Positions 1 to 37,212 of a stretch of DNA of 37,212 nt are shown one piece after another (position 1 is the stretch's first letter; each line of letters opens with the position of its first letter). Below the pieces are notes generated by a model, which had not been told where the DNA came from, did no database searches, and saw only the letters and a list, made by a program, of their open reading frames with translations. The position numbers and the translations under genes were made by a program. Source of the DNA: Gammaproteobacteria bacterium (GTDB lineage: Bacteria; Pseudomonadota; Gammaproteobacteria; Steroidobacterales; Steroidobacteraceae); the NCBI GenBank assembly GCA_027365225.1, contig DAHXNV010000020.1, positions 1 to 37,212 of the forward strand, written 5' to 3'.

Positions 1-252
1 CTCGATCTGGTGCTGGGCGAGCTCGAGTCCGCGCTGCTGGAATGGCAGGCCGCCGGCAGGGTCACGGGACGGAGGGTCGAGGCAGGGGAGCTGACGGGGC
101 GCTTTTCCCGCTACCTCAGAGACGCGATCGCGGAGAAATTCGGGATGCGCGAGGGCGCGGATTATGATGCGCGGCGGCACCTGAGGCGCTTCGTGAAGTT
201 CCTCATGCGGGTGAGGCGTGAGGTGATACAGGCCGGGGGGCGGCAGGCCTGA
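1..252 (+). CDS. Hypothetical protein, probably 3' end of a longer gene
   Basis: The frame is open from the first base of the window to a TGA at 250-252, so the start probably lies outside; an internal GTG at position 10 would give 80 residues. The visible part is charged and predicted helical, with a basic C-terminal stretch rich in Arg (RRHLRRFVKF, then VRREV). I do not recognise a family and see no membrane segment or metal-binding motif. It lies on the strand opposite to the quorum-sensing operon that ends just downstream, so it converges on it. It could also be a small complete gene, but no Shine-Dalgarno can be judged because the upstream sequence is missing. Confidence 0.45.
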   Translation, partial: LDLVLGELESALLEWQAAGRVTGRRVEAGELTGRFSRYLRDAIAEKFGMREGADYDARRHLRRFVKFLMRVRREVIQAGGRQA

Positions 253-335
253 GGCGCGCGCCGATTGCGATGATTTAGCGCGCAAGCCCTTGACCGGAAA
301 AGCGTTCTTGGCCGGCTGCCGGTGCGTCGCCCCAG

Positions 336-545
336 TCAGAACACGAAGTCGATGGTTCCTTCGTCCATGGCCTGCAGGATGGCGGCGGCCATATGCGGGC
401 AGTATCCCTGGTGGCGCAGCCGCAGCCGCTCCTGAAAGTATTCGCACTTGCAGACCCAGAGGCGGTCGTTGCCCATCTGATAGCAGACAACTTCCTGTCC
501 TTCGATGTCGAATCGAAAGACCTTGTTGGTATCGGTGGACGTCAT
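336..545 (-). CDS. Small SWIM-type zinc-finger protein
   Basis: This 69-residue protein starts at ATG 543-545. Its second half carries the pattern CxC-x14-CxH (CKC, then CPH), which is the SWIM zinc-binding signature (CxCx(n)CxH) known from bacterial and eukaryotic proteins that bind DNA or protein. The first half contains FDIEGQEVVCYQ and the protein ends in acidic and hydrophobic residues. SWIM motifs are normally part of larger proteins, so a free-standing one is unusual. It is in the same orientation as the quorum-sensing operon and 77 bp behind the small CxxC gene, so it may be the operon's last gene. The Shine-Dalgarno is poor. The motif is seen directly; zinc binding and a regulatory role are inferred. 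Confidence 0.65.
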   Translation of the reverse strand: MTSTDTNKVFRFDIEGQEVVCYQMGNDRLWVCKCEYFQERLRLRHQGYCPHMAAAILQAMDEGTIDFVF

Positions 546-622
546 GACCCTGTGCCGTTGTTTTTCGCCATGATATCGGTGGGGCGAGTGATTGTACCGG
601 GGCCGGCGGCCGGCTGTCCGGC

Positions 623-880
623 CTACCGGGCGGGCTGCGGCGCACCTGAAGCCTCGCCCAGCGCGTCGGGGTCAGCCCTCCGACGGCTTATCCTATCCCC
701 GGGCCGCAGGCGGGCATAGGGCGGAAGTTGTCGGGTCAGGTGGCAGCATTGGGCCGTGATGACCTGAGGGACGCCGGTGCGCTGCTCGACCCGCGGGCCG
801 GGCGCGCCGCACCGGGGACACAGCCGCCAAGTGACGATCACGCCCAGGGTCGGTGGGGGACAGGAGCGGGTCTGTGTCAT
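623..880 (-). CDS. Small CxxC protein translationally coupled to the ABC exporter
   Basis: An 85-residue frame whose ATG (878-880) overlaps the TGA of the ABC exporter (877-879) in an ATGA arrangement, typical of translational coupling. It contains CPRCG near residue 22 and a CC pair near residue 47, suggesting a small zinc-ribbon or redox-type fold. The last third is basic and low in complexity. No family is recognised. The main support is the start-stop overlap and the cysteine pattern; a random open frame in GC-rich DNA cannot be excluded. If real, it is the sixth gene after luxR in the same transcription unit. Confidence 0.4.
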   Translation of the reverse strand: MTQTRSCPPPTLGVIVTWRLCPRCGAPGPRVEQRTGVPQVITAQCCHLTRQLPPYARLRPGDRISRRRADPDALGEASGAPQPAR

Positions 881-2631
881 GCGGCGGCCGCGTCCGGCTG
901 CTGTGCGCGCCACGAGGCGGCATAGACGCCGTTGTGCCGCAGCAGACTGGAATGGGTTCCACGCTCGAGGATGCGTCCCTGCTCGAGCACCACGATCTCG
1001 TCGGCGTGTACGACCGTCGAGAGCCGATGTGCGATCAACAGCGTGCAACGATGCTCGCAGACCTCGCGCAGGCTTGCCAGGACCTCCTGCTCGGTCCGGC
1101 TGTCGAGCGAGGCGGTGGGTTCATCGAGGACATAAAGGAGCGGGGAGGTCAGCACCGCGCGGGCGATCGAGACGCGCTGGCGCTCGCCACCGGAAAGTTT
1201 CACGCCCCGTTCTCCGACCCGGGTGTCGTATCCGTCCGGGAGACTGATGATGAACTCGTGCAGGTGGGCGATGCGGGCGGCCCGCTCGACCTCCGCGAGG
1301 GTTGCTCCGGGGCGGCCGAAGGCGATGTTGTAGGCGAGGGAGTCATTGAAGAGCACCGTGTCCTGGGGAACCACGGCGATCGCCCGGCGCCATTGCGCGA
1401 GCGGCAGTCCGGATATCGGTACGTCATCGAGCAGGATCCGCCCCCCGTCCGGCTCGATCAGGCGAGTCAGGAGCCGCACGATGCTCGACTTGCCCGAGCC
1501 GCTCGAGCCGACGACCGCGAGCGTACGGCGGGCCTCGATCCTGAAGCTGATGTCCCGGAGCACGGGGCAGCCGCTGCGGTACGACAGACTGACCTGGTCG
1601 AACGTCAGCGCGCCGGGTTCCTCGGCAGCGCCCGTCAGGCTCCCGGCGGGCTCGGGGGCCTCGCGAAACAGTCCGAGCATCGGAACGAGCATGGCCAGAC
1701 CCTGGGAGAAGCCCTGCACGGCATAGCCGAGGGTCTCGACGGGCCGCACCAGCTGGAGCATGTAGGTGTTGACGAGGACGAACTCGCCGAGGGTCATGCG
1801 GCCGCTGCGCACATCGAGCGTCGCGTACCAGGTGGTGGCGGCGAGAAATGCCGCGAAGATGCTCGCCACGAGCAGGCCGTTGCCGGCAAAGCGGCGATAG
1901 AACGCGACCCATTCGCGCTCGCTGCGCGCCATGGCCTGCCCGACCCGCGCCTGCACCGCCGACTCGGCGGCGAAGTACTTCACGGTCTCGTAGTTCAGCA
2001 GACCGTCGGTGAGGGCGGCTCCGGCCTGCACGCGGGCGGCGGAGGCCACGCGCGCAGTGCGGGCAAGAGTCGCGGCCGAATAGCCGAAGACCGCGGCATA
2101 GCACACCAGCGCGGCGCAGAAGAGGACGAGAAACAACAGGGGCGCCAGGCGCCACAGGACCACGATGACCGTCGCGAGTTCCACGGTGACCGGCAGGACC
2201 GTGAACAGCAGATGGTGCAGGATCATCTGCAGGCCCTCCAGGCCGTTGGTGAGCGTCTCGCTGACGGCGCCGGTCTGGCGGTCCAGATGGAAGCGCAGCG
2301 GCAGGTGCAGCAGATGCGCGAACAGCCGCTCGCTGAGGGTGCGAAACATGCGCCGCTCGATGCGCCCATACACCATCCCGCGTACCTCGCCGGCCGAGCG
2401 GGCGAGCCATTGGCTGAGCGCGTACAGGGCCACCAGCAGGATCGGCGCGGTGCGCGGGGCGGCCGTGAAACTGTCGATGATCAGCTTCAGCGCGAGGGGG
2501 CCGAGCCCGGTCAGCACGGCGGCGCAGAGCACCAGTCCGAGGACGAGGGCGAGGCGGCGCCGGACGAAGGGTGTGGCCTCCCGGTAGAGGATCCGCAGCA
2601 CCGGCGCAACCCCCGTACCGCTCCCGGACAT
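877..2631 (-). CDS. ATM1/HMT1-type ABC exporter (fused membrane and ATPase domains)
   Basis: A 584-residue half-transporter. Residues about 25-310 form the six-helix exporter domain with the family-typical segment NYETVKYFAAES and the helix FVLVNTYMLQLVRP. The ATPase domain follows: Walker A VGSSGSGKSS near residue 372, signature LSGGERQR near 477, Walker B LLYVLDEP near 500 and the H-loop IAHRLST near 533. All catalytic residues are present. ATM1 relatives in bacteria export glutathione conjugates or metal complexes from the inner membrane. Here the ATG follows directly on the TAG of the RAYT-like gene (2632-2634), so it is part of the luxI operon. Its position suggests export of a quorum-sensing-controlled product or of the signal itself; the substrate cannot be read from sequence. 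Confidence 0.92.
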   Translation of the reverse strand: MSGSGTGVAPVLRILYREATPFVRRRLALVLGLVLCAAVLTGLGPLALKLIIDSFTAAPRTAPILLVALYALSQWLARSAGEVRGMVYGRIERRMFRTLSERLFAHLLHLPLRFHLDRQTGAVSETLTNGLEGLQMILHHLLFTVLPVTVELATVIVVLWRLAPLLFLVLFCAALVCYAAVFGYSAATLARTARVASAARVQAGAALTDGLLNYETVKYFAAESAVQARVGQAMARSEREWVAFYRRFAGNGLLVASIFAAFLAATTWYATLDVRSGRMTLGEFVLVNTYMLQLVRPVETLGYAVQGFSQGLAMLVPMLGLFREAPEPAGSLTGAAEEPGALTFDQVSLSYRSGCPVLRDISFRIEARRTLAVVGSSGSGKSSIVRLLTRLIEPDGGRILLDDVPISGLPLAQWRRAIAVVPQDTVLFNDSLAYNIAFGRPGATLAEVERAARIAHLHEFIISLPDGYDTRVGERGVKLSGGERQRVSIARAVLTSPLLYVLDEPTASLDSRTEQEVLASLREVCEHRCTLLIAHRLSTVVHADEIVVLEQGRILERGTHSSLLRHNGVYAASWRAQQPDAAAA

Positions 2632-3645
2632 CTACGCGGCCCCGCAGGCCGCGCGCACCGGCGGCGCGCGAGGGGTGGGCACGGGCGGCAAGGCGGCCAG
2701 ATCCGGGAACAATTCCGGGGTGGCGAGCGCAAAGTACTGGGGATGCGTGCGCCGATGCCGGTCGATCAGATGGCGCAGGTCCGAACTCGTGACCCCGAAC
2801 CATCCGCCCACCGTCCCGATCCGCGCCGTCCCGGTCCGCATCGCATACCAGGCCACGAGCGCCCGGGCGAGGGCGCCCCGATGGGTCGAGGTGCAGGCGA
2901 GGCCGGGCTGGGTATGCAGCACCGTGCAGGTCACCTGCAGCAGCAGGTCCTCGGGGGAGGGCCTCCTTCCCGGCGTGCGGCACCGCTCGCGCACGCTCTG
3001 CCGGAAGCTCCGTTCCCCGATGATCGGCCGCGCCAGCAGATCCGCGATGGCGGGGCTGTCGCGGTGCGCCATGAACTCGAAATAGGCGCCCGGACCGACA
3101 TAACCCAGGGGCTCGAGCGCCGCGCGCATCGCGCTTACGACGAAGCGCGCCGGCCGCGGTTTGCGGCCGCAATAGATCAGGCCGGAGCTGAACGGATGAT
3201 GCGCGGCGCGGCGGCGCGCGCCGGGAGCTTCCCGGCGCTGCACGTGGCGCACCGCGTAGGGGAGCTTCGCCGGCTGCAGCAGCTGCGCCTTGTATCGGCG
3301 TGGAAAGAGCCTCTGGCCTGCGGGCGTGCGAGCTTCCCCCCGCAGCTGCCGCGCGTATCGCAAGAGCAGGTCGTGCATCAGCCAGGACAGCGGCGCGCCG
3401 CCGCTCTGCAGGACGATCAGCGCGGCGTTCGGTTCCGTGACATACGCGTGGATCAGGGCATCGTATTGCTCGCAAGCGTCCCACAGCAAATCCTCGCAGA
3501 CCTCGACATGCGGCGCGTGGGCGCGCGGGTTGTCCGGGAACCGCCTGAACAGATCCGGAGCGTAGAACACCTGACCGCCGGGCGGGCCGCAGATGCTCAC
3601 CAGGTGCAGAGCTCCGGGGAATTCACAGCGCCTGGGACGTGTCAT
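2632..3645 (-). CDS. Degenerate REP-associated tyrosine transposase (RAYT/Y1)-like protein with DnaA-like C-terminal helices
   Basis: A 337-residue protein. Its N-terminus (MTRPRRCEFPGALHLVS) matches the start of RAYT proteins of the IS200/IS605 Y1 family, as do CEQYDALIHAYVTEPN (residues 58-73) and LFPRRYKAQLL (113-123). In active members the PN is followed by the HUH histidines (PNHYHL); here the residues are A74, A75 and L76, so the metal-binding pair is gone. A tyrosine at 130 sits where the nucleophile is expected. About residues 225-300 (LARALVAWYAMRTG, then GGWFGVTSSDLRHLIDRH) resemble the DnaA C-terminal DNA-binding helices seen in some Y1 relatives. It therefore probably binds DNA but cannot carry out Y1 strand transfer. 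It lies between the ParB-like gene (28 bp gap) and the ABC exporter (no gap). Family assignment is by eye. Confidence 0.72.
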   Translation of the reverse strand: MTRPRRCEFPGALHLVSICGPPGGQVFYAPDLFRRFPDNPRAHAPHVEVCEDLLWDACEQYDALIHAYVTEPNAALIVLQSGGAPLSWLMHDLLLRYARQLRGEARTPAGQRLFPRRYKAQLLQPAKLPYAVRHVQRREAPGARRRAAHHPFSSGLIYCGRKPRPARFVVSAMRAALEPLGYVGPGAYFEFMAHRDSPAIADLLARPIIGERSFRQSVRERCRTPGRRPSPEDLLLQVTCTVLHTQPGLACTSTHRGALARALVAWYAMRTGTARIGTVGGWFGVTSSDLRHLIDRHRRTHPQYFALATPELFPDLAALPPVPTPRAPPVRAACGAA

Positions 3646-3673
3646 GATGTGCCTGCCGGCGCCTGCGCGCGCA

Positions 3674-4540
3674 TCATGCCGCGCTGGGCGCAGGCTCGGG
3701 GCACTCGCGGCCGATCAGGACCGCGACCACGGCTTGGGTGAGGGCCTGCTCGAGGCGCGCCTCGACCCGCGCGTTGGGAATTCTGAGCACGAGGTCCCGG
3801 CGCTGGCGCTCCAAGCGCAACAGCGCCTCTCCGGTGGGACCCTTGATCACGCGGCTCGTGCCGCGCCGGCTGGCGTGGCGGACCGCGCCCCGCTCGGCGA
3901 GCAGCAGCTCGTAGACCGAGACCGCCGGCGGGCGGGGCATGCGCCTGTGGATCGTCCGCGCCCGCTCGAGGAGCATGGGGCGGCGATCGTCATTGCAGGC
4001 CTTGTGCAGCTCGACGGCCCACGACTCGAGGATCTCGTGGGGCGTGGCGAATGCCCCGATGAGGGCCGCGGGAAGCTCGGCGAATTTCAGCAGCCGGGTC
4101 ACCTGCGTGGGCGTGATGCCGAGCTCGCGCGCCATCTGGTCCTGCGAGCCGAACAGATTGCGCCGCAGCAGCTTCGCGAGCCACAGGCCCCGCTCGTATG
4201 CGCTGGCCTGCCGGCGCAGGGCGTTTTCGGCTTCGACGGCCACGGCCGCCTGCTGGTCGGTGAGCGAGCGGATCTCGACGCGAAGCGGCACGTTCAGCTG
4301 GCGCGCGATGAACAGCCGGCGCGTGCCGCAGATCACCTCGATGTCAAAGTCCGCATCGCCGGCCAGCGTGCGCCCGATGACCGGAACCAGCTGTCCGTTG
4401 CGGGCCACGCTGTCGATTTCGGCCCGGCACGACGCCTCGGTCAGGTCATCTTCGAGGCGCGCGTTGAGCGCCCAGCTGCGACACCGGAACGGATCGGCGC
4501 TCACGAGCAATCCGGCATCGGGCACGGGACACCCGCTCAC
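3674..4540 (-). CDS. ParB/Spo0J-like DNA-binding protein
   Basis: A 288-residue protein starting at GTG 4538-4540, which overlaps the TGA of the dioxygenase gene (4537-4539). Residues about 35-115 form a ParB N-terminal domain: NGQLVPVIGR, then the ParB box II CGTRRLFIARQL, then AVEAENALRRQ. A helix-turn-helix follows (LFGSQDQMARELGITPTQVTRLLKFAELP, about 130-158). The C-terminal half is basic and unfamiliar. ParB proteins bind centromere-like parS sites and, in canonical members, hydrolyse CTP through the GxxR region. There is no parA ATPase beside it, so a chromosome or plasmid segregation role is not supported. Within the luxI operon it more likely acts as a regulator or DNA-organising protein. 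Confidence 0.8.
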   Translation of the reverse strand: MSGCPVPDAGLLVSADPFRCRSWALNARLEDDLTEASCRAEIDSVARNGQLVPVIGRTLAGDADFDIEVICGTRRLFIARQLNVPLRVEIRSLTDQQAAVAVEAENALRRQASAYERGLWLAKLLRRNLFGSQDQMARELGITPTQVTRLLKFAELPAALIGAFATPHEILESWAVELHKACNDDRRPMLLERARTIHRRMPRPPAVSVYELLLAERGAVRHASRRGTSRVIKGPTGEALLRLERQRRDLVLRIPNARVEARLEQALTQAVVAVLIGRECPEPAPSAA

Positions 4541-5460
4541 GGGGCTTCGCCAGCCTCGCGCGGCTCGCGGGCGTAGAACTCGCGCAGCTCGCGCACGGTG
4601 CCCGCGGGTAAGGCATCGACGGCCGGCAGACTATGCGATGCGGTCTCGAACAGCACCGCCGGATCCTGTCCTTCGTATCCGCCCAGGTTGGGTCGGTGGA
4701 TGCGATAGCCGAGCAGGTCGCGCAGGGCCGGCGGAAACTGGCGGGCCACCGCCGGCGGATAGGACAGAAAGGCATTCTCGTACTGTTTCAGCCAGCCGAG
4801 GCAGTAGCTGAGGATCAAGCCGGTTCGCGGCCGGTCACTGCGATTGGCGCCGGCGCAGTGCGTCAGCGAGCCGAGGTACACCAGCGCCGACCCGCGCGGC
4901 ATGGCGGCGACCGTGGCCTGCGCCAGATCGAGTTCGCGCGAGAGGCGCGCGAAGTGGCTGCGGGGCCACAGCACGGTGGCGCCGTTGCGGGCGGTGAAAT
5001 CCGACAGTGCCCACATGACATTGACCAGGTACTCGATGCCGCCCTTCGGACACGGCCACATCTCCTCGTCCCGATGCGGCACCTGCCGCCGCTCGCCGGG
5101 GTGCAGGCGCACCGCCTGCGTCAGGTTGAGCTGATACCAGTCGCAGTGCGGCCCGAGCACCGCGTCAAGGAGGCTCAGGATCACCGGGTGCAGGGCGAGG
5201 GCGTGCGAGGCCGGCGATTTCAGCGGCACCGACCCGAATCGGGTGGTGTTCCAGCCGTAGAAATCGCCCTGACAGCGCGGCGTCGCGCTGAACCACGGAT
5301 CGAGCTCGGCATTCACCCGCTCCACGGTCGCATCGGGCAGCAGCCGCTCGAAGATGACATAGCCGCTGGCGCGCAGCACGTCGAGCGCGGTCGGCAGTCC
5401 AGGGGCGCCGGCGGCCGTGCCGGGCTCGCTCGCTCGAATCGAGGGGAAGGGTTCGGTCAT
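4537..5460 (-). CDS. Phytanoyl-CoA dioxygenase (PhyH) family Fe(II)/2-oxoglutarate oxygenase
   Basis: A 307-residue protein starting at ATG 5458-5460. The open frame runs on upstream, but that extension overlaps luxI and reads like random GC-rich code. The iron-binding facial triad is visible: H129 and D131 in VPHRDEEMWP, and H201 in SLTHCAGANRS. R212 in RPRTGLIL is the likely 2-oxoglutarate anchor. PhyH enzymes hydroxylate acyl-CoAs, amino acids and varied natural products. The gene starts 8 bp after the luxI stop, so it is almost certainly co-transcribed with it. One possibility is that it oxidises the acyl part of the signal or a signal-controlled metabolite; the sequence does not decide this. 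Confidence 0.88.
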   Translation of the reverse strand: MTEPFPSIRASEPGTAAGAPGLPTALDVLRASGYVIFERLLPDATVERVNAELDPWFSATPRCQGDFYGWNTTRFGSVPLKSPASHALALHPVILSLLDAVLGPHCDWYQLNLTQAVRLHPGERRQVPHRDEEMWPCPKGGIEYLVNVMWALSDFTARNGATVLWPRSHFARLSRELDLAQATVAAMPRGSALVYLGSLTHCAGANRSDRPRTGLILSYCLGWLKQYENAFLSYPPAVARQFPPALRDLLGYRIHRPNLGGYEGQDPAVLFETASHSLPAVDALPAGTVRELREFYAREPREAGEAP

Positions 5461-5468
5461 AGCCGCGC

Positions 5469-6128
5469 TCACCGGGGGGCGATCGAGCCGGCGGCAGATG
5501 TTGCCGCCGGCAGGCACAAGCGTGCGTGCAGGCGCGTGGCCGGGATCGGTACGCCGTGGCGCTGGCGCACGGCGCGCAAGCCCGCCGCCGTGACCGTCGC
5601 GGCCGCGGCGGCAATCTCCTCCTCGCCGGCGCCGAGGCGGGGGCCCAGGGCTCGCGCCTCCCAGCCGCAGTGCAGCACGAGGCGCAGCAGAGCGCGGTTG
5701 ACCGCGAAGACCACCTGTTCGATGTCGTAGAGGAGGGCGGTCTCGAGCACTCCGCACACCATTTCCCACACGAGCGCGTGCGCGCGGCGCTCGGCGCGCA
5801 GGTCCGGCGCCACGCACATCCGCGAGGCCTCCCAGACTGTCGGTCCGCGCGGGATGGCCGCCAGACATGCGAGCGGGAACAGCTCACTCATCAGGTGCGG
5901 CCGCTGTGTCGGCAGCAGCCGCACGGAGGCGGTAATGGGACCGCACGGGGCGTCCTTGGCGAGCAGGTAGAGCGTATCGTCGCGATCATAGCGATCGATC
6001 TCCCGATCCCCGCTCACGGGAACGTTCCAGCCGGCACGGTCGACGAAGACGATCTTGCGCTGCCGATGCATCGCGGCGAGATCGACGGCGAACTGTGAGC
6101 GGTTCTCGGCGTTGACGAGGAAAATCAT
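5469..6128 (-). CDS. luxI: LuxI-family N-acyl-homoserine-lactone synthase
   Basis: A 219-residue protein beginning MIFLVNAENRS at ATG 6126-6128, with a Shine-Dalgarno GGAG six bases upstream; the open frame extends further 5' but without family similarity. All residues held invariant in LuxI synthases are in place: R24, F28, W34, D45, D48, R70, E100 and R103 (segments FVDRAGW, EIDRYD, RLLPT, VWEASR). The enzyme makes N-acyl-homoserine lactone from S-adenosylmethionine and an acyl donor, releasing 5'-methylthioadenosine. The acyl chain cannot be predicted. It lies 168 bp behind luxR in the same orientation and heads a run of tightly spaced genes. Confidence 0.95.
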   Translation of the reverse strand: MIFLVNAENRSQFAVDLAAMHRQRKIVFVDRAGWNVPVSGDREIDRYDRDDTLYLLAKDAPCGPITASVRLLPTQRPHLMSELFPLACLAAIPRGPTVWEASRMCVAPDLRAERRAHALVWEMVCGVLETALLYDIEQVVFAVNRALLRLVLHCGWEARALGPRLGAGEEEIAAAAATVTAAGLRAVRQRHGVPIPATRLHARLCLPAATSAAGSIAPR

Positions 6129-6187
6129 CGCGCGCTCCGGGCTTGCGTACCGTGCGGCAACCTTGCGCGCTGGGCGCACGCGCGCCA

Positions 6188-6203
6188 ATCCTCTGATCAG
6201 GGG
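6188..6203. promoter_or_regulatory. Candidate lux box upstream of luxI
   Basis: The 16 bases TCCTCTGATCAGGGGA form an inverted repeat with a single mismatched pair and the central GATC found in classical lux boxes. The site lies 60 bp before the luxI ATG, a suitable place for LuxR-type activation. The outer bases match the lux consensus poorly, so the call rests on symmetry, centre and position. Confidence 0.4.
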
Positions 6204-6216
6204 AGGGTGGCGCGGG

Positions 6217-6271
6217 CCGGCGGCGCGCCCGCCGGCACGTCCGTTGCATCCTCTGGCGAGGGACGCTCGCC
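6217..6271 (-). terminator. Two hairpins between luxR and luxI
   Basis: Reading down from luxR, there are two perfect inverted repeats: GGCGAG/CTCGCC with a 5-base spacer (6255-6271) and CCGGCGG/CCGCCGG with a 5-base spacer (6217-6235). No T-run follows either, so they may be weak terminators or attenuators limiting readthrough from luxR into luxI, or simply GC-rich structure. Confidence 0.3.
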
Positions 6272-6296
6272 GTAACTGCAACGCGGGTCGCGGCCC

Positions 6297-7049
6297 CTAC
6301 TTCGGCGCCCCATCGGCGCAGGAGATCTGCCCGGTCCTCAGCGCCCGAACCACCGCCTGGATCCGCGTGATCACGTCGAAGCGGCGTTTGGCGTTCTCGA
6401 TGTGGTAGTGCACCGTGCATGGGCTCAGTCCCAACAGGCGGGCGATCTCCCAGTCGGTCTTGCCGCACGCCACGAGTTCCAGGCACTGTCGTTCCCGTGG
6501 CGTCAGCTCGGCGCCCACAGCGCCGCTGTGTTGCAAGCGGGCGCGGCGGGCGAAGCCATACAGGTACACCGCCAGCAGCTGCACGGTGGTGTAGCTGCGC
6601 AGATCGATCGCGCTGCCCTCGGGAACCACCGAGCACGAGGCGCGGGGCGAGCCGGCGGGTCCGCAGGGCTCGAGCGGCACGGTGTAGCCGTGCGCGATGC
6701 CGTAACCGGCCGCCTCATCCAGCACGCCTCGCTGCCGCTTCGTGATCGGGCGCGTGGCGAAAGCCGCGTCCCAGAAGAACGGCGCAGGGGAGCGCTCGGC
6801 GAGCTGCAGCACCGGGTCGAGCCGAAAGTGTCCGGCTGCGCGGAAGCGCTGCGCCCATGCGGGCGGGTAGTTGTGCAGCAGGAGGGCCGCGGCGGGCGGA
6901 TCGCGCGGGTCGATGCGCGAGCAGCAGGCGAAGTAGCGGAAACCGAGACGCTCGAGCGACGCCTGGAACGCGGCGCCGAGGTCCGCGAGCGAGCACTGCT
7001 CGCTCTGGCAGCGCTCGAGGAACGACTGGAGCAGATCGAGATGATCCAT
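6297..7049 (-). CDS. luxR: LuxR-family AHL-responsive transcription regulator
   Basis: A 250-residue protein starting at ATG 7047-7049; the open frame reaches further upstream, but this start gives the usual length. Residues about 25-165 are the autoinducer-binding domain with W65, D78, P79, W93 and G121 at the family's conserved ligand-pocket positions. The usual second pocket tyrosine (Y61 of TraR-type numbering) is F69 here. Residues about 185-240 are the LuxR helix-turn-helix (LTPRERQCLELVACGKTDWEIARLLG). It presumably binds the signal made by the adjacent luxI and controls the operon. Upstream is a 395-bp intergenic region shared with a divergent response regulator. Confidence 0.93.
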   Translation of the reverse strand: MDHLDLLQSFLERCQSEQCSLADLGAAFQASLERLGFRYFACCSRIDPRDPPAAALLLHNYPPAWAQRFRAAGHFRLDPVLQLAERSPAPFFWDAAFATRPITKRQRGVLDEAAGYGIAHGYTVPLEPCGPAGSPRASCSVVPEGSAIDLRSYTTVQLLAVYLYGFARRARLQHSGAVGAELTPRERQCLELVACGKTDWEIARLLGLSPCTVHYHIENAKRRFDVITRIQAVVRALRTGQISCADGAPK

Positions 7050-7444
7050 GACATGCCATCGCGTCGGAGCAAGGTCAGGTCGCCCGCGCATGTTTCCGCA
7101 AAGGAAGGCGGCGCTCACCATAGAGTGGCGCAATTGGCCGGCAGATTCACGCGGCATGCACCCCGTCTTTTGACGCCTTGACAGGCCTTCCCCGCAGGAG
7201 TATCTCCTCGCGGTGGTTGGTCCGGTGTTGCATGGGCAAGCAAAGCTCCATGCCGTGGACAGCCGGTGAGTTGACAATAACTCGGATGCGGAGGGCTCCA
7301 ACCCGGCACGAGGGGTGTCGTTGGGGTGGTGCAACCTCCGCCGCGGTCAGATCGAGAGCCTACCGGGCGCTGCGGGCGCCGGAGCGCGCCAAGGGGGATC
7401 ATGGGAGGCCGGGCACGGTGCGTGCCCGGGATGTGGGACTGCGC
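7050..7444. other. Divergent intergenic region between luxR and the response regulator
   Basis: No gene is supported here. Two TTGACA hexamers on the plus strand (near 7177 and at 7271-7276) could be -35 elements, but neither has a convincing -10 at the right distance. The strongest structure is the palindrome described separately at 7409-7429. Confidence 0.35.
7409..7429 (+). promoter_or_regulatory. Perfect 9-3-9 palindrome just before the response-regulator start
   Basis: The arms CCGGGCACG and CGTGCCCGG are perfectly complementary with a GTG centre. The repeat ends 15 bp before the ATG at 7445. It could be an operator for autoregulation or a stable 5'-UTR hairpin close to the ribosome-binding region. 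There is no T-run, so a terminator is less likely. Confidence 0.45.
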
Positions 7445-8065
7445 ATGATGCAGACAAGGGTGTACATCGTCGCTGCGGACCCGGGGATACGCGGGGGGCT
7501 GCAGAGGACGCTCAAAGCGGCCGGATACCCGACGCGCAGCTTCGCCTCCGGGATCGCCTTCCTTCAGGCCTGCGCGCGCCTGCCCGCCGGCTGCGTGATC
7601 CTGGATCTGGCCCTGCCGGGGCCGGGTGCACTCGAGGCTCTGCGCGAGTTTGCGGCGGCGGGGTACCGGTGGCCCGTGCTCGCGCTCGCCACGCAGGCCG
7701 AGCGGGGGGCGGCGGTGGGCGCGCCGCGCGCCGGCTCGGTATCGCTGTTGGACAAGCCGGTCCCGGAGGAGCGGCTGCTGGCCGCGGTGCTCGACGCGCA
7801 GGCTCTGCTGCGCGGCGCGGCCGCTCAGGAGCGGGAGCGCGCGTTGGCGCAGGCCGTGGCGTTGCTCACGGCGCGCGAGCACGAGGTGCTCGATGCGCTG
7901 TTGGCCTCCGAGCGCATCAAGCAGACCGCCGCGCGGCTCGGGGTCGCCGAGAGCACGGTCAAATCCTGTCGCAAGACGATCAAAAGGAAGCTCGGCGCGC
8001 ACAGCACCGCACAGCTGATTCAGCTGGTCATGCGTGCCGGGATCGTGCGCCCGGCACGACCGTAG
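7445..8065 (+). CDS. FixJ/NarL-type response regulator with a degenerate receiver
   Basis: A 206-residue protein (ATG at 7445, or the adjacent ATG at 7448). Residues about 5-120 form a receiver domain with the phosphoacceptor D54 (CVILDLALPG) and the conserved Lys in LLDKPV. The acidic pair that binds Mg in FixJ relatives (VDDD) is replaced by A10-A11 in VYIVAADP, so normal phosphorylation is doubtful. Residues about 140-200 form a LuxR-type helix-turn-helix (LTAREHEVLDALL, then RLGVAESTVKSCRK). No histidine kinase is adjacent. It diverges from luxR and may be an atypical, phosphorylation-independent regulator. Confidence 0.85.
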   Translation: MMQTRVYIVAADPGIRGGLQRTLKAAGYPTRSFASGIAFLQACARLPAGCVILDLALPGPGALEALREFAAAGYRWPVLALATQAERGAAVGAPRAGSVSLLDKPVPEERLLAAVLDAQALLRGAAAQERERALAQAVALLTAREHEVLDALLASERIKQTAARLGVAESTVKSCRKTIKRKLGAHSTAQLIQLVMRAGIVRPARP

Positions 8066-8082
8066 CGGCGCCAGCGCGCCGC
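8065..8082. terminator. Hairpin between convergent genes
   Basis: A 7-bp stem GCGGCGC/GCGCCGC with a 4-base loop begins at the last base of the regulator's stop codon and lies 8 bp before the convergent ABC ATPase stop. There is no T-run, so termination would be weak or Rho-assisted. Confidence 0.4.
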
Positions 8083-8089
8083 CCGCGAT

Positions 8090-8878
8090 TCAGCGCGCGC
8101 GCCAGGCGCGCGCCATGCGCCGCATGCGATCCGAGGCGTCGGCGGTCTCTTCGCGGATCTCGGTGCCGGTGAGCGCGAGGAATGCCTCCTCCAGCGTGCC
8201 GGTGCCGGTGCGCGTCTTCAGCTCAGCCGCGCTGCCGAGGGCGACGATGCGCCCGTGATCGATGATCGCGATGCGCCCGGCCACCCGCTCGGCCTCGTCC
8301 ATGTAGTGGGTGGTGAGGAACACCGTGACGCCTTCGTCCTTGTTGAGCTGGCGCACGTGCGTCCACAGCTGGTTGCGGCTTTGCGGGTCGAGGCCCAGGG
8401 TCGGCTCGTCGAGGAACAGGATCCGCGGCGTGTGCAGCAGGCCGCGGGCGATCTCCAGGCGGCGCATCATTCCACCGGAGTATTGTTTGACGAGCTCGTC
8501 GCGCCGCTCCCACAGACCAAACAGATCGAGCAGGGCGCGGATGCGCTCGCGGCGCACCTTGCGCGGCACGTGGTAGAGCGCCCCGTGCAGGTCGAGGTTC
8601 TCCCACGCCGAGAGGTTCTGATCCAGACTCGGATCCTGAAACACGATGCCGAAGCGCCGGCGGACCTCGTTGGGCTCGCGCGTTGGATCCAGCCCGTCGA
8701 TGCGCACGGTTCCGGCGGTCGGCGGCAGCAGCGTGGTGAGGATCTTGATGGTGGTCGTCTTGCCGGCGCCGTTCGGCCCGAGGAAGGCGAAGATCTCCCC
8801 GGCCTCGACGGTGAAGGAAATGTCGTCCACGGCGATGAATTCGCCGAACTTGCGGGTGAGGTTCTGCACGACGATCAT
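8090..8878 (-). CDS. DrrA-like ABC export ATPase
   Basis: A 262-residue ATP-binding protein starting at ATG 8876-8878 (MIVVQNLTRKFG). It has Walker A FLGPNGAGKTTT, signature YSGGMMRRLEIARG, Walker B RILFLDEPTLGLD and the switch histidine in LTTHYMDEAE. The sequence is of the daunorubicin-resistance/ABC-2 exporter type (SLDQNLSAWENLDLHGALY). No permease gene directly adjoins it. It follows the two-component genes on the same strand after a 129-bp gap, so it may share the permease at 10725-11510 or a partner elsewhere. Confidence 0.9.
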   Translation of the reverse strand: MIVVQNLTRKFGEFIAVDDISFTVEAGEIFAFLGPNGAGKTTTIKILTTLLPPTAGTVRIDGLDPTREPNEVRRRFGIVFQDPSLDQNLSAWENLDLHGALYHVPRKVRRERIRALLDLFGLWERRDELVKQYSGGMMRRLEIARGLLHTPRILFLDEPTLGLDPQSRNQLWTHVRQLNKDEGVTVFLTTHYMDEAERVAGRIAIIDHGRIVALGSAAELKTRTGTGTLEEAFLALTGTEIREETADASDRMRRMARAWRAR

Positions 8879-9007
8879 GGCCGGCTCTCCAATCGGTCCG
8901 GGCAGCATGCCGCCGGGCGCCGGCAGAATAGCATGGGGTGGGGCAGAGCCGGAACGGGGCGGCCGGATCGCCCAACAGGGACGCGTGCCGCGGCCTGCCG
9001 GGCGGGT

Positions 9008-9619
9008 CTACAGCCAGCCCTTCTGGCGCGCAATGCGTGCCGCCTCGATGCGGTTGGCGGCGCCGAGCTTGCTGATGGCCTCGGAGAGGTAGTTGCGCAC
9101 CGTGCCTTCCGACAGATGCACCTCGGCGGCGATCTCGGCGCTCGAGCGCCCCTCGCCGGCGCGCCAGAGAATCTGCCGCTCACGCTCGGTGAGCGGATCC
9201 GGATCGCTCGCCCAGGCCTCGGCGGCCAGCTCCGGGTCGATCACCCGCTCGCCGCGATGTACGCGGCGCACCGCCTCGGCGAGTTCGGCGGCCGGCCGGT
9301 CCTTCAGGAGGTAGCCTCGCGCACCGGCCTCGAGCGCCCGGCGCAGATAGCCGGGGCGGGCGAAGGTGGTGAGGATGATGACCTGCGTGGCGGGAAAGCG
9401 CGCGCGCGCCTCCGCGGCCAGGGTGAGGCCGGTCATCTCCGGCATCTCGATGTCAGTGACCAGCACGTCGGGCCGCTCGGCGGTGAGCGCGAGCAGCGCC
9501 GCGCGTCCGTTGGCGGCGCGTGCACACACGGCCAGGTCCGGCTCCCCGGCCAGGAGCGCGGCCAGGGCGCCCAGTATCATGGCCTGATCCTCGGCGATCA
9601 GTACGCGGATCGCGCTCAT
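9008..9619 (-). CDS. DesR/NarL-type response regulator
   Basis: A 203-residue protein starting at ATG 9617-9619, overlapping the kinase stop codon by ATGA. The receiver domain has E10-D11, the phosphoacceptor D56 (VTDIEMPEMTG) and the conserved Lys in GYLLKDR. A LuxR-type helix-turn-helix lies at about 140-195 (LTERERQILWRAGEG, then VHLSEGTVRNYLSEA). The organisation matches DesK/DesR-like systems, which often control an adjacent ABC exporter. It is the likely partner of the kinase at 9616-10728 and presumably regulates the ATPase-permease genes upstream in the same operon. Confidence 0.93.
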   Translation of the reverse strand: MSAIRVLIAEDQAMILGALAALLAGEPDLAVCARAANGRAALLALTAERPDVLVTDIEMPEMTGLTLAAEARARFPATQVIILTTFARPGYLRRALEAGARGYLLKDRPAAELAEAVRRVHRGERVIDPELAAEAWASDPDPLTERERQILWRAGEGRSSAEIAAEVHLSEGTVRNYLSEAISKLGAANRIEAARIARQKGWL

Positions 9620-10728
9620 GCCGGTTGAGCCTGCGCGGCGGCGGAGGGCGCCGGAATCTCCACCGTCAGTCGCGTCCCGCCGCGCGAGTCGATGGCGAGG
9701 CGGCCCCCGAGGGTGGCCAACCGCTCGCGCATGCCGCGCAGCCCGTTGCCCTCGTGCTCGATGCCCCCGCGTCCGTCGTCCTCGATGCGCAAGGCCGTGA
9801 TCCGCGGATCCACCGAGAGGATCAGCCGGCAGCGTGTGGCGCGGGCGTGCCGCACGATGTTGGTGACCGATTCGCGCAGCACCAGCGCCAGCACCGACTC
9901 GGCGACCGGGTCGACGCGCGGCAGCGGCTCGGCGCACTCCAGGCTCACCCCGGCAAGCGAGAGGGTCGCGCGGGCCCGCGCGAGCTCGGCGGCGAGCCCC
10001 TCGCAGCGGTAGCCGCGGATGGTCTCGCGCACCTCGCCGAGCGCCTTGCGTGCGGTTTGCTCGACCTCGGCAATCTCTCGCTGCGCCTGTTGCGGGCTGG
10101 TGTGCAGCAAACGCCCGGCGAGCTCGGATTTCAACACGATGAGCGACAACGTGTGGCCGAGCACATCGTGCAGGTCGCGCGCGATGCGCTCGCGCTCGGC
10201 CACCTGGGCCAGGTGCTCGATCTGTTCGTGCGCCAGGCCGAGGCGGGTCTGGCTGCGCGCATGCAGCGTCCAGAAGAGGTTGACGAGGCCGGCCGGGAAC
10301 GAGAAGAAGGCGAAGATGCCCCAGATCCAAATCGTGAAGTGAAGTGCCACTCCTTCGAGGGCGCACACTGCGGCCGCCGCGACGATCATCACGATGCTCA
10401 GGGATAGGGAGTCGAGGACGACGGGCGCCACTGCCGCGCAGTAAACGAAGACGACGCCGGCGCCGGCGTTGAACGGGTAGTACGCAATGCCGAAGACGGC
10501 AAGCGCCGCCAAGAGCAGCCGTTTCGTGCGTAGCCGGCGCGCGTAGATCAGGCTGACATACAGCATCAGGAAGCACAGATAAAGCAGGGAGACGGTCAGC
10601 CAGGCGGAGAAGCCGGGGTGCTGCGCGGGAACAACGAAGAAGAAGATCGAATAGCACAGCCAGATGAGATCGAATGTCCGTACGCGCGGCCGCGTGCCGG
10701 GCTTGCTGATCGAGACGGATTTGTTCAT
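9616..10728 (-). CDS. DesK-type membrane histidine kinase
   Basis: A 370-residue protein starting at ATG 10726-10728. Residues about 20-155 contain five or six hydrophobic segments. The HisKA_3 dimerisation motif ERERIARDLHDVLGHTLSL carries the phosphoacceptor H187. The ATPase domain has the N-box RESVTNIVRHARA and G-box DDGRGG, followed by NGLRGMRERLATLGG. The start overlaps the permease stop (TGA 10725-10727) and the end overlaps the regulator start, so the three are translationally coupled. The signal is unknown; membrane-embedded sensors of this type often sense membrane state or antibiotics. Confidence 0.93.
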   Translation of the reverse strand: MNKSVSISKPGTRPRVRTFDLIWLCYSIFFFVVPAQHPGFSAWLTVSLLYLCFLMLYVSLIYARRLRTKRLLLAALAVFGIAYYPFNAGAGVVFVYCAAVAPVVLDSLSLSIVMIVAAAAVCALEGVALHFTIWIWGIFAFFSFPAGLVNLFWTLHARSQTRLGLAHEQIEHLAQVAERERIARDLHDVLGHTLSLIVLKSELAGRLLHTSPQQAQREIAEVEQTARKALGEVRETIRGYRCEGLAAELARARATLSLAGVSLECAEPLPRVDPVAESVLALVLRESVTNIVRHARATRCRLILSVDPRITALRIEDDGRGGIEHEGNGLRGMRERLATLGGRLAIDSRGGTRLTVEIPAPSAAAQAQPA

Positions 10729-11510
10729 GGCATTCGGGTTTCCCTGCGTGCGAACGTAATCCAGGCCGCGCCGAACATCAACACGCTGCAGCCACCGAGC
10801 ACCAGCCAGTGGGTGAGCGCGCCACTGCGCGGTGCGAACCCGAACACCGCGAGCGCCAGCTGGGCGAGGTGATACGTCGGCAGGAACGGGGCGATCACCC
10901 GCACCCAGTGCGGCAGCATGCGCAGCGGCATGAAGAATCCCGAGGCGAACGACACCGGCAGGTAGATCAGGTTGATCAGGGCGGGACCGGCGCTCGGGGG
11001 CATCAGGAGCCCGATCAGCAGGCCGAGGGCCGTGAAGGGGATGGAGCCGAGCAGCATGATCAGGGCCAAGCGCGCCGCCTGTCCCGGGCTCACCGTCACG
11101 CCGCCGACGATGATGCCGAGCCAGATGAGCGCCACCATGACGATGAGTGCGAAGGCGGCGCTGCTGACGGTCTTGGCCAGGAGGTACGCCAGGCGTGGCA
11201 TCGGGCTTGCCCATTTCAGCTCGAGCCAGCCCTGGGCGCGCTCGAGGCAGATGCCGAGTCCGATGCCGAAGAGGCACGCCGAGCCGAGCGCGAGGCAGCT
11301 GTAGCTGGCGATCAGGTACTGCGCGATCGGGCCGTGCCGCTGGCTGGCGCCGAACAGCAGATAGAACATCAGCGGAAACCCGATGACCGAGAACGAGTAG
11401 GCGCGGGTGCGCGCCAGACGGATGAACTCATAGCCGATCTCCATCAGTACGGGGCGCAGCCGGGGCGCGGCGGGCACGCGCGGGGCGAAGGATACGGCGG
11501 CTTCGTTCAT
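10725..11510 (-). CDS. ABC-2 type exporter permease
   Basis: A 261-residue protein with about six hydrophobic segments and the ABC-2 pattern (SVIGFPLMFYLLFG near the N-terminus, then FASGFFMPLRMLPHWVRVIAPFLPTYH). Two in-frame ATGs are possible. The Shine-Dalgarno AAGGAG lies only one base before the ATG at 11516 but about eight bases before the ATG at 11510, so 11510 is preferred. It follows the ATPase gene at 11538-12458 and precedes the coupled two-component genes, making a four-gene export and sensing operon. Confidence 0.9.
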   Translation of the reverse strand: MNEAAVSFAPRVPAAPRLRPVLMEIGYEFIRLARTRAYSFSVIGFPLMFYLLFGASQRHGPIAQYLIASYSCLALGSACLFGIGLGICLERAQGWLELKWASPMPRLAYLLAKTVSSAAFALIVMVALIWLGIIVGGVTVSPGQAARLALIMLLGSIPFTALGLLIGLLMPPSAGPALINLIYLPVSFASGFFMPLRMLPHWVRVIAPFLPTYHLAQLALAVFGFAPRSGALTHWLVLGGCSVLMFGAAWITFARRETRMP

Positions 11511-11537
11511 GGACATTCTCCTTGGGTTTCGGTCCGC

Positions 11538-12458
11538 TCAGGCGGCGTGTATGAGGGTGAGGAAAGCGTCCTCGAGGCTCGCGGCACCGACCTCCAGATC
11601 GCTCAGTGTTGCATCGAGCGCGAGCAGCTGGCGCAGCACCGCCTGCGGGTCGTGGGCGAAGATCACGGCGTTCTCGCCGTGACGCTCGAGCGAGGTGACG
11701 CTCGGCAGCCCGCGCAACACTTCGTCGGGCAATCGCGTGCGGCAGCGGATGCGACGCGCCCCGACGGACCGCTTGATCTCGGCCGGCGTGCCGAGCCGCG
11801 TGAGGCGGCCGTGCTCGATGAGCGCAATCCGCTCGGCCAGTGCATCGGCTTCCTCGAGATAATGGGTGGTGAGCAGTACCGCCTTGCCGCTCGCGGCGAG
11901 CGCGCGGATGTGCTCCCAGACCTGCCGGCGGGCCTGGATGTCGAGCCCGACCGTGGGCTCATCCAGGCACACCAGCTGCGGATCGCCGCAGATCGCCAGG
12001 GCGAACAGGAGCCGTTGCTTCTGGCCGCCCGAGAGCGTCCCGAAGCGCTGGTGCTCGATCGACAACAGCCCGGTGCGGCGCAAGATCTCGGCGGTCTCGA
12101 GGGGACGGGGATAGTAGCTGCGGAACAGCTCGATGTGCTCCCGTACCGTCAGCAGGTCCGGAGCCCGCGCGACCTGCAACATCGCGCCGATGGCGGTGCG
12201 CGCCGAGCTGCTGCGGGGGTCGCGGCCGAGGACCTGGACGCACCCGCCGTCCGGGGCGATGAGCCCGAGCAGCAGCCGCACGGCGGTGGTTTTCCCCGCT
12301 CCGTTGGGACCGAGCAATGCGGTCACCTCCCCGCCGCGCAGCTGCAGGGAGAATCGCTCGAGGGCGGTGCGCTTGCCGAACCGTTTGCTGACATCGTTCA
12401 GGGTGGCGAGGGGGCCGTGGGCGGCGGCGCGTACATCGACGGGCGGCGTGACGGACAT
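11538..12458 (-). CDS. ABC export ATPase (CcmA/DrrA-like)
   Basis: A 306-residue ATP-binding protein starting at ATG 12456-12458 (MSVTPPVDVRAAA). It has Walker A LLGPNGAGKTTAV, signature LSGGQKQRLLFAL, Walker B LVCLDEPTVGLD and switch histidine TTHYLEEAD. The C-terminal 80 residues form the accessory domain usual in ABC-2 exporters. It is the first gene of the operon with the permease and the DesK/DesR-like pair. A TTGACA hexamer on the minus strand (12530-12535) could be part of its promoter, but no good -10 follows. Confidence 0.92.
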   Translation of the reverse strand: MSVTPPVDVRAAAHGPLATLNDVSKRFGKRTALERFSLQLRGGEVTALLGPNGAGKTTAVRLLLGLIAPDGGCVQVLGRDPRSSSARTAIGAMLQVARAPDLLTVREHIELFRSYYPRPLETAEILRRTGLLSIEHQRFGTLSGGQKQRLLFALAICGDPQLVCLDEPTVGLDIQARRQVWEHIRALAASGKAVLLTTHYLEEADALAERIALIEHGRLTRLGTPAEIKRSVGARRIRCRTRLPDEVLRGLPSVTSLERHGENAVIFAHDPQAVLRQLLALDATLSDLEVGAASLEDAFLTLIHAA

Positions 12459-12676
12459 GGACGGTTTCCCGGGGTGGCCTGTATGCCGGCCAAGGATGAC
12501 GCGCGGTGGTCGGCCTGTGCAGTGCGGCCTGTCAACACTCGCCCGTGACACTTGTCATGCCGGCGCATGTCCGCCAAAGCCGGGCGTATCTCGAGGGCCG
12601 GGGCGACCTGCGCCCGGCACCCGCGCCGCGCACCGGGAACTCGTCCGATCGGGCCGCATCGAGCGGGGGCTTGCCC

Positions 12677-14068
12677 TCAGCGCGTAAGCCATGCGCGGGC
12701 GCGCACCGTAAAGAGCGCATACGGCAAGATCCACATCAGCGCGACGGTGGAGTAATACCCGTACAGCACCCCATAGAGGATATGGAACGATCGCTCGGTA
12801 CGCAGGTAATACAACACCTGAAAGACCGATATCGCGCCGATCACTTCCAGCATGGGACGCACCACGGACGGATGCAACGCGATGACGACGGGTACGAGGA
12901 TCAGGCCCAGACAGGAAATCGGCAGCGCCGCGTCAGTCGTGAACCGGTCCAAGACAGCCGGGATGCGCGTCGGCCACGGTCTGCGCCACACGATGCGCGC
13001 GAAGCGGATCTCTTCGCGCACATAGGAGCGGTCCCAGCGCAGCAGCATCTTGCAGAGTTTCCAGTACCTGCTCGGTACGATGGTGTGGACGACGGCCGTG
13101 CGCTGATAGAGCGCGTCATAGTTGGCCTCGAGCAGGTAGTTCGTCATGGCGCGATCCTCGCCGAACGTGCAGCGCGAGCCGAGGAACACCTGCTTGCGCC
13201 ATCGCTCGAGCACGCGACTGACGGCCACGGCCCGATAGGCGCTCAGCGCTCCGGGACAGCAATAGACATTGCGGTAGACCGACTCCCCGGCACGCAACAT
13301 GTCGAACTGGATAATGAAGCGGACATGCAGCATGCGGGGAATGACACCGTCCGCCCGGTTGTAGACGAGAACCTTGCCCGCCACCGCACCGATGCGCGCA
13401 TCGCGGAACGGACCGGCCAGCGCGAGGAGGGCGTCCCGCTCGATCACGCTGTCCGAATCGATGGTCACCAGAATCTCGCCCCGGGCACGGGTGAAGCCCC
13501 AGGCCAGCGCCTCGCGTTTGCCGAGGTTGCGCTCGTGGCGCAACGCGGTCACCCGTCCCGGATAGCGCTCGACGGCGGCGCAAATATGGTCCCAGGTGTC
13601 ATCTTTGCTGCCATCGTCGACGACCAGGATCTCGAGCCGATCGGCCGGATAGTTCGCGCCGACCACCGACTCGATCGACTTCAGCACCATGACCCCTTCG
13701 TTGTAAGCCGGAATGATCACCGTCAGGGTCGGGGCCGTTTCGCGCGTTGCCGGCGGTGCGGGCCGATACATCATCCACAGGATCGTTCGCATGATAATCA
13801 GGGCAAAGCCGAGAATCGTCCAGAGGATGCCGGCATAGACGAGCAGCCGCAGGTCGGCGCGCGCGCTCGCCACCGCCAGCACTCGGGGAACGACGGCGTG
13901 GAATTCAACGTAGGCAATGAGCAGGATGCCGATCGCAATGGACGCATAGACGGCGAGGTTCCACAGCGTCTCGCCTTGCTGCAGAGCTTGTGCGCGCGGC
14001 GCGCTGCCCTCGTTCGGCCCAGGCGCGAGCGCGACGGCAATTGCGCCTCGAGTTTTGATCTCGTTCAT
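12677..14068 (-). CDS. Membrane glycosyltransferase, family 2 (NodC/hyaluronan-synthase-like)
   Basis: About 463 residues from ATG 14068 (GGGGA eight bases upstream); an ATG at 14083 and a GTG at 14098 are alternative starts. Two N-terminal membrane segments precede the GT2 domain: VIIPAYNEG, the nucleotide-binding VVDDGSKDDTW, the metal-binding IDSDS, the acceptor-site GEDRAM and LLRWDRS corresponding to the (Q/R)xxRW motif of processive beta-glycosyltransferases. Three or more C-terminal membrane helices follow. Such enzymes polymerise and extrude polysaccharide. It stands alone here, without export or modification genes, so its polymer cannot be named. Confidence 0.9.
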   Translation of the reverse strand: MNEIKTRGAIAVALAPGPNEGSAPRAQALQQGETLWNLAVYASIAIGILLIAYVEFHAVVPRVLAVASARADLRLLVYAGILWTILGFALIIMRTILWMMYRPAPPATRETAPTLTVIIPAYNEGVMVLKSIESVVGANYPADRLEILVVDDGSKDDTWDHICAAVERYPGRVTALRHERNLGKREALAWGFTRARGEILVTIDSDSVIERDALLALAGPFRDARIGAVAGKVLVYNRADGVIPRMLHVRFIIQFDMLRAGESVYRNVYCCPGALSAYRAVAVSRVLERWRKQVFLGSRCTFGEDRAMTNYLLEANYDALYQRTAVVHTIVPSRYWKLCKMLLRWDRSYVREEIRFARIVWRRPWPTRIPAVLDRFTTDAALPISCLGLILVPVVIALHPSVVRPMLEVIGAISVFQVLYYLRTERSFHILYGVLYGYYSTVALMWILPYALFTVRARAWLTR

Positions 14069-15126
14069 CTCGGTCGTCCCCATCGCTGTGTCAATCACCG
14101 GCGGGGCAACCGCCGCATGATTCCAGGTGAGCGCTATCCGCCGAGCGCGCCCGAGGCGAGGTCGAGTCTCGCCCGATCCGCCGTCGAGCCCATAGGCACT
14201 TCGCGCAAAACGTCAGCATGTGTGCCTGTCCGGGATGGGAGCGCGATCCCCGCATTGCGGTGCGCCTGCCGTGGCCGGAGGCTCACCCGTCATCCCGCAG
14301 GGCGGTCACGGACACGAAGCGGTGCTCAACCCGCCGCATTCCTCGGGTATCGAAGGGGCGGGAAATTCGCGCGGCGCGGGTGCGCTCGCGGCCGTGGCCC
14401 AATGCCACTGCCACGAAGGCTCTCGCGCCCCCTGGAGCCAGGAGCTGCGGTGAACGAGACGCAACAGGGCAAGCGCCTCGGGGCTCGGCCAGGCGGTGGT
14501 ATCGCGAGGGGGGTTCCAAGGGTGATGTTTGCGCCGCTCGGTCCTCAGCCGCGTGCGCGTGTTGCGCCAGGCATTTGGCCAGCGCGTATCTTGTCGTGCC
14601 GGTGTGTTCATTGGCCCGTGTCATTCCGATGTTGTTCACTACAGGGTAATGACGTCACGCGCAACTCGGCTGCCGGACGCTCTTGACGCACGTCCCGTGT
14701 TGCTCCTGCAGAGCGAAAACTCGATCGCCTCGCCGCGCCCGCTCCCTGCCCGCGGCAGATTGCGCTTGATGCCGAAGTGGCGTCTGTTCGTTGACGCACC
14801 GAGAATATCTTCCGCGCAATCGCCGCGGCACTCGCGCCCGCGCAGCCGCGGCGCAGCGTGGCAGGTCGACGGCCTGCGCGTTCCGGGGATCTCTGCACGT
14901 GCCCCACCAGGCACTGCCTGGAGCGCGGGGCCGCCCGCGGGTCGAGGGCTGCGCGGCGTATCGATGCGGGTGTCTGCGCGCGGGGGCGGCATGCGGCGGA
15001 TCGGGGCACTCCGCGCTCGAGTCCGGGTCAGATCAGATGGCCTTCGGGGGGTGGGCGCGGGCTCGCGCGCCGATCCGAGACCGCGCGGCGCTGCCACGAC
15101 CTGCGCCGCGGGATTACACTTGCCAC
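14069..15126. other. Kilobase intergenic region without a credible gene
   Basis: Several open frames run through here on both strands, but they are Arg/Ala/Pro-rich, lack any recognisable motif and overlap one another. An 8-bp palindrome TGACGTCA (14650-14657) and GTCATT/AATGAC arms around 14622-14653 stand out. The mtnA promoter must lie towards the right end, but I see no convincing -35/-10 pair. Confidence 0.4.
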
Positions 15127-16212
15127 ATGCGAATCTCTGCAACCCCCTATCGGACGATCTGGCCGCTCGCCTGCGGGGCCGTGCGGGTGATCGATCAATC
15201 CCGTCTGCCGTTCGAGTTCGAGACCCTCGATCTGACGACGCTCGAGGACGCGGCGCACGCCATCCGGACCATGGTCGTGCGCGGCGCGCCGCTGATCGGC
15301 GCCACGGCCGCCTACGGGCTGGCGCTGGCGCTGCGTCAAGACGCCTCGGAGGCGAGGATCGCCGAGGCGGTGCAGGTGCTGCGTGCGACGCGACCGACGG
15401 CCGTGAATCTTGCTTGGGCGCTCGAGCGGGTGCGCGCGGCCATCGCGCACCTGCCGCCGGGGGAGCGGGCGGCGGCGGCGTTCGCCGAGGCGGGGCGCAT
15501 TTGCGAGGAGGATGTCGCGCAGTGTCACGCGATCGGCCTGCACGGCGCCGAGATCATCCGCGCGCTGGCGCAGCAGGCGCGCCGGCGCATCAACGTCCTC
15601 ACGCACTGCAACGCCGGTTGGCTGGCCTGCGTCGATTGGGGCACGGCGCTCTCGCCGGTCTACGTGGCGCACGATGCCGGAATCGAGGTGCACGTGTGGG
15701 TCGATGAAACCCGGCCGCGCAATCAGGGCGCCGCGTTGACCGCCTTCGAGCTGGGGGCGCACGGGGTGGCGCACACCGTGATCGTGGACAACCTCGGGGG
15801 GCATCTGATGCAGCACGGAGAGGTGGATCTGGTGATCGTCGGCAGCGATCGGACCACGGCCGGCGGTGACGTGTGCAACAAGGTGGGCACGTACCTGAAG
15901 GCGCTCGCGGCGCGCGACAACGGCGTGCCGTTCTACGCGGCCCTGCCGGTCAGCACCCTCGACTGGAGCCTCGAGGACGGCCGCGCCATCGAGATCGAGG
16001 CGCGCGATCCGCAGGAGGTCACGCACATCAGCGGGCGCACCGCCGAAGGCGCCCTCGAGCGCGTGCGCGTCGTACCCGAGGGGAGCGCGGCGCTCAACCT
16101 CGCCTTCGATGTCACGCCGGCACGCCTCGTGACCGGTTTGATCACCGAGCGCGGCGTGTGCGCCGCGAATCGCGCCGGCCTTGCCGCGCTGTATCCGGAG
16201 CGCGCCGCATGA
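15127..16212 (+). CDS. mtnA: S-methyl-5-thioribose-1-phosphate isomerase
   Basis: A 361-residue protein from ATG 15127 ([12 protein letters not shown]). It converts methylthioribose-1-phosphate to methylthioribulose-1-phosphate in methylthioadenosine salvage. Family motifs are clear: [16 protein letters not shown], the catalytic cysteine in [10 protein letters not shown] and the catalytic aspartate in [18 protein letters not shown]. Length and domain layout are normal. The start codon of the class II aldolase overlaps its stop (ATGA at 16209-16212), so the two are coupled. No kinase or phosphorylase gene for the preceding step lies in the window. Confidence 0.96.
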
Positions 16213-16907
16213 GCGAGGCGGACGCGGATGAGGTCCTGCGCCGTGCGCTGATCGGTGGGTGCCGGGAGCTGTCGCGCTTGGGGCTTTCGCACGGCACGTC
16301 GGGAAACCTCGGCGTGCGGCGCGACTCGCGCTCGTTCTTCATCAGTCCCACCGGGCGGCGGTACGAGTCGCTCGAGCCGCACGATGTTCCGCTGATGAGC
16401 CTCGATGGGCTGTGGCACGGCCGGTGCCGGCCCTCGAGCGAATGGCGTTTCCATCGCGACATCTTCGCCGCCAGGCCCGAGGTGGGCGCGATCGTGCACG
16501 CCCACCCCCGCCACGCCACGGCGCTCGCGTGCACGGGCCGCGGCATTCCGGCATTCCACTACATGGTCGCGGTCGCAGGCGGTGAGGATATCCGTTGCGC
16601 GCCCTATCATACGTTCGGCTCGCAGGCCCTCTCCGATGCGGTCCTCGCGGCGCTGCGTGATCGCACGGCATGTCTGCTGGCGCATCACGGGCTGATCGCC
16701 CTCGGGACCGACCTCGATGCCGCCTTGCGCCTCGCCGGGGAGGTGGAGAATCTCGCCGCGCAGTACTGCACGGCGCTGGCCATCGGCGCGGTGGAGGTGT
16801 TGGATGCTTGCGAAATGACACGCGTCATCGAGAAGTTCCGCACCTACGGCCGTCAGGACGCCATCGATCCGGACCTGCGCGAGGGCGGGGAGCGGCTGCC
16901 GCACTGA
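16209..16907 (+). CDS. Class II aldolase, probable methylthioribulose-1-phosphate (DHAP-shunt) aldolase
   Basis: A 232-residue class II aldolase/adducin-family protein. [11 protein letters not shown] is the phosphate-binding region. E near residue 76 ([11 protein letters not shown]), HAHPRHA and the later LLAHHG supply the catalytic acid and zinc-binding histidines. Relatives include fuculose-1-phosphate aldolase and MtnB dehydratase. Coupling to mtnA, and the absence of mtnB/mtnC/mtnD genes, point to the DHAP shunt, in which the aldolase splits methylthioribulose-1-phosphate into DHAP and methylthioacetaldehyde. MtnB dehydratase remains the alternative, since both belong to the same superfamily. 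Confidence 0.82.
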
Positions 16908-16911
16908 GCGG

Positions 16912-17784
16912 CTAGCGGCGCAGGCGCCGCCGCCGCCGCTCGAGCACGAAGCGGGCGAGGATGTTGATGATCAGCACGAACCCGGTGACCAGCAGCGCCG
17001 CGGCGTAGGCGAGGGCGTTGGCCGAGGCGAACGGCTCGTTGATGAAGGTCCAGATCGCGTACGTGAGGTAGGCGATCGGCGAGTGGGTCAGATGTCCGTC
17101 CCACATGAAGTTGGACCAGCCCGCGGTATACAGCAGCGGGGCGGTCTCGCCGACCGAGACCGCCAGCGCGAGCAGGACGCCGGTGAGAACGGAGGGCAGG
17201 GCCGCCGGCAGGCACACCCCGAAGATGACCCGCCGCTCGTTGGCTCCGAGGGAGTAGGCCGCGTCGCGCAGATCGTTGGAGACCTGACGCAGCGCGAGCT
17301 CGGTGGTGCGGCAGATATAGGGCAGGCTGATGATGGCGAGGGAGATCGCGCCGGCGGCGAGCGAGAAGTTCCAGCCCAGCCATTGCACCAGCGCGACGTA
17401 GCCGAAGTAGCCGATGACGATCGAGGGAACTCCGACCAGCACGTCGGCGAGGAAGCGAATGGTGATGGCCCAGGAGCTGAAGCGGTACTCGGCGGAGTAG
17501 ATTCCGGCGGCTACGCCGAACGGCACCGCCAGCAGCAGCGCGGCGCCGGAGAGCACCAGCGTGCCTTCGATGGCGTTGAGCAGTCCGCCCCCGCTCCCCT
17601 GCGTGATGGTCGTGAGCACCTTGAAGTTCAGCGCCCCGATGCCGCGCACGAACACGACCGACAGGATCCACACCATCAGCACCGACAGCACCGCCAGGCA
17701 CAGACCGCTCAGCGCCCAGCCGCTGATGCTCACGATGCGCCGCGAGAGGCGGATCTGGCGTGGGGCCGCCGCGATGGCGCTCAT
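16912..17784 (-). CDS. pstA: Phosphate ABC transporter permease PstA
   Basis: A 290-residue inner-membrane protein with six predicted helices and the permease coupling motif (DAAYSLGANERRVIFGVCLPAA). VSVGETAPLLYTAG is typical of PstA. The gene starts 4 bp after the pstC stop and ends 4 bp from the convergent aldolase stop. Because the aldolase gene follows directly, pstB and phoU cannot be the next genes of this operon, as they usually are. Confidence 0.95.
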   Translation of the reverse strand: MSAIAAAPRQIRLSRRIVSISGWALSGLCLAVLSVLMVWILSVVFVRGIGALNFKVLTTITQGSGGGLLNAIEGTLVLSGAALLLAVPFGVAAGIYSAEYRFSSWAITIRFLADVLVGVPSIVIGYFGYVALVQWLGWNFSLAAGAISLAIISLPYICRTTELALRQVSNDLRDAAYSLGANERRVIFGVCLPAALPSVLTGVLLALAVSVGETAPLLYTAGWSNFMWDGHLTHSPIAYLTYAIWTFINEPFASANALAYAAALLVTGFVLIINILARFVLERRRRRLRR

Positions 17785-17788
17785 GCCG

Positions 17789-18757
17789 CTACACCATCAC
17801 CGAGCGCTGGTTGCTGTTCCACATCAGCAGCAGCAGCCTGGCGAGCGCGTTGACGATGATGGAGATGATTGCCAGGACGAAGGCGATCTCCGCCAGCGAG
17901 CGCACCGCGAGTCCGGTCGGATCCTGCAGCGCGCTGTCGAGTTGCGAGACGATGAACGCGGCCATCGTCGAGATCGGATCATAGATGCGGTGCGGCAGGA
18001 TGTTCAGCGCGTTGCCGCTGACCATCAGCACCGCCATGGTCTCCCCGAGCGCCCGGCCGAGCGCAAGGAAGGTGGCCCCGATCAGCGTCTTGCGCGTACC
18101 GGGCAACATCACCTTCCACAGCGCCTCGAAGCGCGTCGCACCGAGCCCGAGCGCCGCCTCGCGCAGCGAGCTCGGCTGGCTGACCAGGGCATCGCGCAGC
18201 GTGGCGGCGATGATCGGCACGATCATCAGCGAGAGCACCACACCGGCGGTGAGCAGGCCATAGCCGCTGCCGCTCGGCTCGCCGAAGATCGGAATGACGC
18301 GGCCCACGGTGTGGGCGAGCGCCGGGTACAAGTGCTGTCCCAGGAACGGGATCACCACCACGTAGCCCCACAGCCCGAAGACCACGCTCGGGATGGCCAT
18401 CAGCAACTCGACGAAGAACGATATCCAGGTGCGCAGCGCATCGGGGACCACTTCAGCGAGGAAGATCGCCGCGCCCACCCCGAGCGGCAGGGCGATCAGC
18501 AGCGCGATCGCGGTCGACAGCAGCGTGCCGACGATCAGGAAGAGTATGCCGTAGGTCGCGCCGCGCGGGATCTGCGTGCCGTGCACCACGACCGGGTTGG
18601 CATAGAGATTGCCGAGTCTCCAGGTGTCGCGCGTGACGAAGCCGAAGCCATTGAAATGCATGGCGGGCCACGAATAGATGGCCAGGAACGCCACGATGGC
18701 GATGAGCGCCAGGGGCAGGATGCCCGCCACAATGGCGAGCCAGGCTCTGAACTTCAT
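17789..18757 (-). CDS. pstC: Phosphate ABC transporter permease PstC
   Basis: A 322-residue permease starting at ATG 18755-18757 (MKFRAWLAIVAG); the frame is open upstream but without family similarity. It has six predicted helices, the family segment FFVELLMAIPSVVFGLWGYVV, the coupling motif REAALGLGATRFEALWKVMLPG and GRALGETMAVLMVSGN. It forms the phosphate channel with PstA and needs the ATPase PstB, which is not in the window. It follows pstS after a 112-bp spacer that holds a hairpin. Confidence 0.95.
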   Translation of the reverse strand: MKFRAWLAIVAGILPLALIAIVAFLAIYSWPAMHFNGFGFVTRDTWRLGNLYANPVVVHGTQIPRGATYGILFLIVGTLLSTAIALLIALPLGVGAAIFLAEVVPDALRTWISFFVELLMAIPSVVFGLWGYVVVIPFLGQHLYPALAHTVGRVIPIFGEPSGSGYGLLTAGVVLSLMIVPIIAATLRDALVSQPSSLREAALGLGATRFEALWKVMLPGTRKTLIGATFLALGRALGETMAVLMVSGNALNILPHRIYDPISTMAAFIVSQLDSALQDPTGLAVRSLAEIAFVLAIISIIVNALARLLLLMWNSNQRSVMV

Positions 18758-18795
18758 GGCGGGCAAGGATGGCCGCTCGGCTGCCTCGATGCAAC

Positions 18796-18817
18796 GGCTT
18801 CGTGGGAGAACGAAGCC
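18796..18817 (-). other. Hairpin between pstS and pstC
   Basis: A perfect 7-bp stem GGCTTCG/CGAAGCC with an 8-base loop. In pst operons, structures here often stabilise the abundant pstS message or attenuate transcription into pstC. There is no T-run. Confidence 0.4.
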
Positions 18818-18869
18818 GGCATCGCACCTCATCCTTGAGGCGGACACCGGCTTCGAGGGGGACGTTGTT

Positions 18870-19949
18870 TCAGTGGATCTTGGCGATCTGCGCCTGGCTG
18901 AGACGCACGATCGCCGGCGGCAGAGACACGAAGCCCACTTGCTGCACGAACCGCGGCGCGTTCCCGCCGGCGGGGCTCAGGGCCCACTCGAAGAACTGCT
19001 TCAAGGCCTGTGCGGTGGCCGGGTTCGGCTGCCGGGCATTCACGATCGCGTACTCGTAGTTGATGATCGGGTACGAATCGGCCCCCGGGGCGAAGATCAG
19101 GCTGGTGCGCTCATCGGCCGGCGTGTGGGACGCGGTGGCAGTGACGGCGGCCTGGATCGTCTGCGGGGTCGGCAGGACGAAGTGGCCGCTGCGGTTCTCG
19201 AGCAGCGCCTCGCCGAGCTTGGCCGCTTGCGTGTACTTCTGGTAGCTGATGCCGATGTAGGCGATGGAATACGGCGTGCCCTTGCAGGCATCGACCATGC
19301 CCGGGTTGCCTTCCGCGCCGACTCCGCCTTCCACCGGCGGCCAGCTGATCGTGGTGCCGTAGCCCACCGAGTTGTTCCAGGAGGGCGTGCTGAAGGACAG
19401 GTACTGGGAGAAGATGAAGGTGTCGCCGCTGCCGTCGGTGCGGTGGATCAGCACGATCTGCTTGTGCGGCAGGCGCACCCCGGGATTGAGCCGCTGGATC
19501 GCCGCTGCGTTCCAGTAGCGGATCGTTCCGGTGTACATGGCCGCGAGCACCGGGCCGCTGAGGCGCAGGTGAACGCCGTTCAAGCCCGGCACGTTGTAAT
19601 TGACCATCTGCGAGGAGATCGCGAGCGGAATGTTCAGAATCCCCGGATGCCGGCGCACCATGAAATCGCTCATATAGGCGTCCGAGGCGCCGATCTGCGC
19701 AATCCCCGAGGCCGCCTCGGAGATGCCCGTGCCGCTGCCGGTGGATTCGGTGGTGATCTGCACGCCCGGATGGGTCTTGCCGTAGACCGGCACCCACAGG
19801 TTGAACAGCGGATACAGCAGCGAGGAGCCGGTCTCGAGCAACCGCTCCTCGGCCATTGCGGCGTGGCCGGCCGTCATTGCGCCCAGGGCGAGGACGCTCG
19901 CCAGCACCAGGGAAGCGCTCCAGCGGCGGGCGGTATTTTTCGTGCTCAA
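18870..19949 (-). CDS. pstS: Periplasmic phosphate-binding protein PstS
   Basis: A PstS of about 359 residues. The best start is TTG 19947-19949 with GGAG eight bases upstream; the upstream ATG at 20015 lies inside the Pho box and cannot be the start. A signal peptide (basic NTARRW, hydrophobic SLVLASVLALGAM, cleavage near AMA-EE) sends it to the periplasm. Phosphate-binding segments are visible: TGSSLLYPL, TESTGSGTGISEA and HRTDGSGDTFIF. It delivers phosphate to PstC/PstA. Confidence 0.95.
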   Translation of the reverse strand: MSTKNTARRWSASLVLASVLALGAMTAGHAAMAEERLLETGSSLLYPLFNLWVPVYGKTHPGVQITTESTGSGTGISEAASGIAQIGASDAYMSDFMVRRHPGILNIPLAISSQMVNYNVPGLNGVHLRLSGPVLAAMYTGTIRYWNAAAIQRLNPGVRLPHKQIVLIHRTDGSGDTFIFSQYLSFSTPSWNNSVGYGTTISWPPVEGGVGAEGNPGMVDACKGTPYSIAYIGISYQKYTQAAKLGEALLENRSGHFVLPTPQTIQAAVTATASHTPADERTSLIFAPGADSYPIINYEYAIVNARQPNPATAQALKQFFEWALSPAGGNAPRFVQQVGFVSLPPAIVRLSQAQIAKIH

Positions 19950-20008
19950 AGGGTGATCTCCGATTGCATTTGGGAGTGTGCCATCGGCGCGTACTCTACG
20001 TCGGCAAT

Positions 20009-20026
20009 GTGACATTTATATGACAG
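20009..20026 (-). promoter_or_regulatory. Pho box of pstSCA
   Basis: On the minus strand the sequence is CTGTCATATAAATGTCAC: two 7-bp direct repeats (CTGTCAT and ATGTCAC) with a 4-bp spacer, which is the canonical PhoB-binding layout. TAGAGT about ten bases downstream is a fair -10. It predicts phosphate-starvation induction by PhoB. Confidence 0.88.
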
Positions 20027-20245
20027 GCCGCGTCGAATTACAAAACGATTATAAAACAAATAGATAAGTCATTTTTCGGAACGACTTTCACGATGCGTCC
20101 CCGCCGGCTCGGTGGTGCGGCCGCGGGCCGCGGCGGGACCGCCGCGCAGCGCGGCAGACACCTCGGTGCGAATCGGTTAAGGTGCCGCTCCTTGGGGGCT
20201 GCGCGCAAGGGCGGCGTGGAATCTCGCCATCGAAAGAAATCCAAA

Positions 20246-22240
20246 GTGAATACACCCGCACCGCAGCGCGCCGAGTCGCACGGCGAGTTCACCTTCCGCG
20301 GCATGGTCATCGGGGTGCTGATCACCCTCGCGTTCACCGCAGCCAACGTCTACTTCGGTCTGAAGGCCGGCATCACCTTCTCGACATCGATCCCGGCGGC
20401 GGTGATCTCGATGGGCATCCTGCGTGCGTTCAAGGACGCGACGCTGCAGGAGAACAATATCGTACAGACCGTGGCTTCCGCGGCCGGCACGCTCTCGAGC
20501 ATCATCTTCGTGCTGCCCGGACTGGTGATCGTCGGCTGGTGGACCGGTTTTCCGTTCTGGATGTCCTTCACGGTGTGTGCCGCGGGCGGGATTCTGGGGG
20601 TGATGTACACCATCCCGCTGCGTCGGGCGCTGGTGACGGACTCGGATTTGCCCTATCCGGAAGGGGTGGCATGCGCCGAGGTGCTCAAGGTCGGCGCCGG
20701 CCAAGCCGAGAATGCGGACATCGATGCGGTCGAGACGGGCAGCGCGGGGCTGAAGGCTGTCGTGGTCGGTGCGCTGGTCTCGGCAGCGTTCTACGTGGTG
20801 GTGCAGACCCAGATCTTCGCCAGCGACCTCGTCCGCTATTTCCACATCGGCCGGACACGCGCCGCGAGCGGCTTCGATTTCAGCTTGTCGTTCGCCCTGT
20901 TCGCCATCGGCCACCTGGTCGGACCGGCCGTGGGCGTGGCGATATTCGTCGGGGCGCTGATCGGGTGGGGCTGGGCCGTACCGCATTTCCTGCTCACCCA
21001 CGCGGCGGGCGGTTCGCCCGCCGCTGCTGCGCAAGGCGCGTGGGATCATTACGTGCGCTTCGTCGGGGCCGGGGCGATCGGCATCGCCGCGGTGTGGACG
21101 CTCGCGATGCTGGTCAAGCCGGTCATCAAGGGGCTTGCCGGAGCGATGGCCGCCTCGCGGGTGCGCCGGGGCGGCCAGGGGCATCTGCTGCCGCGCACCG
21201 AGCAGGACATACCGATCGGCACCGTCGGGCTGATTTCCCTCGCCTGTCTGGTCCCGGTGATCTGGCTGCTGTGGCACTTCAGCCGCATCAGCGGACTCGG
21301 GGCCGATGCCTGGGGGCTCGCGATCGGCGGGGTGATCTTCGTCGCCCTGATGGGCTTTCTGGTCTCGACCGTGTGCGGCTACATGGCCGGCCTGATCGGC
21401 TCATCCAACAGTCCGCTCTCGGGGATCGGCATCCTCGTCGTGGTGGTGTTTGCGCTGTTGCTGGTGGCGGGAATCAGGCTCGGCCTGCCGGCGACGGCCG
21501 GCCGGGCGCTGGTGGCCTTTGCGCTGTTCGTGACGTCCGTGGTGTTCGCGGTGGCCTCGATCGCCAACAACAATCTGCAGGATCTGAAGACCGGGCAGTT
21601 GGTCGATGCGACGCCCGCGAAGCAGCAGTGGGCGTTGGTCGTCGGGGTCATCGCCGGGGCGCTGGTGATCCCGCCGGTGCTCGATCTGCTCAATCATGCC
21701 TACGGCTTTCTCGGCACGCCCGGCGTCAATCCCGCGCGGGCGCTGCCCGCGCCGCAGGCCGGGCTGATTTCGGCACTCGCCCAGGGCGTGATCCAGCACA
21801 ACATCGACTGGAGCGCGATCACGGTCGGCTTCGGCATCGGCGCGTTCATGATCGCGCTCGATGCGGGTCTCGGGCGCGCGTTCAAGACCGTGCGCCTGCC
21901 GCCGCTCGCCGTGGGCCTGGGGATCTATCTGCCGCCTTCCACTACGCTGATGATCACCGTGGGCGCGCTCGTGGGCTGGTGGTTCAACCGCAGCGCGGAC
22001 GCCAAGCCGCGCGGGGATGCGATCAAACAGCTCGGCGTGCTGCTGGCCTCGGGACTGATCGTCGGGGAGAGCCTGCTCGGGGTGATCTACGCCGGCGTGG
22101 TGGTATTCAGCGGCCGGCCCGAGCCGATCGCGCTGGTCGGGAAGGAGTTCCATGCCGCCGCGATGTGGCTCGGCGGCGTGACGTTCGCGGCCGTCGTGAT
22201 CGTGCTGTACCGCTGGGTCGGGCGGCTGGTGCGCGCCTGA
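20246..22240 (+). CDS. OPT-family oligopeptide (or metal-chelate) transporter
   Basis: A 664-residue membrane protein starting at GTG 20246 (then NTPAPQRAESHGEF). Upstream residues in the frame do not look like the family. It has about 14-16 hydrophobic segments and the hallmarks of bacterial OPT transporters: TAANVYFGLKAGITFSTSIP near the N-terminus, GLIGSSNSPLSGIGI and NNNLQDLKTGQLVDATP in the middle, and AIKQLGVLLASGLIVGESLLG near the end. It probably imports small peptides by proton symport. It is divergent from pstS; the AT-rich spacer (20031-20090) contains TATAAA, which may be its -10. Confidence 0.92.
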   Translation: MNTPAPQRAESHGEFTFRGMVIGVLITLAFTAANVYFGLKAGITFSTSIPAAVISMGILRAFKDATLQENNIVQTVASAAGTLSSIIFVLPGLVIVGWWTGFPFWMSFTVCAAGGILGVMYTIPLRRALVTDSDLPYPEGVACAEVLKVGAGQAENADIDAVETGSAGLKAVVVGALVSAAFYVVVQTQIFASDLVRYFHIGRTRAASGFDFSLSFALFAIGHLVGPAVGVAIFVGALIGWGWAVPHFLLTHAAGGSPAAAAQGAWDHYVRFVGAGAIGIAAVWTLAMLVKPVIKGLAGAMAASRVRRGGQGHLLPRTEQDIPIGTVGLISLACLVPVIWLLWHFSRISGLGADAWGLAIGGVIFVALMGFLVSTVCGYMAGLIGSSNSPLSGIGILVVVVFALLLVAGIRLGLPATAGRALVAFALFVTSVVFAVASIANNNLQDLKTGQLVDATPAKQQWALVVGVIAGALVIPPVLDLLNHAYGFLGTPGVNPARALPAPQAGLISALAQGVIQHNIDWSAITVGFGIGAFMIALDAGLGRAFKTVRLPPLAVGLGIYLPPSTTLMITVGALVGWWFNRSADAKPRGDAIKQLGVLLASGLIVGESLLGVIYAGVVVFSGRPEPIALVGKEFHAAAMWLGGVTFAAVVIVLYRWVGRLVRA

Positions 22241-22255
22241 GGCGCGCGCCTCAGG
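22236..22255. terminator. 20-bp perfect palindrome containing both convergent stop codons
   Basis: CCTGAGGCGCGCGCCTCAGG is a perfect palindrome holding the TGA of the OPT gene (22238-22240) and the TGA of the MFS gene on the other strand (22251-22253). It can fold on either transcript and may act as a bidirectional terminator or transcript 3'-end protector, although there is no T-run. Confidence 0.55.
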
Positions 22256-23684
22256 AGGCCGCGACGCGGCCCCGCCCGCTGAGCTCCGCGCCGGTGTCCT
22301 TGGGCAGGCTCGCGTAGCCGATCAAACCCGACACCGCGAGCGCGGCCATCAAGGTGAGCGCGACGCGAAAGTCGAGCGCGTCAAGCGCGCTGCCATGACG
22401 CAGCAGGCGCGAGAAGTTCAGGATCAGCGCCGCGCTCGCCACGCCCGCGGCCGCGCTGATCTGCTGGGTGAGGGATGACAGGACGCTCGCCGGCGCGCGC
22501 TCCTCGGTGCTCACCTCGGCGAACGTGGTGAACGTGATCGCGGTGAACTGCATCGAGCGGCTGGCGCCGGCGAACAGCAGGATGATCACGGTCAGCGCCA
22601 TCGGCAGCTGCGGTGAGATCCACGCGCAGGCCGCGATGCCGGCGGCGGTGATCGCGCCGTTGACGATCAGCACCGTGCGCAGTCCGAAGCGGCGGATGAT
22701 GGGATTGGTCAGCGTCTTCATCAGCAGATTCGCCAGCATGTACACCAGCAGCAGCACCCCGGCCTGCAACGGCGTCAGGCCATAGACCAACTCGAGCATC
22801 AGCGGCAGCAGAAACGGCGTGGCGCTGATCGCCGCGCGCGTCAGACCGCCCCCGGAGAGCGTTGCGACGCGGAACGCGGGTCTGCGCATCACATCGAGCC
22901 GGATCAGCGGCGCCGGCGCCGATGCGAGGTGGCGCAGCGCGGCGTAGCCGGCGGCGCCGGCCGCGGCGAGCAATCCGATCGCGAGCGACGCCTCGATGTG
23001 CTTGCCGCCGAGCAGGTCCAGCCCGGCGCTGAGACAGCCGACGGCGAGCGCCAACAGCAGGAAGCCGCGGATATCGAACGCGGTGCGCTCGTTTTCCTTG
23101 TGGTTGGGAATGAGCGCAAGCACCAGCCCCATGGCGAGCACGCCGATCGGCACGTTGACATAGAAGATCCAGCGCCAGTTGAGCGCCTCGGTGATGAAAC
23201 CGCCGAGCGCCGGCCCGATGACCGGGGCGAGCAGCGCCGGCCACACCAGCGCCGAGAGCGTGCTCATCATCTCGTGCTTGGCGGTGTTGCGCAGCACGAT
23301 CAACCGTCCGACCGGCGACATCATCGCCGCCGAGCCGCCTTGCACCAGACGCGCGGCGATGAACGCCGGGAAATCACGGGACAGGCCGCAGGCCATCGAG
23401 GCCAGGGTGAACAGCACGATCGCGCCGCAGAACAGGGTCCGGGTCCCGATCCGGTCGGCCAGCCACGCGCTCGAGGGAATGCAGATCGCGGCGGCGAGCG
23501 CATATCCGGTGATGCCTTCGCTCACCCGACTCTCGGTGGTGGCGAAGCTGTGCGCCATGGCCGGCAGCGCCGTGACGATGATCGTCGAGTCGAGGTTTTG
23601 CATGAACATCGCGCTCGCCACGATGAGCGCGATCTGCATCGAGGGCCGGCGCAGCGCGGCCGTCAGTTCATTCCATCCGGGCAT
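22251..23684 (-). CDS. DHA2-type MFS multidrug exporter (EmrB/QacA-like)
   Basis: A 477-residue, 14-helix transporter starting at ATG 23682-23684 (MPGWNELTAALR). Typical features are FMQNLDSTIIVTALPAMA in helix 1 with the conserved Asp, WLADRIGTRTLF as motif A and LAPVIGPALGGFITE as motif C of antiporters. No emrA-like membrane fusion gene is adjacent, so it may act alone as an inner-membrane proton antiporter. A longer form from ATG 23771 is open but unlike the family. A -10-like TATACT lies six bases before the ATG, suggesting leaderless transcription. Confidence 0.9.
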   Translation of the reverse strand: MPGWNELTAALRRPSMQIALIVASAMFMQNLDSTIIVTALPAMAHSFATTESRVSEGITGYALAAAICIPSSAWLADRIGTRTLFCGAIVLFTLASMACGLSRDFPAFIAARLVQGGSAAMMSPVGRLIVLRNTAKHEMMSTLSALVWPALLAPVIGPALGGFITEALNWRWIFYVNVPIGVLAMGLVLALIPNHKENERTAFDIRGFLLLALAVGCLSAGLDLLGGKHIEASLAIGLLAAAGAAGYAALRHLASAPAPLIRLDVMRRPAFRVATLSGGGLTRAAISATPFLLPLMLELVYGLTPLQAGVLLLVYMLANLLMKTLTNPIIRRFGLRTVLIVNGAITAAGIAACAWISPQLPMALTVIILLFAGASRSMQFTAITFTTFAEVSTEERAPASVLSSLTQQISAAAGVASAALILNFSRLLRHGSALDALDFRVALTLMAALAVSGLIGYASLPKDTGAELSGRGRVAAS

Positions 23685-23690
23685 GACCCA

Positions 23691-23696
23691 AGTATA
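23691..23696 (-). promoter_or_regulatory. Candidate -10 for leaderless MFS transcript
   Basis: TATACT on the minus strand is followed by six bases and then the ATG. The expected start point would therefore fall at the start codon itself. The -35 region is poor (CATTGG at a 17-base spacing). Confidence 0.35.
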
Positions 23697-24114
23697 GCCT
23701 GCGGGCGCCGCCTCCAATGCGCCCAGTCCCCGGCCGTGCCGCGGAGAACGGGTCGAAGCCTGAGCGCCCATGCGCGCAGGATAGAGCGGCGAAGCGGGAA
23801 AGTGCCCGGAGCGGAACACCGCTCGGCGGATCAGCCGCGGCGTGTCGCGGCCGATCGTCCGGTTGCCGATGTGCGAACGGGAGGCGGTGGGCGCGGATCT
23901 CAGCCGGCCATCCAGCCAGGCCTCGAGGCCGCTCAGGGGGCCGCCCGCCGCGGCCGGATCGGCGAGCCGCTCGGGGCGGCGCCAGAACGGGCGGCCGACC
24001 TGCGGAACTCGGCTGCTCGCCCGCGAATCTTGGCCATCCGCCGTCCCCATGGGTCGTTGCGGGACGTGTGATCCTCTATTAAGCTAGCAATAGTCTAGAG
24101 TAACATTGAACGCC
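23697..24114. other. Intergenic region with candidate toxin-antitoxin operator
   Basis: No gene is supported. The AT-rich end holds CTATT/AATAG arms around the palindrome GCTAGC (24076-24093) and a second CTAG at 24095-24098. This lies 20-40 bp before the antitoxin start, where autoregulatory operators of Phd/YefM systems are expected. TATTAA (24077-24082) could be a -10. Confidence 0.35.
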
Positions 24115-24360
24115 ATGCACAATCCTTCTGTTCCGCTTGCCGAGGCGAAAAATAAGCTTTCTGAGCTGATCGATCGGGTCAGCCGGGGCGAGGAAATCGT
24201 CATCAGCCGTCACAATACCGATATTGCCCGGCTGATTCCGGTCGGGCGTCCGCCCAGACGCGACATCAGCGAGGCAATCGCCAAAATGCGCGCTACCCGT
24301 AAACACAGAAGTGCCAGTGTGGAGGAGATCCGCCAGTGGCGTAGCGAAGGCCGCCGTTGA
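24115..24360 (+). CDS. Phd/YefM-family antitoxin
   Basis: An 81-residue protein from ATG 24115 (a TTG at 24106 is an alternative). The N-terminal Phd/YefM fold is recognisable: VPLAEAKNKLSELIDRVSRGEEIVISRHNTDIARLIPV, the last part being the typical strand pair. The basic C-terminal tail would wrap the toxin. It lies 2 bp before the PIN toxin gene. It should bind its own promoter and neutralise the toxin. Confidence 0.88.
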   Translation: MHNPSVPLAEAKNKLSELIDRVSRGEEIVISRHNTDIARLIPVGRPPRRDISEAIAKMRATRKHRSASVEEIRQWRSEGRR

Positions 24361-24362
24361 AC

Positions 24363-24785
24363 ATGGAGTTCGTTCTGGATTCCTCGGTCACCATGTCGTG
24401 GTTCTTTGCCGATGAAGCCACAAACGCCACGGATGAATTGCTCGATCGACTCAACAGCGACGGGCGTGCCGTCGTCGCCGCGCACTGGGTATTGGAGGTC
24501 GGCAACACGCTGCTCATGGCCGAGCGGCGCAAGCGCTCGACTGTCGCCGAGTCGAGCCACTTTCTGGCCATCCTTGCTGCGCTGCCGATCGAAATGGATC
24601 AGGAAACGATTTCCCGAGCGGGCACGGCCGGCTTGGCGCTGGCGCGGGCTCAAGGACTTACAGTTTATGACAGCGCCTATCTCGAGCTCGCGATGCGGCG
24701 TAGTTTGCCTCTAGCTACACTCGACAAACAGCTGCGCACCGCGGCAAAGAAAACCGGCGTACTCTGCTTGCCTAAGCAGCTCTGA
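24363..24785 (+). CDS. vapC: VapC-like PIN-domain toxin
   Basis: A 140-residue PIN ribonuclease. The four acidic active-site residues are in place: D6 (VLDSS), E45 (WVLEVGN), D103 (TVYDSAYLELA) and D121 (LATLDKQL). PIN toxins of this type cut tRNA or rRNA and so stop translation when the antitoxin is degraded. The adjacent Phd/YefM gene is the partner; this antitoxin and PIN pairing is common. Confidence 0.92.
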   Translation: MEFVLDSSVTMSWFFADEATNATDELLDRLNSDGRAVVAAHWVLEVGNTLLMAERRKRSTVAESSHFLAILAALPIEMDQETISRAGTAGLALARAQGLTVYDSAYLELAMRRSLPLATLDKQLRTAAKKTGVLCLPKQL

Positions 24786-24987
24786 GCATGACCGGCTGGG
24801 GTCGGCGGCAGCCGCTTCGCTCTATCCATCGCTGCCTCAATTCGCCGCGGCCGCCCGCGCTCGCGCGGGAAGATTCATCCATCGAGTCCGCCCCTCTGAG
24901 GCGGGGTGGTCCAAGCCAGGGGAGTGGGTCCGGCTCACTGTTCGCGGCATGTGCCTCGCGCCGGGGCCGCGCCGATCGCGCGCGGTC
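24786..24987. other. Convergent spacer with short hairpin
   Basis: No gene is seen. CCGCC/GGCGG arms at about 24888-24905 could form a terminator-like hairpin shared by the toxin gene and the oxidoreductase gene on the other strand. Confidence 0.3.
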
Positions 24988-26265
24988 TCAACGGTGCGCG
25001 GTGCGCGCTGTGCCGAAGCGCATCAGGTCGAACGGCCGCGCATCGAGCGGCGGGGGCCGTCCGGCTACGAGCGCTGCCATCACGTGCGCGCTGGGCACCG
25101 CCAGTGTGAGCCCCAGGTGTTGGTGGCCGACGGCGTAGAACAGCGGCGCCTCGCCCGGCGCGCGCCCGAGGCCCGGCAGATAGTCCGGCAGCGTTGGGCG
25201 GGAGCCGACCCAGCCGGCGTGCGGCATCGCGCAGGTGTAGCCGAGCTCGGTCAATCGGGCGCGCAGCCGTGCGATCTTGCGCGGGTCGGGCGGGGCGCCA
25301 TGGCGCTCGAACTCCAGGTAACTCGTGGCACGCAGCCGGCCCTGCATCGGCGTGACGATGATGTTGTGCTCGGCGTGCAGCACCGGTGCGTCGATGAGCG
25401 GCGGGGTGTTGGCCATTTCCAGGTGGTAGCCGCGCTCGGCAGTCAGCGGCGCCGGGACGCCGAAGCGCGCCAACAGCGGTGTCGATTGCACGCCCGCGCA
25501 TACCACCGCCGCGGCGACCGACACCATCTGGCCGTTGGCGCGCACCCCGACGCGGGCGCCGAGGGGTGTGAGCTCCTGGACCTCGGCTTGCCGGAACACC
25601 GCGCCCGCCTGCAACGCCGCGCCGGCGAGCGCAACGGCGAGCTGGCGCGGGTCGATGACGTGCCCGCTGTCGGGATAGTGCAATCCGGCGGCATCGCGCG
25701 TGCCGCCGGGCGTGCGCACGGCTTGCAACAGCTCGCGCGGCGCCGGCTCGGTGCGCACGCCGAGCGCGTGGGCGGCCGTTGCGGTGCGCGCCGCTCGTGC
25801 GGCCGCATGCGGGCCGAGCCAGAGGGCGTAGTGGCCGTGACGCACCAGCAGCTCCGGCCGCGCGATCTCGCGCAGCGCCGCCTCCAGCGCATCCGCGGCC
25901 GGTGCCACCAGCGCGGCCAGCGCCGGCGTGTTGCGCCCCTGACGGAAGGCAGCCTGCACGAACCGTGCGAGCCAGGGCGCGAGGGCCACCCAGCGGTGCA
26001 CCGGAAGATCGACCGCGCCGCCGAACAGGGTCAGCTCGCGCCAGAAGGTGCGCAGCACCGCCGGGCAGGGCAGCGGCTCGAGCTGCTCACAGGCGATGTG
26101 GCCGGCATTGCCGAAGGACGCTCCGGCGGTGGCGGGCTCGGCGCGATCGATGAGCAGGACGCGGCGGCCCTCGCGGGCCAGGGCCCACGCCAGCGCACAG
26201 CCGATGACGCCGGCACCGATGATCGCGATGCGCTCGCCGGCGGTGTCGTTTTGGCCGGGGCTCAT
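24988..26265 (-). CDS. FAD-dependent D-amino-acid dehydrogenase (DadA-like), possibly D-hydroxyproline dehydrogenase
   Basis: A 425-residue DAO-family flavoenzyme. The N-terminus has the FAD-binding GxGxxG fold (IAIIGAGVIGCALAWALAREG, ending LLIDR), followed by ASFGNAGHIACEQLEPLP, typical of DadA-like D-amino-acid dehydrogenases. GWVGSRPTLPDYLPGLG near residue 365 closes the flavin site. No signal peptide is seen; such enzymes sit at the inner-membrane face and pass electrons to quinone. The neighbouring racemase genes suggest cis-4-hydroxy-D-proline or D-proline as substrate. It lies 16 bp behind the secreted-protein gene, probably in one operon. Confidence 0.85.
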   Translation of the reverse strand: MSPGQNDTAGERIAIIGAGVIGCALAWALAREGRRVLLIDRAEPATAGASFGNAGHIACEQLEPLPCPAVLRTFWRELTLFGGAVDLPVHRWVALAPWLARFVQAAFRQGRNTPALAALVAPAADALEAALREIARPELLVRHGHYALWLGPHAAARAARTATAAHALGVRTEPAPRELLQAVRTPGGTRDAAGLHYPDSGHVIDPRQLAVALAGAALQAGAVFRQAEVQELTPLGARVGVRANGQMVSVAAAVVCAGVQSTPLLARFGVPAPLTAERGYHLEMANTPPLIDAPVLHAEHNIIVTPMQGRLRATSYLEFERHGAPPDPRKIARLRARLTELGYTCAMPHAGWVGSRPTLPDYLPGLGRAPGEAPLFYAVGHQHLGLTLAVPSAHVMAALVAGRPPPLDARPFDLMRFGTARTAHR

Positions 26266-26281
26266 GCGGGCGCTGCGCGGC

Positions 26282-27211
26282 TCAGCCGGTGTAGATGACC
26301 TTCTTTCGGACGCACCACTGCTCGCCGTGGACCAGATAGAACCGCGGCCTGCAGTCGGCCGGCAGGTGCGGCGGAATGGGCAGCGCCTGGCCCGGCCGCC
26401 ATTTGCCGAGGCGCCGCAGGATGTTGGGCATCTCGGAATCGATCACGGCCAGCGGATTTCCGTCCCCATAGCCGGTGATGCTTCGATACCGCAGCGCGAG
26501 ATCCATCTGTTGACCGCGCGCGTTGGGTGCGTAGACGCGGATCCAGTACGCGTAGGGCGGTCCGGCGGTGGGGACCGCCACCACGACGTCGCCGCGCAGC
26601 GGCCCGCGGGCGATGAACCGGGTCTCCTGGTTGTTGTTGCTGCTGGTGGCGTGGGCGAAGATGGATTCGAATCGATTGGACCGCCGGGCATACCGGAACA
26701 GCTCGGTGATGATCAGGTGTCCCCCGTCGACCCCGTATGCGGATCCTGATCTGATCAACAGCAGGGGGCGAGTATGCCCGGCGCCGGCGAACACCACCTT
26801 GGCCCCATAAAAGTGAACAGGCGTGGGGAACCAGGCCGCGCTCGAGGCCGTGCGCGGCAGTGTATACGTGCAATGGGGTACCCAGTGATCGACGAAGCAC
26901 TGCACCAGCGGCCCGTTGCTGACGATTTGCATGGCCGTCGCGCTGAACCGGAATGCGCCCAGCGTTGCGGCCACAAACGTCCAAGGGGTCCGTGTCCGGA
27001 ACGGCCGGGTGAGGTCAAGCTGCTCGACGATCCTGGCGCTCTTGCCGTTCAGCGTGGGTAGCGAGGCGATCACGCGCCGGTCCACTTGCCGCCCATCGGG
27101 GCGCGCAGCCGCTGGGCCCGCCCACGATCGGGAAGCCGGCGCTGTCAGAAGCAGTGCGCACAGCACGCCGCCCAGGAGCGCGCCGCGGGTGCGATCACGC
27201 GCTGGCGGCAT
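26282..27211 (-). CDS. Secreted protein of unknown function
   Basis: About 309 residues from ATG 27209-27211 (an ATG at 27241 is in frame but has no Shine-Dalgarno). A signal peptide is visible: RDRTRG, the hydrophobic ALLGGVLCALLLTAPAS, cleavage near SWA-GP. Four cysteines in the mature part (QCFVDHWVPHC and DCRPRF, then QWCVRKK) could form two disulfides. I do not recognise a family. It is divergent from racemase copy 1 and upstream of the DadA-like gene. A decayed fragment of a second copy is at 31319-31500. Confidence 0.7.
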   Translation of the reverse strand: MPPARDRTRGALLGGVLCALLLTAPASRSWAGPAAARPDGRQVDRRVIASLPTLNGKSARIVEQLDLTRPFRTRTPWTFVAATLGAFRFSATAMQIVSNGPLVQCFVDHWVPHCTYTLPRTASSAAWFPTPVHFYGAKVVFAGAGHTRPLLLIRSGSAYGVDGGHLIITELFRYARRSNRFESIFAHATSSNNNQETRFIARGPLRGDVVVAVPTAGPPYAYWIRVYAPNARGQQMDLALRYRSITGYGDGNPLAVIDSEMPNILRRLGKWRPGQALPIPPHLPADCRPRFYLVHGEQWCVRKKVIYTG

Positions 27212-27573
27212 GTCGAGCCTGCGCGGGTTGCAGCGAGCCATGAGCGAGGGGTGGCTGGTCGGGTGGCGGACTCAGCAGACTCGCGCCGGCGCGCCGCAGC
27301 ACGGGCCGCACCGGCGGTGCGGGCCCGACGGCGCTGGTGTTCAGGTTGCCGGATGCTGCTATTGCGCTTGCCCCTTGCCGCAGAGCATCGGGAGGCGAGT
27401 ACCCCCAGGGACGGCGGCCGTTTGCGCCAAAGTGTATAGCGTATACGATTAGCAGGCTCAATGTCTCTCCGGAGTCGAGGACTTCGCATCCGCCCCGCGG
27501 CCTGCGTACCGTCCTGCGGCCGGGCCGGCGTGCTCGGCGCGGCGGCACGCGCTCGGCCGCTGAGGGGATGCGC
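27212..27573. other. Divergent promoter region, racemase copy 1
   Basis: No gene is supported. The region is partly homologous to 31501-31675 in front of racemase copy 2, including the 14-bp element given separately and the GC-rich stretch just before the start codon. Confidence 0.45.
27436..27449. promoter_or_regulatory. Conserved element ATAGCGTATACGAT, copy 1
   Basis: This 14-mer contains the 8-bp palindrome CGTATACG and is repeated exactly at 31548-31561 in front of racemase copy 2, although the surrounding sequence has diverged. GTATAC cores are common in operators of GntR/FadR-type regulators, which often control hydroxyproline genes. It lies 124 bp before the start codon. Confidence 0.45.
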
Positions 27574-28252
27574 ATGAGGTCCATGTTCTTCTGCATCGAT
27601 GGCCATACTGCCGGCAACCCCGTGCGGCTGGTGGCCGGCGGGGCTCCCTTTCTCGAGGGGCGCACCATGAGCGAGCGGCGCGGCGACTTTCAGCGGCGCT
27701 TCGATTGGATCCGCCGCGGCCTGATGTTCGAGCCGCGCGGGCACGACATGATGTCCGGTGGCTTTGTGATGCCGCCGCTCGCCAGCGGGCACGATGCGCT
27801 CGGCGCCTCGGCGCTGCTGCGTCTGAGTCCCCTGGTACGCCAGCGCGTGCGCGCGATCTACGAACCGGTCCATCCTCTCGATCCGACCATTCGCTGCGTC
27901 AGTCATGTCATGTGGACGGACTGGCCGCTCAGCCCCGGCGCGCACGCCCGCAATGCGGTGTTCTACGGGGAGCGGGCCATCGACCGCTCGCCGTGCGGAA
28001 CCGGCAGCAGCGCGCGGATGGCGCGGCTCGCTGCGCGCGGGGAGCTTCGCCCGGGCGATACGTTCGTGCACGAGAGCATCATCGGCAGCTGCCTCACCGG
28101 ACGGGTGCTCGAGGCGCTCGAGTTCGCCGGCACCGCCGCGATCATTCCCGCGAACGAGGGCTCGGCGTGGGCGACCGGATACAACACGTTGTGGATCGAT
28201 CCGCGCCAGCCCTTTCCCGCGGGCTTTCAAGTGACCTAGTACGACGCACGTT
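27450..28252 (+). repeat. Duplicated segment, copy 1 (partner 31562-32687)
   Basis: The sequence from the promoter through the racemase end is repeated at 31562-32687 at high identity in the coding part (for example the 20 bases before each stop are the same), except for 333 bp missing here. Similarity reaches to the left on both sides into the secreted-protein gene, so the original duplicated unit was larger. Confidence 0.8.
27574..28239 (+). pseudogene. Proline racemase/4-hydroxyproline epimerase copy 1, internally deleted
   Basis: A 221-residue frame from ATG 27574 with GAGGGG six bases upstream. It matches copy 2 (31676-32674) closely at both ends but lacks 111 codons between GHDA and LGAS. 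The missing part includes the first catalytic cysteine motif MCGHGTIG. The second catalytic motif remains as DRSPCGTGSS (C141). In copy 2 the deleted interval is bounded by the 7-bp repeat CGATGCG (31894-31900 and 32227-32233), and only one copy of the repeat remains here, so slippage or recombination between the repeats explains it. The frame is intact, but two-base racemisation should be impossible. A residual binding or other function cannot be excluded. Confidence 0.85.
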
Positions 28253-28356
28253 GAACTGAGGTTCCTCCGTCTGCGGAACACAGGTTCGCTGTGATTTCAT
28301 TGGCAGCGAAGCGCAGGGGGCGCCAGGCTTCGATCAGATGCCATTTCACGTAGTAA

Positions 28357-28479
28357 GGGCCTGTGAATAAACAACTGACGCAGGCAACGCGCATAAGAAT
28401 ACGCGGAATTGCCTGAATTCCCGAATATCTTACCCGTGACCTTCCAAAAACTCGATCATGTTATTGAATTCACGAGCCC
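28357..28479. mobile_element. MITE-like element with TAA target duplication
   Basis: The ends GGGCCTGTGAAT and ATTCACGAGCCC are inverted repeats matching at 10 of 12 positions, flanked on both sides by TAA (28354-28356 and 28480-28482). The 123-bp interior is AT-richer than its surroundings, has no gene and contains the inverted pair CAGGCAA/TTGCCTG (28381-28387 and 28409-28415). A 3-bp TNA-type duplication and GGG ends fit a non-autonomous derivative of an IS5-family element. No transposase of that type is in the window. The rest of 28240-28541 holds nothing I can name. Confidence 0.68.
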
Positions 28480-28541
28480 TAAGCCAGCATGCACACGAAA
28501 CAGAAATAGTGCGCCGCGGTGATGCGCCGTGACACGCCGCG

Positions 28542-30005
28542 CTAATTTTCCAGGGGCAGGCCGAGGCGCGCGCGCACGCGCTGCAGTACCGCCTCGTCCA
28601 CCGCCGGGGTCATCGTCCGTGCGCGTCGCTCAGCGTCGATGACCAACGCCAGCACTTTCTCGCGGCCTTCGGGATCGCGCACGGCATCGAGCGGGGTACG
28701 ACCATCAAGTGCCGGAATGCTCTCCGAAACCCAATGCTCGAAATGCTGGGCCATGAAATTCTGCATCGCGGCCTTGATCTCAGGGTGCTCTGCCAGCTCA
28801 TCGGCCTTGCCTTGTGCGGGCGCCTTGGCCGCATTGAAGGGAGGCTGATCGGCGAGCAGTTTCTCTAGCGACTGGATGGTATCGGTTCGAAATCGCGCCG
28901 CATCCCCGAGACGCGACTCGATGAGCGTACGCAGCTCGCGCGCCCGGTGTGCCGAGTTGACCTCGGCAATGAGCTTGTGGCCCTTGATCTCGAGGCGTCC
29001 TAAAATGGTGTTGCTCAGACTGCTGTGCTTTTCGTTGCCGGATTTCTTCCACAGCCACTCCACGCGCGTGATCTGCCCGCGCGGGTTACGCTCAGCATCG
29101 GCAAGCAGTTCGTCTGAGGTTCGTCCAAGGTCGAGATTCGCGAGTGCCCGGAGAACTCCTTCCGCGGAGTCGATCTCGAAGGCAAGGCGGTGCATCTCGA
29201 TCGGGTCGCCATCGGTGTTGTGCATTTTCGGCAGGCGCGGGTGAAGCATTTCCTCGGCGATGACGAGGTATTGCTCGATGAGCTCGAAATCCAAGTCGTG
29301 CAGCTTCTCGGGCGTGCAACGCGTCTTCCCGTGGAGCAACGCCTTGCGCAAATCGATGAGTTCGAGTTTTCGGATCGGCGGGATATAGTAGGGACCGGCG
29401 CATTCGAGCATGGTGATGTCGTCGACATCGACCAGCTGGCCGAACACGATATCGCCGACCTGCATTCCCTCGGTCGCGCCGCGTTCCATAACGTAGCGTT
29501 CCTCCCCCGTGAACAGGTCGCGTGCTCCGAAACCGGTGCCCCGATCACACCGCAGGACTTCGTGAAAGCTGAAAGGGGCTGCAAGGCAGCTCTCCAGGTA
29601 GCGCCGCAGCGCCGGGTCGAGGCGTCGGCCTTCACGTTCAAGATACAGCTGCGTTGGGATGCGCTCGCTGACGGCGGGGTCCACGGTTGCAGTGTCGTGG
29701 GGGTCCGGCGACCAGCGATGAAAGAACCAAGACGTGAAGAGCGCTATGTTCGGGGTCTGGGGATCGAATGGCGCCTCGACGCTGGAGAATTCGGCCCAAG
29801 CCTCGCTCAGCGCCTCAGGGCCGTAGGTTTTCACCACGAATTCGAGCATCGTCGTGCCCATCGCAAACTCATCGAGTACCCGCCGTATTCGCCGCCAGAC
29901 GAGTGCGTTCGCGGTTGCAAGCGTGGCGCTTTCGGCCCGCAGACAGCAGTGCTTGAATTTCTTGCCGCTGCCGCAAGGGCAGGGGTCATTGCGACCAGGT
30001 TTCAT
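28542..30005 (-). CDS. SEC-C motif protein of unknown function
   Basis: About 487 residues from ATG 30003-30005. The N-terminus is a SEC-C zinc motif, [21 protein letters not shown], with the CxCx8CC ligands; the motif is normally at the C-terminus of SecA or YecA proteins. The rest is acidic and mostly helical with no recognised catalytic motif. About residues 170-230 contain a beta-rich stretch ([18 protein letters not shown]). The Shine-Dalgarno is poor. It lies between the MITE and the brnTA module, in a region of accessory genes. The function is unknown. Confidence 0.8.
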
Positions 30006-30086
30006 GTCTAGCAACCGATGATGGGAATCGATGCTCCGAGCGGCCCTTGGAGCGGACCGCCGTGGAATGCGAGACCGACGAGCGCT

Positions 30087-30410
30087 CTACGCTCGAGGCC
30101 GGCCTACCTGGTCGGCGAGCCACGCCTTGATCAGCGACTGGTAGGGCATGTCGCGTCTGTTTGCCTCTACCTTGATTCGCTCGAGCAGTCCGACGGGCAG
30201 CCGCAGCGATATCGTCTGCGTCGAGGGCTTGAGATTCGGCAGTCGCACCGAAGGCGCGTGAGTCCAATCGACGTAATCGGTCGAATCGTGCGCTTCCCAG
30301 AATGCGCGCTCCTGCGCTTCACTTGTGAATGCTGGAGCGATTTTCGTCGGGTGCGATTTTGTGTGGCTTGTCAGTCGCGGCGTGCGGGCCTTGGATCTGT
30401 GTGTCGCCAT
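30087..30410 (-). CDS. brnA: BrnA-type antitoxin
   Basis: A 107-residue protein from ATG 30408-30410. EAQERAFWEAHDSTDYVDW and the ribbon-helix-helix region TQTISLRLPVGLLERIKVEANRRDMPYQSLI are typical of BrnA/CopG antitoxins. The N-terminal 25 residues are basic and extend beyond the usual start. It overlaps brnT by 92 bp in another frame. It should neutralise BrnT and bind the palindrome in front of brnT. Confidence 0.9.
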   Translation of the reverse strand: MATHRSKARTPRLTSHTKSHPTKIAPAFTSEAQERAFWEAHDSTDYVDWTHAPSVRLPNLKPSTQTISLRLPVGLLERIKVEANRRDMPYQSLIKAWLADQVGRPRA

Positions 30411-30696
30411 AGATTCGTCGTTCCTTCCGGTGCATGTCTCGTGCCGGGATCACCCGGATCAATGTCCCATCGGATCGCAACGTAAAGGTGATGTGCAGCC
30501 TTCTGCCGTCATCGGTCTTGCCCAGCGCATGGAATCGGGGTTCGTCAGCGCCGTGCCTCGTATCCGGCACAACGCTGAGGGGAGCGTTAAAGAAGACTTG
30601 CTCCGCCTCCGCCTGGCTCACCGCGTGCTTGTCGCTGCTCTTGCGCGCATTGCCCGCGTCCCAATCGAATCCAGTAACGCGAGTCCAATCGACCAT
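30319..30696 (-). CDS. brnT: BrnT-type ribonuclease toxin (DUF497)
   Basis: A 125-residue protein from ATG 30694-30696. The DUF497 pattern is clear: FDWDAGNARKSSDKHAVSQAEAEQVF, then LRSDGTLIRVIPARDMHRKERRIYG. BrnT toxins are RelE-fold ribonucleases of about 90 residues; here a polar tail of about 35 residues continues past the usual end and overlaps the antitoxin gene. The toxin-first gene order is normal for brnTA. Confidence 0.9.
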   Translation of the reverse strand: MVDWTRVTGFDWDAGNARKSSDKHAVSQAEAEQVFFNAPLSVVPDTRHGADEPRFHALGKTDDGRRLHITFTLRSDGTLIRVIPARDMHRKERRIYGDTQIQGPHAATDKPHKIAPDENRSSIHK

Positions 30697-30700
30697 CGGC

Positions 30701-30719
30701 GTATATTACCATCATATAC
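30701..30719. promoter_or_regulatory. Candidate BrnA operator
   Basis: GTATAT and ATATAC form a perfect inverted repeat with a 7-bp centre, ending 4 bp before the brnT start codon. The AT-rich arms may overlap the -10 (TAATAT on the minus strand). Autorepression by the ribbon-helix-helix antitoxin is known for brnTA. Confidence 0.5.
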
Positions 30720-31059
30720 AGCCATCGGGTCAATTGCTTGGGGTCCTCGGTGCCGGCGGCGAGGACCCCTCTCCAGGATCGGTGCCAGGAATCGGCCGTC
30801 ACACCCGCTCGGCGCGGATGCGATGTAGCGTCATTCTCCGGTCCGCGGGATTGACGCCAAGCGTAAGCGGCCGCCGAGCGGCATGATGCAGTGGTCCCTG
30901 CGCAGCGGACCTCATAGACGGGTCTTGATCGACGTGTGGCATTCTCAGCGCATACTCGTTGGCAAACGAGTATCCGAGTGAGGAGAGCGGGCGGGCAGGA
31001 TTGCAGAATCCGCGGATGTATTGCCCGATCGCTCCGCGGGTCTGGTGTTTCGTCCCCTA
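30720..31059. other. Intergenic region without recognised gene
   Basis: I see no credible gene, repeat or promoter here. It separates the brnTA operator from the IS3 remnant. Confidence 0.35.
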
Positions 31060-31311
31060 CGGCTCGGTCGCTGCTTCGGTCTTCAGTGTCGCGAGGAAGC
31101 TCGCCGAGACCGCATTGTCCGAGCAATGTCCCTTGCGGCTCATGCTGGCCATCATGCCGAGTGTGCCGAGGGCCGCGCGGAAATCATCGCTGGCTGACTG
31201 CCGCGGTCGGAATGAAACACCGTACCGAATGGCGGTGCTTGGCGATGGCCGGTCTTCCTCGCGCATCGCTCGATGCACACGTTTGGGGTTGACGCGCATG
31301 CCCTGCGCGCG
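31060..31311 (-). mobile_element. Decayed IS3-family transposase (orfB) fragment
   Basis: On the minus strand, GMRVNPKRVHRAMREE matches the N-terminal HTH_21 part of IS3-family OrfB. SASDDFRAALGTLGMMASMSRKGHCSDNA, followed by FLATLKTE, matches the end of its DDE integrase domain. The middle of the integrase is deleted. A frameshift separates HSDRGSQ, readable in a neighbouring frame, from the downstream part. It cannot encode an active transposase. No terminal repeats are recognisable. It cuts off the 3' end of the secreted-protein gene fragment next to it. Confidence 0.8.
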
Positions 31312-31318
31312 CAGTTCA

Positions 31319-31500
31319 GGCGCACCCCGGCTTGCCGGGGACACGATAGCGCCGAGGTTTGCCCTCGGCGACCGGGCGCGGTGCAACCGGCAGCGCCTGG
31401 CGCGGCCGCCATGTGCCGGGGCGCCGCCGGATATTGGGCTTCTCGGGATCGATCACGGGCCGCGAATTTCCGTTCCCGAGGCGGGTGAGGCTCCGCGACC
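31319..31500 (-). pseudogene. Fragment of the secreted-protein gene (second copy)
   Basis: About 60 codons match residues close to the C-terminus of the intact gene at 26282-27211: for example VIDPEKPNIRRRPGTWRPRQALP here against VIDSEMPNILRRLGKWRPGQALP there. The last eight or nine codons are missing where the IS3 remnant begins. The 5' four-fifths of the gene is deleted up to the promoter region of racemase copy 2. Confidence 0.75.
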
Positions 31501-31547
31501 GCGGCACCAGATCCCTGGGGGGAGGGCGGCGGCTTGCGCCATCGCGC

Positions 31548-31561
31548 ATAGCGTATACGAT
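31548..31561. promoter_or_regulatory. Conserved element ATAGCGTATACGAT, copy 2
   Basis: Identical to 27436-27449 and placed 114 bp before the start of racemase copy 2. It contains the palindrome CGTATACG and is a candidate operator shared by both racemase genes. Confidence 0.45.
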
Positions 31562-32687
31562 GGGCGCCACAATTCGCAGTCGCGCCTTGCGCGTACGCCC
31601 GAGGCCTGCGGGCCGTCCTGCGGCCGGGCCGCCGTGCGCGGTGCGGCGGCACGCGCGGGCGCTGCGGGGGTGCGCATGAAGTCCATGTTTTTCTGCATCG
31701 ATGGCCATACCGCCGGAAACCCGGTGCGGCTGGTGGCCGGCGGAGCCCCCTTTCTCGAGGGGCGCGCCATGAGCGAGCGGCGCGCCGATTTTCAGCGGCG
31801 CTTCGATTGGATCCGCCGCGGCCTGATGTTCGAGCCGCGCGGGCACGACATGATGTCCGGTGGCTTCGTGATGCCGCCGCTCGCCAGCGGGCACGATGCG
31901 TCCATTCTCTTCATCGAGACCAGCGGCTGTCTGCCGATGTGCGGCCACGGCACGATCGGCATGGTGACCTTCGCGATCGAGCATGGGTTGTTGCGGCCGC
32001 GTGTGCCCGGACGGCTCGTGCTGGAGGTGCCGGCCGGTATCCTCGGCGTCGAGTATGTGCTCGAGGGGGAGAAGGTCACCCGCGTCTGCGTTCGCAACGT
32101 GGCGTCATATCTCGCCAAGGCCGCCCTCGAGATCGAGGTGCCGGACCTCGGCCGCTTGCGACTGGACGTCGCCTACGGTGGCAACTTCTACGCCATCATC
32201 GAGCCGCAGCCGGGATTCGCGGGCATCGATGCGCTCGGCGCCTCGGGGCTGGTGCGCCTGAGTCCCCTGGTGCGCCAGCGCGTGCGCGAGATCTTCGAGC
32301 CCGTCCACCCGCTCGATCCGACCATCCGCGGCGTCAGTCATGTCATGTGGACGGATCGGCCGCGCAGCCCCGGCGCGCATGCGCGCAACGCGGTGTTCTA
32401 CGGGGATCGAGCCATCGATCGCTCGCCCTGCGGAACCGGCACCAGCGCGCGGATGGCGCAGCTCGCTGCGCGCGGGGAGCTTCGCCCGGGCGATACGTTC
32501 GTGCACGAGAGCATCATCGGCAGCTGCTTCACCGGGCGGGTGCTCGAGGCGCTCGACCTGGCGGGCATCGAGGCGATCATTCCCTCGATCGAGGGCTCGG
32601 CGTGGGCCACCGGCTACAACATCCTGTGGATCGATCCGCGCCAACCCTTTCCCGCGGGCTTTCAAGTGACCTAGCGCGACGACCCGT
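31562..32687 (+). repeat. Duplicated segment, copy 2 (partner 27450-28252)
   Basis: The second copy of the racemase segment, in the same orientation about 4 kb downstream. The two copies form a long direct repeat that could recombine and delete or amplify the intervening MITE, SEC-C and brnTA genes. Confidence 0.8.
31676..32674 (+). CDS. Proline racemase/4-hydroxyproline 2-epimerase family enzyme, intact copy 2
   Basis: A 332-residue protein from ATG 31676, normal family length. Both catalytic cysteines are present: C89 in MCGHGTIG and C252 in DRSPCGTGTS, with D248 before it. Having Cys at both sites argues for a racemase or epimerase and against the Thr-containing trans-3-hydroxyproline dehydratases. 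The likely reaction is trans-4-hydroxy-L-proline to cis-4-hydroxy-D-proline, which the DadA-like enzyme at 24988-26265 could then oxidise; proline racemisation is the alternative. It is cytoplasmic, with no signal peptide. It is the parent or sister of the deleted copy 1. Confidence 0.92.
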   Translation: MKSMFFCIDGHTAGNPVRLVAGGAPFLEGRAMSERRADFQRRFDWIRRGLMFEPRGHDMMSGGFVMPPLASGHDASILFIETSGCLPMCGHGTIGMVTFAIEHGLLRPRVPGRLVLEVPAGILGVEYVLEGEKVTRVCVRNVASYLAKAALEIEVPDLGRLRLDVAYGGNFYAIIEPQPGFAGIDALGASGLVRLSPLVRQRVREIFEPVHPLDPTIRGVSHVMWTDRPRSPGAHARNAVFYGDRAIDRSPCGTGTSARMAQLAARGELRPGDTFVHESIIGSCFTGRVLEALDLAGIEAIIPSIEGSAWATGYNILWIDPRQPFPAGFQVT

Positions 32688-32814
32688 TCAATACGAAACA
32701 GCATGCCGATGCAGCATCCGATCCGCATCCGCGCCGGTGAATGTCCACGCGATGCCGCACTGTGCGGCGTTGGTTGGACACTGACACCCTGGCGCGGGGT
32801 GAGCGAGGCACCAC

Positions 32815-33987
32815 ATGAAATACCTGCCCCTGATCTGGGCCGCGCTCACGCGGCACAAAACGCGCACGGCGCTCACTCTGCTGGCGGTCGCGGCTGCCTT
32901 TGTGCTGTTTGGATTGATCGGCTTGGTGAATCATGCCATGACGCACGCGGCAAATAGCGTTGCGAGTGCGCATCGGTTGATAACGTTCGCGCAGCCAAGT
33001 CGATCGTCGGGTTTGCCGGTGAGTCTCGAGGCGGAAATCCGCGGCGTGCCCGGCGTCCAGGCGGTCACATTCAACCATCCCTTTTGGGGCATATATCAGA
33101 ATCCCAATAACCTGGTCGGCGGATTTGCCATCCCGAGAAACTATTTTGATCTGTTTGCGCAATATCACTGTCCTGCGCCAGGTTGGCGGAAGTTCTATGA
33201 CACCAGGACGGGCGCGGTTGTTGGGGCGAAACTCGCAACAGAATATCATTGGAAAGTCGGCGAACAGATCCCGGTTGAGGCGTCCGGATATGCTCGAAGG
33301 GACGGATCGGATACTTGGACATTCGATGTCGTGTGCATCGACCATGCGCAACCAAGGAATCTTCAGAATGCAATATTCTTTCATTGGAATTATTTCGCGT
33401 TGTCGCTTGCCGCACGTAACGTAGGCGCTGGAGCATTTTTCGAGAAGATCGCGAATCCCCTGAATGCCGGTGAAATCGCAGTGGCGGTTGATTCGCTGAA
33501 CGAGAATTCCGATCATCCGACCAAGACCGAGAGCGCCAACGCAATGATCGCGGATAAGATAAGGCAAGCGATTGACTTGCGGTTGGTCACTCGTGCGCTT
33601 ATGACGGCGGTCTTCTTTACGCTGCTGATGATCACGGGTAGTGCCGTGAGTCAGTCTGTCATGGATCGAATGCCGGAATTTGCCGTCTTGAAGGCATTCG
33701 GTTTTCCACGCATCGTGTTGCTTGCGATTATTGTCACCGAGACCGCGTTGCTGTACGTCGTCGGGGGGATTCTCGGTTTGGCCGTCGCGTGGCTTGCGGG
33801 CGCTGAAGTTCTGCATCTCTTCAGAGGCTTCATGGATCCTCTCGTGGGTTCCCCCGGCCGAATGGAGACCGCGGGCCTATGGCTTCACGGGATGGGGCTG
33901 ATGGTTCTGTTCGGCGCGGTCGTGGGAATGCTTGCCGGTGGCAGGGTTGCTCGACAACGCATCGTGGATGCATTCGCCGAGCAGTGA
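32815..33987 (+). CDS. FtsX/MacB-type ABC transporter permease
   Basis: A 390-residue protein from ATG 32815. One N-terminal membrane helix (TRTALTLLAVAAAFVLFGLIG) is followed by a periplasmic MacB-like domain of about 210 residues and three C-terminal helices (RALMTAVFFTLLMITGSAV and two more). The start KYLPLIWAALTRHKTRT is typical of MacB/LolE-like permeases. The gene has a clearly lower G+C content in its middle than its neighbours, suggesting transfer. It lies 13 bp before a second permease. No ATPase or membrane-fusion gene is present in the window. Confidence 0.88.
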   Translation: MKYLPLIWAALTRHKTRTALTLLAVAAAFVLFGLIGLVNHAMTHAANSVASAHRLITFAQPSRSSGLPVSLEAEIRGVPGVQAVTFNHPFWGIYQNPNNLVGGFAIPRNYFDLFAQYHCPAPGWRKFYDTRTGAVVGAKLATEYHWKVGEQIPVEASGYARRDGSDTWTFDVVCIDHAQPRNLQNAIFFHWNYFALSLAARNVGAGAFFEKIANPLNAGEIAVAVDSLNENSDHPTKTESANAMIADKIRQAIDLRLVTRALMTAVFFTLLMITGSAVSQSVMDRMPEFAVLKAFGFPRIVLLAIIVTETALLYVVGGILGLAVAWLAGAEVLHLFRGFMDPLVGSPGRMETAGLWLHGMGLMVLFGAVVGMLAGGRVARQRIVDAFAEQ

Positions 33988-34000
33988 CTGGGGGAGAGTT

Positions 34001-35314
34001 GTGCGACCAGCGTGGGCGAAGCTTTACACGATCGCGGCGGCTGTGCTGTGCGCCGCCCTCGGAATTCTTCTGCCGTGGTGGCTGGTCGGCGCGTGCCTGA
34101 TCGTGTTCCTGGCGTGGCTCGGCTTGAGTCGACCCGGACGACAGACCGCGTTGATCACTGCGGCGGGGCTTGCGACGTTGCCGCACCGCCTGGGTGGCGC
34201 TTGCGTTGTCGTGGTGGGGGTCGCTGGAGTGGTCGGCGTGCTGGTGGCGCTGCTATCCATGGGCAGAGGATACCAAGCGATGCTCGAAGCCACCGGGAGC
34301 AACGATACTGCGATCGTGCTGGGTATCGGATCACAGGACGGTGAGCTGGGTTCGGTGTTGTCTCGGGGAAGTGCGATGATCATCGCGGACGAGCCGCAGG
34401 TCATGCGAGGTGCCGCCGGCCGTCCCGTTGCGTCTGCGGAACTGCTGGTAACCGCCTCCCTACCCATGAAAGAAGGCGGGCGCTATGGAAACGTCGCGAT
34501 CCGGGGCGTCGGCCCGGAGGCCTGGGTCGTACACAAGAACGTCAGGATAATTGCCGGTCGGCGGTTCACGCCGGGGCTGCGTGAGCTGATCGCTGGAAAG
34601 ACTGTGGGGCTAGAGTTCGCGGATGTCGGGGTCGGCTCGACGGTGGAAATCAACGGAGAACCGTGGAAAGTCGTCGGAGAGTTCGACTCTCACGACGCGC
34701 ACAACTCGGAACTGTGGGGTGATATTGACGTACTGGGACCTGCCTTCGGTCGCGGAAGCAGTATTACCTCAATGACCGTGCGACTGAGGAATCCTCGGCT
34801 GTTCCGGTCCTTCAAGGCCGCGCTGGCAAGCGATCCACGCCTGAAGGTCGAGACGAAGACCACACGTGCCTTCTACGCTTCGCAAGCGCGCGGACTGACC
34901 CGGTCGATCCGCATCTTGGGGATCCTTGTGGCGAGCATCATGGCAATCGGCTCAGTCGCCGGCGCGCTTAACAGCATGTACACCGCAGTGTCGGCGCGCA
35001 CCCGTGAGATCGCGACGCTGCGCGCGATCGGTTTCAGCGGCGAGCTGGTGATGCTCTCGGTCTTGATCGAGACTACGCTGTTGGCGGTTGCGGGTGGCGT
35101 CATTGGCGCCGGAGTCACCTGGATGCTCTTTGAGCACTATAACGCCGCAACCCTCGGACCTGACTTTACGGAATTGATGTTTCAGTTTCGAGTGACCCTG
35201 GGTTTGCTAGTGACCGGCCTGCGCTGCGCTCTGGCGATCGGAATCGTCGGTGGAGTGCTTCCGGCGCTGCGTGCGGGGCAAGCGTCGGTTGCTGAAGGCA
35301 TTCGATTGGCCTGA
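34001..35314 (+). CDS. FtsX/MacB-type ABC transporter permease, second subunit
   Basis: About 437 residues from GTG 34001, chosen because GGGGGAGAG lies just upstream; the frame is open further 5' but that part overlaps the first permease. N-terminal hydrophobic helices, a periplasmic domain with NVAIRGVGPEAW and IIAGRRFTPGLRELIAG, and three C-terminal helices with SARTREIATLRAIGFSG, the conserved FtsX-family segment after the first of them. It probably forms a heterodimer with the permease before it. An ATPase partner must be encoded elsewhere. Confidence 0.88.
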   Translation: MRPAWAKLYTIAAAVLCAALGILLPWWLVGACLIVFLAWLGLSRPGRQTALITAAGLATLPHRLGGACVVVVGVAGVVGVLVALLSMGRGYQAMLEATGSNDTAIVLGIGSQDGELGSVLSRGSAMIIADEPQVMRGAAGRPVASAELLVTASLPMKEGGRYGNVAIRGVGPEAWVVHKNVRIIAGRRFTPGLRELIAGKTVGLEFADVGVGSTVEINGEPWKVVGEFDSHDAHNSELWGDIDVLGPAFGRGSSITSMTVRLRNPRLFRSFKAALASDPRLKVETKTTRAFYASQARGLTRSIRILGILVASIMAIGSVAGALNSMYTAVSARTREIATLRAIGFSGELVMLSVLIETTLLAVAGGVIGAGVTWMLFEHYNAATLGPDFTELMFQFRVTLGLLVTGLRCALAIGIVGGVLPALRAGQASVAEGIRLA

Positions 35315-35515
35315 GACGACGACACCGTGATTGGAAAACATAGGCGCCGGCGGCCCGTCGGCCGAGGGGGGACGCAGGAATCCAGCCTCGCTGTCTATGG
35401 GGCGGAAGTGGGTCACGCCTGCCGTGGCACCGCGGAGAACTGCCGATGATGATCGCGTAGTTCGCGCGAGCGCGGTGAAGTCCCTCCGCCCGGGCACGGG
35501 CGGGTCACCCGGCCG

Positions 35516-35908
35516 TTACGGCGTCAACTCCGCTAGCACCGACTCGAGCGCCACGCGCACCTGCTCGGCGAAGGGGCGCAGCGCCTCGTTGCCCGTGCGC
35601 TCGAGCGAGGTGACCGGGTCGATGCTCGCCACTTCCACCAGCCCATCGGTGCTCTCACGCACGATGACGTTGCACGGCAGCAGCACGCCAAGATGCGTTT
35701 CCTGCTGCAGTGCGGCGTGGGCCAGCCCGGGGTTGCAGGCCCCGAGGATGCGGTACTTCGGCATGTCGACGCCGATTTTCCCCTTCAGGGTCGCCTGCAC
35801 GTCGATGTCGGTGAGCACCCCGAAGCCGTGCGTCTTCAGTCTTGCGATTACCGTTGCCACGACGGCGTCGAAGTCGCCGCCGACTGCCTTTGCGATGTAA
35901 TACGCCAT
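35516..35908 (-). CDS. DUF302 family protein
   Basis: A 130-residue protein from ATG 35906-35908. The DUF302 pattern is evident: VVATVIARLKTHGFGVLTDIDVQATLKGKIG, then YRILGACNPGLAHAALQQETHLGVLLPCNVIVRE. The family's fold is known but its role is not settled; genes often occur near redox or metal genes. Here it lies 19 bp behind the alcohol dehydrogenase on the same strand, probably in one operon. Confidence 0.9.
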   Translation of the reverse strand: MAYYIAKAVGGDFDAVVATVIARLKTHGFGVLTDIDVQATLKGKIGVDMPKYRILGACNPGLAHAALQQETHLGVLLPCNVIVRESTDGLVEVASIDPVTSLERTGNEALRPFAEQVRVALESVLAELTP

Positions 35909-35927
35909 GATCGTGTTCCCCTGGGTT

Positions 35928-36989
35928 TCAGGCCAAGCCGCGCAGCGAGGCCATGTCGATGACGAAGCGATACTTGACGTCCGAGCGCTGCAGGCGCTCG
36001 AAGGCGGTGTTGATCCGCTGGATGGGAATCACCTCCACGTCGGCGGCGATGGCGTGCTCGGCGCAGAACTCGAGCATCTCCTGGGTCTCGGGCAGTCCGC
36101 CGATCACCGAGCCCGAGAGGCTGCGCCGGCCCATCAGCAGCGAGAACGCCGGTACCGTGAACGGCTGCACGGGCGCGCCGACCACGGTGACGTTGCCGTC
36201 GGGGCGCAGCAGATTGAGGTAGGTGTTGATGTCGTGCTCGGCCGAAACGGTATCGAGAATGAACTCGAAGCTGCCGGCGTGCCGGCTCACCTCCTCGGCG
36301 TTGCGGGTCACGATCACCTCATCGGCGCCGAGGCGCCGCGCGTCGGCGCGCTTGCCGGGGGAGGTGGTGAGCACGTGCACGTGCGCGCCGAGGGCGCGGG
36401 CGATTTTCACCCCCATGTGCCCGAGGCCCCCCAGCCCCACGATGCCGACCTTGGTGCCCCGGCCGACCCGAGCGCGGCGCAGCGGCGAGTAGGTGGTGAT
36501 GCCGGCGCACAGCAGGGGCGCGGCGGCCGCCGGATCGAGACTCGAGGGGATGCGCAGCACGAAGCGCTCATCGACCACGATGCTCTCGGCGTATCCGCCG
36601 AGCGTCACGCCGCCGGAATGCTTGTCCGGAGAGTTGTAGGTGAGCACCGCGGCGGCGCAGAGCTGCTCGAGTCCGGCGCGGCACTGCGCACAGGTGCCGT
36701 CGGAATCCACGAGACATCCGACGCCGACCAGATCGCCGCTCTTGAAGCGCGTGACCTGCGAGCCTACGGCCGTCACGCGTCCGATGATCTCGTGGCCGGG
36801 CACGCACGGATAGACCGTCGGCATCGCGCCGTGCCATTCGTCACGCACCTGGTGCAGATCCGAGTGGCACACGCCGCAAAAGAGAATCTCGATGCGCACG
36901 TCGGTGGCGGTCGGATCGCGCCGCTCGATCGTGATAGGACTGAGGGGTGCGGCACCCTGGGTGGCCGCATAGGCTTTAGCCTTGTACAT
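35928..36989 (-). CDS. Zinc-dependent NAD(P) alcohol dehydrogenase (YahK/CAD-like)
   Basis: A 353-residue medium-chain dehydrogenase. The catalytic zinc site is C41-H42 (CGVCHSD) with the PGHE motif and a later Cys in APLLCAG. The nucleotide fold has GIVGLGGLGHMGVKIA. The structural-zinc lobe reads DSDGTCAQCRAGLEQLC, with Asp where the first of four cysteines often stands. The best relatives by motif are YahK and cinnamyl-alcohol-type dehydrogenases that reduce aldehydes with NADPH. It is followed by DUF302 and preceded by an aldo/keto reductase gene on the same strand, suggesting an aldehyde-reducing set. Confidence 0.94.
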   Translation of the reverse strand: MYKAKAYAATQGAAPLSPITIERRDPTATDVRIEILFCGVCHSDLHQVRDEWHGAMPTVYPCVPGHEIIGRVTAVGSQVTRFKSGDLVGVGCLVDSDGTCAQCRAGLEQLCAAAVLTYNSPDKHSGGVTLGGYAESIVVDERFVLRIPSSLDPAAAAPLLCAGITTYSPLRRARVGRGTKVGIVGLGGLGHMGVKIARALGAHVHVLTTSPGKRADARRLGADEVIVTRNAEEVSRHAGSFEFILDTVSAEHDINTYLNLLRPDGNVTVVGAPVQPFTVPAFSLLMGRRSLSGSVIGGLPETQEMLEFCAEHAIAADVEVIPIQRINTAFERLQRSDVKYRFVIDMASLRGLA

Positions 36990-37043
36990 CGAATCGAACT
37001 CCTGCTGACAATCGGTCTATATGCGGGCTGCATGCCGCGCGGC

Positions 37044-37212
37044 TCAGCGGCCCACCATGCGGCCCATCTGCTCCGAGTAGCGCTCGCCCTGCACGGGCAG
37101 CAGCGCCGTGGCGCGCTCGATTTCCTGCAGATCCTCGGCGCTGAGCCGTACGTCGGCGGCGGCGATATTCTCCTGCAGGCGATCGAGCCGGGTGGTGCCG
37201 GGGATGGGCACG
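37044..37212 (-). CDS. Aldo/keto reductase, C-terminal end only
   Basis: The last 55 codons of a gene that runs off the window, ending at TGA 37044-37046. VPIPGTTRLDRLQENIAAADV and LSAEDLQEIERA are the characteristic C-terminal cofactor-binding segment of aldo/keto reductases (the I-P-G-T-x-R motif that binds NADPH). It lies 54 bp before the alcohol dehydrogenase gene on the same strand. Confidence 0.9.
   Translation of the reverse strand, partial: VPIPGTTRLDRLQENIAAADVRLSAEDLQEIERATALLPVQGERYSEQMGRMVGR

What the first reader, a model, noticed from the sequence alone, without database searches (positions are those of the whole stretch)
336..6128. luxI heads a compact operon with an oxygenase, two DNA-binding-type proteins, an ABC exporter and two small zinc-type proteins
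From luxI onward the genes follow with gaps of 8, -4, 28, 0 and -4 bp, then 77 bp to the SWIM gene. Such spacing implies one transcript. The set (AHL synthase, PhyH oxygenase, ParB-like, inactive RAYT-like, ATM1-type exporter, CxxC protein, SWIM protein) does not match any quorum-sensing locus I know. It could be a signal-controlled DNA-acting module or a modified-signal synthesis and export system.
Basis: partly seen in the sequence, partly recalled or inferred. Interest (0 to 1): 0.85.

Follow-up and report, generated by a model that had tools for sequence, protein, structure and literature searches.

The report
Quorum-sensing arm of a lasso-peptide cluster
This gene set is most likely the cell-to-cell signalling and export half of a cluster that makes a knotted "lasso" peptide, tying peptide production to cell density, together with an oxygenase and two unusual DNA-binding proteins whose jobs can now be tested.

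Summary
In detail: luxI, a PhyH oxygenase, a ParB-like protein, an inactive RAYT-like protein, an ABC exporter and a CxxC protein are packed on one strand. The set recurs, collinear as far as contigs allow, in five other species of the genus and, in pieces, a sixth. SWIM is probably a separate gene. The core luxR-luxI-phyH is known from sphingomonads. The exporter belongs to a family whose relatives sit with lasso-peptide genes. In sister genome G056 a lasso precursor, B2 protease, cyclase, two isopeptidase-like genes, TonB receptor, FecR and sigma factor follow about 2 kb beyond SWIM. The window's contig stops just before that place; another contig of the same genome ends inside the TonB receptor. 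Lasso genes lie beside luxR-luxI-phyH in Povalibacter, Hyphomonadaceae-type genomes and sphingomonad plasmids too. In one relative the same palindrome stands before both the exporter and a lasso precursor. I read the locus as the quorum-sensing/export arm of a lasso-peptide cluster; PhyH most likely acts on the signal, ParB/RAYT as regulators (both inferred). My searches found no paper linking luxI to lasso clusters. No lasso genes were found in the window's incomplete assembly.

The parts
6297..7052 (-). LuxR-type regulator (Autoind_bind 100.1 bits + GerE)
   Evidence: scanned as 6297-7334; collinear orthologues 59-92% in L016, L017, L019, L020
6189..6204 (.). lux-box-like palindrome, 60 bp before luxI; holds the only CCYCTGATCAGRGG in this (incomplete) assembly
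   Evidence: binding by LuxR not shown
5469..6128 (-). LuxI-type AHL synthase
   Evidence: R24, F28, W34, D45, D48, R70, E100, S102, R103 invariant in 9 sequences; that these are the catalytic residues is recalled
4537..5460 (-). PhyH-type Fe(II)/2-oxoglutarate oxygenase with HxD...H kept
   Evidence: (H129, D131, H201, R212 invariant in 17 sequences)
3674..4540 (-). ParB-like DNA-binding protein: Spo0J/Noc-type N domain and SopB-type HTH; no ParA in the operon
2632..3645 (-). inactive RAYT-like protein: Y1-transposase fold without HUH and Tyr
877..2631 (-). ABC exporter of the type found in lasso-peptide clusters of the genus (D gene)
623..880 (-). small CxxC/CC protein, variable ends, conserved VTWxxCPxCGAPGP...CC core
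336..545 (-). SWIM-type protein, strongly conserved (dN/dS 0-0.07), probably its own transcription unit
   Evidence: (15.7 bits, below cut-off 19.6)
1..252 (+). 3' end of a FhuF/IucA-IucC-like gene, cut by the contig end; in L017 the lasso precursor, B and C genes lie just beyond it
7448..8065 (+). FixJ-like response regulator, conserved divergent neighbour of luxR
   Evidence: (scanned as 7178-8065)

Best explanation
The operon is the signalling-and-export arm of a quorum-sensing-linked lasso-peptide biosynthetic cluster. LuxI makes an acyl-homoserine lactone; PhyH, from the same transcript, most likely oxidises that signal or its acyl precursor; LuxR with the signal acts at the palindrome 6189-6204 and raises luxI-phyH-parB-rayT-D-cxxC. 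The ABC protein (D) exports the lasso peptide made by A (precursor), B (leader protease) and C (macrolactam cyclase), which in sister species lie about 2 kb further on and here would fall into an assembly gap. The ParB-like and inactive RAYT-like proteins are DNA-binding regulators that most likely pass the signal to the lasso A-B-C promoter. Shown by sequence: gene identities, order, conservation, adjacency to A-B-C-isopeptidase-TonB in sister genomes, the box, and the two contig ends. Inferred: PhyH's substrate, the ParB/RAYT role, one transcript, the direction of control, and presence of A-B-C in this very genome.
For: G056 (operon proteins 88-97% identical, CxxC 86%, SWIM 100%) has, downstream of SWIM, a precursor (MITLGTVSKETM|GVKLVGSPEPIFQQAQAL), a B2 protein (NF033537, 55.6 bits, cut-off 33), an Asn-synthase-type cyclase (PF00733, 76.6 bits, cut-off 21), two isopeptidase-like proteins (NF033523, 127.7 and 145.4 bits, both below its cut-off 400), an STN/TonB receptor, FecR and an ECF sigma factor over their Pfam cut-offs. 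G042 and G010 have B, C and a precursor at the same place; G006 and G011 have C at 98% and 79% on other contigs. In the window's genome contig C196 aligns at 91% up to 62 bp from its end, inside the TonB receptor, so C122 and C196 bracket about 11.2 kb of G056. A lasso B gene lies within 10 kb of luxI in 5 of 9 family genomes (0.075 expected) and within 12.5 kb in 7 of 9 (0.094 expected); genomes not independent; six of the fifteen searched were left out (five with short luxI contigs, G009 without luxI). Of 13 ABC loci inspected, 12 have lasso A, B or C in the stretch (L143 by fragments only; L141 none); seven of the 12 have no luxI there; window, L016, L018 and L139 set aside for nearby contig ends. 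In G055 the palindrome ACCCCTGATCAGGGGT stands before D and before a lasso precursor, that assembly's only two strict matches. PhyH stays with LuxI when the neighbouring genes change: lasso, conjugation, cellulase (five of 85 matching plasmid records read).
Against: No lasso A, B or C was found in the window's own assembly (65.6% complete): no PF13471 match, only a weak cyclase fragment on C163, no DNA match. No box with up to 4 mismatches lies upstream of lasso A in L017, L019 or L020, so direct LuxR control of A-B-C is not shown there. PhyH is not universal: LuxI without PhyH beside it in G035 and G107, and G107 still has lasso genes. Of the 32 loci found with PhyH, 12 with 4-8 kb of downstream sequence show no lasso genes in it; three of these (L070, L072, L079) are of the window's type, where the operon fills most of the stretch. 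The strict box is absent from G049 and G035. An open paper already suggests that AHLs repress a lasso cluster through ScmR in Burkholderia (PMC6963729, passages), the opposite sign in another system.
Confidence: 0.77

Rival explanations
1. Same cluster, but PhyH is a tailoring enzyme of the lasso peptide (hydroxylating a core residue), not of the signal.
For: A lasso peptide hydroxylated by a 2-oxoglutarate enzyme is known (canucin A; PMC8498205, passages); PhyH's nearest solved relatives are natural-product oxygenases; phyH sits between luxI and the lasso genes in Povalibacter and Hyphomonadaceae-type clusters.
Against: PhyH of this clade follows LuxI where the next genes are virB conjugation genes (L232, L233), a hypothetical and a cellulase (L229), a convergent RND-type pump (L083, read by eye) or a CMAS-type methyltransferase (L094). 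Lasso loci without luxI gave no PhyH hit at E 1e-4: L021, L022, L142-L146. G107 has luxI and lasso genes but no PhyH.
Confidence: 0.25
2. The operon is a self-contained modified-signal system and the lasso genes are independent neighbours, or are lost in this species; D exports the signal or another small molecule.
For: The lasso genes are missing from this assembly; A-B-C lacks a recognisable box in L017, L019 and L020.
Against: D relatives keep company with lasso genes more than with luxI; in G055 the box precedes D and a lasso precursor; the missing stretch coincides with an assembly gap.
Confidence: 0.15
3. One reading: a signal-controlled DNA-acting (transposition or partition-like) module.
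For: ParB- and Y1-type folds side by side in one operon.
Against: None of the 14 luxI- or lasso-linked RAYT-like copies aligned keeps both HUH histidines; the window's lacks the Tyr too, although L061, L062, L190 and L226 keep one His and the Tyr, and L018 and L019 the Tyr. No ParA in the operon. Each of the two genes also occurs apart beside lasso genes.
Confidence: 0.04

Closest known systems
novR-novI-phyH (luxR-luxI-phyH) quorum-sensing module of Sphingomonadaceae (PMC3704786, PMC4288048, PMC5012321: passages read; Hao 2010 cited there, not held)
   Same: Same three genes in the same order with close spacing; PhyH 46-52% identical; the PhyH reaction is called yet to be described there
   Different: Here in a gammaproteobacterial family (with Steroidobacter and Povalibacter), extended by parB, rayT, D and cxxC and tied to a lasso cluster; the passages I read mention GntR and virB genes downstream but no lasso peptide
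Proteobacterial lasso-peptide clusters with isopeptidase, TonB receptor and FecI/FecR (recalled as the astexin type); metanodin from a Steroidobacteraceae relative (PMC12670498, passages)
   Same: Precursor, B, C, isopeptidase-like genes, TonB receptor, FecR and sigma in G056; G010's precursor has Asn1 like metanodin
   Different: Adds AHL synthase and receptor, PhyH, ParB-like, inactive RAYT-like and an ABC exporter
mcjABCD / capABCD (PMC6963729, passages)
   Same: Single ABC half-transporter linked to lasso A-B-C
   Different: By spacing, D belongs to the luxI unit rather than to A-B-C; in Burkholderia AHLs are suggested to lower capistruin through ScmR
REP-associated tyrosine transposases (RAYT; 4er8)
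   Same: Y1 fold by model; a relative in the order (L025) still matches PF01797
   Different: HUH and Tyr lost in the window's protein; relatives recur beside lasso genes
ParB/SopB/Noc family
   Same: N domain and SopB-type HTH by profile
   Different: No ParA; lies in an operon with quorum-sensing and export genes

Membership tests
LuxI/LuxR AHL quorum sensing | LuxI family match and conserved key residues | tested here: met
LuxI/LuxR AHL quorum sensing | adjacent LuxR with autoinducer-binding and GerE domains; palindrome before luxI | tested here: met
LuxI/LuxR AHL quorum sensing | produces an AHL sensed by LuxR | not testable with these tools
   needs mass spectrometry or a reporter
luxR-luxI-phyH module | three genes in this order, PhyH of the LuxI-linked clade | tested here: met
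   LuxR and LuxI beside PhyH in 31 of 32 loci (PhyH was the bait); PhyH beside LuxI in 7 of 9 family genomes found with LuxI as bait
Lasso-peptide cluster | precursor A, B, C genes at the locus in sister species | tested here: met
   G056, G042, G010
Lasso-peptide cluster | precursor A, B, C present in the window or its assembly | tested here: not met
   contig ends bracket the place, so absence may be an assembly gap
Lasso exporter (McjD-like) | ABC membrane + ATPase half-transporter whose relatives sit with lasso genes | tested here: met
Lasso exporter (McjD-like) | exports the lasso peptide / gives immunity | not testable with these tools
   bench assay
RAYT (REP-associated tyrosine transposase) | Y1 fold | tested here: met
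   (best E 6.5e-4; model mean pLDDT 58, residues 13-137 mostly 60-80)
RAYT (REP-associated tyrosine transposase) | HUH motif and catalytic Tyr | tested here: not met
ParB partition protein | ParB N domain and HTH | tested here: met
ParB partition protein | paired ParA and parS-type sites | tested here: inconclusive
   no ParA among the operon genes; parS sites not searched

The most novel reading that the evidence does not exclude
A previously undescribed class of quorum-controlled lasso-peptide clusters, spread over Gamma- and Alphaproteobacteria, in which a LuxI-linked 2-oxoglutarate oxygenase makes a new oxidised AHL, and in which a ParB-type CTP switch and a domesticated, catalytically dead transposase serve as the transcription factors that relay the signal to the lasso genes.
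Probability: 0.3. Interest if true: 0.88.

Novelty: new variant of a known kind. Interest (0 to 1): 0.72.

Why it matters
How lasso-peptide genes are switched on is called poorly understood (PMC6963729, passages). A recurrent luxR-luxI-phyH module beside lasso genes in several families gives a direct, testable answer: cell density. [quoted passage not shown]

Tried and rejected
DNA-acting module: rejected, since none of the 14 luxI- or lasso-linked RAYT-like copies aligned keeps both HUH histidines. Signal exporter: set lower, because relatives of D sit with lasso genes, many without luxI. CxxC as a hidden lasso precursor: rejected by eye (no leader/core pattern, zinc-ribbon-like core). Phage origin: 12 pattern matches but no relatives of PhyH in viral contigs. 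A box before lasso A in the window's closest sisters: not found; CCCCTGAT half-site-like stretches seen upstream of A in L017 are not counted. Palindromes shared between luxI and lasso promoters in the Hyphomonadaceae-type loci: none convincing, although a palindrome about 75 bp before luxI recurs in L087-L092.

Limits: PhyH was the bait, so 31 of 32 is biased; the LuxI-baited search gave 7 of 9. That searches drew the same 296 genomes is inferred from the handles they list. Lasso genes were sought by tblastn at E 1e-5 with a few queries, so diverged ones may be missed. Gene calls in unannotated loci rest on ORF length, codon-position GC and homology. The chance figure used a wrong count (6 of 9 within 10 kb); it was redone with measured distances. 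In some searches the query labelled lasB|L062 is in truth L142:10958-11785 and parts of it may be in a wrong frame; only the L143 fragments and the L145/L146 B pieces partly rest on it. L145's RAYT-like gene was read by eye and gave no tblastn hit. The paper library lacks most subscription journals.
Full report
What is there. The window is one whole contig (C122, 37,212 bases) of a genome assembly of 1.96 Mb, 65.6% complete. On the minus strand luxR, luxI, phyH, a ParB-like gene, a RAYT-like gene, an ABC exporter gene and a small CxxC gene follow each other with gaps of 168, 8, -4, 28, 0 and -4 bp; SWIM follows after 77 bp. LuxI, PhyH, ParB and ABC are clear family members. PhyH keeps H129, D131, H201 and R212 in all 17 sequences aligned.

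Is it more than one strain? The RAYT-like protein, searched in 99 genomes, matched in 12, the window's own among them; five others are close orthologues at 62-92%. Around these five the set is collinear where the contig allows: complete in G056, G042 and G010; SWIM cut in G006; LuxI cut in G037. G011 carries LuxR-LuxI-PhyH-ParB and ABC-CxxC-SWIM on two contigs, its RAYT not found. LuxI occurs in 11 of 58 genomes of the genus. Gaps are nearly constant, and dN/dS is below 1 for all large genes.

SWIM and CxxC. SWIM is the most constrained protein (dN/dS 0-0.07) but has a promoter-like site just upstream (one found, 0.4 expected in shuffles) and occurs in G048 and G019, in which LuxI was not found. 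I take it as a neighbour. CxxC keeps a core motif in L018, L019 and L020 although its dN/dS was about 1 against L016 and L017.

What the core is. PhyH was searched in 296 genomes of the order: 37 matched, with a step from 59% to 42% identity. The seven close ones lie beside LuxI; six loci of about 40% identity (L063-L068) show no LuxI. A scan of a collection of 84,980 species' genomes with the PhyH alignment returned 32 loci; LuxR and LuxI lie beside PhyH in 31, the 32nd starts at a contig end. Record titles include Steroidobacter, Povalibacter, Hyphomonadaceae, Terricaulis, Sphingobium and unnamed proteobacteria. From the LuxI side: LuxI was found in 16 of 296 genomes; of the nine in the window's family seven have PhyH beside it (not G035, G107); the other seven, more distant, had no PhyH match. 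The module is known from sphingomonads: PMC3704786 (4 of 5 pairs), PMC4288048 and PMC5012321, which calls the PhyH reaction yet to be described (passages read). In PMC5012321 LuxI proteins expressed alone already gave hydroxylated C8 and C10 AHLs, so PhyH is not needed for 3-hydroxylation.

The turn to lasso peptides. Relatives of the exporter match at E 1e-100 in 22 of 58 genus genomes, the window's included, the others at 52-97%. Reading neighbourhoods of 13 of these loci showed lasso leader-protease (B), cyclase (C) or precursor (A) genes in 12 (L017, L019, L020, L021, L059, L135, L136, L142-L146; L143 by fragments only), none in L141. PF13471, searched in 15 genomes, gave B genes close to luxI. 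In G056 there follow a precursor with leader MITLGTVSKETM and core GVKLVGSPEPIFQQAQAL, B, C, two isopeptidase-like genes, an STN/TonB receptor, FecR and an ECF sigma gene. B passes the NCBIfam cut-off (55.6 vs 33 bits); the isopeptidase-like proteins reach 127.7 and 145.4 bits against a cut-off of 400, while that of L087 passes (575.2; record titled Hydrogenophilaceae, one precursor core identical to that of Hyphomonadaceae L089). Precursors were also seen in L019, L020 (Asn1, as in metanodin), L059, L135, L081, L082, L087-L090, L092 and L100.

Counts over the 32 loci. Lasso B or C lies in the fetched stretch in 12 (L069, L073, L074, L076, L081, L082, L087-L090, L092, L100). Twelve with 4-8 kb downstream of PhyH show none: L077, L078, L080, L083, L093-L096, L098, and L070, L072, L079, which are of the window's type; for L072's genome a longer stretch (L019) does hold them, and for L079's genome (G006) they are on another contig. 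Eight end within 3.1 kb of PhyH (L071, L075, L084-L086, L091, L097, L099). Distance from luxI to the nearest B gene on its contig is 2.7 to 12 kb in seven of nine family genomes (0.094 expected within 12.5 kb), 31 kb in G311, none on G035's 10.7-kb contig; the genomes are related, so this is not an exact probability. G107, not in that count, has lasso B and C about 4 kb from luxI.

The missing piece in the window. Base 1 of the window lies inside a FhuF/IucA-like gene that in G056 stands between SWIM and the lasso precursor. G056's lasso stretch has no DNA match in the window's assembly, but its onward flank does: contig C196 (85,787 bases) matches at 91% up to base 85,725, inside the TonB receptor. 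The two contig ends thus bracket about 11.2 kb in G056 coordinates. G006's contig likewise breaks inside B. I infer, but have not shown, that A-B-C is in the gap.

Regulation. TCCYCTGATCAGRGGA-like palindromes lie about 60 bp before luxI in the genus. The strict pattern CCYCTGATCAGRGG occurs once in each of eight LuxI genomes, before luxI each time; twice in G055; never in G049 and G035; the reversed control pattern never. The two G055 copies stand before D and before a lasso precursor, beside a LuxR gene without luxI. In G035 a looser copy (4 mismatches) precedes a 2,608-residue non-ribosomal peptide synthetase. No such box precedes A in L017, L019 or L020; there the ParB-like and RAYT-like proteins may be the relay. 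A DNA-binding protein gene stands between phyH (or luxI) and the lasso genes in the arrangements read: GntR in L082, L087, L088, L092 and on two sphingomonad plasmids, RAYT-like in Povalibacter and G107, ParB-like in G049 and G055, both in the window's group. A ParB-like end also precedes a lasso cluster in G006:C66. RAYT-like genes sit with lasso genes without luxI in the stretch in L021, L022, L142, L143 and L190, by eye in L145; of the other matches, L023-L028 show none (L024 and L028 are short).

RAYT and ParB. The RAYT-like model is weak (mean pLDDT 58), but its 25 best PDB matches are all IS200/IS605-type or REP-associated transposases. L025 and L026 of the order keep HUH and Tyr; of 14 luxI- or lasso-linked copies none keeps both histidines, four keep one His and the Tyr (L061, L062, L190, L226), two more the Tyr (L018, L019). 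The ParB profile matches SopB, Spo0J and Noc structures.

PhyH's substrate. PhyH follows LuxI in front of lasso genes, virB conjugation genes (L232, L233) or a hypothetical gene and a cellulase (L229) (five of 85 plasmid records read), so the constant partner is the signal synthase. That favours the signal, not the peptide, as substrate; G107 and G035 show that the enzyme is dispensable. This is inference.

In print? Ten full-text searches of the open library gave no paper that, from its listing or the passages read, links luxI with lasso clusters: lasso peptide + quorum sensing + luxI gave 7 papers, lasso peptide + isopeptidase + luxR none, lasso peptide + homoserine lactone 53 (25 listed). 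PMC6963729 suggests AHL-raised ScmR represses capistruin in Burkholderia. Subscription papers are mostly not held, so this is weak evidence of novelty.

Noticed in passing
window 1-252: End of a FhuF/IucA-IucC-like gene (26.8 bits to FhuF for the whole ORF in L017), antisense between SWIM and the lasso precursor; only shorter ORFs remain in L020.
   Followed up: partly
L019 2859-7300: About 4.5 kb inserted between the FhuF-like gene and SWIM in G042, absent from the window, L017, L018 and L020; content not identified.
   Followed up: no
L131 165-7988: In G035 luxR-luxI is followed by a short ParB-like protein and, behind a palindromic box, an NRPS with two adenylation, two condensation and a terminal NAD-binding (reductase-type) domain; no PhyH beside luxI.
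   Followed up: partly
L020 5806-5940: Lasso precursor with Asn as first core residue, like metanodin from a related soil metagenome (PMC12670498).
   Followed up: no
L232 and L233: On Sphingobium conjugative plasmids luxR-luxR-luxI-phyH directly precedes the virB operon, suggesting signal-controlled transfer (topology also in PMC4288048).
   Followed up: no
window 6234-6249: A second conserved block, ATGCAAC..nCGTGCC, about 30 bp upstream of the palindrome in all six aligned luxR-luxI gaps.
   Followed up: no
window 7448-8065: FixJ-like response regulator kept divergent to luxR in L016, L017, L019, L020 and L071 (52-92%).
   Followed up: no
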